Source: an uncultured Pelagibacteraceae bacterium (GTDB lineage: Bacteria; Pseudomonadota; Alphaproteobacteria; Pelagibacterales; Pelagibacteraceae). From it: a stretch of DNA of 64,000 bases. Shown in pieces: positions 1 to 64,000 of the stretch. The stretch's first letter is position 1, and each line of letters opens with the position of its first letter. Made by a program: the position numbers and the translations under genes. The notes below the pieces were generated by a model that worked only from the letters and a program-made list of their open reading frames with translations, was not told where the DNA came from and did not search any database. The DNA lies in the NCBI GenBank assembly GCA_902596375.1, contig CACJTU010000007.1:1-64000 (forward strand). The letters run 5' to 3'.

Positions 1-1
1 G

Positions 2-448
2 GTAAAATTACCAAAAAAATATCAAAATAAAAGTTTTATAGTTATGGATGGTGAATTTGCATGCCTAGATCCTTATTTAGGTACCAATTATCATCTATTG
101 AGTGATGTTAAAAATTCTAAAATTGAAATTTTGAATTCAAAATTTCCAAATTTCAAAAATAAAATGAAAAATTTATTAAAAAAAAACTTAGATAAAAGAA
201 TTAATCAATCTAATTTTTATAAATTTAAAAAAAACTGCTTAAAATATTTCCCTTTTTTGGAAAAAATTAAATTTATTGGATCATTTAAAGTAATAAGAAC
301 TTTATCTTTAAACAATAAATCTAAGAAAAATGACGAAAGACTATCCTACATTACAATTCATTCAAAAAAAATTATTTCAATTTTAGCGGGTAAATGGAAT
401 ACAAGTATTTATATCGCCAAAAAGTTAGGTGAGATCATTGAAAAATAA
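2..448 (+). CDS. C-terminal part of a CDS cut by the window start; possible FAD-dependent (DAO-like) oxidoreductase
   Basis: Frame is open from base 2 upstream of the listed ATG (VKLPKKYQNKSFIVMDGEF...); C-terminal HSKKIISILAGKWNTSIYIAKK resembles the end of DAO-type oxidoreductases. Confidence 0.4.
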   Translation, partial: VKLPKKYQNKSFIVMDGEFACLDPYLGTNYHLLSDVKNSKIEILNSKFPNFKNKMKNLLKKNLDKRINQSNFYKFKKNCLKYFPFLEKIKFIGSFKVIRTLSLNNKSKKNDERLSYITIHSKKIISILAGKWNTSIYIAKKLGEIIEK

Positions 449-1367
449 AAAAATTTTAATTCTTGGTCATACTGGTTTTGTTGGTAAAGAATTATCAAAA
501 AAATTTTATTCTTATAAAATTAATCATGATTGTTTTTCAAAAAGTCAAATTATATTTAATGGAAATTCTAAAAATAACAAAGATAAAAATAAATTATTAC
601 GTGAAATGATTTTAAAAAATGATGTGATAATTAATTGTGTAGGTGAAAATATAAATAAAAAATACATGAACTCAAGAAATTACATTTTTGTAAAAAAAAT
701 TTTAGACGCAATAAGAAAAACAAGGAAAAAGAAACATTTAATTCATTTGAGCAGTTGTGCTGTTTATGGAAAATATTTTCATTATAAAAATTATATAATT
801 GATGAAAAAACTGTGCCTCAACCAATTTCTAAATACGCAAAAACAAAACTGAAGGGTGAAAAGATTATTGTCAATAACAATATTAAAAATTTGAATTATA
901 CAATCATCAGACCTTCACAAGTTGTGGGTAAAAATATGAATGCCCTAGGTTTTATTAATTTATCTAAATTTGTAAAAAAAAAAATATTTGTATATGTATC
1001 AACTATTCATGCCGTTAGAAATTACGTTAATTCTGATGATCTGACAAATTTAATTTTTAGAATTTGTAATAAAAATAAAGATAAAAATACTATTTATATC
1101 ATATCTAGATATTCAAGACTTGAAAGTATAATTAAATTTATAGAAAAAAGACAAAAAATTAACTCTTACTTTAAATTGATAATTCCAAAACCTTTTATTA
1201 TTACAGTAGTAAATATCATAAGATTTTTCTATAAAGATTTTCCAGTTAACAAAGAAATTATTGAAGGTTTGAGCATTACAACAAAAATTAGGTCCAATAT
1301 ATTTAAGGACTTTAAGAATTTTAATTTGAGAAATATAAATAATTATTTACAAACCATAACTAGATAA
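429..1367 (+). CDS. NAD-dependent epimerase/dehydratase family protein
   Basis: N-terminal Rossmann motif ILGHTGFVG; SSCAVYG and YAKTKLKGE (YxxxK). Confidence 0.8.
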   Translation: MRSLKNKKILILGHTGFVGKELSKKFYSYKINHDCFSKSQIIFNGNSKNNKDKNKLLREMILKNDVIINCVGENINKKYMNSRNYIFVKKILDAIRKTRKKKHLIHLSSCAVYGKYFHYKNYIIDEKTVPQPISKYAKTKLKGEKIIVNNNIKNLNYTIIRPSQVVGKNMNALGFINLSKFVKKKIFVYVSTIHAVRNYVNSDDLTNLIFRICNKNKDKNTIYIISRYSRLESIIKFIEKRQKINSYFKLIIPKPFIITVVNIIRFFYKDFPVNKEIIEGLSITTKIRSNIFKDFKNFNLRNINNYLQTITR

Positions 1368-1479
1368 AATTTTAATATTCCTAAATTAATATTAAAATAA
1401 AATTAATGATTTCGATTATACTATATTGTATTAAAATTAAATGAAGAGTCACAAAATTACTAATTTAAAAAATAAAAGC

Positions 1480-2406
1480 ATGATTAAAGTATTAATATTA
1501 GGTGGAAATGGTTACCTTGGAACTGTTTTTATTAATAATTTTAAAAAGAAAATTAAATTAGACAGTCCACAAAGAAGAAAACTAAATTTATTCTCAATAA
1601 AACAAATCGATAAATTCTTTAGTAAGAATGATTTAAATTATAACATTATTATAAATTTTTGTGTCTATCAACAAACAGGGCCCTATTTAGTTAAAAATGC
1701 AAAGCAGGTAAAAGATTTAAATAATTTATTAAACAAAAATATTTTATACTTATGGAAAAAATATTTACCAAATAGCAAGATGATATCTATAGGTGCAAGC
1801 TGTGCATATAGTCCGTATCGTAAAGGATTTTCATACACAAAGGGAAAACTTTTTGGGGGCACAAAAGATTTTGCACTATCAAAAAGAATTTTTGCAAAAG
1901 GTTGCGATGCTTTATTTAAAAAATTTAAAATGAAATATATTATTTTAGTACCAGGTACTTTAATAGGTCCAGGAGAACAGTTAAATGCAAAAAAAATGCA
2001 TTTTTTTAATGGTGGTTTGCTTAGAGCAGCTTTATATAAAAATAAAATTAAAAAAAACTTTCGCTTCATTATGAACAGAAACGTAATTAGAGAATTATCA
2101 TCTGTTGATGAGGTCTCATATCAAATTTATAAAATCTTAAAAACAAAAAAAACTGGAATAATAAATTTAAATCCAAACTATAGAATATCATTAGAACAAT
2201 TTTATGGACTTATTGAAAATAGATTAAAAATAAAAAAAAGTGGAAATTTTAAAAGCACTATTTTTAATGCATCAATCAGTAAGTCGTATAGAGTATTTGT
2301 AAAACATGACTTTAGTAAAAAAAAGTCAATAATTAATATGGGTTTTTTAAATTTATTTGACCGAACATATAAATATTTTTCAAAAGCAATCAGTAAAAAA
2401 CTATAA
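1480..2406 (+). CDS. NAD-dependent epimerase/dehydratase family protein
   Basis: LILGGNGYLGT motif, SIGASCAYSP; Met at 1480 is a more likely start than 1441. Confidence 0.65.
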   Translation: MIKVLILGGNGYLGTVFINNFKKKIKLDSPQRRKLNLFSIKQIDKFFSKNDLNYNIIINFCVYQQTGPYLVKNAKQVKDLNNLLNKNILYLWKKYLPNSKMISIGASCAYSPYRKGFSYTKGKLFGGTKDFALSKRIFAKGCDALFKKFKMKYIILVPGTLIGPGEQLNAKKMHFFNGGLLRAALYKNKIKKNFRFIMNRNVIRELSSVDEVSYQIYKILKTKKTGIINLNPNYRISLEQFYGLIENRLKIKKSGNFKSTIFNASISKSYRVFVKHDFSKKKSIINMGFLNLFDRTYKYFSKAISKKL

Positions 2407-2474
2407 ATTAAATTCTCTTACTAGTTTAATATATTGAATTAATATATATTTTGCTTTGTTTCCAAATAAATGTA

Positions 2475-3584
2475 ATGAAAAAAAAAATATTGATACTAGC
2501 TACTTCACAAGTAACTATTGAAAGTTTTTTACTACCTCACATTAAAAAATTAAAAAAAAAATACGATATAACAATTTTAACAAAATTAAATATTAATAGA
2601 TTAATTATATCTGACGTTAAAATTTATAATATTAATTTAGATAGAAAGATAAATATTCTAAATGATATTAAAAATCTAATTTATTTATACAATTTTTTAA
2701 AGTTAAACAATTTTAATTTTATTTTTACTATTACACCAAAAGCTGGTTTACTTGGAATGTTGAGTGCATTTGTAAATAAAATTCCTATAAGGCTACACAT
2801 TTTTACTGGACAGGTTTGGTCAAATAAAAATTTTCTTTATAAGTATATTTTGAAATTATTTGATAAATTAATTATGAAGCTTTCTAATGAAACCTTGTGT
2901 GATGGCAAAAGACAGAGAGAATTTCTAATAAAAAATTCTTTCTCCAAAAAAATAAAAGTTTTAGGAAATGGCTCAATTTGTGGAGTTGATACAAATTTAT
3001 TTAAACCAAACAAAAAACAAAAACTTAATTTAAGAAAAAAATTTAAGATTAAAAATAATGAAGTTGTTTTTTTATATGTTGGAAGAATTAATAAAGATAA
3101 AGGTATTAATAATATTTTAAGCACCTCAAAATTATTATCGGATTCAAATTTTAAATGTAGATTTATATTTGTAGGGAATCATGAGGATGAAAATCTTAAG
3201 CATGAAATAAAAAAAAATAAAAAAGTCATTCATGTTAATCATTTAAGAAATATAAGTAAATTTTATCAGTTTGCTGATATTTATATTACATCAAGTTATC
3301 GGGAAGGCTTTGGAATGACTGTTGCCCAGGCTATGTCTAGTGGTTTGCCAGTCATTGGAACAAATATTTATGGATTAAAAGATTTACTAAAAAATGGAAA
3401 AAATTGTATTACATATGAGCCAGATGATTTAAATAAGCTTTATCTGGCATGTTGTAAATTGATAGAAAATGAAAAATTAAGAAAAAAATTTGGTTTACTT
3501 GGTAGGAAAATAATAGTTAAAAATTTTCAAGAGAAAGATCTAGTAAGAAGATTTGAAAATTTTTTTAAATTAAAGTTAAGTTAA
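2475..3584 (+). CDS. Glycosyltransferase family 4 (GT-B)
   Basis: VFLYVGRINKDKGI and SSYREGFGMTVAQAMSSGLPVIGTNIYGLKDLL signatures; Met at 2475 likely start. Confidence 0.88.
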   Translation: MKKKILILATSQVTIESFLLPHIKKLKKKYDITILTKLNINRLIISDVKIYNINLDRKINILNDIKNLIYLYNFLKLNNFNFIFTITPKAGLLGMLSAFVNKIPIRLHIFTGQVWSNKNFLYKYILKLFDKLIMKLSNETLCDGKRQREFLIKNSFSKKIKVLGNGSICGVDTNLFKPNKKQKLNLRKKFKIKNNEVVFLYVGRINKDKGINNILSTSKLLSDSNFKCRFIFVGNHEDENLKHEIKKNKKVIHVNHLRNISKFYQFADIYITSSYREGFGMTVAQAMSSGLPVIGTNIYGLKDLLKNGKNCITYEPDDLNKLYLACCKLIENEKLRKKFGLLGRKIIVKNFQEKDLVRRFENFFKLKLS

Positions 3585-4160
3585 ATGTATAATTTTTTAA
3601 ATCAAATTTTTGCATCAATTTTGTTTATAATTTTATTACCAGTTATAATTTTTATTTCATTATTTTTATTAATAAATATTGGTAGACCAATTATTTTTAA
3701 ACAAAGAAGATCAGGATTTAAGGGTAAAGCATTTTATTTATATAAATTTAGAACAATGACAATTAATAGAAATAAAAATGACCTCAATAGAATATATAAA
3801 TCAACTCTGTTTTTAAGAAATAGTAGATTAGATGAATTACCACAATTGCTAAACATCATCAAAGGAGATTTAAATTTTGTTGGTCCTAGACCATTACTTA
3901 TAGAGTATAATAAATTATATAACAAAACTCAGATAAAAAGGTTAGATGTAATGCCAGGGATTACAGGATGGGCCCAAGTTAACGGAACAAATAACATTAG
4001 CTGGTCAAAGAAGTTTAAGTTGGATATATGGTATGTTGAAAATAAATCAGTGATGTTTGATTTAAAAATAATATATCTCACAATAGTTTTTATTTTTAAA
4101 AAATTTATGGGAAATAAAGACAAAAATATAATTGTTAAAAAATTTAATGGAAAAAATTAA
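3585..4160 (+). CDS. Sugar phosphate transferase, PglC/WcaJ-type phosphoglycosyl transferase (small monotopic form)
   Basis: KQRRSGFKGKAFYLYKFRTM, SRLDELPQLLNIIKGDLNFVGPRPL, MPGITGWAQVNG motifs. Confidence 0.93.
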   Translation: MYNFLNQIFASILFIILLPVIIFISLFLLINIGRPIIFKQRRSGFKGKAFYLYKFRTMTINRNKNDLNRIYKSTLFLRNSRLDELPQLLNIIKGDLNFVGPRPLLIEYNKLYNKTQIKRLDVMPGITGWAQVNGTNNISWSKKFKLDIWYVENKSVMFDLKIIYLTIVFIFKKFMGNKDKNIIVKKFNGKN

Positions 4161-5314
4161 TGTATCCGAGATGGCCAAAATTTTCAGATAGTGAAGCACA
4201 AAAAGTAAAAGATGTACTTTTATCAGGTAAAATTAATTATTGGACAGGGCAACTTTGTACTACCTTTGAAAATAAATTTGCTAAGTATTTTAATAGAAAA
4301 TTTGGTATAAGCGTTTCAACAGGTTCAGTAGCATTAGATTTAGCTTTAAAATCACTTAATCTAAATAAAAATGATGAAGTTTTAGTTACACCCAGATCAT
4401 ATATAGCATCAGCTAGCTGTGTTGTTTCACAAAATTTAAAACCAATATTTGTGGATGTTGATCTAAATTCACAAAATATTTCATTTGAAGATTTAAAAAG
4501 AAAAATATCAAAAAAAACTAAGGCAATAATCCTGGTTCATCTCGCAGGTTTCCCATGTGAAATGAATAAAATACTTAAAATATGTAAAAAACATAGGATA
4601 AAAATTATTGAAGATTGCTCTCAAGCACATGGAGCAAAATATGATTCAAAATTTGTTGGATCATTTGGTGACTTATCTATATGGAGTTTTTGTAATGATA
4701 AAATAATGTCTACTGGAGGGGAAGGAGGAATGATATTAACAAATAATATTAAGTATTTTAAAAAAATTTTTGCACTCAAAGATTGTGGAAAGAATATTGA
4801 CAAAATAAGGATTAGTAAATTTAAACCACAATTTCAATGGATACACGACTCAATAGGCAGTAATTATAGAATGACCGAAATGCAAGCTGCTATTGGAATT
4901 TATCAGTTACAAAATTTAAATAAATGGGTAAAAAAAAGAAATTCATTTTCCTTAAAAATTAATAAAGTTTTAAATAATTTTCCTTATATAAGAACTACAA
5001 AAATTTCTAAAAATTTTTATCATTCTTTTTATAGATGTTATTTTTTTTTAGATTTTAATAAAATGAGAAATAAAATTTCTAGAGAAAGTTTAATTTTTTC
5101 ACTTAAAAAACATAATATTGAATGTAATGTAGGTTCTTGTCCTGAAATATATTTAGAAAAAGCTTTTAAAAATAAATTTAAAATAAAAAGATTAATTAAT
5201 GCAAAGATTTTAGGCAAAACATCAGTGGCTTTATTTATTAATCATAATTTTTCAAAAAAACAAGAATCACATTATTTGAAATCTTTAAATAAAATTTTAA
5301 GAAAAAATTTATAA
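4160..5314 (+). CDS. DegT/DnrJ/EryC1 (PLP) sugar aminotransferase
   Basis: Start MYPRWPKFSD; IIEDCSQAHGAKY; SFCNDKIMSTGGEGGM PLP-lysine region. Confidence 0.92.
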   Translation: MYPRWPKFSDSEAQKVKDVLLSGKINYWTGQLCTTFENKFAKYFNRKFGISVSTGSVALDLALKSLNLNKNDEVLVTPRSYIASASCVVSQNLKPIFVDVDLNSQNISFEDLKRKISKKTKAIILVHLAGFPCEMNKILKICKKHRIKIIEDCSQAHGAKYDSKFVGSFGDLSIWSFCNDKIMSTGGEGGMILTNNIKYFKKIFALKDCGKNIDKIRISKFKPQFQWIHDSIGSNYRMTEMQAAIGIYQLQNLNKWVKKRNSFSLKINKVLNNFPYIRTTKISKNFYHSFYRCYFFLDFNKMRNKISRESLIFSLKKHNIECNVGSCPEIYLEKAFKNKFKIKRLINAKILGKTSVALFINHNFSKKQESHYLKSLNKILRKNL

Positions 5315-5316
5315 AA

Positions 5317-7125
5317 ATGAGTTATTTGAATTTTTTTAGACAAATAAATTATCAAGCCAAAATTTTGCTTCTGTTGATTTTTGATTTTTTTTTAATTTCA
5401 ATATCATCATTTTTAACTGAAATTATATATCTGGGCTACATACCACAGTTAGCTAATGCTCTTTTTTTGTATATTTTTATTTATGTAATATTTTATTCTT
5501 TTTTTTCTTATTTCTTTAAAGTTTATAAGCTGTTAAATCGATTTTTCGGTATATATTATTTGCAAAATATTTTTTTGGTTATATCCCTAGCCTCATTATC
5601 GCTATTTTTATTTAAATTTATATTTGACTTTAGGTACCTTAATTTAAATTTTATAATTTTACAGGGTTTAATATTATTGATATTAATTACTTCTTCGAGA
5701 GTATCTATACAAAGATTATACTTTCATAATACGGAAAAAAATCAAAATAAATTTAATACAATAATATTTGGAGCAGGGTCTGAGGGAATTAATTTATACA
5801 GGAGTCTAAAAATTAATAGTAATTATAATTTTGTTGCATTTATTGATGAGGATATTAATAAAATTGGAAGATTTGCTGATGATTTGCAAGTTTACTCTAC
5901 CTCAGGTATTCAATCTTTAAAAAAAAAATATAATATTTCTAAATGCTTTCTTTGTATTCCATCGGCATCAAGTTTGAAATTGAAAGAAATTGCTCAAATT
6001 TTAGATTCTAACAATATAGAAATAATTGAATTAAAAAAAAATGAAATTAATAGTTATAATTTACCTATTGAGATTAATCGTAATAATAGAATAGAAGATT
6101 TAACTTATGTTGAAAGTTTCATTAAAAATAAAACTGCGTTAGTTACAGGAGCAGCTGGATCAATCGGACAAGAAATATGCACTCAACTTAAAAACTTGAA
6201 TGCTAAAAAGATTTATTGTTTAGATAGTAATGAATATAGCTTAGCTAAACTAAAAAAAAAAATTGAGTCATTAAAATTAACAAATTTTGAATATGTTCTT
6301 TTGGATTTAACAAATAATGATTTGTTAAAGAATTTTTTTAATTCTAAACAAATAGATATAGTTTTTCATGCTGCAGCTCACAAGCACGTAGACATAGTTG
6401 AAGAAAATATTGGTTATAGTTGTAGAAATAATTTAAAATCAATAATGAATGTCCTTGAAACATGTTATTCATCTAACATAAAAAATTTTGTTTTTGTTTC
6501 TACAGATAAAGCTGTACGTCCAACTAATGTAATGGGGCTTACTAAAAGGTGTGGGGAACTAATTACATATTATTATTCTCAAAAAAACAAAAGTAATAAT
6601 TATTGCTCAGTGAGATTTGGTAATGTTATAGGAAGTTCAGGAAGTTTATTAGAGATACTTAGAAAACAAGTTTATGATGGTGGCCCAATTACTCTAACTG
6701 ATAAAAAAGCAACCAGATTTTTTATGACAATATCAGATGCTGTAAGTTTAGTTTTAAAAAGCACATCACTCAAAAAGAATGGTAAAATATTTGTTTTGAA
6801 TATGGGCAATCCTATCAATATTTATCAGCTGATTAAAAGTTTCTTAAAAGAAAATAGTTTGAATGAAAGAAATGCATCTGATTTAGATATCAAAAATAGT
6901 GTTGAAATAAAAATAATAGGATTAAGAAAAGGAGAAAAATTACATGAAGAATTATTTTATGATGATAACTATGAAAAATGTGATGAAATGATTTTTTCTG
7001 AAAATATAGATAATAAGTATTCAAAAATAAATTTAGAGAAGTTTGAAAAAGAATTAAATTACCTTGTTAAATCAAATTCAAACACAGATATAAAAAAATT
7101 TCTTAAAACTTTTGCAAATCTTTAA
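5317..7125 (+). CDS. Membrane-anchored NDP-sugar 4,6-dehydratase/epimerase (CapD/WbpM/PglF-like)
   Basis: N-terminal TM segments, IIFGAGSEGINLYRSL, ALVTGAAGSIGQEI, HAAAHKHVDIVE, FVFVSTDKAVRPTNVMGLTKR, GLRKGEKLHEELF. Confidence 0.93.
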   Translation: MSYLNFFRQINYQAKILLLLIFDFFLISISSFLTEIIYLGYIPQLANALFLYIFIYVIFYSFFSYFFKVYKLLNRFFGIYYLQNIFLVISLASLSLFLFKFIFDFRYLNLNFIILQGLILLILITSSRVSIQRLYFHNTEKNQNKFNTIIFGAGSEGINLYRSLKINSNYNFVAFIDEDINKIGRFADDLQVYSTSGIQSLKKKYNISKCFLCIPSASSLKLKEIAQILDSNNIEIIELKKNEINSYNLPIEINRNNRIEDLTYVESFIKNKTALVTGAAGSIGQEICTQLKNLNAKKIYCLDSNEYSLAKLKKKIESLKLTNFEYVLLDLTNNDLLKNFFNSKQIDIVFHAAAHKHVDIVEENIGYSCRNNLKSIMNVLETCYSSNIKNFVFVSTDKAVRPTNVMGLTKRCGELITYYYSQKNKSNNYCSVRFGNVIGSSGSLLEILRKQVYDGGPITLTDKKATRFFMTISDAVSLVLKSTSLKKNGKIFVLNMGNPINIYQLIKSFLKENSLNERNASDLDIKNSVEIKIIGLRKGEKLHEELFYDDNYEKCDEMIFSENIDNKYSKINLEKFEKELNYLVKSNSNTDIKKFLKTFANL

Positions 7126-8357
7126 TGTCTTTAGACAACAAAATAAAGTCACTTTCTTTATTGATTTATTTGATTCCATTATCAATGGTTTTAGGAATAT
7201 TAGTTACAGAAATATTAATTTTAATTATAACAATTTTTTTTACTTATTACTGCATATCTAATAAAAGCTATTTTTACTTTAAAAGTAAATATTTTAAATT
7301 GTTTATGATTATTTATTTATTTTTAATTTTGAATTCTACTTTCAGTCAAGACATAATTCTTTCTTTAAAAGTTTCTCTGCCATATATAAGATATGGAATT
7401 CTTTCTTTAGCAATTTGGTTTGTACTTGAAAATAATAAAGATTTTTTAAAATATTTTAGATATTTTTTATTATTACCTATTTCTTTTTTAATTTTTGATG
7501 GATTTATTCAGTATATTTTTGGTCAAAATATAATTGGCTATAGTACACAATCATCAAGACTATCAAGCTTTTTTTTCGATGAATGGATTTTAGGATCTTT
7601 TATTCAAAAATTTTTTCCGTTACTTATAATTGTTTTATTTTACAATAATGAAACTCATAAATATCTTTATTTTAAATTATGCTTTCTATTTTTTGGTTAT
7701 TTGATTGTTTTTTTAAGTGGAGAAAGAGCAGCTTTTTATTTATTAACTTTTTATTTAATTATAGTCTTAGTTCCACTATCTTTTATAAACAGTAGAATAA
7801 ATAAATTTTTTTATTTTTTAATACCTATACTAATTTTGTTTTTTGTATTTTCACCTATTAAACATAGAATATTTTTGATTAACTCGGAAAATAATCTAAA
7901 AACATCAATCATCAAGTTTTATAACTCTAATTATGATACTTATCTAAAAACATCCGTTAAAATTTTTTCAGATCATAAGATTATTGGATCAGGAATTAAA
8001 ACTTATAGAGTTTTGTGTAAAGAGTATTATGATATAGATCCAATTAAATCGTGCTCAACACACCCTCATAATTACTACATACAAGTTCTTGCTGAAACTG
8101 GTTTGATTGGTATTTTTATATTAATATTAATTTTATTATACCTAATTATAAATTATATCCGATTGATTTCTAGAGGAAGATCTTACCTGACAAAAAATTA
8201 TTTTAATTTTATAATTATATCTGGCTTAATAGTATTTTTATGGCCATTTGCAACTACAGGAAGTTTATTTAATAATTTTATTTCAATAATTTTATTTTTT
8301 AATTTTGGATTTTTATTAAAAAATATTAATAGTAAAAAACCTAAAAATATCATATAA
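7125..8357 (+). CDS. O-antigen ligase/polymerase (Wzy_C-like) membrane protein
   Basis: Polytopic; SGERAAFYLL and STHPHNYYIQVLAETGLIG motif typical of the O-antigen ligase family. Confidence 0.85.
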   Translation: MSLDNKIKSLSLLIYLIPLSMVLGILVTEILILIITIFFTYYCISNKSYFYFKSKYFKLFMIIYLFLILNSTFSQDIILSLKVSLPYIRYGILSLAIWFVLENNKDFLKYFRYFLLLPISFLIFDGFIQYIFGQNIIGYSTQSSRLSSFFFDEWILGSFIQKFFPLLIIVLFYNNETHKYLYFKLCFLFFGYLIVFLSGERAAFYLLTFYLIIVLVPLSFINSRINKFFYFLIPILILFFVFSPIKHRIFLINSENNLKTSIIKFYNSNYDTYLKTSVKIFSDHKIIGSGIKTYRVLCKEYYDIDPIKSCSTHPHNYYIQVLAETGLIGIFILILILLYLIINYIRLISRGRSYLTKNYFNFIIISGLIVFLWPFATTGSLFNNFISIILFFNFGFLLKNINSKKPKNII

Positions 8358-8363
8358 AAATTA

Positions 8364-9245
8364 ATGTCAAAAATTAATCATAAAGAATTTTCAGTAGGTT
8401 ACGGTAAAGTTAAAAAAGTTAAAGTTGGAAAATTTAATCCCTTGGTTTTTATTGGAGGACCTTGTGCGATAGAAAGTAGAGATCATTCTTTAAAGATGGC
8501 CTCCAAGATAAAAAAAATTTGTAACAAATTGAAAATACAATTTGTTTTTAAATCTTGTTATAATAAGGACAGCAGATCATCCCCTGAAAGTTTTAATGGG
8601 ATAGGAATTGATGATGGATTAAAAATATTAGAGGATGTTAGAAACAATATAGGCGTACCTGTAGTTGCTGATTTTTCTGATCCAGCTTGGGCCCAGCCTA
8701 CAGCTGAGGTTGTAGATTTATTACAAATACCTGCTTATTTATGTAGACAAACATCAATTCTAAGAGCGGCTGGTGAAACAATAAGACCTTTATTGTTAAA
8801 AAAAGGTCAGTTTATGAGTCCTTGGAATATGAAAAATTCAGTTAGAAAGTTGGAATACTACGGAAATGATAAAATCATTCTAACTGATCGTGGAACGTTT
8901 TTTGGTTACAATATGTTAGTCAATGATATGAGATGCTTACCAATTATGAGCGAAACAGGTTACCCGGTTTGTTTCGACGCAACTCATTCAGTTCAAATGC
9001 CCACATCTATGGGTAATATTTCTGGAGGACAAAGAGAATTTATACCTTCTCTGGTTAGATCTGCATCTGCGAGTGGCATTAATGCTTTATTTATGGAAGT
9101 TCACGACAATCCTAGAAAAGCTAAATCAGATCCAAATACAGTTTTAGATATTAAGTTTTTAGAAAAAATTCTAATAATGTCTAAAAAAATGCACGAAGAA
9201 CGTATTAAGATTGATAAAAAGTTTGGAGATTTAAATGTCTACTAA
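8364..9245 (+). CDS. kdsA: 3-deoxy-8-phosphooctulonate synthase
   Basis: FIGGPCAIESRDHSLKMA, FKSCYNKDSRSSPESFNGIGIDDGLKIL, DFSDPAWAQPTAEVVDLLQIPAYLCRQT. Confidence 0.88.
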   Translation: MSKINHKEFSVGYGKVKKVKVGKFNPLVFIGGPCAIESRDHSLKMASKIKKICNKLKIQFVFKSCYNKDSRSSPESFNGIGIDDGLKILEDVRNNIGVPVVADFSDPAWAQPTAEVVDLLQIPAYLCRQTSILRAAGETIRPLLLKKGQFMSPWNMKNSVRKLEYYGNDKIILTDRGTFFGYNMLVNDMRCLPIMSETGYPVCFDATHSVQMPTSMGNISGGQREFIPSLVRSASASGINALFMEVHDNPRKAKSDPNTVLDIKFLEKILIMSKKMHEERIKIDKKFGDLNVY

Positions 9246-9654
9246 AAAAAAAATTTCTTTGAAAGAATTGATAATAGATAAATCAAAAATTCCTATCATT
9301 GATGAAAAAGGAGTATTAAAAGATGCTTTAGAGTCTATGTCGAACCATAAATATGGCGTTTGTTTTTGTGTAAATAAAAAAAATGGAAAACTTTTAGGAA
9401 TTTTGACTGATGGCGATATAAGACGAAAAATTCTTAATGTTCAAAAACCTTTTTCAGCACTCTTAAATGATGATTTGATATTACATATAAATAAAAAACC
9501 ATCTAAAGTATCAATTAATAGTAGTTTATCAGCCGCTGTAAAATTAATGAAAAAAAAACTTATCTGGGATTTACCTGTAGTAAATAAAAAAAATATATTA
9601 GTAGGTATGTTACATTTGCATCCAGTAGTAAAATTGTTTTTAAAAAAAAATTAA
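9235..9654 (+). CDS. Tandem CBS-domain protein resembling the C-terminus of KpsF/KdsD, without a SIS domain
   Basis: GILTDGDIRRKI and DLPVVNKKNILVGMLHLHPVVK; only 139 aa. Confidence 0.72.
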   Translation: MSTKKKISLKELIIDKSKIPIIDEKGVLKDALESMSNHKYGVCFCVNKKNGKLLGILTDGDIRRKILNVQKPFSALLNDDLILHINKKPSKVSINSSLSAAVKLMKKKLIWDLPVVNKKNILVGMLHLHPVVKLFLKKN

Positions 9655-9671
9655 AATACTGTATTTAACTT

Positions 9672-10439
9672 ATGAAAGTTATAGCTTTTATTCCAGCAAG
9701 ACTGGAATCCAAAAGGTTTCCTAATAAAGTTTTACGATTAATACACAAAATTCCAATGATTGAGCATGTTAGAAGAAGGGCATTTCTTTCAAAGGTTTTT
9801 AATGATGTTATAGTAGTCACAAATAGTAATATTATAAAAAAAAAACTCAAAAAGTATAATGCTAAAGTTAAATTAACAAAAAAAAGACATTTAAGCGGAA
9901 CTAGTAGAGTATCTGAGATAACCAAATATTATAATTTTGATTACGCATGTATTTTATTTGCAGATGAACCATTTATAAATCCAGATAAACTGTCACTAAG
10001 TATTAAAAAAGTAATTACAAATAAAAAAATAAAAGCATTTAATTTAATAACTAACCTAAAATCTAATGATATGAATTCTAATGAAGTTGTAAAAACTGTT
10101 ATAGATAATAATCAGAATATTACAAATTATTTTAGAAATTTTAGTAATAAATTTAAAAGAGAAAAAATAAGAAAATCTTCTGGAATTTTAATTTTTAAAA
10201 AAAATTTAATTGATAAATATAATCAGCTAAAGTTTGGTATAAATGAAAAAAAATTAAAAATTGAGCAATTTAGGTTGCTGGAAAATAATATAAAAATTAA
10301 ATCGATTTTTATAAAAGACATTTATCCCTCTATAAATACAAAAAAAGAATTTAAATTCTTAATATCTTTATTGAGAAAAGACAAAAAGGAAATAAAATTC
10401 TTAAATAAAGTGAAAAGATTTGAAAACAGAATATTATAA
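9672..10439 (+). CDS. CMP-ulosonate cytidylyltransferase, divergent KdsB-like
   Basis: FIPARLESKRFPNKVL nucleotidyltransferase motif; SGTSRVSE and LFADEPF in the positions of KdsB SGTDR/GDEP. Confidence 0.78.
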   Translation: MKVIAFIPARLESKRFPNKVLRLIHKIPMIEHVRRRAFLSKVFNDVIVVTNSNIIKKKLKKYNAKVKLTKKRHLSGTSRVSEITKYYNFDYACILFADEPFINPDKLSLSIKKVITNKKIKAFNLITNLKSNDMNSNEVVKTVIDNNQNITNYFRNFSNKFKREKIRKSSGILIFKKNLIDKYNQLKFGINEKKLKIEQFRLLENNIKIKSIFIKDIYPSINTKKEFKFLISLLRKDKKEIKFLNKVKRFENRIL

Positions 10440-11832
10440 AAAACTTTGTAAATTTTGCGATAAAATATTGTTGTCAAAAAAATCAACAATATTTACTCAC
10501 TCCGTTACTGATTTCCATGTTCTTAAAGAACACCCAATTCTTTTAGGTAACTACTTTAAAAATATTAAATATGAAAATAAAGATAAGAATAATTTAACTT
10601 ATAAATTTTTTCGTTATTTGATGGAATTATTTTTCAAGAATAAAAATTTTAAATTAAATAGTTTTCAAAAAAAAGGATGCGATGTAATCATTATTTCAAA
10701 TTTAATAAATGAAAATCATCTAAAAAATCAAAATGATTTTTATTTTGGAAATATAGAAAAAAAATTAAATGACTCAGGATTAAAAACCTTTACTGTTTTA
10801 AGAAATTTCACTGATAAGAGTGATAAAGAATTATTAAACAAATTAAACAAAAATAAAATTTTACTTTTCAAAACAACTTTTTTTTTTAAGGAGATGTACT
10901 TTTTATACAAAGCTTTAATAGAATTTTTTAAAGTAAATATAAACTTTGATAAACCAAAAATAAAATACTTGAGTTCAAATTTTTTATCATTAATTTCTTT
11001 TAAAAGTATTATTTCAAATCTTAGACTTTGTTATCAAATTAATTTATTAGCCAGTATTACAAAGTTAAAAATGGTTTTAATTACTTTTGAAGGTCACGCT
11101 TGGGAGAGAGTTTTGATAAAAACATTAAAAAATACAAATCCAACAATAAAAATAGGGGCTTATCAATTTTCATCAATAACTAAATATCAGCACTCAATCT
11201 TTAGAAAATTAAAAAAAAATTATAATCCTGACATTATTTTTGTATCAGGCAATATAACAGAAAAAAAATTCAAAAAAAAATTTAATATCCATACAGAAAT
11301 TATTGGATCGAATAAATTTTTTAAAATTAAAAAATCAAGGAAGATAAGCAAACAAAAAATTTTCCTGTTTTTACCAGAGGCATTTTATTCAGAGACATCG
11401 TACCTTTATGATTTTGCAATTAAATGTGCAAAAATTTATCCTGACATTAAGTTTATATTTAAATGCCATCCTATGATGAATAAGTTTTTTCAAAATAATA
11501 GAGATTTGAAAAATTTAAGTATTTCTAGGAAAAATTTAAAACAAGAATTAAGTAGAAGCGATTTTACGATTTTTAGGGGATCTGCATCTATTTATCAGGC
11601 AGTTTTAAATGGATCAATTCCAATTTATCTTAAAAATAAAAATGAAATGAGTATCAATCCTTTACATGCAGTTCTTCCAAAGAAAAATTATGTTAGTAAT
11701 CCTCAAGAATTAATAAAATTTTTAAATAAAAAAGATTTAAATCAAAATAAAAAGTTGATTAATTTTTGTAAAAACTTTTTTACTCCTTTAAATCATCAGC
11801 CTATAGTGAAATATTTTAAAAAAATACATTGA
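10420..11832 (+). CDS. Uncharacterised surface-glycan protein, possible GT-B-type glycosyltransferase
   Basis: C-terminal FIFKCHPMMNK...SDFTIFRGSASIYQAVLNGSIPIYL resembles the GT-B donor-site region; in glycan cluster. Confidence 0.45.
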   Translation: MKTEYYKKLCKFCDKILLSKKSTIFTHSVTDFHVLKEHPILLGNYFKNIKYENKDKNNLTYKFFRYLMELFFKNKNFKLNSFQKKGCDVIIISNLINENHLKNQNDFYFGNIEKKLNDSGLKTFTVLRNFTDKSDKELLNKLNKNKILLFKTTFFFKEMYFLYKALIEFFKVNINFDKPKIKYLSSNFLSLISFKSIISNLRLCYQINLLASITKLKMVLITFEGHAWERVLIKTLKNTNPTIKIGAYQFSSITKYQHSIFRKLKKNYNPDIIFVSGNITEKKFKKKFNIHTEIIGSNKFFKIKKSRKISKQKIFLFLPEAFYSETSYLYDFAIKCAKIYPDIKFIFKCHPMMNKFFQNNRDLKNLSISRKNLKQELSRSDFTIFRGSASIYQAVLNGSIPIYLKNKNEMSINPLHAVLPKKNYVSNPQELIKFLNKKDLNQNKKLINFCKNFFTPLNHQPIVKYFKKIH

Positions 11833-11865
11833 AACTTTTGTTTAGTTGATTAATTTAAATTTGTT

Positions 11866-12642
11866 ATGAATTTCTTCTTTGGATTTGAAAATAAAATTCT
11901 AAAAAGTGAGCTTACAATACCTAAATTTAATAACAACTCTGATTATAATGATTATTCAATATTTTCTGCTAAACCAAAAAATAATCAATGGCTTGTAGAA
12001 AAAATTGAATGTAAAGAAGATAATCATTTTTTTTTTATCGAGAATCAATTAATTAAAAATGATTTATTTTTTTTTTTAGCTCATAAGAATCAGATTAAAA
12101 ATGAATATTATTCTAATATTAAAGATTTCTTTAATATAAATAATTTTACAGATACTAAGCCGAGTGCGTTTAGAGCTAATTTTAAAATTTATATAAAAGA
12201 TGGAGGATTTTCTTCTTATCAATCAGAGTATCCACACACAATGACTTTAAAGAATGGTAATATTTTAAGTCCCATTCATAGTTTACTCGATGAAGACTCC
12301 GATGAAAATTTAATTTTATTTAGAAATATACATCATGAGCCAAATAACAAAGAGTCAAAAATTTTTTTTATAGATATCAAATTAAAAGAAATTTTAGCTG
12401 TTAAAAAAATTAAAAATAATTTTTCAAATCAAATTGAAGTTAATAAAGGATTGATAGGTAAAAATGTTTATTTATTTAGTGAACAAGTTTTAGGCATACC
12501 TCTTTATATATCAATTAAAAATAAACATATATCCTTCGAGCACACTCATCCACCACACCATTATATTTTGAGTGAAAATCAATTTAGTGTGATTGGTAAA
12601 TTAAAAAAAGAAATAAAAGAAATAATTAATGAAAATTATTAA
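11866..12642 (+). CDS. Hypothetical protein (orphan, glycan island)
   Basis: 258 aa ORF in operon context; HTHPPHHY motif near C-terminus; no family recognised. Confidence 0.6.
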   Translation: MNFFFGFENKILKSELTIPKFNNNSDYNDYSIFSAKPKNNQWLVEKIECKEDNHFFFIENQLIKNDLFFFLAHKNQIKNEYYSNIKDFFNINNFTDTKPSAFRANFKIYIKDGGFSSYQSEYPHTMTLKNGNILSPIHSLLDEDSDENLILFRNIHHEPNNKESKIFFIDIKLKEILAVKKIKNNFSNQIEVNKGLIGKNVYLFSEQVLGIPLYISIKNKHISFEHTHPPHHYILSENQFSVIGKLKKEIKEIINENY

Positions 12643-13378
12643 AAACAGTAAATATTCAAAATATATTAGAAACTTTTTAGGTTATAAACCAGCATTAACA
12701 ATAATTAATTCAAATATCAAAAATTTATCCACTTCAGATGCTTTCTTTTGGAGGACTGATAGTAACTTCAAAACAATATTTAGATATACAGATATTTTTA
12801 AGCTTTTTTTTAATGACCCAACCTCAAAGGCAGAAATTATTTTTTATGATAGAAATAGTAAGTTTTTAAAAAAAATAATTTTTGAGGATTTAGATTTATC
12901 AAACAATTTAGTAATTGATAAAAATTTTATGAATAATATAGAAGATTATGGAACATTTTATATTTTTCATTATTCAAATATAAATAACAATTCTATTATA
13001 AGAAACAGTTGTTACACAGGTTATTCTCAAAGTGACAATTTACCATCATTTGTACACGGAAACACAGTTACCGCCTTAAGAAATTTAAATGATAATCAAG
13101 TAGAATTTGGTATTGGTGGTAAAACTTTCTTTAAAAACAATATTTTTCAAATTCAAAATTCATTCAAAAATAGTAAAGTAGAATTGATGATTATGAATCC
13201 TACTAATCAAGAGTTAAAAATAATTATTAATAATGAAGAGTTTGGTCTAGGCACTTGTTGTTCAATTATAAAAAAATTCGAAAGAATTCAAACAATTAAA
13301 ATTATCTCAAAATGCTACTTATTACGTCCTATAGTTTTTAGTTATCGAGATAAATTTTTAGATGTATATCATGGATAA
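12629..13378 (+). CDS. Hypothetical protein (orphan, glycan island)
   Basis: 249 aa ORF overlapping the previous stop by 14 nt; SCYTGYSQSDNLPSFVHGN; no family recognised. Confidence 0.6.
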   Translation: MKIIKNSKYSKYIRNFLGYKPALTIINSNIKNLSTSDAFFWRTDSNFKTIFRYTDIFKLFFNDPTSKAEIIFYDRNSKFLKKIIFEDLDLSNNLVIDKNFMNNIEDYGTFYIFHYSNINNNSIIRNSCYTGYSQSDNLPSFVHGNTVTALRNLNDNQVEFGIGGKTFFKNNIFQIQNSFKNSKVELMIMNPTNQELKIIINNEEFGLGTCCSIIKKFERIQTIKIISKCYLLRPIVFSYRDKFLDVYHG

Positions 13379-13381
13379 ATA

Positions 13382-14272
13382 ATGAAAAAAAATTTTTTAA
13401 TAATTACAGGTGGTGCTGGTTTTATAGGTACAAATTTAATTAAAAAATTAGCATTAGAGACAAATTTCAATATTATAAGTATAGATAACTACTCTTCAGG
13501 TAACAAAAAAAATCACATAAAAAATAAAAGAGTTAAATATATCAAGGGTGATATACAGGATATTAAATTAATTTTAAAAAAGTACAAAAATAAAATTCAT
13601 ACCCTTTTTCATTTTGGAGAATTTTCTAGAATATATCAAAGTTTTAATAATTTTTCTGAGTGTTATGCCTCAAACATAATAGGCTCAAATGAAGTTTTTA
13701 AGTTTTGTTTAGAAAATAAAATTAAATTAGTTTATTCTGCGACTTCTGCAAATTTTGGAAATATGGGCAATGATAAAAATTTATCTCCATATGCTTTTAC
13801 AAAAGCACAAAATCTAGAATTATTAGAAAATTTAAAAAAATGGTTTAAATTAAAATTTGAAATAATTTATTTTTATAATGTGTATGGTCCCAACCAAATT
13901 TCGGTTGGAAAAATGGCAACTGTAATTGGTATATTCGAAGATCAATATAAAAGAAATAAATCACTAACTGTTGTAAAACCAGGAACACAATCTAGAAGAT
14001 TTACTCATGTTAATGACACTATTGATGCTTGTTTTTTTGCTTGGAAGAAAAACAAGTGTAGGCATTATAGTATCTCAAATAAAAAAAGTTACTCAATTTT
14101 AAATGTAGCTAAAATGTTTAACAGAAAAATTAAATTTTTGCCGGCAAGACCAGGTGAGAGATACGCTTCTGCTCTCTCATCTCTTCATTTATCTAATAAA
14201 GTATTTAGGTTATTTGGCAAAATTTCACTCAAAAGTTATATTAAATCATTAATAAATGATGCAAAAACTTAG
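13382..14272 (+). CDS. NAD-dependent nucleotide-sugar epimerase (GalE-like SDR)
   Basis: ITGGAGFIGTNLIKKL, SIDNYSSGNKKN, YNVYGPNQ, FTHVNDTIDA. Confidence 0.87.
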   Translation: MKKNFLIITGGAGFIGTNLIKKLALETNFNIISIDNYSSGNKKNHIKNKRVKYIKGDIQDIKLILKKYKNKIHTLFHFGEFSRIYQSFNNFSECYASNIIGSNEVFKFCLENKIKLVYSATSANFGNMGNDKNLSPYAFTKAQNLELLENLKKWFKLKFEIIYFYNVYGPNQISVGKMATVIGIFEDQYKRNKSLTVVKPGTQSRRFTHVNDTIDACFFAWKKNKCRHYSISNKKSYSILNVAKMFNRKIKFLPARPGERYASALSSLHLSNKVFRLFGKISLKSYIKSLINDAKT

Positions 14273-14282
14273 ATTTTCATAG

Positions 14283-14310
14283 TTTACAATATTATTTTAT
14301 TAGATATAAG
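14283..14310 (+). promoter_or_regulatory. Putative sigma70-type promoter for the 5S rRNA (TTTACA - 16 bp - TATAAG)
   Basis: -35 TTTACA 14283-14288, -10 TATAAG 14305-14310; expected TSS falls at about 14316-14317, the first base of the 5S terminal helix. Confidence 0.5.
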
Positions 14311-14315
14311 GACAT

Positions 14316-14431
14316 CGCCGGTGATTATTGCGAAAGTGTTATACCCGATCCCATTTCGAACTCGGAAGTCAAGCCTTTCAGCGCTGATGGTACTTTGTCT
14401 TAAGACACGGAAGAGTAAGTCATCGCCGGCA
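14316..14431 (+). rRNA. rrf: 5S ribosomal RNA
   Basis: Conserved CCCGATCCCATTTCGAACTCGGAAGTCAAGC core; terminal helix GCCGGTGAT (14317-14325) pairs with ATCGCCGGC (14422-14430). Confidence 0.95.
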
Positions 14432-14441
14432 TTTAAAAATT

Positions 14442-14567
14442 ATGAAAATTAAAAGTTCATTAAAATCGATTAAAAAAAGAGATCTAAATTCTAAACTTGT
14501 TAGAAGAAGAGGTCGTGTTTATATTATTAATAAAACTAATCCCAAATTTAAAGCAAGACAAAAATAG
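14442..14567 (+). CDS. rpmJ: 50S ribosomal protein L36
   Basis: Hand translation [41 protein letters not shown]; below the ORF-track cutoff. Confidence 0.93.
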
Positions 14568-14572
14568 TTTTT

Positions 14573-14683
14573 ATGGATAACGAAAACCATAGAAATACTT
14601 GGAATAATTTTACAAAGTTTGTTCTGTGGGGAACTGTCGCTGTTATATTTGTTTTGGTATTAATGGCAATATTCTTATTGTAA
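14573..14683 (+). CDS. Small single-TM protein, probable aa3-type cytochrome c oxidase subunit IV (COX4_pro_2-like)
   Basis: Hand translation MDNENHRNTWNNFTKFVLWGTVAVIFVLVLMAIFLL*; located directly upstream of pntA as in many alphaproteobacteria. Confidence 0.7.
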   Translation: MDNENHRNTWNNFTKFVLWGTVAVIFVLVLMAIFLL

Positions 14684-14692
14684 AGTTCCAAA

Positions 14693-15781
14693 ATGAGAAT
14701 TGGGTCCATATTAGAAAATCAAAATTTTGAAAAAAGAATAGCGATAACACCTGAGTTAGTAAAAAAATATATATCTATCGGATTTGAAGTATGTTTGATT
14801 GAAAATTATGGTTTTCATCTTGGTATTAAAGATGAGCAGTTTAGAGATATGGGTGCTCAAATTTTCAAGGATGAGTCAGAAATTTTAAATTCTTCTGAAA
14901 TTATTGTGCAACTAGGAATGTTATCAGATAATAAATTCTCAAATATTAAAGAAAATCAGACTCTAATTGGTGTTTTAAACCCTTACAAAAACAAGGAGCA
15001 ATTAGAAAATTTGGCAAAAAAAAAAATTAATCTTTTTTCACTTGAATTACTTCCAAGGATAACTAGGGCTCAATCAATGGATATTTTATCTTCACAAGCA
15101 AACCTCGCTGGCTATAAAGCAGTTATAGAGTCTTTTGCAAATTTTGAAAAAGCAATTCCAATGATGATGACAGCAGCAGGAACAGTTCCTGCTGCAAAAA
15201 TATTAGTTGTTGGAGCTGGTGTTGCTGGATTACAAGCTATTGCTACTGCAAAAAGGATGGGTGCTATAGTTTTTGCCACAGATGTAAGAATGGCATCAAA
15301 AGAACAGGTTGAAAGTTTAGGTGGTAAATTTTTAACAGTAGAGGGTTCGGAAAATTTAGAAACTGAGGGTGGTTATGCAAAAGAGGCTTCAGACGATTTT
15401 AAACAGAAACAGGAAAATCTTTTATCCGAAACTTTAAAAAAAATAGATATAGTAATTTGCACAGCACTAATACCAGGTAAAAAAGCTCCTTTAATTATAA
15501 AAGATAAGATGATTGAAAATATGCAAGCAGGATCTGTAATATATGATCTAGCGGCAATTCAAGGTGGAAATACTGCATTTACAGAAGTTGATAAAATTGT
15601 TGAAATAAATGGGATAAAAATAATGGGAGAAAGTAATATCTTAAATAAGCTACCTGTATCTGCATCTAACCTTTATGCTAAAAATGTCTTTAATTTTGTT
15701 AATAATTTAATCGATAAAGAGAACAAAAAAATTAATATTAATTTAGAAGATGAGATTATAGAAAAGACTTTGATAAAATAA
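14693..15781 (+). CDS. pntA: NAD(P) transhydrogenase alpha subunit, part 1
   Basis: RIAITPELVKKY, LVVGAGVAGLQAIATAKRMGAIVFATDVR. Confidence 0.93.
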   Translation: MRIGSILENQNFEKRIAITPELVKKYISIGFEVCLIENYGFHLGIKDEQFRDMGAQIFKDESEILNSSEIIVQLGMLSDNKFSNIKENQTLIGVLNPYKNKEQLENLAKKKINLFSLELLPRITRAQSMDILSSQANLAGYKAVIESFANFEKAIPMMMTAAGTVPAAKILVVGAGVAGLQAIATAKRMGAIVFATDVRMASKEQVESLGGKFLTVEGSENLETEGGYAKEASDDFKQKQENLLSETLKKIDIVICTALIPGKKAPLIIKDKMIENMQAGSVIYDLAAIQGGNTAFTEVDKIVEINGIKIMGESNILNKLPVSASNLYAKNVFNFVNNLIDKENKKININLEDEIIEKTLIK

Positions 15782-15784
15782 ATT

Positions 15785-16096
15785 ATGGAAATAGATCCTT
15801 TAATATTTAGATTAAGTATATTCATCCTTTCGATATTTGTTGGTTATTATGTTGTATGGAGTGTTACGCCATCTTTACACACACCTCTAATGTCAGTAAC
15901 TAATGCAATTTCATCTGTAATTATTGTAGGAGCAATTATTGCAGGTTTGTCAGGAAATTCCGATAGTGTTTTTAATACTTCAAGTATTTTTGGTTTTTTA
16001 GCCATAGCTTTAGCTGCAATCAATATCTTTGGAGGATTTTTAGTAACTCAGAGAATGTTAGCGATGTATAAAAAAAAGAAAAAGGATAAACAATAA
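15785..16096 (+). CDS. NAD(P) transhydrogenase alpha subunit, part 2 (membrane domain)
   Basis: YYVVWSVTPSLHTPLMSVTNAISSVIIVGAI; between pntA1 and pntB. Confidence 0.93.
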   Translation: MEIDPLIFRLSIFILSIFVGYYVVWSVTPSLHTPLMSVTNAISSVIIVGAIIAGLSGNSDSVFNTSSIFGFLAIALAAINIFGGFLVTQRMLAMYKKKKKDKQ

Positions 16097-17493
16097 TGAT
16101 ATCTTCAAACTTATCTGCAATATTTTATTTAGTTTCTGGTGTCTTATTCATTCTTGCTCTAAGAGGCTTGTCTTCACCTGAAACATCAAGACAAGGTAAC
16201 TTATTTGGTATTCTTGGAATGATTATTGCTATAACAGTTACATTTTTATCAACAGGTAATTTTTCTACTGGATTTATTTTTGTTCTTTTATTTATTTTAG
16301 CTGGTGGATCAATTGGAGCATTTATAGCTTACAGAATTCCTATGACAGCAATGCCAGAATTAGTTGCTGGTTTCCACAGTCTTGTTGGACTTGCTGCTGT
16401 TTTTGTTGCAATTTCAGCTTTTTTAAATCCTGAAGCATTTAATCTTGGTACACCAGGCAACATAAAACTTGGCAGTTTGATTGAAATGTCTATTGGTGCC
16501 GCCGTTGGAGCTATAACATTCTCAGGCTCAATAATTGCTTTCTTAAAATTGCAAGGAATAATGTCTGGATCTCCAATTACATTTAAAGGACAGCATCCTT
16601 TAAATGCAATCATATTGATTTCAATAATCGTTTTAATTTATTTGTTATGCTCAACTCAATCATCAAATTTATTTTGGTTACTTTTGGGTGTCTCTTTTTT
16701 AATTGGTTTTCTTTTAATTATTCCAATAGGTGGAGCAGACATGCCTGTTGTAATTTCTATGCTTAATTCATATTCTGGTTGGGCTGCAGCGGGTATTGGA
16801 TTTACTTTAGAAAATACAGCATTAATTATAACAGGTGCGCTTGTTGGATCATCAGGTGCAATTTTATCTTATATTATGTGTAAAGGAATGAATCGTTCGT
16901 TCTTTAATGTTATATTAGGTGGATTTGGAGCGACAGAAGATACCAAAAGTAGCTCTGCAAAAGAACAAAGACCAGTTAAAAGTGGCAATGCAGATGATGC
17001 AGCTTTTTTAATGAAGAATGCTTCATCAGTAATAATTGTTCCTGGATATGGAATGGCAGTAGCTCAAGCGCAACATGCTTTAAGAGAGATGGTTGATACA
17101 CTTAAAAAAAATGATATTAAAGTTTCCTATGCTATACACCCTGTTGCAGGAAGAATGCCAGGACATATGAATGTCTTATTAGCAGAAGCTAATGTACCAT
17201 ATGATGAAGTTTTCGAGTTAGAAGAAATAAACAATGATTTTGCTAACGCGGATGTTGCATTTGTAATAGGAGCAAATGATGTTACTAACCCTGTTGCAAA
17301 AACAGACCCACAAAGTCCAATATATGGTATGCCAGTCCTTGATGTAGAAAAGTGCAAATCTGTGTTATTTGTTAAAAGAAGTTTATCACCTGGTTACGCA
17401 GGGATTGATAATGATCTTTTTTATAAAGAAAATACCTTAATGTTGTTCGCAGATGCTAAAAAAATGACAGAGGATATCACAAAAAATTTATAG
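16096..17493 (+). CDS. pntB: NAD(P) transhydrogenase beta subunit
   Basis: VPGYGMAVAQAQHALREMVDTLK, YAIHPVAGRMPGHMNVLLAEANVPYDEVFELEEIN. Confidence 0.95.
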   Translation: MISSNLSAIFYLVSGVLFILALRGLSSPETSRQGNLFGILGMIIAITVTFLSTGNFSTGFIFVLLFILAGGSIGAFIAYRIPMTAMPELVAGFHSLVGLAAVFVAISAFLNPEAFNLGTPGNIKLGSLIEMSIGAAVGAITFSGSIIAFLKLQGIMSGSPITFKGQHPLNAIILISIIVLIYLLCSTQSSNLFWLLLGVSFLIGFLLIIPIGGADMPVVISMLNSYSGWAAAGIGFTLENTALIITGALVGSSGAILSYIMCKGMNRSFFNVILGGFGATEDTKSSSAKEQRPVKSGNADDAAFLMKNASSVIIVPGYGMAVAQAQHALREMVDTLKKNDIKVSYAIHPVAGRMPGHMNVLLAEANVPYDEVFELEEINNDFANADVAFVIGANDVTNPVAKTDPQSPIYGMPVLDVEKCKSVLFVKRSLSPGYAGIDNDLFYKENTLMLFADAKKMTEDITKNL

Positions 17494-17499
17494 AATAGA

Positions 17500-18198
17500 A
17501 TGAGTACAAAAATTTTTTGTGATATTGCAGATTTAAGATTAATAAAAAAATTTAATGAAAAGAAAATAGTAAAAGGTTTTACTACCAATCCAAGCTTAAT
17601 GAGAAAAGCTGGAGCAAAGGACTATCGTTCATACTCCAAAAGAATACTTAAAGTATGTAAAAATAAACCAATATCATTTGAAGTGTTTGCTGATGATGAT
17701 AAAAGTATGATTTATCAAGGTAAAAAAATTAATGCGTGGGGTAGAAATATTTACGTAAAAGTTCCAGTTGTTAATTCAAATAATAAATTTACAGGAAAAG
17801 TTATTAAAGAATTAAATCATCAAAATATAAAATTAAATATTACTGCAGTTTATACAGCAAAACAAACTCAAAAAATTTTGAAACAAATAAATAAAAAAAC
17901 AAAAGTCATAATTTCTATCTTTGCAGGTAGATCAGGAGATGTAGGTAAAGACCCTGTGCCTGTGATAAAGAAAAGTATAAAGATGGCAAAAAAATTTAAA
18001 AATGTAAAAATTTTGTGGGCAAGTGTTAGAGAGCCATACAATTATACTCAAGCAAAACAATTGGGTTGTCATATAATAACAATACCGCCAACAATTATTG
18101 AAAAAATTGAAAAATTTGGAAAATCATTTAACCAGCTAACAATTGAAACAGTCAAAGCCTTTTTGAATGATAGTAAAAAATCTAAATTTAAAATATAA
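17500..18198 (+). CDS. Transaldolase family protein
   Basis: FCDIADLRLI...GFTTNPSLMRKAG; IYVKVPVV; LNITAVYTAKQ; FAGRSGDVG. Confidence 0.85.
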   Translation: MSTKIFCDIADLRLIKKFNEKKIVKGFTTNPSLMRKAGAKDYRSYSKRILKVCKNKPISFEVFADDDKSMIYQGKKINAWGRNIYVKVPVVNSNNKFTGKVIKELNHQNIKLNITAVYTAKQTQKILKQINKKTKVIISIFAGRSGDVGKDPVPVIKKSIKMAKKFKNVKILWASVREPYNYTQAKQLGCHIITIPPTIIEKIEKFGKSFNQLTIETVKAFLNDSKKSKFKI

Positions 18199-18204
18199 TT
18201 GAAT

Positions 18205-18281
<77 letters not shown>

Positions 18282-18287
18282 TTATTT

Positions 18288-18494
18288 TTAAATTCTATTT
18301 TTGAGTTTATTTAACTTTTTAACTCTTTTTATATTTTCTTGAAGAATTCTTTTTTTCTTTTCTGATGGTTTTTCGTAAGTATTCTTTAATTTAATAACCT
18401 TAAAGAATCCATCTCTTTGAAGTTTTCTTTTTAAAACTCTAAGAGCCTGTTCAACATTATTATCTTTAACTTCTATTTTAATAACTACCTCCAA
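18288..18494 (-). CDS. rpsU: 30S ribosomal protein S21
   Basis: VEQALRVLKRKLQRDGFFKVIKLKNTYEKPSEKKKR. Confidence 0.93.
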   Translation of the reverse strand: MEVVIKIEVKDNNVEQALRVLKRKLQRDGFFKVIKLKNTYEKPSEKKKRILQENIKRVKKLNKLKNRI

Positions 18495-18545
18495 AAAAGT
18501 GGTTAGATAACACTTTTATAAATTTATGTCTATTTATTTTATTCA

Positions 18546-19127
18546 TTATATATTTGCTTGATTAGCCTTAGCTTGTTTTTCTCTTTCTTTTTTTTCTCTT
18601 TTGATTCTTCTCTCAGCTTTTTCAATAGCCTCCACTAAATCTTTCTGAGTAAATAAATTTAATGCCACAGGATCTTTAGGGTTAAGGCTGTTATAGTTCC
18701 AATAACTTTTGTTTCTTATCGATGTGACAGAATTTTTAGTGATTCCAACTAACTTTGCTATTTGAGAGTCTTTAAGAATATTGTGTTGTTTTATAAGCCA
18801 TAATGCAGAGTCTGGTTTATCTTGTCTTTTTGAAAGCGGTATATATTTCTTTATTTTTTTTTCATTGTTAGATATCTCAATGTCGCTACTCTTTATTTGC
18901 AATGGTCGATTTTCATCTTTTGATGACAACTCAATCTCTTCTCTTGAAAGTTGTCCAGATATTATAGGATTGTAAGCTTTAATACCTTTTGCAACTTCTC
19001 CATCTGCAATTCCTTGGATCTCAACTTCATGTAGTTTGCAAAAATTAGCAATTTGTTTAAAAGTTAAAGTAGTATTTTCTACTAGCCAAACAGCAGTTGC
19101 CATTGGCATTAAAGGTGCATCTGACAT
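18546..19127 (-). CDS. trcR: DUF1013 / cell-cycle transcriptional regulator TrcR family
   Basis: PMATAVWLVENTTLTFKQIANFCKLHEVEIQGIADGEVAKGIKAYNPI; alphaproteobacterial family. Confidence 0.85.
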   Translation of the reverse strand: MSDAPLMPMATAVWLVENTTLTFKQIANFCKLHEVEIQGIADGEVAKGIKAYNPIISGQLSREEIELSSKDENRPLQIKSSDIEISNNEKKIKKYIPLSKRQDKPDSALWLIKQHNILKDSQIAKLVGITKNSVTSIRNKSYWNYNSLNPKDPVALNLFTQKDLVEAIEKAERRIKREKKEREKQAKANQANI

Positions 19128-19358
19128 TTAATTTTTCTTTTCTGATTTAAAATTTTGAAATTTTTTATTGAATTTACTTATTCTACCTTTATCCATCAGC
19201 TTTTGTTTACCACCTGTCCAAGCAGCATGTGATTTTGGATCTATCTCTAATTTTAATAACTCGCCTTCTTTCCCCCAAGTTGACTTTGTTTCAAATTGAG
19301 TTCCATCTGTCATTTCTACTTTGATATTGTGATAGTTTGGGTGTATGTCTTTTTTCAT
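19128..19358 (-). CDS. rpmE: 50S ribosomal protein L31
   Basis: [29 protein letters not shown]. Confidence 0.93.
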
Positions 19359-19393
19359 ATCGAGACTTATAGCAAAAGAATTTTAGAACACAA

Positions 19394-20134
19394 TTAAAAG
19401 TTCCTTAATTTTTCAAGCATTTTATCATTAATTGCACTACTTGACGCCCTAATATCAATATTATTAACATGAAATTTGTTTAAATCATTTACAATGCCTC
19501 CAGCTTCCTCAACCATTAAAGCTCCTGCCGCAACATCCCAAATATTAATTTTGTTGTGGAAATAGCCATCGTACCTGCCTGATGCAACATAAGCTAAATC
19601 TAAGGCAGCACTGCCGCTACATCGTATATTTAAATCACTGAATTTAACCCCTTCTTGATTGCTAGCAAACAAACAGTCATCCAATAAATTTTTTTTAGAC
19701 ACCCTCAATCTTTGATTATTTAAAAAAGCTCCTTTATTTTTTTCTGAAAAATACATTTCATCTTTAATAGGATCAAAAATTAATCCACTTACTATCCCTT
19801 CATTTGTTTGAAGGGCAATAGAAATTGCAAAATGTGGAATACCATGAAGAAAATTTGTTGTTCCATCGATGGGATCAATTATCCAAATATTTTCTCTATC
19901 TTTATTATTAATTTTACCTACTTCTTCAGAGAGAAAGGAAAAGTTTTTTTTTGACTTAGAAAGTTCTTCAATTAAAATTTTTTCTACTTGTCTATCTGTT
20001 CTTGTGACAAAATCTTTAGGACCTTTTTTTGAAACTTGTAATTTTTCAACTTCACCAAAATCTCTGATTACAGATTTCGATGCTTTCTCTGCAGCCTTTA
20101 TCATTAAATTTAAGTTAGATGATATAGATATCAT
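19394..20134 (-). CDS. Inositol monophosphatase family protein (SuhB-like)
   Basis: IWIIDPIDGTTNFLHGIPHFAISIAL; WDVAAGALMVEEAGG. Confidence 0.93.
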   Translation of the reverse strand: MISISSNLNLMIKAAEKASKSVIRDFGEVEKLQVSKKGPKDFVTRTDRQVEKILIEELSKSKKNFSFLSEEVGKINNKDRENIWIIDPIDGTTNFLHGIPHFAISIALQTNEGIVSGLIFDPIKDEMYFSEKNKGAFLNNQRLRVSKKNLLDDCLFASNQEGVKFSDLNIRCSGSAALDLAYVASGRYDGYFHNKINIWDVAAGALMVEEAGGIVNDLNKFHVNNIDIRASSSAINDKMLEKLRNF

Positions 20135-20138
20135 TTTT

Positions 20139-20699
20139 TTAAACTTTCTTAATATATTCTAAAGTCCTAGTATCAACTATGACTTCGTCTCCAGATTCTA
20201 TAAATGGTGGAACTTGAATATTTAAACCGTTATGAAGAATAGCAGGTTTGTAAGAGGAAGACACTGTCTGTCCTTTTAATGCAGCATCTGTTGTATCAAT
20301 TTTACATATAACCTGGTTAGGGAGTTCAACCGAAATTGGATTTTCGTTATAAAAACTTACAGAAACCTCTAGATTTTCAGTTAAAAGTTTTCCTTTATCT
20401 CCAATTAATTCTTTTTTTATTTCTATCTGTTCAAATGTTTTTGGATCCATAAAAAAATAATTAACTTCATCACTATAAAGATAATTAAAAGTTGTTTCTT
20501 CCAAAGAGGCTTTCTCAACAGTTTCACTCGACCTGAATCTCTCATTTAATTTTGTATTTTTATTCAAACTTTTCATTTCAACTTGAGCAAAAGCACCACC
20601 TTTTCCTGGTTTCACATGTTGGGTTTTTAGAACTTGCCAAAGATCATTTTTGTACTCCAGCAACATCCCAACTCTAATTTCTCCAGCATTAATTTTCAT
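20139..20699 (-). CDS. efp: Elongation factor P
   Basis: VKPGKGGAFAQVEMKSLNKNTKLNERFRSSETVEKA. Confidence 0.96.
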   Translation of the reverse strand: MKINAGEIRVGMLLEYKNDLWQVLKTQHVKPGKGGAFAQVEMKSLNKNTKLNERFRSSETVEKASLEETTFNYLYSDEVNYFFMDPKTFEQIEIKKELIGDKGKLLTENLEVSVSFYNENPISVELPNQVICKIDTTDAALKGQTVSSSYKPAILHNGLNIQVPPFIESGDEVIVDTRTLEYIKKV

Positions 20700-21310
20700 T
20701 TTAATCTTTTTACAGCTTGTAATGGTTTATATTTTTTATTTTTCCAAATGTAGCCTGAAATAGCTAAAAAATTAGCATTATTCAATAATAGATTTTTATA
20801 ATTAAAGGCATTAATTCCACCGATAGCTACTGTTGGAGTTTTTGTAAATTTTTTAATTTTATTTAAAATCTTTAAAGAGGCAACATACTTAGTTTTTTTA
20901 GTCTTAGATTGATTAAAAGCGCCAAAAGCAATGTAATCAGCTTTAGCTTTAATTGCTTTTCTTGCTAAATTAATAGAATTATGACAAGTAATTCCTATAA
21001 TTTTTTTACCAAGTATTTTTTTTGCCATCTTAATATTCATATCTTTTTGACCTAGATGGCAACCATCCGCATCTAATTTTAAAGTAAGCAAAGGATCATC
21101 GTTAATTATAAATTTTACTTTATTTTTTTTACAAATATTCTTAATTTTTTTTCCAATTATAATTTTCTTTTTAAGAGAATAATTTTTAAGTCTAAGCTGA
21201 AAAAAACTTATTTTTTTAGTTTTTAGAACTAAATTTAGACTTTTATAAAAAGAATTAGGTATTTTGTTAGGAGAAATAAGATAAATAAATTTTTTTTTAT
21301 TTATTTTCAA
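20696..21310 (-). CDS. thiE: Thiamine phosphate synthase
   Basis: FIINDDPLLTLKLDADGCHLGQKDM, IIGITCHN, ADYIAFGAFNQSKTK. Confidence 0.88.
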   Translation of the reverse strand: MKINKKKFIYLISPNKIPNSFYKSLNLVLKTKKISFFQLRLKNYSLKKKIIIGKKIKNICKKNKVKFIINDDPLLTLKLDADGCHLGQKDMNIKMAKKILGKKIIGITCHNSINLARKAIKAKADYIAFGAFNQSKTKKTKYVASLKILNKIKKFTKTPTVAIGGINAFNYKNLLLNNANFLAISGYIWKNKKYKPLQAVKRLK

Positions 21311-22307
21311 GTTCGCTAGACCATTTTCCTTGAGCAGCTAAGGTACACATTTTAGCTCTGTGATTAAAGGTGTTTTGAGTTGCCTCTAAATTTTTAATAT
21401 CTTTAGACCAAACTTTTAAAGCATTTTGCTGAAGAGCTCTTCCATATGAATAAGTCATTATAAAATTTGTAGTATTATTTTTATTAATTAAATTTAAATT
21501 TTTTGTGGCCTCAATTTCAGATTGCCCACCAGATAAAAAAGCTATTCCAGGAACTTCATCGGGTACAGAATTTTTGAGGCATTCCAACGTTTTAATAGAA
21601 ACTTCTTCACTAGAAATTTTGTTGTCTGATAAGCTGCCAGACAAAATCATATTTGGTTTTAATATTATTCCTGAGAGATCAACTTTGTGTAAAATTAGTT
21701 CCTCAAAACACTTTTTAATTATCTCTGATGTTTTATTCAAACAAACTTCAGCAGAATGGTTTCCATCCATCAATACCTCGGGTTCTACTATTGGAACCAT
21801 TCCACTTTCTTGAACTAGTGCAGAGTATCTAGCAAGAGCATGAGCATTACTACTAATTGCCAGTTTGCTTGGATATTCATCACTAATAGAATATACACCT
21901 CTCCATTTTGTAAATCTTGCTCCAAGATCATAATATTTTTTTAATCTATCTCTAAGGCCATCTAATCCTTCTGTAATTTTTTCTTTAGGGGAATTTGCCA
22001 AATCTTTTGCTCCTGTATCAACTTTAATCCCAGTAACTGCACCCGAACTAGATATTAAATCTGGTATTGATTTTCCTGTGCTCGAAATTTGATTTATAGT
22101 TTCATCGTAAAGAATTACACCACCTATGCAATCCTTCATTCCATCTGACGAAAAAAGAATTTCTCTGAAGCAAAGTCTATTTTCTGGAGTTGATTTGACA
22201 TTTACTGCTTCAAGTCTTTTTGTCATAGTTCCATTGCTTTCATCAGCAGCGAGTATACCTTTGCCATTGGAAATTATTTTAAGTGCAATTTTATTTAATT
22301 CAGACAT
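21297..22307 (-). CDS. fba: Class I fructose-bisphosphate aldolase
   Basis: GKGILAADESNGTMTKRLEAV, ILKPNMILSG, AFLSGGQSEIEATKNLN. Confidence 0.94.
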   Translation of the reverse strand: MSELNKIALKIISNGKGILAADESNGTMTKRLEAVNVKSTPENRLCFREILFSSDGMKDCIGGVILYDETINQISSTGKSIPDLISSSGAVTGIKVDTGAKDLANSPKEKITEGLDGLRDRLKKYYDLGARFTKWRGVYSISDEYPSKLAISSNAHALARYSALVQESGMVPIVEPEVLMDGNHSAEVCLNKTSEIIKKCFEELILHKVDLSGIILKPNMILSGSLSDNKISSEEVSIKTLECLKNSVPDEVPGIAFLSGGQSEIEATKNLNLINKNNTTNFIMTYSYGRALQQNALKVWSKDIKNLEATQNTFNHRAKMCTLAAQGKWSSELENK

Positions 22308-22308
22308 T

Positions 22309-23487
22309 TTAATTTAATGCGGTTATACCAGGAAGGTTTTTACCTTCAAGATATTCTAAAAAAGCTCCACCTGCAGTTGAAACAAAATTAAAATCATTAA
22401 CAGCCTTTAAATTATTTAATAAAGAGACTGTGTCCCCACCTCCAGCAACTGAAAAAATTTTGTTTGCTTTTTTATTTTCAATTATTTTTTTTGCTATTTG
22501 AATACTTCCGAAAGCAAAATTTGGATTTTCAAAATATCCTGCGGGTCCATTCCAAAGTATAGTTTTACTATTATCAATAATTTTTGCTATTTTATCTATA
22601 GTTTTTGGACCAATATCCAATATCATTTCATCAGATAATATCTCGTTCAATTCCTTCTTTTGAGGAGATCCATTTAAATCTTCAGATATAATCACATCAT
22701 CTGGATAAATTATTTTACATTTTTCTTTTTTTGAAAGAGAGATAATTTCTTCAACTATTTTATGGCAATTTTTTTCTTTAATAGATTTTCCAACACTATT
22801 TCCAAAATATTCTATAAAATTATTAGCCATACCCCCAACAATTATAATATTATCAAATTTAGGAATTAAATTTTTAATAACATTAATTTTAGTTGAAATT
22901 TTAGATCCCCCAATAATACAAGTAATTGGTCTGGTAATTTCAGAAGTTATTTTATTAAGCGCATTTACCTCTAAGTCTAGCTGCAACCCAGAAAACGAGG
23001 GTAAGAATTTTGGAATTTCATAAATTGAGGCATGAGCTCTATGCGAACAAGAGAAAGCATCATTTACATATATATCTCCTAAATTTGACAATAGTTCAGC
23101 AAACTTATTGTCATTTTGTTCTTCCTCAGAATAAAATCTAATATTTTCTAATATAAAAATATCTTCATCATAGTCATTGAAGAAATTTTTATTTTTTATT
23201 TCTTTAATATTTTCAGTAATAAGTTTTACTTTTTTTCTTAACTTATTTTGCAAATCTTCACAAATTGGTTTTAGGGAGAGCTCTTTAACAATTTTTCCTT
23301 TTGGTCTTCCAATATGAGATAAAATTATAATTTTAGCATTTTCTTTAACCAAAAAATTTAATGTAGGAAGAATTTTATCGATTCTTGTTGTGTCTGTTAT
23401 CTTGTCTCTTTCCAAAGGGACATTCAAATCTAGTCTTAATAATATTTTTTTATTCTTTAGATTTTTTTCGTTTATAATACTTCTCAT
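22309..23487 (-). CDS. pgk: Phosphoglycerate kinase
   Basis: LLRLDLNVPL, LSHIGRPKG, FVNDAFSCSHRAHAS-type region, VAGGGDTVSLL. Confidence 0.95.
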   Translation of the reverse strand: MRSIINEKNLKNKKILLRLDLNVPLERDKITDTTRIDKILPTLNFLVKENAKIIILSHIGRPKGKIVKELSLKPICEDLQNKLRKKVKLITENIKEIKNKNFFNDYDEDIFILENIRFYSEEEQNDNKFAELLSNLGDIYVNDAFSCSHRAHASIYEIPKFLPSFSGLQLDLEVNALNKITSEITRPITCIIGGSKISTKINVIKNLIPKFDNIIIVGGMANNFIEYFGNSVGKSIKEKNCHKIVEEIISLSKKEKCKIIYPDDVIISEDLNGSPQKKELNEILSDEMILDIGPKTIDKIAKIIDNSKTILWNGPAGYFENPNFAFGSIQIAKKIIENKKANKIFSVAGGGDTVSLLNNLKAVNDFNFVSTAGGAFLEYLEGKNLPGITALN

Positions 23488-24494
23488 TAAGAGATTTTAT
23501 GCAAAGTTTCAGCGATATCACACATTCTATTAGAAAAGCCCCACTCATTATCATACCAGGCTGATATTTTACCCATATTACTTCCAACTACATTTGTTAA
23601 AGAAGCATCTACTATTGCGGAAGCAGGATGATGATTAAAATCTATAGATACTAATTTTTCATGAGTAACTTCTAAGATTTTTTTTAATTTATTTTTTGAT
23701 GCTTGTTCAAAGGCATCATTAATCTTTTTTATATTAATATCTTTTTTTGTACAAAAAACTAATTCAACAAGAGAAACATTAGGAGTGGGCACCCTCATCG
23801 CAACACCTTCTAGTTTCCCTTTTAGGGTTGGTATTATTTCTCCTATTGCTTTCGAAGCTCCTGTTGAAGTAGGAACGATTGACTGACTTGCAGATCTCGC
23901 TCTTCTGGGATCTTTGTGAGAGTTATCTAAAATTCTCTGATCGCTAGTAAATGCATGAATTGTAGTCATAAAACCTTTTTCAATTTCAAAATTTTGATCA
24001 AGAACACTGGTTACTGTTGCTAGACAATTAGTTGTGCACGAAGCTGCAGATATTATTTTATCCTCTTTAGTAATTAATTTTTCATTAACACCAAATACTA
24101 TTGTTTTATCAGCATTCTTACATGGAGCAGAAACGATCACTTTTTTTGCACCATTTTCTATATGGGCAAGAAGTTTTTCTTTCGAATTAAATTTTCCAGT
24201 ACATTCGAAAACATAATCAACATCATATTTTTTCCAATTTATATCTTCAATTTTTGTTTCTTGAGAAAATGTAATTTTATTTTTATTAATTATTAAATGA
24301 TTTGGATCATAATCTAAATTAGCATTTAATTTTCCATGTATAGAATCATATTTAATTAATTTAGATGTAGTTTCTGAATTTGACCTATTGTTTATATGAT
24401 TAATTTTTAAATTTTTATTTTTACTTTCGACAATTGTTCTAACGACCATACGACCAATCCGTCCCATTCCATTAATTCCAATTTTAATTGTCAT
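23487..24494 (-). CDS. gap: Glyceraldehyde-3-phosphate dehydrogenase
   Basis: GINGMGRIGRMVVR, SAASCTTNCLA, WYDNEWGFSNRM. Confidence 0.96.
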   Translation of the reverse strand: MTIKIGINGMGRIGRMVVRTIVESKNKNLKINHINNRSNSETTSKLIKYDSIHGKLNANLDYDPNHLIINKNKITFSQETKIEDINWKKYDVDYVFECTGKFNSKEKLLAHIENGAKKVIVSAPCKNADKTIVFGVNEKLITKEDKIISAASCTTNCLATVTSVLDQNFEIEKGFMTTIHAFTSDQRILDNSHKDPRRARSASQSIVPTSTGASKAIGEIIPTLKGKLEGVAMRVPTPNVSLVELVFCTKKDINIKKINDAFEQASKNKLKKILEVTHEKLVSIDFNHHPASAIVDASLTNVVGSNMGKISAWYDNEWGFSNRMCDIAETLHKIS

Positions 24495-24495
24495 T

Positions 24496-26454
24496 TTATT
24501 TATTTAATAATTTTTTAGTGATATTTTTAATGTTTGTACTCTCTAGACCAAAATATTTATAAATATCTTTATAGGGTGCACTTTTTCCGAATTCATCAAT
24601 TCCAAAAGCAATCCCGTTATCACCTACATATTTTTTCCAACAATCACTTGATCCAGCCTCAATAGATATTTTAAATTTTGTTTCTTCTAAAATTTTATTT
24701 TTATAAGATTTTGATTGTAATTCAAAAAGTTCCATACAAGGCATTGATATCACTTTGGAATATATTTTATCTTTGGCTAATTTATGGCTAACCTCTAACG
24801 CTAGATTAACTTCAGATCCACTCGCTAATATTGTTAGATTAATTTTTTTGTTTGTTCTTAAAACCTCGTAAGCACCTAATGAGCATAAGTTTTTATTAGA
24901 GTATGTTTTTCTTATTGGATTTAAATTTTGTCTTGTTAAAGATAGTACGCTAGGTGTTTTTGAGCTTTTTAATGCATGTTCCCAACACTCGATAGTTTCA
25001 ATTCTATCTGCAGGTCTAAATACATTCAGGTTAGGTATAGCACGTAAGCCCGAAAGCTGTTCTATAGGTTGATGGGTAGGACCATCTTCTCCGAGACCAA
25101 TAGAGTCATGAGTCATTACATAAATGACTCTTTTTTTCATTAAGGCAGACAATCTGATCGAAGGTTTGCAATAATCAGAAAATATTAAAAATGTACCTCC
25201 ATAAGGAATTAGATTACTGTGAAGTGCGATACCATTCATAACCCCACTCATTGCGTGCTCTCTGACTCCGTAGTGAATGTAGTCACCAGTAAAATCTCCA
25301 GGTTTAATTACTTTATGGTTTTTAGTTTTTGTATTATTTGATCCAGCTAAATCAGCAGAGCCACCAATTAAATTATTTTTTTGTTTTGTTAATGCATTCA
25401 ATGTTATTTCTGAACATTTTCTAGTAGCTAAACTTTTTGGCTCTTTTATTGCATTCTCTTTTTCTTTCTTAAGCACCGTAGTAAAATTATTTTTTAATGT
25501 CTGATTAAATTTTATTTTTTTTCTTTTTATTGCTCTATTCCATTTTTTTTCTAAAATTTCACCTCTTTGGCCAATTTTTCTCCATTCATTTAAAATTTTA
25601 TTTGGGATATCAAAAGGTTTGGTTTTCCAATTTAAGACTTTTCTTACAAGCTTAATTTCATCTACTCCCAATGGACTTCCATGGGACGATGCTTTTCCTG
25701 ATTTATTCGGTGAACCATATCCAATCTTTGTTTTACAAGAAATCACAGAAGGTTTTTTAGCTTTTTGAACTTTTTTTAGTGCTTTAAAAATTTCTTTTTC
25801 ATTATGACCGTTGATAGAAATATAATCCCAACCATATCCTTCAAATCTTTTTTTAAAATTATCTGAAACTGCGAGATTTGTTGGGCCATCAATTGAAATT
25901 GAATTGTTATCAAATAGCATAACTAAATTTTTAAGTTTTAAATGTCCTGCTAAACTCATCGCTTCATGACTTATTCCTTCCATTAAGCATCCATCTCCGG
26001 CTAAAACATAAGTTTTGTGATTAATTAAATCTTTACCTAATTTATTTTTTAAAATTTCTTCAGCTATTGCAAAACCAACTGCATTAGATATACCTTGTCC
26101 AAGAGGACCTGTTGTAGTTTCAATACCTGTTTTCGGGTGATATTCAGGATGTCCAGCACAAATAGAATTAAGCTGCCTAAATTTTTTAATATTATTAATT
26201 GATATGCTTTTATATCCAGTTAGGTAAAGCAAAGAATATAAAAGCATAGAACCGTGACCAGCAGACAAAACAAATCTATCTCTATTTAACCAATCTGGAT
26301 TCTTTGGATTAAATCTTAAAAAATTTTTGAATAACACTGTTGCAACATCTGCCATACCCATTGGCATTCCTGGGTGACCTGAATTTGCTTTTTGAACAGC
26401 ATCAATTGATAAAAATCTGATGCAATTAGCTAAATCATTGTGTAGTTTACTCAA
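24496..26454 (-). CDS. tkt: Transketolase
   Basis: NSGHPGMPMGMADVA, GDGCLMEGISHEA, THDSIGLGEDGPTHQPIEQL. Confidence 0.96.
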   Translation of the reverse strand: MSKLHNDLANCIRFLSIDAVQKANSGHPGMPMGMADVATVLFKNFLRFNPKNPDWLNRDRFVLSAGHGSMLLYSLLYLTGYKSISINNIKKFRQLNSICAGHPEYHPKTGIETTTGPLGQGISNAVGFAIAEEILKNKLGKDLINHKTYVLAGDGCLMEGISHEAMSLAGHLKLKNLVMLFDNNSISIDGPTNLAVSDNFKKRFEGYGWDYISINGHNEKEIFKALKKVQKAKKPSVISCKTKIGYGSPNKSGKASSHGSPLGVDEIKLVRKVLNWKTKPFDIPNKILNEWRKIGQRGEILEKKWNRAIKRKKIKFNQTLKNNFTTVLKKEKENAIKEPKSLATRKCSEITLNALTKQKNNLIGGSADLAGSNNTKTKNHKVIKPGDFTGDYIHYGVREHAMSGVMNGIALHSNLIPYGGTFLIFSDYCKPSIRLSALMKKRVIYVMTHDSIGLGEDGPTHQPIEQLSGLRAIPNLNVFRPADRIETIECWEHALKSSKTPSVLSLTRQNLNPIRKTYSNKNLCSLGAYEVLRTNKKINLTILASGSEVNLALEVSHKLAKDKIYSKVISMPCMELFELQSKSYKNKILEETKFKISIEAGSSDCWKKYVGDNGIAFGIDEFGKSAPYKDIYKYFGLESTNIKNITKKLLNK

Positions 26455-26507
26455 AATTATCCTGACTAGACTAAGAAGAATCTATTTAATAATATAAACA
26501 TATATAT

Positions 26508-26831
26508 ATGAATTCTATAAACGAAAAAGAAAAAAAATTAAATATTGCATTAGAGGAATTAAAAAATTTAGATCTAACAAATCCTGAATTACAAAAAAAT
26601 ATCGAAAATTTAAGCACAAAACAAAATCAATTAGAAATTGAAAAAACACAGATTGAAGAAAAATATAAAACGTTACTGGAGGAACATGAAAATCTGTCAA
26701 AAAAACTTGAGGATTTAAAAAATAAAGAAAAGTTGGAAGAGAGAAAACAAATTGAATTTTCTGAAAAAATTGACGAACTTAATCAAGAAACTGACACACT
26801 ATTGGATGAAATAGATAAATGGCAAATGTAA
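26508..26831 (+). CDS. Coiled-coil protein, DUF4164-like, upstream of zapA
   Basis: 107 aa continuous heptad-like coiled coil; position matches alphaproteobacterial DUF4164-zapA pairs. Confidence 0.65.
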   Translation: MNSINEKEKKLNIALEELKNLDLTNPELQKNIENLSTKQNQLEIEKTQIEEKYKTLLEEHENLSKKLEDLKNKEKLEERKQIEFSEKIDELNQETDTLLDEIDKWQM

Positions 26832-27265
26832 GTATTAAATTTAATAATAAAGAATTTTTGCTCGCTTGTGAAGATGGACAAGAGGAGCATTTAGAAGAAT
26901 TGTTAATTCAAATTAACAAAAAGTTTAATAATTTAAAAAATGATTTGGGAAATCTAGGTGAAAATAAATTATTATTAATTACAGCTGTAAAAATAATGGA
27001 TGAATATTACGAAACTAAGAAGAAAGTAGATCAAAAAAAAGATGAATTGAATGACCTTTCAAACAAATTTAAAGAACTGAAATCTCTAATTTATAATTAT
27101 AGAGATACAAAAGAATCTGAAATTGAAAAATTAAATCTTGATCACAAAAATTTTAAAAAGGAAATTGATGAAAATCAAAAAAAATATGAAAATTTAATTG
27201 ATGAAGCTGCTGATCAAATATCAAATTTTGTAAAAAAAACAAAATTAAATAACATGTCCAAGTAG
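26819..27265 (+). CDS. zapA: Cell division protein ZapA-like
   Basis: MANVSIKFNNKEFLLACEDGQEEHLEELLIQINKKF...ITAVKIMDEYYE. Confidence 0.8.
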   Translation: MANVSIKFNNKEFLLACEDGQEEHLEELLIQINKKFNNLKNDLGNLGENKLLLITAVKIMDEYYETKKKVDQKKDELNDLSNKFKELKSLIYNYRDTKESEIEKLNLDHKNFKKEIDENQKKYENLIDEAADQISNFVKKTKLNNMSK

Positions 27266-27269
27266 GTTC

Positions 27270-27812
27270 GTGAGTAAATCTAGGCTAAGAGGTAAAATTT
27301 TAAATATTAGAAAAATAAATTTATATAAAAAATTTAGACTTTGTCCTGAGAGAATCTTTAAATTTTTAAAAAAAAATAAAATTAATTTCAAAAATGTAGG
27401 GGGGTATTATCCATGCAATTATGAGATTGATGACTTAGAAATACTAAATTTTTTAAGAAATAAAAAAGCACATATTTCCTTACCAATAGTAAGAGAAAAT
27501 AATCAAATGGATTTTTTTAAATGGATAAATGAAGATCCTTTAAAGATAAATAAGTATGGAATTGCTGAGCCAATTTCGTCAAAGAAAGTTTACCCTGATA
27601 TAATATTTTTTCCATTGGTTGCTTATGATAAAAATTTAAATAGGTTGGGTTATGGAGGTGGATTTTATGACCGTTATGTTGAAAAAATTGCTAAAGTTAA
27701 AAATATTGTAAAAATTGGTTTGGCTTTTTCTTACCAAGAGTTAAAAGTAATTCCTATAAGCAAATTTGATAAAAAATTAGATTTTATAATTACTGAAAAA
27801 AAAATTATTTAA
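27270..27812 (+). CDS. 5-formyltetrahydrofolate cyclo-ligase
   Basis: PDIIFFPLVAYDKNLNRLGYGGGFYDRYVEK motif; adjacent to zapA. Confidence 0.88.
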   Translation: MSKSRLRGKILNIRKINLYKKFRLCPERIFKFLKKNKINFKNVGGYYPCNYEIDDLEILNFLRNKKAHISLPIVRENNQMDFFKWINEDPLKINKYGIAEPISSKKVYPDIIFFPLVAYDKNLNRLGYGGGFYDRYVEKIAKVKNIVKIGLAFSYQELKVIPISKFDKKLDFIITEKKII

Positions 27813-28615
27813 TGAAAATACTATTTTTAGGAGATGTTGTTGGAATAACCGGCTGTTCAAAATTGAATAGTTGTCTTATGAATGAAATCAAATCTAAAAA
27901 TATAGATTTTGTAATTGTTAATGGTGAAAATGCTGCGGCCCAAGGTGTTGGATTGACAGAGCAAATTTGTAGAGATTTCTTTAATTGTGGAGTCGACGTA
28001 ATAACTACAGGTAATCATGTTTGGGATCGTAAAGAAATAATGCAATATATTGATAAAGAGAAAAGATTATTACGCCCACTTAATCTTTTTGAACCTTCTC
28101 CTGGAAGTGGTTTTAATATTTATAGTGCTAAAAGAGATATAAAGATTGGTGTTCTAAATCTTATGGGAAACATTTTTATGAAAAAATGTGATGATGTATT
28201 TCAAACAACTAAAAATTTTTTAAAAAAATATAAATTGAAAGAAGATTATGATTTACTTATAGTTGATTTTCATGGCGAAATTACAAGTGAAAAAAATGCA
28301 ATAGGCCATTTATTTGATGGGCAGGCGACTCTTGTGGTAGGCACACATACACACATCCCGACTAATGACGCAAGAATATTAGAAAAAGGCACAGCTTATC
28401 AAACTGATGCAGGCATGTGTGGAGACTATGACTCAGTTATTGGTATGAATAAACAAGTATCTCTTAATAGATTTTTAAAAGATAATACTGTTAAAAACAG
28501 CCCTGCTACTGGTAACGCTACTCTTTGTGGTGTTATTGTAGATTGTGATACAGAAACCGGATTAGCTAAAAGTATTGAGACATATATAAATGGTGATCAA
28601 TTAAAAAATACTTAA
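27812..28615 (+). CDS. YmdB/TIGR00282-type metallophosphoesterase
   Basis: ILFLGDVVGITG, VVNGENAAAQGVGLTEQ, TTGNHVWDRKEI, VGTHTHIPTNDARIL. Confidence 0.93.
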   Translation: MKILFLGDVVGITGCSKLNSCLMNEIKSKNIDFVIVNGENAAAQGVGLTEQICRDFFNCGVDVITTGNHVWDRKEIMQYIDKEKRLLRPLNLFEPSPGSGFNIYSAKRDIKIGVLNLMGNIFMKKCDDVFQTTKNFLKKYKLKEDYDLLIVDFHGEITSEKNAIGHLFDGQATLVVGTHTHIPTNDARILEKGTAYQTDAGMCGDYDSVIGMNKQVSLNRFLKDNTVKNSPATGNATLCGVIVDCDTETGLAKSIETYINGDQLKNT

Positions 28616-28622
28616 AAACTTT

Positions 28623-29348
28623 ATGGCAGGACATTCACATTGGGCGGGTATTAAGCACAAAAAAGGAAAAGCGGATAAGCAAAGATCAAAGATATTTTCA
28701 AAATTATCTAAGGAGATTACAGTTGCAGCAAAACTTGGCGATAAAGATCCAGCAATGAACCCAAGACTAAGATCTGCAGTGCAAGCTGCAAGATCTGCAA
28801 ATATGCCTAAAGATAATATTGAAAGAGCAATAGATAAATCTTCTGCAGCAACAGGAGCAAATTTTGAAAACTTGAGATATGAGGGATTTGGACCGGAAAA
28901 GATTGCCGTTATAGTTGAAACTTTAACAGATAACAAAAATAGGACCGCATCAAACATAAGAACTATTTTTCAAAAAAGTGGTGGAAGCTTAGGAACTCAA
29001 GGTTCGGCATCTCACAATTTTCAACAATTAGGTATAATCAAAATTGATAAAAAAGAGATATCCGATGAAAAAATTTTAGATTTAGCGATCGAGTCTGGAG
29101 CTGATGAATGTTTCTCTTATGAGGATTATCATGAGGTCCAGTGTCAAATGAGTGAAATATATAATGTAAAAAAAAATCTTGAGAAAATTATTGTGAATTT
29201 TATTTCTACAGAAATTGAATGGGTCCCGTTAAATAGTGTTGAAGTAAATAAAGATAATAAAGATAGTGTAGTTGATTTTTTAGAAACTCTTGAGGAAGAT
29301 GACGACGTTCAGAACGTTTATTCAAACGTTAATTTGGGTGGTATTTAA
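28623..29348 (+). CDS. YebC/PmpR family protein
   Basis: MAGHSHWAGIKHKKGKADKQRSKIFSKL. Confidence 0.96.
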   Translation: MAGHSHWAGIKHKKGKADKQRSKIFSKLSKEITVAAKLGDKDPAMNPRLRSAVQAARSANMPKDNIERAIDKSSAATGANFENLRYEGFGPEKIAVIVETLTDNKNRTASNIRTIFQKSGGSLGTQGSASHNFQQLGIIKIDKKEISDEKILDLAIESGADECFSYEDYHEVQCQMSEIYNVKKNLEKIIVNFISTEIEWVPLNSVEVNKDNKDSVVDFLETLEEDDDVQNVYSNVNLGGI

Positions 29349-29842
29349 TGATGATTATTGGAATTGATCCAGGTATCTCAGGTTCAATCTGTTTTTTTCA
29401 AGATGGTATAATAAAAGATGTAATTGAAATGCCAACTATGACAGATGGCAAGAAGAATAAAAGACAAGTAAATGGTGCTCAAATATTTAATGAAATTAGT
29501 GAAAGGATAAACAAATTTGATAAAAAAAACATAAAAGTTGTAATTGAACAAGTTTCTGCAATGCCTGGACAAGGCGTTACCAGTATGTTTAATTTTGGTC
29601 AATCTTTTGGTATTTTAAAAGGAATATGTAGCGCAATGCATTTACCTGTTTATTATGTCAGGCCTGCTAAGTGGAAAAAATATTTTAATCTTATTAATTC
29701 AGAAAAAGATGCGAGCAGAACAAGAGCTATTGAAATTTTTCCATATTTTTCATCACATTTGTCGAAAAAAAAAGATAACAACAAGGCAGATGCTATTCTA
29801 ATAGCTAGTTTTTTCTACGAAACTTATCAAAAAGAAGAATAA
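29348..29842 (+). CDS. RuvC-like Holliday junction resolvase, phage-type subfamily
   Basis: IGIDPGISGSICFF, VIEQVSAMPGQGVTSMFNFGQSFGILKG, KADAILIASFF; acidic triad conserved. Confidence 0.85.
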   Translation: MMIIGIDPGISGSICFFQDGIIKDVIEMPTMTDGKKNKRQVNGAQIFNEISERINKFDKKNIKVVIEQVSAMPGQGVTSMFNFGQSFGILKGICSAMHLPVYYVRPAKWKKYFNLINSEKDASRTRAIEIFPYFSSHLSKKKDNNKADAILIASFFYETYQKEE

Positions 29843-29895
29843 TCAATTTAAATTAAAAGACAAAATCATGACACATTTACGTGTGATGAGTAAGC

Positions 29896-30570
29896 ATGGA
29901 AGCGGATATAGCAACAAAAGCAGTTGAATTAGGAACAAATACTGATTTTTCATTATTCAGTTTGTTTTTTAGAGCAGACATAATTGTTAAGTCTGTTATG
30001 ATTATATTAATATTGTGCTCGATATATTCTTGGGCTGTAATTATTGAAAAGTTTCGATTATTTAAAAAAATAACTAAATCTTCTGAGGAATTTGAAGAAA
30101 AATTCTGGAATTCTAAATCTGCTGAAACTTTTTACAATAGTTTACCTAGTAAACTTGAGGATCCAATGTCACTTGTGTTTCAAAATGCAATGGAAGGATT
30201 GCTTAAAAAAAAATCAAGAACCAATATTAGTGAGAGAATGAGCGCATCTTTAGAAGCTGGAATTGAAAAACAAATGACAAAAATTGAAAAAGGTTTTACT
30301 TTTTTGGCAACAGTAGGCTCAACTGCACCATTTATTGGGTTGTTTGGAACTGTTTGGGGAATTATGAATTCTTTTCAATCTATAGCTATTTCAAGAAACA
30401 CAAGTCTTGCGATAGTTGCGCCAGGAATAGCCGAAGCTTTATTTGCAACTGCACTTGGTCTATTGGCTGCAATACCAGCAGTAGTGGCATACAATAAATT
30501 TAATAATGATGCCAAAAAATATTCAGAAAAATTAGAAAATTTTTCAAAAAGATTTTTAACAATTATTTAA
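29896..30570 (+). CDS. tolQ: TolQ (MotA/TolQ/ExbB proton channel)
   Basis: TFLATVGSTAPFIGLFGTVWGIMNSFQSIA, APGIAEALFATALGLLAAIPAVVAYN. Confidence 0.95.
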   Translation: MEADIATKAVELGTNTDFSLFSLFFRADIIVKSVMIILILCSIYSWAVIIEKFRLFKKITKSSEEFEEKFWNSKSAETFYNSLPSKLEDPMSLVFQNAMEGLLKKKSRTNISERMSASLEAGIEKQMTKIEKGFTFLATVGSTAPFIGLFGTVWGIMNSFQSIAISRNTSLAIVAPGIAEALFATALGLLAAIPAVVAYNKFNNDAKKYSEKLENFSKRFLTII

Positions 30571-30987
30571 ATGGCATTTAAATTAAATCGTTCTTCTAAA
30601 GAACCAATGAGTGAAATAAATGTTACTCCTTTTGTGGATGTAATGCTTGTATTGTTAATAATTTTTATGGTTACAGCACCGTTGTTAACTGTTGGCGTTC
30701 AAGTTGATTTACCAGAAAGTTCAGCAGACTCTTTGCCAGAAGAGACAGAACCTCTAACACTTTCAATCAATGCAAAAGGTGAAATTTTTATTCAAGAAGC
30801 AAAAGTTGATTATGATAATATTATTGCAAAGGTTTTAGCGGTTTCAAAAAATAGAACTGATACCAGAATTTATGTTAGAGGTGATAAAACTATAAATTAT
30901 GGAAGAGTTTTAGAAATAATGGGATTACTATCAGGATCTGGTTTTACTAAAGTAGCATTGATTTCAGAACCATATAAACAAAGGTAA
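30571..30987 (+). CDS. tolR: TolR (ExbD/TolR)
   Basis: MSEINVTPFVDVMLVLLIIFMVTAPLL. Confidence 0.95.
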   Translation: MAFKLNRSSKEPMSEINVTPFVDVMLVLLIIFMVTAPLLTVGVQVDLPESSADSLPEETEPLTLSINAKGEIFIQEAKVDYDNIIAKVLAVSKNRTDTRIYVRGDKTINYGRVLEIMGLLSGSGFTKVALISEPYKQR

Positions 30988-30992
30988 TTAAA

Positions 30993-31856
30993 GTGAATAG
31001 AAGTTTAATTATTTCTTCTGTTTTACATGCTTTGTTAATTTTTGTTACAGCTATGAGCTTACCTTTTTTGGCAAAGAAACCACTTGATATTCCTCCAATC
31101 GTATCGGTTGAATTAATTCAAATAGCAGAAAAAACCAATATTCCATTTGCGCCTAAAGCTAAAAAGATAATTGAAAAAGTTAAAGAGAAAGAAAAAAAAC
31201 TTGTTTCAGAACAAGCCCCACCAAAAAAAGTAGAAAAAACAAAAACAAAAACTGTTCTGGCTCCTGATCAAAATAATAAAAAAATAGAGAATGAAACACC
31301 TGAAGCAATTCCACTTCCAGATAAAACTTTAAAAAAGGTTGAAACAAAAGAGGAAAAAAAACAAAATCCTGAAAAAGTAGATGATGAAGTTAAACAAGTA
31401 TCAGAATTTGAAAAAAAAGATTTGTTTGATCCAAATAATATTGCTGCTTTAATTGATAAATCAAAAGAAGAGAGTGCTGAAGTTTTAAAAACAAATGACG
31501 ACATTACTCAAGATCAAGAAAGAAATGTAGAAAACACAGGTCTTACACTAAGCGAAGAGGATGCTCTTAAGGCACAAATATTTGGGTGTTGGAGTATTCC
31601 ATTAGGATTGCCATACAATGAAAATTTATTGGTAAGAATAAAGTTAAAATTAAAACCTGATGGAACAGTATCAAAAACAGAAATTTTGGACCATGCAAGA
31701 ATGAATAAACCAGGCCAAGGATTTTATAAGGTTTTAGCAGAAAGTGCTTTGAGAGCTGTCAAGTTGTGCCAACCATTAAGAGTTCCAACAACTGGATATG
31801 AAAGATGGAAAGAATTACAATTAAATTTTGATGCAAGAGAGATGTTAGAAGGGTAG
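30993..31856 (+). CDS. tolA: TolA-like envelope protein
   Basis: N-terminal TM, Lys/Glu/Pro-rich middle, C-terminal TonB/TolA-like domain; between tolR and tolB; GTG start. Confidence 0.85.
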   Translation: MNRSLIISSVLHALLIFVTAMSLPFLAKKPLDIPPIVSVELIQIAEKTNIPFAPKAKKIIEKVKEKEKKLVSEQAPPKKVEKTKTKTVLAPDQNNKKIENETPEAIPLPDKTLKKVETKEEKKQNPEKVDDEVKQVSEFEKKDLFDPNNIAALIDKSKEESAEVLKTNDDITQDQERNVENTGLTLSEEDALKAQIFGCWSIPLGLPYNENLLVRIKLKLKPDGTVSKTEILDHARMNKPGQGFYKVLAESALRAVKLCQPLRVPTTGYERWKELQLNFDAREMLEG

Positions 31857-31865
31857 TATATTTAA

Positions 31866-33206
31866 ATGACAAAAAAAATTTTAATATTATTATTTATATT
31901 AATACCTATAAATGCAAATGCTTTAATTGAAGTTGATATAACTAGGGGAAATTTAAATCCACTTCCATTAGCAGTTTCCCCTCTATCAATTGATGAAGAG
32001 TCTAGAAAAGGTTTTGAAAAAATACTTAAAAAAGAAAATATTGGCTCCGAGATATCAAATATCGTTGAGAATAATTTGAGAATCTCGGGATTATTTAATC
32101 CTCTAGACAAAAAGGCTTTTTTACAAGCTCCTGATATTGCAAATTTAAAACCAAGATTTGAAGATTGGAATTTAATTAAAGCTCAAGCACTTATTACTGG
32201 TAAAGTAAATTATATTGACAATAAATTAAGAGTTGAGTTTAGATTATGGGATGTTTTAGCTGCCAAAGAAATGATGGCTTTAGCTTTTACCACAGTCCCT
32301 AATAATTGGAGAAGAGTAGGACATATTATTTCTGATAAAGTTTACGAAAGGTTAACGGGAGAGAAAGGTTATTTTGATACAAGAATAATTTATGTCTCAG
32401 AAGAAGGTCCAAAAACACAAAGAATAAAAAAATTAGCAATCATGGATCAAGATGGAGCTAATAATAAATTTTTGACATTAGGGAATGAGTTAGTTTTAAC
32501 ACCAAGATTTAATCCAGCAAGTCAAATGGTAACCTATTTGTCTTACTTTAAAAATATGCCAAGGGTTTATTTATTAGATATAGAAACTGGTACACAGGAG
32601 GTAGTTGGAGACTTTCCTGGAATGACATTTGCACCACGCTTTTCACCTGACGGCAAAAAAATAATTATGAGTTTTGCTAAAGATGGAAAGTCAGATATTT
32701 ACACCATGGATTTAGAAAATAGAATTGTTGAAAAAATTACTAATCATCCATCAATTGATACTTCCCCATCTTATTCTCCTGATGGAAAATATATTACATT
32801 TAATTCTGATAGAAGTGGTTATCAGCAAATTTATGTAATGAATAATGATGGAAGTGATGTAAAAAGAATTTCTTTTGGTAACGGTTTATATGGAACACCT
32901 GTATGGTCTCCTAGAGGAGATTTAATTGCATTTACAAAACTACATAAAGGTAAATTTTATATAGGTGTAATGAGAACCGATGGTAGTGGTGAAAGATTGT
33001 TAACTGAAAATTATTATCAAGAAGCACCTTCTTGGTCTCCAAATGGAAGGGTATTAATTTTTTATAGAGAGACAAAAACTAACTCTAAAGGAGAAGGCTT
33101 TTCTGCAAAATTGTGGTCTATAGATTTAACCGGTTATAATGAGCGTCAAATAAAGACTCCAACAGATGCTTCAGACCCATCATGGTCATCTTTATTAAGT
33201 AATTAA
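31866..33206 (+). CDS. tolB: TolB beta-propeller protein
   Basis: Signal peptide; repeated [43 protein letters not shown]. Confidence 0.95.
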
Positions 33207-33303
33207 AGATTAATTTTTCTAAATTTCTTGATTTTTAGACTTGAAACCTCTATCTAGTTGTGAAAAAGTTAAGAAATTGAAATTAGCAGCAAGGAGCAAT
33301 TTA

Positions 33304-33795
33304 ATGAGATTAAACAAAATTTTAAAAAACACACTTTTAGTATTAACAGCTTGCCTAGTGCTATCTGCATGTGCAACTAAAAAAGAAGTGGCAACAGACA
33401 TTAAAGGTCAAATGCAAGGTGATGTTTACACAGGAACAGACACAGTTGAATATTTAGCTGATGGTGTTCCAGACAGAGTTTTCTTTGCAACAAATGAGTC
33501 GATATTAACAACTGCATCAAGAGAAACTTTAAGAGCCCAAGCAGCTTGGTTAAGAAAGAATCCAAACATAAACGTAGTTCTTGAAGGTCATGCTGACGAA
33601 AGAGGAACAAGAGAATATAACTTAGCTCTTGGTGAAAGAAGAGCAAATGCAGCTAAAGACTATTTAATGACTTACGGAATATCTTCAGACAGAATTACAG
33701 TATTAAGTTATGGTAAGGAGAGACCAGTTGACTCTGGTTCAAACCCATTAGCTTGGTCAAAAAACAGAAGATCAGTAACTGTTAAAGCAAATTAA
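33304..33795 (+). CDS. pal: Peptidoglycan-associated lipoprotein Pal
   Basis: Lipobox LSACA, VVLEGHADERGTREYNLALGERRANAAKDYL; ATG at 33304 preferred over listed 33241 start. Confidence 0.95.
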   Translation: MRLNKILKNTLLVLTACLVLSACATKKEVATDIKGQMQGDVYTGTDTVEYLADGVPDRVFFATNESILTTASRETLRAQAAWLRKNPNINVVLEGHADERGTREYNLALGERRANAAKDYLMTYGISSDRITVLSYGKERPVDSGSNPLAWSKNRRSVTVKAN

Positions 33796-33810
33796 TAATT
33801 TAAAATTTAA

Positions 33811-33848
33811 GACCCTAAAACCTTTATTGGATTTAGGGTCTTTTTTTT
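33811..33848 (+). terminator. Rho-independent terminator downstream of pal
   Basis: GACCCTAAA...TTTAGGGTC 9-bp stem followed by T8. Confidence 0.9.
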
Positions 33849-33878
33849 GCCATTTTTATAATCATAAATCTAATTTAA

Positions 33879-34886
33879 ATGATGCTCATACTTAAATTAG
33901 TAATTTTAAAATTATTTTTAATATTAAATTTAGTTTTTATTAATATTTCTTTAGCAGATAACCATAATATTTATGAAACATTAGAAATAATAAAAAATGA
34001 TCTTAAAACTCTTGAAAGAGCAGTTTATTCTGGATCTATAGAAGTGAAAGCAAGTACTAATGATAGTTCAGTTTCAAACTTGGACCAAAACTCAGAAGAT
34101 GTTTTAACTAGACATTTATTAAAATTGTCAGAAGTTGAGGATCAGTTTAGAGAACTTACTAATAAATTTGAAGAAATAAATTTTAAGTTAGATAAATTAT
34201 CTACCCGCGTTTCAAAAATTCAAGCAGATAACCAAATAAGATTTCAAGATATAGAGACAAACATTAGCTCTGGAAATATAAGTAGCGTAGAAAATCAATT
34301 GAGTTCAAAACCTAAGACTGATGAACAAAAAGTTTTACCTGGTAGTTCACAGCCTCAAGATTTAGGAACAATTTCATATAAAGATACAGAGACAAACGAA
34401 ACTTCACAACAAATTCAATCTGTAGATACTACAGCTTCAATTGTAACAGAAACTTTTCAATCTGAAGAAAAATTACTTCCTCAAGATTTAAATCCAGTGG
34501 AGCAATATGAATTTGCAACAAGCTTTTTAAAAGTTGGAGACTACAGTACAGCGGAAAGAGCTTTTAGAGAATTTGTTCTATCTAACCCTAATCATGAGTT
34601 AGCAGGTAGTGCACAATACTGGTATGCAGAAACATTCAGAATTAGACAATTATATACTGATGCAGCTTCTGCTTATTTAGAGGGTTACCAAAAATATCCT
34701 AAAGGAAAAAAAGCTCCAATTAATCTATTAAAACTTGGAGTATCAATGGTTCAAATTGGTGAAAAAGACCAAGGATGTAAAATGATAAATGGTGTAGAAT
34801 TACAATATCCTAATGCAAATCAGTCTGTAATACAAAAAGCAAAATATGAGTCCAAAAAATTTGAATGCATCAAACAAGACTCATAA
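33879..34886 (+). CDS. cpoB: CpoB/YbgF-like tol-pal associated TPR protein
   Basis: Signal peptide, coiled coil, AERAFREFVLSNPNHELAGSAQYWYAETFRIRQLYTDAASAYLEGYQKYPKGKKAP. Confidence 0.9.
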   Translation: MMLILKLVILKLFLILNLVFINISLADNHNIYETLEIIKNDLKTLERAVYSGSIEVKASTNDSSVSNLDQNSEDVLTRHLLKLSEVEDQFRELTNKFEEINFKLDKLSTRVSKIQADNQIRFQDIETNISSGNISSVENQLSSKPKTDEQKVLPGSSQPQDLGTISYKDTETNETSQQIQSVDTTASIVTETFQSEEKLLPQDLNPVEQYEFATSFLKVGDYSTAERAFREFVLSNPNHELAGSAQYWYAETFRIRQLYTDAASAYLEGYQKYPKGKKAPINLLKLGVSMVQIGEKDQGCKMINGVELQYPNANQSVIQKAKYESKKFECIKQDS

Positions 34887-35874
34887 GTTTTTATTAAATC
34901 AATTAAAAGAAAAACAAACTTCTAAAATTTATAAAAAATTTGAAGAAAATCTTCAATTAAATGAGGATTTTATAGTTGCGGTTTCTGGTGGACCAGACAG
35001 TCTAGCTCTATGTTTTTTATCAAAAATTTATTCGATTAAAAAACATCTAAAAGTAAAATATTTACACGTTGATCATAAACTTAGAAATAATTCAACAAAA
35101 GAGGCAAAATTTGTAAAATTGCTTCTAAAAAAATTATCTACTAATCTTGAGATTTTAACCTGGGTTGGAAAAAAACCAAAAAGTAATATCCAATCTATTG
35201 CAAGAGATAAAAGATATGCACTGATGATAAACAAGGCAAAAAAATTAAAAATAAATAATATTTTATTAGCTCATCATAAGGATGATTTAATGGAGAATTT
35301 TTTTATTAGAATTTTAAGAGGCAGCGGTTTAAATGGCATGGTGTCATTTGATCAAAGAACCAACTTAGAAAATATTAAATTGATAAGACCTTTGTTAAAA
35401 TTTTCTAAAAAAAATTTAGAACATATTACCAAAAAAGTTTTTAAAAATTATGTTGAAGATCCTTCGAATAAAAATGATGAATTTAAAAGAGTAAAAATTA
35501 GAAATTTTATAAAAAACTTGGAATTAGAGGGATTGGATAATGATAAATTTAATCTAACGATTAAAAATTTAAAATTTGCTAACGAGTCAATTAAATACTT
35601 TGTAGAAAAAAATTTAAAAGACAATTCAATAATCTCAAATATTAATAAGTCTGTTATTTTGAATAAAAATTTTTTTCTTCAACCAGAAGAAGTAGTTTTT
35701 AGGTCTCTAACAGAAGTGTTACAAGCTGTTGGTAAAAAATACTACCCAGTAAGAGGAAAAAAAATTAATAACTTAATTTATCGAATTAAAAATGATAACT
35801 CATTCATCACCACTTTAGGAAACTGCGTAATAAAGAAGGTAAATAACTCAGTTTTAGTATCAAAAGAGCGTTAA
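34846..35874 (+). CDS. tilS: tRNA(Ile)-lysidine synthase
   Basis: VAVSGGPDSLALCFL PP-loop, YLHVDHKLRNNSTKEA, LAHHKDDLMENFFIRILRGSGLNGM; true start may be downstream of 34846. Confidence 0.93.
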   Translation: MSPKNLNASNKTHKFLLNQLKEKQTSKIYKKFEENLQLNEDFIVAVSGGPDSLALCFLSKIYSIKKHLKVKYLHVDHKLRNNSTKEAKFVKLLLKKLSTNLEILTWVGKKPKSNIQSIARDKRYALMINKAKKLKINNILLAHHKDDLMENFFIRILRGSGLNGMVSFDQRTNLENIKLIRPLLKFSKKNLEHITKKVFKNYVEDPSNKNDEFKRVKIRNFIKNLELEGLDNDKFNLTIKNLKFANESIKYFVEKNLKDNSIISNINKSVILNKNFFLQPEEVVFRSLTEVLQAVGKKYYPVRGKKINNLIYRIKNDNSFITTLGNCVIKKVNNSVLVSKER

Positions 35875-35937
35875 AGTTGATAAAATAACTGATATTTTGT
35901 CACTTGTTAATTTAATAATAATTCTTATTTTAAACTT

Positions 35938-37845
35938 ATGAATTTAAAAAATCTAGCAATGTGGGGAATTATAGTTTTTTTAACTATAGGTCTTTATAAC
36001 ATGTTCAAAAATCCTCAGTCTAATATCAGAGGTGGAAATCAAATAATATTTTCAGATTTTTTAAATTCAGTTGAAAACGGTGAGGTTCTAAAAGTTGAGA
36101 TTCAGGGAAATAACATCAAAGGTACTTATTCGAATGGAAATTCTTTTTCAACTTATGCTCCTAATGATCCAAATCTTATAGAAAAATTATCAGAGAAAGG
36201 TGTGAGTATTTCAGCAGCACCTCTAGAGGAAAAAATGCCTTCGTTGTTTGGTGTACTCTTATCATGGTTTCCTATGTTACTGCTTATTGCAGTATGGATT
36301 TTCTTTATGAGACAAATGCAAGGTGGTAAAGGCGGAGCAATGGGATTTGGAAAATCAAAAGCTAAAATGATGAATGAATTAAAAGGAAAGGTCACTTTTA
36401 ATGATGTTGCTGGTGTAGAGGAAGCTAAAGAAGAAGTAGAAGAAATGGTAGAGTTCCTAAAAGACCCAAAAAAATTTAGCAGGTTGGGTGGTAAAATTCC
36501 AAGAGGAGCTTTACTTGTTGGACCTCCGGGAACTGGTAAAACTTTATTAGCAAGGGCAATTGCGGGTGAAGCAGGTGTTCCTTTTTTCACTATTTCAGGT
36601 TCTGATTTTGTTGAGATGTTCGTTGGAGTAGGAGCATCTAGAGTAAGAGATATGTTTGAACAAGGTAAAAAAAATTCTCCATGTATTATTTTTATAGATG
36701 AGATAGATGCTGTTGGAAGAAGTAGAGGGGCAGGTCTAGGAGGTGGAAATGATGAAAGAGAACAAACCTTAAACCAGTTGTTAGTTGAAATGGATGGTTT
36801 TGATACAAATGAAGGTGTCATAATTATAGCTGCAACAAACAGACCAGATGTGCTCGATCCAGCTTTGTTGCGACCAGGAAGGTTTGATAGACAGGTAGTG
36901 GTTTCAAACCCAGATATTATAGGAAGAGAAAAAATTTTAAAAGTTCATGTAAAAAAAATAAAAATGGCGCCAGATGTTAATTTAAGAACAATTGCAAGAG
37001 GCACGCCAGGATTTTCAGGAGCTGATCTTGCAAATATAGTTAATGAAGCAGCTTTGTTAGCTGCAAGGAAAAATAAGAGGATAGTCACATTACTAGAATT
37101 TGAGGAAGCAAAAGATAAAGTTATGATGGGCGCTGAAAGACGTTCAATGGTCATGACAGAAGATGAGAAAAAACTAACTGCATACCATGAAGGTGGACAT
37201 GCTCTAGTATCGTTTAATATGCCAAGTTATGATCCAATTCATAAAGCTACCATTATACCGAGAGGAAGAGCTCTTGGAATGGTAATGAACTTGCCTGAAA
37301 GAGACAAACACGGTTACTCAATAAAGTATCTTAAAGCGAGACTAGCTGTTTGTTTTGGAGGAAGAGTGGCCGAAGAATTGATTTTTGGAAAAGATAATAT
37401 TTCTACAGGAGCAGGTGGAGGAAATGGGTCTGATATTAACCAGGCTACACAACTTGCAAGAGCTATGGTGACAAAATATGGAATGAGTGAGGAAATGGGC
37501 CCTGTAGAATACGGAGAAAATCAAGAAGAAGTATTTTTAGGAAGATCAGTTACTCAAACCCAATCGGTATCAGAGGAAGTTGCTCAGAAAATTGATAAAG
37601 AAATAAGAAAGCTTGTAGATGAAGGATATAATAAAGCGAAGGAAATTTTAACAGAAAAAATAGATGATCTACATAAAATTGCAAAAGCTCTAATAACTTA
37701 TGAGACTTTAACTGGTGAAGAAATAGAGAATATAATAAATAAAAATTTATATCCTAAAGATAAAATTCTAGATAATCCAGAGTCAAAAGATGATCAAGAT
37801 TCAGCTATGGGCGCGATGGGTTTAAAACCAAAAATTGTTCATTAA
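35938..37845 (+). CDS. ftsH: ATP-dependent zinc metalloprotease FtsH
   Basis: [50 protein letters not shown] (HExxH-like). Confidence 0.97.
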
Positions 37846-37851
37846 TAAATA

Positions 37852-38904
37852 ATGTCAAGATATTACACAAGAGCGTGTAATTTCTACTTCGGCAAACAAT
37901 CAAAAATATTAGTAAATAAAAAACAATCTATCCCTTTACATCAGATTAAAGAAATATCTTTTGACCATATTGAGATAATTACAAGAAAAAAAATTAGAAA
38001 AATTTCAATAAATAAAATTAGAAATTTACCAAAAGAATTAAAAACAAAAATAAATTCAGATTTAAAAAAAATTAGGTCAAAAAAAACAAATTTTTCAAAT
38101 TTAAATTTTAAAAAAATTCCAAATATTTTGGGAGTATTAAATCTTACACCCGACAGTTTTTCGGATGGAGGAAAATTTAATAAAAAAAATAAGGGTATTA
38201 ATCATGCCATAAGTTTATACAAAAGTGGTGCAACTATAATAGATGTTGGTGGGGAATCTACAAGACCTGGGTCCAAGACTGTAAATGAAAATAGAGAATG
38301 GAATAGAATTAAAAAGATATTAAAATTAATTGTAAAAAAGATCCCAATATCTTTAGACACAAGAAAGTCTAGGATTATGGAAAATGGTATCAGGATGGGA
38401 GTTAAACTGATCAATGATGTTTCAGGGTTAAGTTATGATCCCAAAACAATAAATATTTTAAAAAAGTATAAAATTCCATTTGTAATACAGCATTCAGTTG
38501 GGACACCAGAAAATATGCAAAAGAAGGCGAAATATAAAAATGAATTATTAGATATATATGATTATTTTGAAGATAAGATTAAGTTAATAAGGTCCAAGGG
38601 CATTAAACACAATAATATAATTTTAGATCCTGGAATTGGATTTGGAAAAAATTTGAAACATAATATGAATCTTATAAGAGGTGTTTCTATTTTTCATTCA
38701 TTAGGTTTTCCTATACTAGTAGGGAATTCAAGAAAAAGATTTATTAAAGATATATCAAAAAAAAATGATAGCAAAACAAGGATCGGTGGAACTATGGCCT
38801 CTTCAATATATCTTTTAATGCAAGGAATTCAGATTTTAAGAATTCATGATGTTAATGAAGTAAAGCAAGGAATTAAAGTTTTTAACGAAATAGTCAAAAA
38901 TTAA
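37852..38904 (+). CDS. folP: Dihydropteroate synthase
   Basis: ILGVLNLTPDSFSDGG, IIDVGGESTRPGS, LDPGIGFGKN. Confidence 0.94.
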   Translation: MSRYYTRACNFYFGKQSKILVNKKQSIPLHQIKEISFDHIEIITRKKIRKISINKIRNLPKELKTKINSDLKKIRSKKTNFSNLNFKKIPNILGVLNLTPDSFSDGGKFNKKNKGINHAISLYKSGATIIDVGGESTRPGSKTVNENREWNRIKKILKLIVKKIPISLDTRKSRIMENGIRMGVKLINDVSGLSYDPKTINILKKYKIPFVIQHSVGTPENMQKKAKYKNELLDIYDYFEDKIKLIRSKGIKHNNIILDPGIGFGKNLKHNMNLIRGVSIFHSLGFPILVGNSRKRFIKDISKKNDSKTRIGGTMASSIYLLMQGIQILRIHDVNEVKQGIKVFNEIVKN

Positions 38905-40235
38905 TGACAAAAAAATATTTTGGAACAGATGGAATAAGAGGAGCAGTCAATAGTAAATATATTAATGGAGATATGTTCTTTAAATTTGGACTTGCTAGTG
39001 GAACATACTTTAAATCTCAAAAAAAAAGAAAACAAACGGCAATAATTGCAAAAGATACGAGATTATCAGGATATACACTTGAGCCAGCTCTTGTCTCAGG
39101 TTTGGCTTCAGCTGGTATGCATGTTTATACTCTAGGACCCTTACCAACTAATGGGTTGGCTATGCTAACAAAAGAAATGAAGGCTAATATGGGTATAATG
39201 ATCACTGCCTCTCACAATCCACATTTTGACAATGGTTTAAAATTGTTTGGTCCTGATGGAATGAAATTATCAGATAAAATAGAAAAAAAAATTGAGGGAC
39301 TTATAGATAAGAAAATCTCAAAAAACCTTTCGCATTCTGAAAAATTAGGAAGGGTTAAAAGATTAGAAACAGGTACCAAAAAATATATTAAAATATTAAA
39401 AAAAAATTTCACTAAAGAGTTCAATTTAAGAGGACTAAGAATAGTAATCGATTGTGCAAATGGTGCTGGTTATAAGGCAGGTCCTGAATTATTGAAATCA
39501 TTAGGAGCTAAAGTCATAGCAATAGGAATTAAACCAAATGGTTTAAACATTAATAAAAAATGTGGATCAACTTTTCCGAGAAAAATCAGATCTGCTGTAA
39601 AAAAATACAAAGCACATCTTGGAATATCTTTAGATGGGGATGCTGATAGAATTATAATGTGTGATGAAAAAAGCAATATAATAGATGGAGATCAAATTAT
39701 AGCTGCTTTAGCAACAAGATGGAAAAATAAAAAAATGTTAAAAGGGGGAGTTGTTGGAACATTAATGTCAAATTATGGGTTAGAAAAATATTTTAAATCA
39801 AAAGGAATAAAATTTTTAAGGGCAAATGTTGGAGATAGATATGTTAAAGAAAAAATGCAGAAATATAATTTTAATTTAGGTGGTGAACAATCAGGACATA
39901 TTATTTTAGGTAAATTTGCAACCACAGGAGATGGTTTACTAGTAGCTTTAGAAGCTCTTTTTGCTTTAAGAAAAGGAAAAAAGGCAAGTGAATTTTTTGA
40001 TCAATTTAAGAAAACACCTCAGCTTTTAGAAAATATCGATGTTAAAGATAAAAATATAATTAATAAACTGGAGATAAAAAAAATCATTAAAAATGCAGAT
40101 AAATTAATCAAAGGTAATGGAAGAATTTTAGTTAGAAAATCAGGAACAGAATCTAAAATAAGAGTAATGGGAGAAAGTGAAAATAAAGCTCTTTTATATA
40201 AATGCGTGAACATGATTACGAAAAAAATTAAATAA
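38904..40235 (+). CDS. glmM: Phosphoglucosamine mutase
   Basis: YFGTDGIRGAVNS, GIMITASHNPHFDNGLKLF, ISLDGDADRIIMCDE. Confidence 0.95.
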   Translation: MTKKYFGTDGIRGAVNSKYINGDMFFKFGLASGTYFKSQKKRKQTAIIAKDTRLSGYTLEPALVSGLASAGMHVYTLGPLPTNGLAMLTKEMKANMGIMITASHNPHFDNGLKLFGPDGMKLSDKIEKKIEGLIDKKISKNLSHSEKLGRVKRLETGTKKYIKILKKNFTKEFNLRGLRIVIDCANGAGYKAGPELLKSLGAKVIAIGIKPNGLNINKKCGSTFPRKIRSAVKKYKAHLGISLDGDADRIIMCDEKSNIIDGDQIIAALATRWKNKKMLKGGVVGTLMSNYGLEKYFKSKGIKFLRANVGDRYVKEKMQKYNFNLGGEQSGHIILGKFATTGDGLLVALEALFALRKGKKASEFFDQFKKTPQLLENIDVKDKNIINKLEIKKIIKNADKLIKGNGRILVRKSGTESKIRVMGESENKALLYKCVNMITKKIK

Positions 40236-40236
40236 A

Positions 40237-41049
40237 TTGAAACCTAATTCTAAAATTTTAATTATCGCAGGATCTGATTCATCTGGTGGAGCAGGTATTC
40301 AAGCTGATATAAAAACTGTTACTGCTTTAGGTTCTTATGCAATGACAGCAATAACAGCAGTTACTTCTCAAAATACCACTGGTGTAAAATCAATTGTTGG
40401 AATTAATTCAAAAGAAATTTTTAATCAAATTATTTATAGTTGCAAAGATATAAGACCTGATGCAATAAAAATTGGTATGTTACATTCTTCAGAGGTTATT
40501 AGAATGGTACTGAAGGCTCTGGATGTAATTAAAGTTAAAAAAATCGTATTAGATCCAGTTATGGTTGCTAAAGGAGGGGCTAAACTAATAGATACTAAAG
40601 CTATTCAATTATTAAAATTAAAATTAATTAAAAAAGTATCACTTATTACACCTAATATCCCAGAGGCAGAAATTTTGACTAAAACAACAATTAAAACAGA
40701 AGAGGATATGGTTTTTGCTGCTAATAAACTTATAGGATTAGGAGCTAAAAATGTACTTATAAAAGGTGGTCATTTAAAACATAAAAATGTAATAGATATT
40801 TTAATAAATAAAAAAGACATAAAGATCTTCAAAAGCGAGCGTCACAAAACAAAGAATACCCATGGCACAGGTTGTACATTATCTAGCTCAGTTACAACTT
40901 TTTTATCATGTGGAAAAACAGTAAAGAAATCTTGTGAGCTAGGAATTAAGTATGTAAATTCTGCAATTAAATCAAACCCGAAATATGGAAAAGGTCATGG
41001 CCCAATTAACCATCTCACTTCCTTAAAAGTAAACAGAAAATTTAAATAA
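40237..41049 (+). CDS. thiD: Hydroxymethylpyrimidine/phosphomethylpyrimidine kinase
   Basis: [48 protein letters not shown] start. Confidence 0.94.
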
Positions 41050-42341
41050 TGAAAAATATAGTTGTTGTTGGATCTCAATGGGGTGACGAAGGTAAAGGAA
41101 AAATTGTTGATTGGTTATCTGAACAGGCTGATGTAGTAATAAGATTCCAAGGAGGTCACAATGCTGGTCATACTTTAGTGATTGACGGTGTTACTTATAA
41201 ATTGAGATTATTGCCATCTGGAATAGTTAGAAAAGGCAAAATATCAATTATTGGCAACGGAGTTGTCGTAGATCCATGGGCCTTATTAGAGGAAATAGAA
41301 GAAATTAAATCTAAAGGTGTAGAAGTAAATGTAAATAATTTTATTATTTCGGAGTCCGCAAATTTAATTCTGCCCTTTCATAGAGAAATGGACGAGATTA
41401 GAGAGGATGCAGCAGGAAAAAGCAAAATAGGAACTACAAGACGTGGAATTGGACCAGCATATGAAGATAAAGTTGGAAGAAGATCTATAAGAGTTATGGA
41501 TCTAAGATCTGAAAAAAATTTAGATCAAAGACTCGACTCTGTACTAGTTCATCATAATGCAATTAGAAAAGGCCTAGGAAAAAAAATTTTTGAAAAAGAT
41601 CAGCTTAAATCTGATTTGCTTAAAATAGCACCTAAAATATTAGAATTTTCTCAGCCAGTTTGGCTAAAGATTGATCAATTTAAAAAACAAAAAAAGAGAA
41701 TTTTATTCGAAGGAGCCCAAGGTATTTTACTTGATGTAGATCATGGAACTTATCCTTTTGTAACTTCATCTAATACTGTTGCCTCAAGCGCAGCTACAGG
41801 AACTGGTTGTGGCCCTAATTCAATTAATTATGTTCTTGGAATTACAAAAGCTTATACAACAAGAGTTGGGGAAGGTCCTTTTCCTACTGAGTTAACAGAT
41901 GATGTTGGTGAACTTTTAGGAACACGTGGAAAAGAATTTGGAACTGTTACAAGTAGAAAAAGAAGATGTGGATGGTTTGATGGTGTTTTGGTAAGGCAAA
42001 CTATTAAAGTTTCAGGGATTGATGGTATCGCTTTAACGAAATTAGATGTACTCGATGAATTAGATGAAATTAAAATGTGTGTTGCTTATGAGCTTGATGG
42101 TAAAAGATTAGATTATTTACCTGCTGCTGTAGAAGATCAAATAAAAATAAAACCAATTTATAAAACTTTTCCAGGTTGGAAAGTTTCTACAAATGGAGTT
42201 AAAAATCTGGACTCATTACCTGAAAATGCAAAAAAATATATTTTTGCTGTTGAAGATTTTATTGGTGCAAAAGTATCAAGTATCTCAACTAGTCCAGAAA
42301 GAGATGATACTATTTTAATTGAAAACCCTTTTGAAGTTTAG
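41049..42341 (+). CDS. purA: Adenylosuccinate synthetase
   Basis: [44 protein letters not shown]. Confidence 0.97.
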
Positions 42342-43231
42342 TTTACGGGTAAAAGATTTTTTGATTTAGCTAATAGAAGCATGTGCTTTTGGAGTTTTTC
42401 AAATGCTTTATTTTCTATTTGTCTAACTCTTTCTCTACTAATCTTATATTTTTTACTTAAATCTTCTAGTGTAGTTGGGTCATCATTTAGTCTTCTTGAG
42501 TATAAAATTTCTCTTTCTCTATCGTTAAGAACTTTAATAGAGTCTTTTAGTAAATCTTTTCTTTGTTCCATTTCTTCGTGGTGAGCAAATTTTAAGTCAT
42601 GATCAAGTTCTTTATCAACTAACCAGTCTTGCCATTCATCGCCATCTTCCCCAACTTGAGCATTTAGCGAGAACTCCTTTCCAGAAAGTCTTCTATTCAT
42701 TGAAACGACTTCTTCTTTACTTACATCAAGCTTATTAGCTATATGATCAACGTGTTCATCTCTTAAGTCACCTTCAGTTTCTGGAGAAATTTGATTTTTA
42801 ATTTTCTTTAGATTAAAAAATAATTTTTTTTGAGCAGTAGTAGTTCCAATTTTGACAAGACTCCAAGATCTTAAAATATATTCTTGAATAGAAGCTTTAA
42901 TCCACCACATTGCATAAGTTGCCAATCTAAAACCTTTTTCTGGTTCAAATTTCTTAACAGCTTGCATAAGACCTACATTTCCCTCTGAAATCATTTCATT
43001 AATAGGCAAACCATATCCTTTGTAACCCATAGCAATCTTTGCAACTAATCTTAAGTGACTAGTGACTAGTTTTTCTGCAGCTTTAATATTGCCAGTCGTT
43101 TTCCAGTTCTTTGCTAGCATATATTCTTCTTCTGCAGCTAACATCGGAAATTTTTTAATCTGCTCTAAATATGCAGATAGTCCACCTTCATTAGAAAGGG
43201 TTGGCAGATTGTTGCTCATTGTTGTGCTCAT
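42338..43231 (-). CDS. rpoH: RNA polymerase sigma-32 factor
   Basis: [66 protein letters not shown]; region 4 [24 protein letters not shown]. Confidence 0.95.
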
Positions 43232-43272
43232 AGCAGTGTTTATTTAATTAATTATACCTAATTTTCAATAAT

Positions 43273-44253
43273 TTATTCTTCAGTGTTTCTAAGCATTTTT
43301 AGAATATTATTTAGATCTTGTGGCAAAAGTGAGGAAAAAATCATCTCTTTCTTAGTACGTGGATGTATAAATCCTAAAGTTTTTGCATGCAGGAATTGTC
43401 TATTTAATTTAGTAATTGAATTTTGAATATCAAAATCAATATTTTTTAATTTTTTATATTTTTTTTTATATTTGTCATCTCCAACTAGACTATTACCTTT
43501 AAAGTTCATATGAACTCTTATCTGATGTGTTCTTCCTGTTTCTAATTTACATTCAACTAAACTTAAAGTCGGTGTTTTTTGATTTTCAAAAATTTCAAGC
43601 GTTTTATAATTTGTTATAGCTTTCTTACCTTTAGAACTACTAACTTCCATTAGTTGTCTATTTTTTGAACTACGAGTTATAAATGTTTCAACCCTCCCTG
43701 AGGAGGGTCTTAATTTTCCCCATATTAAAAGTTGGTACTCTCTTATAATTGTATGATCACTAAATTGTTTTGATAAATTTTCATGAGTTTCATTGTTTTT
43801 TGCAATTACTACTAAACCAGAAGTGTTTTTATCAATTCTATGAACAATACCAGGTCTTAACTTTTCACCTATATTTGATAAAGAATCTTTATCATAATGC
43901 ATCAATGCATTAACAATTGTTTTATCATAATTTCCAGCTCCTGGATGCATGATTATTCCAGCAGGTTTATTAATTACTAATAGATCATCATCTTCGTATA
44001 TTATTTCTAATTTAAACTTGTAAGGTTTAAGGGATGCTATTTCAGGCTCTGGAATCTTAAGATTTATATTATCACCAATTGAGACTTTTTTTGACGGACT
44101 TTTAATTATTTCATTATTTAGCGTTAACTTTTCTTTTAAAATTAAATTTTTAATTCTAGTTCTACTAATTAATTCCTCTCTTTTGTTAATTAAAACATCA
44201 ACCCTCAAATTCTTCTCATCCTCTTTGACTATAAAATTAATGTTTTTTTCCAT
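43273..44253 (-). CDS. rluD: RluA/RluD family pseudouridine synthase
   Basis: S4-like N-terminus, GIVHRIDKNTSGLVVIAK, LETGRTHQIRVHMNFKG. Confidence 0.93.
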   Translation of the reverse strand: MEKNINFIVKEDEKNLRVDVLINKREELISRTRIKNLILKEKLTLNNEIIKSPSKKVSIGDNINLKIPEPEIASLKPYKFKLEIIYEDDDLLVINKPAGIIMHPGAGNYDKTIVNALMHYDKDSLSNIGEKLRPGIVHRIDKNTSGLVVIAKNNETHENLSKQFSDHTIIREYQLLIWGKLRPSSGRVETFITRSSKNRQLMEVSSSKGKKAITNYKTLEIFENQKTPTLSLVECKLETGRTHQIRVHMNFKGNSLVGDDKYKKKYKKLKNIDFDIQNSITKLNRQFLHAKTLGFIHPRTKKEMIFSSLLPQDLNNILKMLRNTEE

Positions 44254-44276
44254 AAAATATAATATTAATACTATAT

Positions 44277-44353
44277 GCGCTTGTAGCTCAACTGGATAGA
44301 GCGCCTGACTTCGGATCAGGAGGTTCTGGGTTCGACTCCTAGCAGGCGCACCA
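44277..44353 (+). tRNA. tRNA-Arg (TCG)
   Basis: GCGCTTGTAGCTCAACTGGATAGAGCGCCTGACTTCGGATCAGGAGGTTCTGGGTTCGACTCCTAGCAGGCGCACCA, cloverleaf with encoded CCA. Confidence 0.97.
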
Positions 44354-44355
44354 AT

Positions 44356-45147
44356 TTATTCACCTATATTTATTAAAGTTCCCTTATCTCTTGCTTTGTC
44401 AAAAGAGTAATAAAATACTAATATTGACAAAATTAAATAAAATCCGTTCAGATAGATTGCATTAATAATATTTTCATAATTTACCATTCCATTGATCAAG
44501 ATATTTCTGGTCTCTTCAAAAATATAAACTAATGGAAGTGCGAAAGCGATTGATTGGAAGATTCCGGGTAGTGTTTCAACTGGATAGTAAATACAGCCAA
44601 AAGGTGCTAATAAAAACATGGTAGACCATGCTATATTTTCAAAAGATGGTCCAAATCTTAACAATCCTGCTGAAACAAATAGACCAAGTGTTATTCCGAA
44701 TAAATACAGACTCAAGAAAAGAAATGCTAATGGAAGACCAAGTTTTAGCAAAGATATACCAAACAATGGAGAAGTTAATAGTATAGCTGGGATTAAACCA
44801 ATCAATGCTCTAATTAAAGCGGTAAAAACTAGAGAGACAATTATCTCACTAATTTTCATAGGTGCAATAAATAAGTTTGTAAAATTTCTGCTCCAAATTT
44901 CCTCCAAAAATAACATATTAAAGCCAATACTGGTTCTAAATAAAAAATCATAAAGAATTGCACATGAAAGAATGACTCCTACTGCACCACTGTAATAAGA
45001 GCTATGAGCTGCAAAAAAATTAGAAATAAATCCCCAAAGAGTAATTTGAATTGAAGGCCAATAAATTAAATCTAATATTCTTGGAAATGATCTAGTTATT
45101 AAATAAAAGTGTCTTAAAAAAAGACCATAAATTCTAATTAAATTCAT
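44356..45147 (-). CDS. ABC-2 type transporter permease
   Basis: Six-TM ABC-2 membrane protein; APFGCIYYPVETLPGIFQSIAFALPLVYIFE; adjacent ATPase. Confidence 0.88.
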   Translation of the reverse strand: MNLIRIYGLFLRHFYLITRSFPRILDLIYWPSIQITLWGFISNFFAAHSSYYSGAVGVILSCAILYDFLFRTSIGFNMLFLEEIWSRNFTNLFIAPMKISEIIVSLVFTALIRALIGLIPAILLTSPLFGISLLKLGLPLAFLFLSLYLFGITLGLFVSAGLLRFGPSFENIAWSTMFLLAPFGCIYYPVETLPGIFQSIAFALPLVYIFEETRNILINGMVNYENIINAIYLNGFYLILSILVFYYSFDKARDKGTLINIGE

Positions 45148-45149
45148 TT

Positions 45150-45872
45150 TTATTTTCTCGCAATTTCTAAAAATACTTCCTCTAAGTTTCTTCTTCCATA
45201 TTTTGTTATTAACTCTTCAGGAGTTCCTCTATCCACTATTAAACCATCTTTCATCATTAAAACAGAACTACATAATCTTTTTACTTCTTCCATATTGTGG
45301 GAGGCAAGCAAAACTGATATTTTTTTTTCCTTTTTGTAATCTTCTAAAAACGATCTTACAAAATCACCAGTTTCAGGGTCTAGTGAAGCAGTGGGTTCAT
45401 CCAACAAAAGTACCGTTGGATCATTTATTAAAGCTTTAGCAAGACTTACCCTGTTTTTTTGTCCAGAAGAAAGTTCTCCAGTAATTTTGTTTAAAAGGTC
45501 TTTTAATCTAAGTTTATTTGCAAGGTGATCTATTCGGTCATTTAAATTTTGAATGTTATATAATTTTCCATAAACTATTAAATTTTGTTTAACTTTAAGT
45601 TTTTTAGGTAATTCAATATATGGTGAAATAAAATTCATTTTATGGAGAAGTGAGATTTTATTTTTTTCAATATTCTCTCCGTTGATTAAAACCTCACCAC
45701 TACTTGGTTTTAATAATCCTAAAATCATTCCAATAGTTGTAGTTTTTCCACATCCATTAGGTCCCAATAAACCAACCATTTCATTTTCATTAATTTTAAA
45801 ATTTATATTAACCACCGCTTCTTTATCTTTATATTTTTTTGATAGATTGATTACTTCAATAGAATTTGTCAT
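45150..45872 (-). CDS. ABC transporter ATP-binding protein
   Basis: LLGPNGCGKTTTIGMILG, GELSSGQKNRVSLAKAL, VLLLDEPTASLD. Confidence 0.95.
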   Translation of the reverse strand: MTNSIEVINLSKKYKDKEAVVNINFKINENEMVGLLGPNGCGKTTTIGMILGLLKPSSGEVLINGENIEKNKISLLHKMNFISPYIELPKKLKVKQNLIVYGKLYNIQNLNDRIDHLANKLRLKDLLNKITGELSSGQKNRVSLAKALINDPTVLLLDEPTASLDPETGDFVRSFLEDYKKEKKISVLLASHNMEEVKRLCSSVLMMKDGLIVDRGTPEELITKYGRRNLEEVFLEIARK

Positions 45873-46804
45873 TAATATTTAGAGGCTCTCTTTAATCTAT
45901 CGTTAATTGTTTTGCCAAGACCTTTGTTTGGTATCGTTTCAACTGCAATCTTTTTAAAACCATCGTTTTTAATTTTTCTTAAAGTTGAATATAAATTCTT
46001 TGCGGCCTCCTTCATATTTTTTACTTTGGATAAATAATAATAGTTTTTTAATTTTGGTTTCTTTTTTTTTATTAATAAATAAGCCTCATCTTTTTTTGGT
46101 TTTTTAACATTCACTCTTAAAGGTATTCCAGGTGAGTAATGTAACGGAAATAAACCAGGTGATAATTTTTTTTTTGAATTTGTATTAATTAATAATTTTT
46201 TTTTTAAAACATTTTCAATTTTTTTAGTATCTAGGCCTCCATATCTTAAAAGTGAGGGCTTTTCTAAAAGATTTAGTATTGTGGACTCAACTCCAATTTT
46301 ACTTTTTCCTCCATTTAAAATATATTTAATCTTTGAACCAAATTCTTCTTTTACATCAGATGGTTTAACTGAGCTTAATCTTGAGGATATATTTGCACTA
46401 GGTGCAGCTACTGGATAATTTAAATTTTTTAATAAATTTCTGAACAATTTATGATTAGGAAAACGAACAGCAATACTTTTTTTATTATTGGTGACAAATT
46501 TTGATATTTTTGAGTTATTTTTTAATTTCAAAACATAAGTTATTGGGCCTGGAGAAAATTTTTTGTAAAGTTTTACTAAATTATCATTGATGTCACAGTC
46601 CTCCCTAAGTCTTTGGATATCATAATAATGGACAATAAGTGGATTGTTTAACGGTCTTTTTTTAAGACTAAATATTTTCTTAACAGCACTATTCGAGTAC
46701 GCGTTTGCAGCCAACCCATAAACAGTTTCTGTTGGTACCGCAACACAATGATTATTATCTAAATATTTTTTTGCTTTTTTGATATTTGATTGAATAGATT
46801 TCAT
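45872..46804 (-). CDS. L-threonylcarbamoyladenylate synthase (Sua5/TsaC family)
   Basis: VAVPTETVYGLAANAY, SLKKRPLNNPLIVH, VAAPSANISSRLS. Confidence 0.93.
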   Translation of the reverse strand: MKSIQSNIKKAKKYLDNNHCVAVPTETVYGLAANAYSNSAVKKIFSLKKRPLNNPLIVHYYDIQRLREDCDINDNLVKLYKKFSPGPITYVLKLKNNSKISKFVTNNKKSIAVRFPNHKLFRNLLKNLNYPVAAPSANISSRLSSVKPSDVKEEFGSKIKYILNGGKSKIGVESTILNLLEKPSLLRYGGLDTKKIENVLKKKLLINTNSKKKLSPGLFPLHYSPGIPLRVNVKKPKKDEAYLLIKKKKPKLKNYYYLSKVKNMKEAAKNLYSTLRKIKNDGFKKIAVETIPNKGLGKTINDRLKRASKY

Positions 46805-46821
46805 GTATTAATAATTATTAT

Positions 46822-47070
46822 ATGAAAGATAAAATATTACCACTTGATTATGATCAGTATTCAGTTGAGGAGCTCACAGAAAAAGCAAATAAGATTATAG
46901 AGTCCCTAGAGAAGGAAAATGATTTAAACAATTCAGTTGATAGTTATCAAGAACTTCTAAAATTAAATAATATTATTGAAAAGAAATTTCATAAAAATTT
47001 TAAATCTATTGGAGAAGAGACAAATAAAAAGATTAAAGAAATAACTAAAAAAAATGAAAAAACAGCTTAA
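46822..47070 (+). CDS. xseB: Exodeoxyribonuclease VII small subunit
   Basis: Small helical protein upstream of ispA; YSVEELTEKANKIIESLEKE...SVDSYQELLKLNNIIEKK. Confidence 0.72.
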   Translation: MKDKILPLDYDQYSVEELTEKANKIIESLEKENDLNNSVDSYQELLKLNNIIEKKFHKNFKSIGEETNKKIKEITKKNEKTA

Positions 47071-47926
47071 TAAAATAGCTAAGGATACAAATATATTTCT
47101 TAAAAAATATATTAATTCACAGAAATATTCTCAGCTAATGTCACCCATGAAGTATGGTTTGTTTCCAGGTGGAAAAAAAATAAGATCTAAAATCTTAATC
47201 GACTTAGGGTCATTATTTTCAATAGACTATAAAACATTGATAATGGTTGGTGCGGCTGTTGAATGTATTCATGCTTATTCACTTATTCACGACGATCTAC
47301 CCTGCATGGATGATGATGATATAAGAAGAGGAAAACCTTCAACTCATATTAAATTTGGTGAGTCTACAGCAGTTCTAGCAGGAAATTCATTACTGACTTT
47401 AGCTTTTGAAATCTTATCAAGTCCTAAATTGCAATTAAATGAAAAGATAAAGATCAACCTAATCAAAAAATTATCAGAATGTTCAGGACATTTAGGAATA
47501 GCTGGCGGGCAGTATTTAGATTTAAGTTATGAGAGAAAGAAAATATCAAGGAATAAAATATTAGAAATGGAAATAAAGAAAACAGGAATGTTATTTAGTT
47601 TTTGTTGTGCGGCTCCAGTAATAATTAAGAAAAAAACTATTCGAGAAATTAAATTTTTTGAAAATATTGGATCAAAAATTGGTCTTTTATTCCAAATAGC
47701 TGATGATTTAATTGATTTGAAAAGCAAATCTAAGGAAGCTGGGAAAAAAACAGGAAAAGACCAAAAAAAAGGTAAGGCAACGCTTATAAATTTAATAGGC
47801 TATGATGACTCAGTTAAGTATTGTGATAAGATAATAAAAGATGTTAATAAGAATTTAAGAAAATACGGTTCAAAATCTGAAAAAATAAATGAAACAATGG
47901 ACTATATATTGAATAGAAAAAAATGA
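47054..47926 (+). CDS. ispA: Farnesyl/geranyl diphosphate synthase
   Basis: [38 protein letters not shown]. Confidence 0.94.
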
Positions 47927-49839
47927 AAAAAAATTATCAATTTTTAAATGATATAAACTTTCCATCTGATTTAAGAAAAGTTTCAGAAGATGATTTACAA
48001 AAAGTTGCAGACGAGGTGAGGGAGGAAATGATAAGTGCTGTTTCAGAAACAGGAGGTCACCTTGGTGCTGGTTTGGGAGTGGTTGAATTGACAGTTGCAC
48101 TTCATTATGTTTTTGACACACCAAATGATAAATTGATATGGGATGTTGGTCATCAATCTTACCCTCATAAAATTTTAACTGGAAGAAAAGATAAGATTAG
48201 AACTTTACGACAGGGTGATGGTTTATCAGGTTTTACAAAAAGATCCGAAAGTGAGTATGACCCATTTGGAGCAGCTCATAGTTCAACATCTATTTCATCA
48301 GCATTAGGAATTGCTGAAGCAAATAAATTAGAAAATAAATCTTCCAATGTAATAGCCGTCATAGGTGATGGAGCAATTAGTGCAGGTATGGCTTACGAAG
48401 CTATGAATAATGCCGGAGCATCTAAGACAAAAATGATTGTTATTTTAAATGATAACGACATGTCAATTGCAAAACCAGTTGGAGCAATGAGAACTTACTT
48501 GGCAAAATTATTTACGGGTAAAATATATTTTAGTCTAAGGGAAACTTTAAAATTAATTACATCTGCATTTTCAAAAAGATTTAGTGCCAAAGCAGGAAAA
48601 GCAGAGGATTTTTTCCGTTCAGCAGTTACTGGAGGCACATTATTTAGTTCACTTGGTTTTTATTATGCAGGTCCTATAGATGGTCATGATTTATCAAGCC
48701 TAGTTCCAATTTTAAAAAACGCAAAAGAATCAAGACATGAGGGTCCTATAATGATTCATATCAAAACTCAAAAAGGGAAAGGTTATTCTTATGCAGAAAA
48801 AGCAAATGATCATTATCATGGAGTGTCAAAATTTAATGTTGAGACTGGTGAACAAGTAAAGAGCAAATCAAACCTTCCAGCTTATACAAAAGTATTTGCA
48901 AACACGTTAGTTAAACATGCTAAAAAGGATAGCAAAATAGTAGGAATAACAGCAGCGATGCCAGGAGGGACTGGTATGGATATTTTTGGCAAGGAGTTTC
49001 CAAATAGAATGTTTGATGTAGGAATAGCAGAACAACATGCCGTAACTTTTGCAGCTGGTCTCGCAACCGAAGGATACAAACCATATGCTGCAATTTATTC
49101 TACCTTTTTACAGAGAGCATATGATCAAGTTGTCCACGATGTTGCCATCCAAAGTTTACCAGTTAGATTTGCGATAGATAGAGCAGGATTAGTTGGTGCT
49201 GATGGATCAACACATGCCGGTTCATTTGATATAACTTACTTATCAACTTTGCCTAATTTTGTAGTAATGGCAGCAAGTGACGAAGCTGAACTAGTTAAAA
49301 TGATTAATACTTCAGTAGATATAAATGACAGACCTTCTGCAATCAGATATCCAAGAGGAACTGGAGTAGGTGTTAACCTCCCATCAATAGATGAAAAAAT
49401 TGAAATTGGTAAAGGGAGAGTCGTTCAACAAGGGACACAAGTTTGTGTATTAAACCTCGGAACTCGACTTGAAGAATGCAAGTTAGCGGTAGAGGAATTA
49501 AAAGTAAAAGGAATTTCAACAACCTTGATAGATGCCAGATTTGTTAAGCCTTTAGACGAAGAACTTATACTAAAATCTGCTAAGGAACATGAGCTTATGA
49601 TAACTGTTGAAGAAGGATCAATAGGTGGTTTCGGTTCGCATGTTAAAAATTTATTAGCTGAAAGAGGAATTTTTGATAAAGGTTTAAAATTTAGATCAAT
49701 GACTTTACCAGATGAATTTATTGAACAAGATGATCCAAAAAAAATGTACGATAAAGCTGGATTAAATAGTTCTCAAATTTCTAAGAAAATTTCTGATATT
49801 TTGTTTCAAAAGGAGACAATAAGAGTTGTGAAAAATTAA
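47923..49839 (+). CDS. dxs: 1-deoxy-D-xylulose-5-phosphate synthase
   Basis: [67 protein letters not shown]. Confidence 0.97.
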
Positions 49840-49845
49840 TTTAAA

Positions 49846-50928
49846 CTAACTACACTGGGCTTTATTCATTAAGTAGTGATCAAGTAAAACACAATTCATC
49901 ATAGCCTCACCAATAGGTACAGCTCTAATTCCTACACATGGATCGTGTCTGCCTTTAACAGATATTAAAGTATTTTTCCCAAATTTATTAATAGTTTTTC
50001 TACTAGTTAAAATTGACGATGTTGGTTTGACAGCAAAAGATGCAACAATTTCTTGGCCCGTAGAAATTCCACCAAGAATTCCACCAGCGTTATTTGAATT
50101 GAATTTTAATTTATTTCCTTTTGAAGAAATTTCATCTGAATTTTGTTCTCCACTTAATTGTGCTGAGTTCATTCCTGCACCGATATTTACACCTTTAACT
50201 GCGTTAATACTCATTAGACCTGAAGCAATGTCAGTATCTAATTTTGAATAAATTGGAGCACCTAAACCAACTGGGATACCTCTTGCTCTTATTTCAATCA
50301 CTGCTCCACATGAGGATCCTGATTTTCTTACACCAAGCAAATATTTTTCCCATAATTTAATCATTGATTTATCAGGACAAAAAAATGGATTTTTTGAAAT
50401 TATTTTATCGTTCCATTGATTTGTATCACATCCAAGAATTCCTAGCTGAGTTACTGCACCAATTACTTTAAATTTTTTACCTAACTTTTTTTGAAGTACT
50501 ACTTTTGCTATTGCACCCGCCGCAACTCTTGCTGCAGTTTCTCTAGCAGAAGATCTTCCACCACCTCTATAGTCTCTAATTCCATATTTTTTAAAATAAG
50601 TAAAATCTGCATGACCTGGTCTGAACTTATCTTTAATATTACTATAATCTTTAGATCTCATATCTTTATTGTAGATTATGAGTGAAATAGGTGTTCCTGT
50701 AGTTTTACCCTCAAATACTCCCGACAATATTTGAACTTTATCATCCTCTTTTCGCTGAGTTGTAAATTTAGATTGTCCTGGTTTTCTTTTGTCTAATTCT
50801 ATTTGAATATCTTGCTCTTTAAGATTTATGTTTGGAGGACAACCATCAACAATACAACCAATTGCAGTCCCATGAGACTCTCCCCAGGTTGTGAAACGAA
50901 ATAGCTTTCCAAAAGTATTAAATGACAT
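49846..50928 (-). CDS. aroC: Chorismate synthase
   Basis: [56 protein letters not shown]. Confidence 0.97.
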
Positions 50929-50961
50929 TATTTATATTATATAGATTATTTTGTTTAAATT

Positions 50962-51588
50962 ATGAATCAAAAAAACTCTTTAGGTCTTAATAGTTGCTTT
51001 CTCGATATAGATGATCCAATTCAATTATTTCATGAATGGATGGAGGAAGCAAAGAAAACTGAGCCAAATGATCCAAACGCTGTTGCTTTGGCCACGTCAA
51101 ATAAAAAAAATATTCCTTCAGTTAGAATGGTTTTACTTAAAGATTTCAACAAAGATGGATTTGTATTTTATACAAATTTAAATAGTCAAAAGGGAAATGA
51201 ATTAAAAGAAAATCCATATGCAGCGATGTGTTTCCATTGGAAAAGTCTGCTAAGACAAATAAGAATTAATGGAAAGGTGTCATTAGTTTCTGATCAAGTT
51301 GCAGATGAATATTATTCATCTAGAGCGTATGAAAGTCGAATAGGAGCATGGGCTTCTAAGCAAAGTGAAGAATTAAATTCGCGAGAGCAATTGTTAAAAT
51401 CTATAAAAGATTATAAAAAAAAATATAGCAACAAATCAGATGTACCAAGACCAAGTCACTGGTCTGGATGGATTTTATCTCCAAATAGTATTGAATTTTG
51501 GTTAGATGGTGAGAACAGAATCCACGAGAGATTAAAATACAACAGAGATAACTCCGGGAAGTGGATAAAGTCTTTATTAAGTCCTTAA
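50962..51588 (+). CDS. pdxH: Pyridoxine/pyridoxamine 5'-phosphate oxidase
   Basis: PSVRMVLLKDFNKDGFVFYTNLNSQKG, RPSHWSGWILSPNSIEFW. Confidence 0.95.
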   Translation: MNQKNSLGLNSCFLDIDDPIQLFHEWMEEAKKTEPNDPNAVALATSNKKNIPSVRMVLLKDFNKDGFVFYTNLNSQKGNELKENPYAAMCFHWKSLLRQIRINGKVSLVSDQVADEYYSSRAYESRIGAWASKQSEELNSREQLLKSIKDYKKKYSNKSDVPRPSHWSGWILSPNSIEFWLDGENRIHERLKYNRDNSGKWIKSLLSP

Positions 51589-52598
51589 AAATTTCTTGAT
51601 AAACTAAATGATGCTAATCTTTTAAGAATATTTTTTTCTTCAGAGTCTTTAAATACACTTAGAGAATTTGAGGCTAAATTTATATAGTGCTGTGCTTTTT
51701 GATAGCATTCCCGAATAATTTTATACTTATTTATAAGAGCAATAATTTCATTAAAGTCATTTTTTGTTCTTAAGTCTTTTTTAAACATATTTGATAAAAT
51801 TTTCTTTTCATCATTTTCTAATTTTTGAAAAAGTAAAATTATTGGTAAGGTAATTTTTCCTTCAAAAAAATCTTGACCAATTTTTTTACCAAATAGTTTG
51901 AGCTCTGCATTATAGTCTAGTGTATCATCTGCTATTTGAAAAGTTAATCCTAAATTTCTTCCATAAAATTCCAAAGCATCTTTTTCTTTATTTTCTGTAT
52001 CTGATAAAATTGCACCAACTTTAGTTGATGCTGCAAATAACTCAGCAGTTTTAGCTGAGATTATTTTTAAATATGTTTCTTCCAGCATATCAACTTCACC
52101 TTTGTGTTGAAGTTGCAAAACTTCTCCTTGAGCAATTTTAGATGAAGTGGAAGATAATAATTTTAAAACCTCTAGGTTTCCGTCTTCTACCATCATTTCA
52201 AAACATCTACTCAATAGATAATCTCCTATTAAAACTGACGAATGATTATCCCAAACTTTATTTAAAGTTTCTTTCCCTCTTCTAACAGTACCTTCATCAA
52301 TTACGTCATCATGCATCAACGTTGCGCTGTGAATTAATTCAACACATGCAGCTAAATTTATATCCCTAGAGCCTTTAGAGTAACCACATAATTTTGCACT
52401 ACCCAACGTTAGTAAAGCTCTTAGTCTTTTTCCTCCAGTTTCTATGTGATAATCTGTCATTTTTTGAACTAGCTGTACGTCACTAGATAATTTTGATTTT
52501 ATTTTTTCTTCGGTTAAGATTAGTTTTTCTTCAACCGAGTCTTTAAGCTGAAAATATGAATCATTTATCTGGTTTTTAAGCTGTACAACTGTTCCCAT
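51585..52598 (-). CDS. ispB: Long-chain polyprenyl diphosphate synthase (IspB-like)
   Basis: LIHSATLMHDDVIDEGTVRRGKETLN, LTFQIADDTLDY. Confidence 0.93.
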   Translation of the reverse strand: MGTVVQLKNQINDSYFQLKDSVEEKLILTEEKIKSKLSSDVQLVQKMTDYHIETGGKRLRALLTLGSAKLCGYSKGSRDINLAACVELIHSATLMHDDVIDEGTVRRGKETLNKVWDNHSSVLIGDYLLSRCFEMMVEDGNLEVLKLLSSTSSKIAQGEVLQLQHKGEVDMLEETYLKIISAKTAELFAASTKVGAILSDTENKEKDALEFYGRNLGLTFQIADDTLDYNAELKLFGKKIGQDFFEGKITLPIILLFQKLENDEKKILSNMFKKDLRTKNDFNEIIALINKYKIIRECYQKAQHYINLASNSLSVFKDSEEKNILKRLASFSLSRNF

Positions 52599-52712
52599 AA
52601 TATTTTTAAATTAGTATAATTTGTTCATATATATTACTTATCAATTGACGCACCAGTTTCTTCAATTATAAGTAGTCTTTATATTCAATAAATAATTCTA
52701 TAAGACTTAGCT

Positions 52713-53519
52713 ATGTTCTCTTTTTTTAAAAAGAAAAAAATTGTTGCTCACTTAAAATTAAGTGGAGTTATTGGTAATGCTGGAAAATTTAAACAAGGTA
52801 TTGATTTTGCTGGTCAAGAAGAACTGATTAAAAAGGCTTTTTCTCTAAAAAAAGCGACGTGTGTTGCTATATCAATCAATTCTCCAGGAGGATCACCAGT
52901 TCAGTCTCATTTAATCTACAGTTTTATTAGACAACAAGCAAAAAAACACAAAAAAAAAGTTATTGTATTCGCTGAAGATGTAGCAGCTTCTGGAGGCTAT
53001 TTGATTTCTTGTGCTGGGGACGAAATTTATGCAAATTCAAGTTCAATAATTGGATCTATAGGAGTGATATATTCTTCTTTTGGATTTACAGAGTTGATAA
53101 AAAAAATTGGGGTTGAAAGAAGAGTTCATACTGCTGGCAAAAACAAAAGCACACTTGATCCATTTTTAGAAGAAAAAAATGAGGATATTGAAAGATTAAA
53201 AAATATTCAATTGGATCTTCATAAAGACTTTATAGATGTTGTTGAAAAAAGTAGAGGATCAAAATTAAACAAATCTGATGGAGAACTTTTTTCAGGCGAA
53301 TTTTGGTCAGGTAGTAAAGCAAAAAATTTAGGATTGATTGACGGAATAGGTAACGCACATGAAATATTAAAAGATAAATTTGGTGAGGATGTAATTATTA
53401 AAAAATTTGAAAAATCAAAAGGATGGTTAAGTCAAAAACTTTCTTCATCTAGCAATCAAGTAGATCAAATAGCAAGTATTTTAGATGAAAGATCAATTTG
53501 GCAAAGATATGGTTTCTAA
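52713..53519 (+). CDS. S49 family peptidase (SohB/SppA-like)
   Basis: [48 protein letters not shown]. Confidence 0.92.
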
Positions 53520-54387
53520 AACAAAAAAAGAAAAAAAAATTCAAACATTCCAAGAAACAATCTTAAATCTCCAGAAATTTTGGAGCAAAAAGGGATGCAT
53601 TATTCTTCAGCCTTACGATATGGAGGTTGGTGCAGGAACTTTTCATCCAGCTACTACTCTAAGATCACTTGGAACTAAACCATGGAAAGCAGCTTACGTA
53701 CAGCCATCAAGAAGACCTACAGATGGAAGATATGGAGATAATCCAAACAGGTTACAACACTATTATCAATTTCAAGTTTTAATCAAACCTTCCCCTGAAA
53801 ATATAAAAAAACTTTATCTAAATAGTTTATCTACTATAGGAATAGATCATAACGATCATGATATAAGGTTTGTTGAGGATGATTGGGAAAGTCCAACATT
53901 AGGTGCCGCAGGATTGGGATGGGAAGTGTGGTGTGATGGAATGGAAATTACTCAATTCACCTATTTTCAACAAATGGCTGGATTTGATTGTAAACCTGTA
54001 TCAGTTGAAATCACTTATGGCTTAGAAAGAATTTGTATGTTCACTCAAAAAGAAAAAAATGTTTATGATTTATTGTGGAATGATGAAGGTGTAAAATATC
54101 ACGAAGTTTTTCACCAAGCTGAAAAAGAATTTTCAGCGTATAATTTTGAACACGCGAATATAGAAACACTTTTGAAAATGTTTGAAATGCATGAGTCTGA
54201 GGCAAAAAATTTGGTAGAAAAAAAAGTTTCTTTACCAGCATATGATCAATGTTTAAAAGCCAGTCATGTGTTTAATATTCTAGATGCAAGAGGTGCAATT
54301 AGTGTAGCACAAAGAGCTGGCTATATTGCTAGAATAAGAGATATTACAAAATCTGCAGCAGGCGCTTGGTTAGATAGTCAAAAATAA
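53509..54387 (+). CDS. glyQ: Glycyl-tRNA synthetase alpha subunit
   Basis: [57 protein letters not shown] at 53509 more likely than 53485. Confidence 0.97.
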
Positions 54388-56453
54388 TGTCAGAGTTTTT
54401 TTTAGAATTATTTAGTGAGGAAATACCTTCAAATCTTCAACAAAATTTAAGGGAAGACTTACTTAAAAGTTTTAATGATTTATTTTTAAAGAAATCAATT
54501 TTATTTAAAAAAAGCTCGTCATATTCAACACCAAACAGACTAGTGGTATTATTTGAAGGTGTTCAAAAAAATGTTGTACTAAAATCTGAGGAGATTAAAG
54601 GTCCAAATATTAAGTCACCAGAGGCAGCATTAGAGGGGTTTGTTAGGTCAAATAAAATTTTAAAAAAGGATCTCTACCAAAAAAAAACAGACAAAGGAGA
54701 ATTTTATTTTTTCAAGACAAAATCAAAAAAATTGCACACAAATGAATTATTAGAGGAATTTATCCCAATATTATTAAATAAAATTCAATGGAAAAAATCA
54801 ATGTATTGGGGGACTTTTGAATTAAATTGGGGTAGACCATTAAAATCAATTCTTGCTGTATTTGATAAAAAAAAATTAAATTTTAATTTTCATCACATAA
54901 CATCTTCTAATTCAACTTTTATTGATAAAGAATTTGAGGAAAATAAAAAGTCTTTCTTAGAATTTAAAAATTATAAAAGTTTTTTTAAAAAAATTAACAT
55001 TATCGTTGATCACAATGAGAGAAAAAAGCTAATAGAAAAAAAATTTAACAATATATTAAAAAATAAAAATATTAAGATTCAACATAATCCTAGATTACTT
55101 GATGAAGTTGTAGATTTAACAGATCAACCAAATATCCTTCTTTGTGAATTTGATAAGAAATTTTTAAATATTCCAAAAGAAATATTAATTATTACCATGC
55201 AATACCATCAAAAATATTTTCCTATATTTGATAATAAAGAAAATATTACCAATGAGTTTTTAGTGGTTGCAAACAAAAAAGATAAAAAGGGATTAATAAA
55301 ATTAGGAAATGAAAGAGTAGTTGAAGCAAGATTAAGTGATGCAGAATTTTTTTGGAAAAAAGATAAATCTCAAAATATGGTCAAAAAAGTTACTGAATTA
55401 AAATCAATGAATTATTTTATAGGATTAGGGAGTTATTACCATAAAGCCCAAAGAATGAGAAAATTGGGTGGAATGATATCTGATGAACTTTTAATCAGTA
55501 AAGAAAAAGTTGAATTGTCAGCATCAATTTGTAAAGTTGATTTATTATCGGAACTAGTTGGTGAATTTCCAGAACTCCAAGGTGTGATGGGTGGATATTT
55601 TGCTAACGCACAAGGTTTTGATAAAGATTTAGCTTTGGCAATAACTGAGCAATATTTACCTGCAGGTTTAGGTTCAAGAGTTCCAAAAAAACCATTTAGC
55701 ATAGCCCTTTCTTTGGCTGATAAGATAGATACTTTAGTTGGTTTTTTTGGATTAAATCAAAAGCCAACAAGTTCTAAAGATCCGTATGCTTTAAGAAGAT
55801 TAGCATTGGGTGTAATGAGAATAATAGTTGAAAATAAAAAAGATTTTAAAATAAAAGATCTAATTAATTATTCTTCAAGCCTGTATTTAGATCAAGGTTT
55901 TGAAATTGATAATCAATCTCTACAAAGTGAATTATCAGATTTTTTAATGGATAGATTAAAATATTACATGAAGGAAGAAAATATTAGAAATGATATAATT
56001 CAAGCATCAACCAGTTCTTTTAACTTAGACCAATCTGTTATTATTTTTAATAAAGCTAAACATTTAAATAAAATTATTAACAAACCAAATGGTTTAGATA
56101 TTATTGCAAGCTATAAAAGAGCCTCAAACATTTTAGACGGTGAATTAAAAAAAGATAAAATAGAATTATCAAATACAACTGACCCTGGTATTTTTAAAAC
56201 TGAGTTAGAAAAAAATCTATTTAAAAAAATTAGTGAATTAAGCAAATATTTTTCAAGGATTAATAAAGATGAAAATTATGTTCAAACATTGGACAATCTA
56301 GCTAGCATTAAAAGAGAGGTTTTTGACTTTTTTGATAATGTAATTGTGAACGAAGATGACCTGGTCATAAAGAAGAATAGGCTGGAACTAATCCAAATGA
56401 TGTGTAAAACGTTCAACAATTATGTTAATTTTTCTCTAATCGACTCCCATTAA
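54387..56453 (+). CDS. glyS: Glycyl-tRNA synthetase beta subunit
   Basis: FFLELFSEEIPSN, RLSDAEFFWKKDK, DKIDTLVGFFGLNQKPTSSKDPYALRRLALG. Confidence 0.95.
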   Translation: MSEFFLELFSEEIPSNLQQNLREDLLKSFNDLFLKKSILFKKSSSYSTPNRLVVLFEGVQKNVVLKSEEIKGPNIKSPEAALEGFVRSNKILKKDLYQKKTDKGEFYFFKTKSKKLHTNELLEEFIPILLNKIQWKKSMYWGTFELNWGRPLKSILAVFDKKKLNFNFHHITSSNSTFIDKEFEENKKSFLEFKNYKSFFKKINIIVDHNERKKLIEKKFNNILKNKNIKIQHNPRLLDEVVDLTDQPNILLCEFDKKFLNIPKEILIITMQYHQKYFPIFDNKENITNEFLVVANKKDKKGLIKLGNERVVEARLSDAEFFWKKDKSQNMVKKVTELKSMNYFIGLGSYYHKAQRMRKLGGMISDELLISKEKVELSASICKVDLLSELVGEFPELQGVMGGYFANAQGFDKDLALAITEQYLPAGLGSRVPKKPFSIALSLADKIDTLVGFFGLNQKPTSSKDPYALRRLALGVMRIIVENKKDFKIKDLINYSSSLYLDQGFEIDNQSLQSELSDFLMDRLKYYMKEENIRNDIIQASTSSFNLDQSVIIFNKAKHLNKIINKPNGLDIIASYKRASNILDGELKKDKIELSNTTDPGIFKTELEKNLFKKISELSKYFSRINKDENYVQTLDNLASIKREVFDFFDNVIVNEDDLVIKKNRLELIQMMCKTFNNYVNFSLIDSH

Positions 56454-59110
56454 TGAAAAAAATTATATTAAACTTTAATTCTAAGGATAGTAAAAAAATT
56501 AAAAATCCTAAAAACTTTTTAGGAGGAAAAGGTGCCAATCTTTCTGAAATGGGAAGAATGGGGCTTCCTGTGCCTCCTGGTTTTACAATATCTACAAAAG
56601 TTTGTGAAATTTTTTATAGGGATAAAAAAAAATTAAATAAAAATTTGATTTCTCAAATTGAAAAAGAATTAAAATTAATCGAAAAAGATGTTTCTAAGAA
56701 ATTTGGGGACTTAAAAAATCCACTTTTGTTGTCTGTGCGGTCTGGTGCAAGAGTATCAATGCCAGGTATGATGGATACTATTCTAAATCTAGGTCTGAAT
56801 GATAAAACAGTCAAAGCTTTAGCAATTAAAACTTCAAATGGAAGATTTGCTAAAGACAGTTATAGAAGATTCATTCAAATGTACGGTAATGTTGTAATGG
56901 GTGTAGAAGGTTATCATTTTGAGGAATTAATTGAAAATTATAAACTTACGAAAGGTGTTTTGTTAGATACAGATCTAGATGAAAGTGATTGGGATGGATT
57001 AATTGAAGATTTTAAAAGAACTGTAAGAGAAAAGACAAAAAAAGATTTTCCTCAAGATGTTCATGAACAATTGCTAGGAGCAATAAGTGCAGTATTTTTA
57101 TCGTGGGAAAGTAATAGAGCAAAAGTTTATAGAAAACTAAATCAAATTCCAGCTGAGTGGGGAACTGCTGTAAATGTTCAATCAATGGTTTTTGGAAATA
57201 TGGGTGATGATTGTGCAACAGGAGTTGTGTTTACAAGAAATCCATCAGATGGATCAAATGAAATATATGGTGAGTATTTAATTAATGCGCAAGGTGAAGA
57301 TGTTGTAGCTGGTACAAGGACACCTCAATATATTACTAAAAAAGCTAGGCAAGATGCCAAAGTAAAAGAGTTATCAATGGAAGAATCTATGCCAAAAGTT
57401 TTTAAAGAACTTCAAAAAATTTTAAAGAAGTTAGAGAAACATTATAAGGATATGCAAGATGTAGAATTTACAGTCGAAAGTAATAAACTATGGATGCTTC
57501 AAACAAGATCAGGAAAAAGAACAGCTAAGTCAGCAGTCAAGATTGCAGTTGATATGGTTAAAGAAAAATTAATTTCTAAAAAAGAAGCTGTATTAAGAAT
57601 TGATCCAAACTCTCTGGATACACTTTTGCACCCTACTCTAGATGAAAAAAGCACAATCAATGTAATAGCAAATGGATTGCCAGCATCACCAGGTGCTGCT
57701 AGTGGTAAAGTTGTATTTACATCGGAAGAGGCTGAAAGACTAACTGCAATGATGCAAGATACAATTTTAGTAAGAGTAGAAACTTCTCCAGAGGATATAC
57801 AAGGAATGCATGCTGCTAAAGGAATTTTGACAGCTAGAGGAGGAATGACAAGCCATGCAGCTGTTGTGGCCAGAGGTATGGGTAGACCATGCGTATCAGG
57901 ATCAAGTGAAATTGATATAAACTATGAAAACAAATCTTTTAAAACTTCTTCAATGGAGATTAAAGAAGGAGACATAATCACTATAGATGGTTCAACAGGA
58001 AGAATTATTGCTGGAAGTGTTTCAACTGTGAAACCAGAAATATCTGGTGATTTTTCGAAGTTAATGTCTTGGGCTGATAGTTTCAGAAAATTAAAAGTGA
58101 GGACGAATTCTGAAACTCCAAAAGATACTAAAACGGCAAAAGACTTTGGTGCAGAGGGCATTGGGTTATGTAGAACTGAGCATATGTTTTTTGATGAAGA
58201 TAGAATTTTGTCTGTAAGAGAAATGATATTGTCAAAAACAAAAGAGGATAGAGCTATAGCATTAGAAAAACTTTTACCGCATCAAAGAAAAGATTTTGTT
58301 GATATTTTTAAAATTATGAGTGGATTACCAGTCACAGTAAGATTGTTGGATCCACCATTACATGAATTTCTACCACGCACAGAAAAAGAAATTAATCAAG
58401 TTGCTAATATAGTTAACCTTCCTATTAAAGAGGTTGAGTCAAGAATTGAAGAGCTTCATGAACAAAATCCTATGCTAGGTCATAGAGGTTGTCGTCTGGG
58501 GATATCTTTTCCTGAAATTTATGAAATGCAATGTAAAGCAATTTTTGAGGCATTAGCACACCTTAAAAAAAGTAAAATTAAATCTGCATTTCCTGAAATA
58601 ATGATACCTTTGGTATCTACAGAGACTGAGATAAAAATAATGAAAGACTTAGTGATTAGAACTGCAAGTCAAGTTCAACAAGAACATAAATTAAAAATTG
58701 AATTTTTAGTAGGTACGATGATTGAATTACCTAGAGCAGCTATAAAAGCAAAGGAAATCGCTAAGTATGCAGAATTCTTTAGTTTTGGAACAAATGATTT
58801 AACTCAAACTACTTTTGGGATTAGTAGGGATGATAGTGGTAAATTTTTAAATGATTATTTAGAAAATAAAATTTTTTCTGTTGATCCTTTTATTTCAATA
58901 GATGAAGGAGTTTCAGATTTAGTTGAAATAGCAGTAGAAAAAGGAAGAAAACAAAATAAAAATCTTAAATTAGGTATTTGTGGAGAGCACGGAGGAGATC
59001 CTCATAGTATATCTTTTTGCTCTAAAGTAGGATTGAATTATATTTCTTGCTCACCTTATAGAGTCCCTGTTGCTCGATTAGCTGCTGCTCAAGCTGAATT
59101 AAAAAAATAA
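56453..59110 (+). CDS. ppdK: Pyruvate, phosphate dikinase
   Basis: FLGGKGANLSEMGRMGLPVPPGFTIS, GILTARGGMTSHAAVVARGMGRPCVSG, ends SPYRVPVARLAAAQAELKK. Confidence 0.97.
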   Translation: MKKIILNFNSKDSKKIKNPKNFLGGKGANLSEMGRMGLPVPPGFTISTKVCEIFYRDKKKLNKNLISQIEKELKLIEKDVSKKFGDLKNPLLLSVRSGARVSMPGMMDTILNLGLNDKTVKALAIKTSNGRFAKDSYRRFIQMYGNVVMGVEGYHFEELIENYKLTKGVLLDTDLDESDWDGLIEDFKRTVREKTKKDFPQDVHEQLLGAISAVFLSWESNRAKVYRKLNQIPAEWGTAVNVQSMVFGNMGDDCATGVVFTRNPSDGSNEIYGEYLINAQGEDVVAGTRTPQYITKKARQDAKVKELSMEESMPKVFKELQKILKKLEKHYKDMQDVEFTVESNKLWMLQTRSGKRTAKSAVKIAVDMVKEKLISKKEAVLRIDPNSLDTLLHPTLDEKSTINVIANGLPASPGAASGKVVFTSEEAERLTAMMQDTILVRVETSPEDIQGMHAAKGILTARGGMTSHAAVVARGMGRPCVSGSSEIDINYENKSFKTSSMEIKEGDIITIDGSTGRIIAGSVSTVKPEISGDFSKLMSWADSFRKLKVRTNSETPKDTKTAKDFGAEGIGLCRTEHMFFDEDRILSVREMILSKTKEDRAIALEKLLPHQRKDFVDIFKIMSGLPVTVRLLDPPLHEFLPRTEKEINQVANIVNLPIKEVESRIEELHEQNPMLGHRGCRLGISFPEIYEMQCKAIFEALAHLKKSKIKSAFPEIMIPLVSTETEIKIMKDLVIRTASQVQQEHKLKIEFLVGTMIELPRAAIKAKEIAKYAEFFSFGTNDLTQTTFGISRDDSGKFLNDYLENKIFSVDPFISIDEGVSDLVEIAVEKGRKQNKNLKLGICGEHGGDPHSISFCSKVGLNYISCSPYRVPVARLAAAQAELKK

Positions 59111-59214
59111 ATTATACTTTAACTTAATTTTCATATTTAATACTTATATCAAAGAATACTCATTATGTTTAGAATTAGATCTGATTAATTTTTTGTGTTA
59201 TTAAATTAACTTAA

Positions 59215-60183
59215 ATGTACTTTAATAAAAATAATAATTTTTTTCATGGCATAATGTTTCACCACTTTCATGACAATAGTATTCATAAAAATAGCCAGGG
59301 ATCTTTAAATAAAGACGACTTTTATAAAATTATTAATTTTATAGGAAAAAAAAATATTCTAGATGCCAATTTATTCTTTGAAAAATTTAAACATAATAAA
59401 CTTAAAGAAAACGAGGTGTGTATAACTTTTGATGACGCTATTAAGTGCCAAATTGATATTGCTTTACCTGTACTTGAGGATCTCAAAATTAAAAGCTTCT
59501 TTTTTGTATATACATCTATTTTTGAGGGTAAACCGGATAATTTAGAATTTTTCAGATATTTTAGAACAAACTATTTCAATAGTATTGAAGAATTTTACGA
59601 GAATTTTTATAAAATTCTAGATAAAGATTTAAAAACATTTTTTAAAAAAAATCAGAAAAAAATTAAAAGTATAAAGACTAAATTTCCTTTTTATTCAGTA
59701 GAGGATATAAAGTTTAGATTAATAAGGGATACATTTTTAACTAAAAAAAAGTATGAGGAAACTATGTTTTTAATGTTTAAAGAAAAACGTTTCAATCAAA
59801 AAAATCTTTTAAAAAAACTTTTTTTCCAAAAAGAAGATTTAAATGAATTAAATAATTTAGGACATATAATTGGCTTACATTCCCATAACCATCCAACAAT
59901 GTTAGAAAATTTAAATTATGAAGATCAAAAAAATGAATATGAAAAGTGTATGAACATTATTTCAGAAATTTTAAATAAGCCAAAACATGAAATAAAATAT
60001 ATGTCACATCCGTGTGGAAGTTATAACAAAGATACACTTCAAATACTTGATGACTTAGGTTTGGAGCTAGGTTTTAAACAAATAATGGAAATTGAAGTTG
60101 AAAGAGGTATGAACAAAGTTAATAATTCTCATCTCGAGATAGCAAGACAAGATCATTCTGAAATATTAAAAAGAATGAATTAA
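59215..60183 (+). CDS. Polysaccharide deacetylase family protein (copy A)
   Basis: ITFDDAIKCQIDIALPVLEDL (catalytic DD), GLHSHNHPT, MSHPCGSYNKDTL. Confidence 0.88.
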   Translation: MYFNKNNNFFHGIMFHHFHDNSIHKNSQGSLNKDDFYKIINFIGKKNILDANLFFEKFKHNKLKENEVCITFDDAIKCQIDIALPVLEDLKIKSFFFVYTSIFEGKPDNLEFFRYFRTNYFNSIEEFYENFYKILDKDLKTFFKKNQKKIKSIKTKFPFYSVEDIKFRLIRDTFLTKKKYEETMFLMFKEKRFNQKNLLKKLFFQKEDLNELNNLGHIIGLHSHNHPTMLENLNYEDQKNEYEKCMNIISEILNKPKHEIKYMSHPCGSYNKDTLQILDDLGLELGFKQIMEIEVERGMNKVNNSHLEIARQDHSEILKRMN

Positions 60184-61112
60184 TGAAATCAGATAACAAA
60201 GTTATTAAAATTATATTTAATCTTAAGGGCAGGACTAATAATGTTGTAAAATATATAAATTTATTAAGTAAAAATTATAATAAGAATATTGTTTTTGATT
60301 TATTAATTATTAACGAGAAAAACGTTCAACCAATTCAAGAACAATTTGTAAATTTAAAAATTAAAAATTTAGAATCTAATTCAAAAATTGATGGAATGAA
60401 TGCAATCTTTAAAGAAATCTACAATGCCCAAAATGTAATCCAGAATTATGAGTATTGTTGTTTTGTTGAAGATGATAATTTTATATTTCCATTAACTTTA
60501 TTTCACGCAAAGTTATTTTTAGACAAAAATAATAGTTTTATAGCTTGTTCAGGAAAAAAATTTATCTTTTTAAGACAAAATGATAAAAATTACTCTTATT
60601 TAAATAGATATGTCGGCCCAAATACAAATGTATCAAATAATATAGGTAATCGATTTAAAATATATAATGGTGCACTTTGTTATTATAGTCTTTTTAGAAA
60701 AAATTATTTTTTGAAGATTTTAAATTATATAACTAAAATTAATGATGACAATATGAGTGAGTTGATGTTTAATTTTTTAACTATTAAATTTGGTAAAATC
60801 AATCAATTAAAATCTATATATTTAGCAAGAGAATATCCTAGACCAGAAATTTACAATGTACCTCATAGAACAAAATGGATTTTAAATAATGAATTATTTA
60901 AAGATCTTCATATATTAATGAAAAGTATTGATAATTCTTATTCTGATGAAATGTTAGATCACTCAATATATAGATATTTATCCAAAAGATTCAAAATAAA
61001 TCAAAAAGCAAATGTTCTTAGTAAAATTATTTATTTTTATAAAAAATATTTTTTTTATATTTTAAATTATAAAGTCATTAATGGCTTTGTGAAAAATCTA
61101 GGAAAATTATGA
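60183..61112 (+). CDS. Glycosyltransferase-like protein (possible TIGR00180-type/GT-A)
   Basis: CCFVEDDNFIFPLTLFHAKLFL DxD-like motif; coupled to the deacetylase gene (overlapping stop/start). Confidence 0.5.
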   Translation: MKSDNKVIKIIFNLKGRTNNVVKYINLLSKNYNKNIVFDLLIINEKNVQPIQEQFVNLKIKNLESNSKIDGMNAIFKEIYNAQNVIQNYEYCCFVEDDNFIFPLTLFHAKLFLDKNNSFIACSGKKFIFLRQNDKNYSYLNRYVGPNTNVSNNIGNRFKIYNGALCYYSLFRKNYFLKILNYITKINDDNMSELMFNFLTIKFGKINQLKSIYLAREYPRPEIYNVPHRTKWILNNELFKDLHILMKSIDNSYSDEMLDHSIYRYLSKRFKINQKANVLSKIIYFYKKYFFYILNYKVINGFVKNLGKL

Positions 61113-61156
61113 AGATTACCAGATTAGCAGCATTAAAAGCTTAATTAAAAAAATAA
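61109..61156 (+). pseudogene. Degenerate remnant of a ppdK 3' end
   Basis: Codons 61115-61156 read ITRLAALKA*LKK* against VARLAAAQAELKK* at the intact ppdK terminus (59072-59110); 28/36 nt identical over the last 12 codons, counted by eye. Confidence 0.6.
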
Positions 61157-61213
61157 ACTTAAGACTTACAATTGGGTTTAATTAAAAATTATGATATCAG
61201 TTTTTGATTAGAA

Positions 61214-62185
61214 ATGTACTTCAATAAAAATAATAACTTTTTTCATGGAATTGTTTTTCATCAATTCCATGATAATGGAATACATACTAAGGGCCAGGGT
61301 TCAATTTCTAAAGATGAGTTTCATAAGATAATAAATTTTATCGGACGAGAAAATATTTTAGATTCAGATGTATTTTTTGAAAAATATAACAATAATACAT
61401 TAAAAAATAACGAATTATGTTTGACTTTTGATGATGCTATTAAATGTCAAATAGATGTTGCTCTACCTGTATTAGAAGAATTAAAAATTAAAAGTTTCTT
61501 TTTTATTTATACCTCTATGTTTGAGGGCAAACCAGATAATTTAGAAGTTTTCAGGTATTTTAGAATGAATTTTTTTGATGAAGTAAACCAATTTTATAAT
61601 AGTTTTTATAAGTTTGTAGATAAAGATCTAAATACTTTTTTTAAAAATATAGAAAAAGAAATTAAATCTTTTTTACAAAAATTTCCCCACTGCTCCGAAG
61701 AAGATGCAAAATTTAGATTAACTAGAGATTTGCTTCTGACAAAACAAGAGTATGAGCAAATAATGTTTTTAATGATGAAAGAAAAAAAATTTGAATATAA
61801 AGATTTTTATCCTAGATTATTTTTTAGTAGAGAAGATGTAAAAAAACTAGACACACTAGGTCATTCAGTTGGATTACATTCACATACTCATCCTACTTTA
61901 ATTGAAAAATTAAATTATAATGATCAAAAAATTGAGTACGAAAAATGTCAAGCATCTTTGGCAAATATTTTGAACAAAAATAATAATGAAATTAAATGTA
62001 TGTCCCACCCTTGTGGAAGTTATAATCAGGAAACTTTAAAAATTTTAAAAGAAATAGGTATAGAATTAGGCTTTAAACAGATAATGACTATCGAAAAAGA
62101 AAAAAGAATGAATAAGGTTAATAATTCGTCTTTAGAAATTGCAAGACAGGATCATGCAGGGATATTAAGAAGAATGAAAAAATGA
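61214..62185 (+). CDS. Polysaccharide deacetylase family protein (copy B, paralog of 59215-60183)
   Basis: LTFDDAIKCQIDVALPVLEEL, GLHSHTHPT, MSHPCGSYNQETL; near-colinear with copy A. Confidence 0.88.
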   Translation: MYFNKNNNFFHGIVFHQFHDNGIHTKGQGSISKDEFHKIINFIGRENILDSDVFFEKYNNNTLKNNELCLTFDDAIKCQIDVALPVLEELKIKSFFFIYTSMFEGKPDNLEVFRYFRMNFFDEVNQFYNSFYKFVDKDLNTFFKNIEKEIKSFLQKFPHCSEEDAKFRLTRDLLLTKQEYEQIMFLMMKEKKFEYKDFYPRLFFSREDVKKLDTLGHSVGLHSHTHPTLIEKLNYNDQKIEYEKCQASLANILNKNNNEIKCMSHPCGSYNQETLKILKEIGIELGFKQIMTIEKEKRMNKVNNSSLEIARQDHAGILRRMKK

Positions 62186-62976
62186 AAATTACATTATTTA
62201 CTTCAAATAAAAATAGACATAATTATTTTATAAACCTATTAGCAAATATTTCAGATGAACTATTTGTTATTCAAGAATGTGGAACAATTTATCCAGGTAT
62301 AATTCCTTGGCATTACCCTGTTTCAAAAATTATGAAAGAGTATTTTGAAAAAGTCCAAGAAGCACAATTGAAATTGTTTGGAAATTCTTATGTAAAAAAT
62401 AGAAAAGGTAATATTAGAACATTTCCAATGTTACTAGGAGATCTAAATAAATGTTCATTAGATTTTTTATCTGATTTTCTTAAAAGTGATATGTATGTTG
62501 TATTTGGAAGTAGCTATATTAAAGGAGACTTAATAGATTTTTTAGTAAAAAATAAAGCAATTAATATTCATATGGGTGTTTCACCTTATTATAGAGGAGG
62601 AGACTGTAATTTTTGGGCTTTGTTTGATGATAATCCTCATTTGGTGGGTGCTACTATTCATTTGCTATCTAAAGGACTAGACAGTGGACCAATGTTATAT
62701 CACGCCATGTCCAATATTAAAACTAATCCATTTGAGTATACAATGTCTACAGTTAAATCAGCGTTTTACTCAATAGCCGAAAGAATAGAAAATAATTCTA
62801 TTTTTAACATTAAGCCCTTGATACAAGATAAAAATAATGAAATCAGATATTCAAAGAGAGTTGATTTTAATGAAGAAGTTGTAAAAGAATATTTTAAAAA
62901 AAATATAAACTTAAAAAGTAAACAATTTGAAATTTCATTACTTAAAGATCCTTTTTTTTTAAATAGTTCTGAATAG
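62182..62976 (+). CDS. Formyltransferase-domain protein
   Basis: AINIHMGVSPYYRGGDCNFWALFDDNPHLVGATIHLLSKGLDSGPML: formyltransferase N-x-H...SPYYRG...GATIH core. Confidence 0.85.
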   Translation: MKITLFTSNKNRHNYFINLLANISDELFVIQECGTIYPGIIPWHYPVSKIMKEYFEKVQEAQLKLFGNSYVKNRKGNIRTFPMLLGDLNKCSLDFLSDFLKSDMYVVFGSSYIKGDLIDFLVKNKAINIHMGVSPYYRGGDCNFWALFDDNPHLVGATIHLLSKGLDSGPMLYHAMSNIKTNPFEYTMSTVKSAFYSIAERIENNSIFNIKPLIQDKNNEIRYSKRVDFNEEVVKEYFKKNINLKSKQFEISLLKDPFFLNSSE

Positions 62977-63009
62977 ATTGTGAATAAATTTGATTAGCAA
63001 TGAAGTTGT

Positions 63010-63261
63010 GTAGGGGCGTTCTGTTGCCAGGTGCCCCATACCCCGTTTGCTTAATTAACTGAGTTAATTAGGCAGCAAGTGCGTAACTTTCGTTAGCAAT
63101 TATAAATTAGCCCGTTACGGTGGAACAATCCCGAACGAAAGAATAGCCTTTAGTCACCCGTCGAATCTAGTTCACCCCCATAAGTTGTAATGGTGGAGGT
63201 GGTGGGTACTGCCCCCACGTCCGCAATGGTTATTACGAAATTCGTTTATCGTCGTAGTTGG
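63010..63261 (-). ncRNA. ssrA: tmRNA, circularly permuted two-piece form (acceptor piece ~63191-63261, coding piece ~63010-63179)
   Basis: Minus strand: acceptor piece ends GTGGGGGCAGTACCCAC-CACCTCC-ACCA, 11-nt spacer, then GGGGGTGAACTAGATTCGACGGG...; 7-bp acceptor stem GGGGGUG/CACCUCC; tag ORF GCTAACGAAAGTTACGCACTTGCTGCCTAA (63097-63068) = ANESYALAA. Confidence 0.93.
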
Positions 63262-63312
63262 AAAACCAACATTATTAATATAAAAGTAATTTCAATAGAT
63301 TCAATAACAATC

Positions 63313-64000
63313 ATGAAATTAACTAAAGAACAACAAGAAGAAATAAAAAATCAACAATCTCAAAGCAGTCAAACAAAAAGAGTTACTGCTCCTGAGCTTG
63401 AAAAAATACTATATGAAGCAATTCCAGCTTTGGATCATGGTTTTGTAAGAGTTGTTGATTATATGGGTGATGACACATCTATAGTTCAATCAGCTAGAGT
63501 ATCTTACGGAAAAGGAACCAAGCAAGTTTCAACAGATAAAGGATTGATTAAATATTTGATGAGGCACTGGCACAGCACACCGTTTGAAATGTGCGAAATT
63601 AAATACCATATTAAGCTTCCAATATTTATTGCCAGACAATGGATTAGACACAGAACGGCAAATGTAAACGAATATTCTGCAAGGTATTCAATTCTAGATA
63701 AAGAATTTTATTTGCCATCACAAGAAAATTTAGCTGCTCAATCAACTAGCAACCGACAGGGTAGAGGAGATGTCTTGCAAGGAAAACAGGCGGAGGAAGT
63801 TTTGGAACTTTTAAAAAGTGATGCAGAGAGAACTTATGACAATTATGAGACTATGCTTAATGAAAGATTTGATGGATCAAAAATTGATGAAAATAAAAAA
63901 GGTTTAGCTAGAGAACTTGCAAGAATGAATTTAACACTAAATACCTATACCCAATGGTATTGGAAAACTGATTTACTAAACTTGATGAATTTTTTAAGAT
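63313..64000 (+). CDS. thyX: Flavin-dependent thymidylate synthase, truncated by window end
   Basis: Hand translation from ATG 63313; [19 protein letters not shown] matches the ThyX RHRx7S motif. Confidence 0.95.

Follow-up and report, generated by a model that had tools for sequence, protein, structure and literature searches.

Few bacterial groups of the ocean are as abundant as SAR11. In bacteria, the balance between rRNAs is usually attributed to co-transcription. The tRNAs of the RNase P-free Nanoarchaeum equitans are leaderless, their primary transcripts beginning at the mature 5' end. They resemble the SAR11 5S rRNA described below in promoter placement and differ from it in RNA, polymerase and domain of life; N. 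equitans lacks RNase P, and the SAR11 likeness is one of promoter position.

The separation of the SAR11 5S gene from 16S-23S by the hypervariable region HVR2 was published by Wilhelm et al. 2007 (PMC2217521), whose available excerpts concern the same locus in the same arrangement; the separation itself is therefore not new here. It has also been reported for LD12 (PMC6018831), a 5S translocation has been reported for the Arctic SAR11 strain uisw_092 (PMC12421898), and HIMB59, argued to fall outside SAR11, has its complete set of rRNA genes in a single operon (PMC3815206). Elsewhere, 5S lies apart from 16S and 23S in Leptospira interrogans (PMC3037291) and Thermoplasma acidophilum (PMC7761764); what sets SAR11 apart from these two is a predicted promoter that abuts the mature 5' end family-wide and a 5S gene that runs into a ribosomal-protein gene. 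In alphaproteobacteria, most promoters lack T at position -7, and the rRNA promoters of Rhodobacter require CarD for full activity, partly through this non-T base (PMC8407463).

The excerpts of Wilhelm et al. give an account of the split operon without a promoter, a start site, a consequence for processing or 5S-rpmJ co-transcription, and a literature search for SAR11 start-site or 5S-promoter work returned nothing relevant. We found no earlier description of an abutting promoter throughout the family, of a stem exchanged for a promoter, of the -7 signature common to 5S and 16S, or of the likely 5S-L36 transcript.

Isolation of the 5S rRNA gene

The window, the whole 64,000-nucleotide stretch analysed here, contains the only 5S rRNA gene found in its assembly. 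It lies 44 nt past the end of a co-directional gene, the last of HVR2, a hypervariable surface-polysaccharide region. The features of this junction are:

13382..14272, + strand: NAD-dependent sugar epimerase, last HVR2 gene ahead of 5S (open reading frame; PF01370, 2.7e-32)
14283..14288, + strand: -35 element TTTACA (from the sequence; conserved in 105 relatives)
14305..14310, + strand: -10 element TATAAG, with G instead of T at -7 (first four positions kept in at least 100 of 105 relatives)
14311..14316, + strand: discriminator GACATC, six nt from the -10 element to 5S (mostly 5 or 6 nt in relatives; relatively GC-rich)
14317, + strand: predicted start of transcription, a G and the first base of helix I, accurate to 1-2 nt (from the spacing to the -10 element and the pyrimidine at -1 in relatives)
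14317..14431, + strand: 5S rRNA gene (Rfam 5S_rRNA, RF00001, 89.2 bits)

The initial annotation had named the upstream gene as a sugar epimerase ending at 14272 and not 23S, which the open reading frame and its Pfam match bear out; its placing of the hexamers, of the 16 nt between them and of the first base of helix I was likewise exact. The single 23S gene found in the assembly is on a separate contig, G000:C5. Where a full 23S shares a contig with 5S, in five relatives, the two genes are non-adjacent, 46-62 kb apart.

One relative departs further from this layout: at L033 (G051:C1:606854-609968), 5S and 16S occupy opposite strands of one contig and are more than 430 kb apart, a displacement comparable to the translocation in uisw_092 (PMC12421898). 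This distant 5S still has an abutting TTTACA/TATAAC pair.

A conserved promoter element abuts 5S

Within the window alone, promoter-like sites occur at chance rate: a scan of 2.5 kb returned 13 sigma-70-like sites against 14.1 in shuffled sequence, and the 5S site was missing from the list because it has no T at -7. This would suit an account in which the hexamers are a chance occurrence in AT-rich DNA and 5S derives from read-through of the polysaccharide operon with trimming at both ends, as would the co-directional epimerase that ends so shortly before 5S. For comparison with relatives we used the 105 5S loci of this GTDB family (Pelagibacteraceae) for which enough sequence ahead of the gene was collected; these loci are related and come mostly from single-cell or metagenome assemblies.

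When the loci were anchored on 5S, a fixed-register pattern emerged, TTTACA-N16/17-TATAA(A/G/C)-N5/6-[5S], while the far upstream region, the spacer and the near upstream region held little information. At this register, 97/105 loci matched the consensus in 9 or more of its 11 letters, compared with 1.1 loci on average (maximum 5) over 200 rounds of dinucleotide shuffling; with the register slid upstream, 0-3 loci reached this score. The spacer measured 16-17 nt in 96 loci, within the 16-18 nt between the hexamers of a housekeeping sigma-70 promoter, and the gap between the -10 element and 5S was 5 or 6 nt in 97. A few outliers had gaps of 3-4 or 7 nt, for example a 19-nt spacer combined with a 3-nt gap.

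The initial annotation had proposed to ask whether the hexamers are kept while neighbouring sequence varies. They are, in 105 loci with about 49 distinct upstream contexts: grouping by similarity of positions -85 to -46 gave 49 groups (an approximate count), of which 45 have representatives scoring at least 9. The nearest upstream feature was a co-directional gene in 48 loci, tRNA-Val(gac) in 36 and a divergent gene in 15, and the promoter was kept behind 44, 34 and 13 of these, respectively. Conservation behind all three types of neighbour means that read-through from one particular neighbour is not the driver, and the divergent genes also speak against read-through as the source of 5S. Together with the fixed register, this leaves chance hexamers combined with read-through a very improbable account. 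Additional read-through into 5S from upstream co-directional genes may nevertheless occur. Transcription of 5S independently of 16S-23S from its own promoter, as initially proposed, is well supported by comparison, through the conservation in 105 loci and a linked outgroup that lacks the promoter (see below).

HVR2 has a different boundary where tRNA-Val(gac) precedes 5S (L003, L008, L040 and others), in most cases at a distance of about 65 nt.

Predicted start site and the mature 5' end

The -10 element ends 5 or 6 nt before 5S, the standard spacing, which places +1 on the first G of helix I or within a nucleotide or two of it. Helix I reads GCCGG instead of GCCTGG in the window and about ten other loci; being one nucleotide shorter, it shifts the gap count by one. 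A pyrimidine directly precedes 5S in 91/105 loci, compared with a background of 49% in the spacer. Such a base at -1 is the usual preference at bacterial start sites, and its enrichment here suggests initiation on the first base of the helix. Position and initiator bias thus fit a transcript that would begin on the first base of mature 5S or 1-2 nt away from it, a prediction well supported by the aligned sequences.

Alternatively, the promoter could be real but fire several nucleotides upstream of 5S or inside it, so that 5' trimming would be needed, the tight spacing being a product of genome streamlining and not of selection for an end that needs no processing. Start sites do generally wobble by a few nucleotides, and the gap is itself not fixed, varying between 5 and 6 nt with a few values of 3-4 or 7. 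Spacer and gap together, however, keep the distance nearly constant, and the pyrimidine-G start step is enriched. Streamlining alone is also insufficient to produce an abutting promoter, since the adjacent tRNA-Val(gac) genes have none that is consistent: good matches were scattered, in 14/36 loci and at gaps of 1-39 nt. We consider this alternative unlikely. No abutting promoter was found at tRNA-Met, tRNA-Arg or tmRNA of the window either; abutting promoters are not general among SAR11 structural RNAs.

A flanking stem in the linked family

As an outgroup we used a second family (f2) of the same order, represented by 12 genomes (loci L190-L201), in all of which 5S follows 23S in the same direction at 92-95 nt. 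A promoter at the 5S register is absent from the 12 loci, which score 2-6 of 11. Instead, the 5S flanks pair as a stem of 10-15 bp (TTTCACGTTTT...AAACGTGAAA), with energies of about -11 to -20 kcal/mol over 11 of the loci and an average of -13.6 kcal/mol for the family; L201, the remaining locus, has the same flank sequence. This inverted repeat around 5S is presumably a precursor-processing stem.

No such stem was found at the split loci, where flank pairing amounted to -2.3 kcal/mol compared with -2.8 in shuffled sequence; folding of 5S together with its flanks gave nothing remarkable. The absence of the stem also stands against a 5S that is cut out of a polysaccharide-operon transcript. On the simplest reading of the two families, separation from 23S would have come with loss of the stem and gain of a gene-abutting promoter. 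For the question of how rRNAs are balanced and 5S matures when there is no common transcript, the split and linked families provide a clean natural contrast.

Downstream genes and the predicted 5S-rpmJ transcript

Three genes follow 5S on the same strand:

14442..14567, + strand: rpmJ, ribosomal protein L36 type B (PF00444, 7.6e-17; NF002021 above cut-off)
14573..14683, + strand: 36-aa open reading frame, cytochrome aa3 oxidase subunit IV, COX4_pro_2 (PF07835, 2.6e-11)
14693..15781, + strand: pntA, NAD(P) transhydrogenase alpha (PF01262/PF05222), which continues the likely transcription unit

In the window, rpmJ begins about 10 nt past 5S, and it follows at 7-27 nt in 80/105 loci; in the remaining quarter or so, a sugar-nucleotide epimerase mostly takes its place. 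No terminator was predicted between 5S and rpmJ, and the interval is too short to hold one or to hold a second promoter, which argues for co-transcription. Judging from this layout, a 5S-rpmJ-(COX4 subunit)-pntAB transcript that begins with 5S is most likely. The initial annotation had suggested that 5S may need little or no 5' processing. By comparison between relatives this fits the 5' end; at the 3' end processing is required, because with rpmJ so close and no terminator the mature end must be cut from the predicted 5S-rpmJ transcript.

The proximity of rpmJ, with no room for a promoter of its own, could also mean that the element serves mainly rpmJ and pntAB, 5S being a by-product of their leader. 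The promoter persists, however, where an epimerase follows, and 5S is single-copy, so that its supply must dominate; a leader role is accordingly hardly credible.

A side observation concerns the COX4 reading frame, which was found in 71/105 loci and is exactly 36 aa long in 68. It contains nearly all of the Rfam pntA candidate RNA (RF01810, 14569-14630), and substitutions in the motif region fall mostly at third codon positions. From this pattern, the published pntA RNA motif may be a small conserved gene, or may be RNA and gene at once.

The -7 position and rRNA balance

Among 101 clear -10 elements of the 5S loci, the -7 base was A in 62, G in 30, C in 9 and never T, even though T is about as frequent as A in the surrounding DNA. 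The elements therefore depart from the classical sigma-70 consensus, which has T at -7, and agree with the alphaproteobacterial variant that lacks it. The 16S promoter, CTTGATT-N16-TATAAG, is conserved in most genomes examined and likewise has no T at -7; it lies roughly 200 nt upstream of 16S, with a leader of variable length.

CarD was encoded in 21/22 genomes searched, as a stand-alone protein with a CarD_C domain in the one genome checked; the window's own assembly, 87% complete, gave no match. SAR11 is thus like Rhodobacter sphaeroides, with its CarD-activated rRNA promoters (PMC8407463), in having a non-T base at -7 of both 5S and 16S and in encoding CarD; CarD activation in that paper is that of Rhodobacter, SAR11 does not appear in it, and the likeness drawn here is one of sequence. 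By this analogy, we infer that 5S and 16S-23S may share CarD activation. Promoters lacking T at -7 are widespread in alphaproteobacteria, and the feature is therefore not specific to rRNA genes and no proof of coordination.

Gene dosage is matched, with one copy each of 5S and 16S-23S. Candidate answers to the question of rRNA stoichiometry are accordingly the single copy of each, their position normally about 50 kb apart and their membership in the same class of promoters without T at -7.

Proposed model for 5S transcription

We propose that HVR2 cuts 5S off from 16S-23S and that a housekeeping-sigma promoter, TTTACA-N16/17-TATAAR, directly abutting the gene would drive its transcription. The primary transcript would begin at the first base of mature 5S, or one or two nucleotides before it, leaving little or no 5' trimming. 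Transcription would then continue into rpmJ, or into the sugar-nucleotide epimerase in about a quarter of relatives, and cutting in a short AU-rich spacer would generate the 5S 3' end. A CarD dependence common to 5S and 16S, equal copy number and nearby positions might keep output in step, the more conjectural part of the scheme. As a joint explanation of an own abutting promoter, a start at or just before mature 5S, run-on downstream, 3' cutting and coordination through CarD, copy number and position, we hold this model to be very probable.

A bolder version goes further: 5S would have turned into a leaderless primary transcript, the promoter having replaced an ancestral stem; its 5'-triphosphate would be kept, or lost only to a pyrophosphohydrolase; and 5S would head a 5S-L36 transcript coordinated with 16S-23S by CarD. 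We put this forward tentatively, as a possibility that is somewhat doubtful in its entirety. It makes specific predictions that are testable in existing isolates, namely 5'-pppG ends, a 5S-rpmJ transcript and CarD dependence.

Occurrence beyond the family

Across about 85,000 species genomes, the pattern without T at -7 abutting 5S gave at least 120 matches, and among the 80 matches listed all but one belonged to Pelagibacteraceae/Pelagibacter. No canonical promoter with T at -7 (TTGA..TATAAT) abutting 5S was found in the same number of genomes, although the pattern was strict and this is weak evidence of absence. The one exception among the matches listed (L261) is contig PBAM01000003 of an Acidimicrobiaceae MAG, which carries a SAR11-like 5S promoter together with an epimerase; this contig is probably mis-binned.
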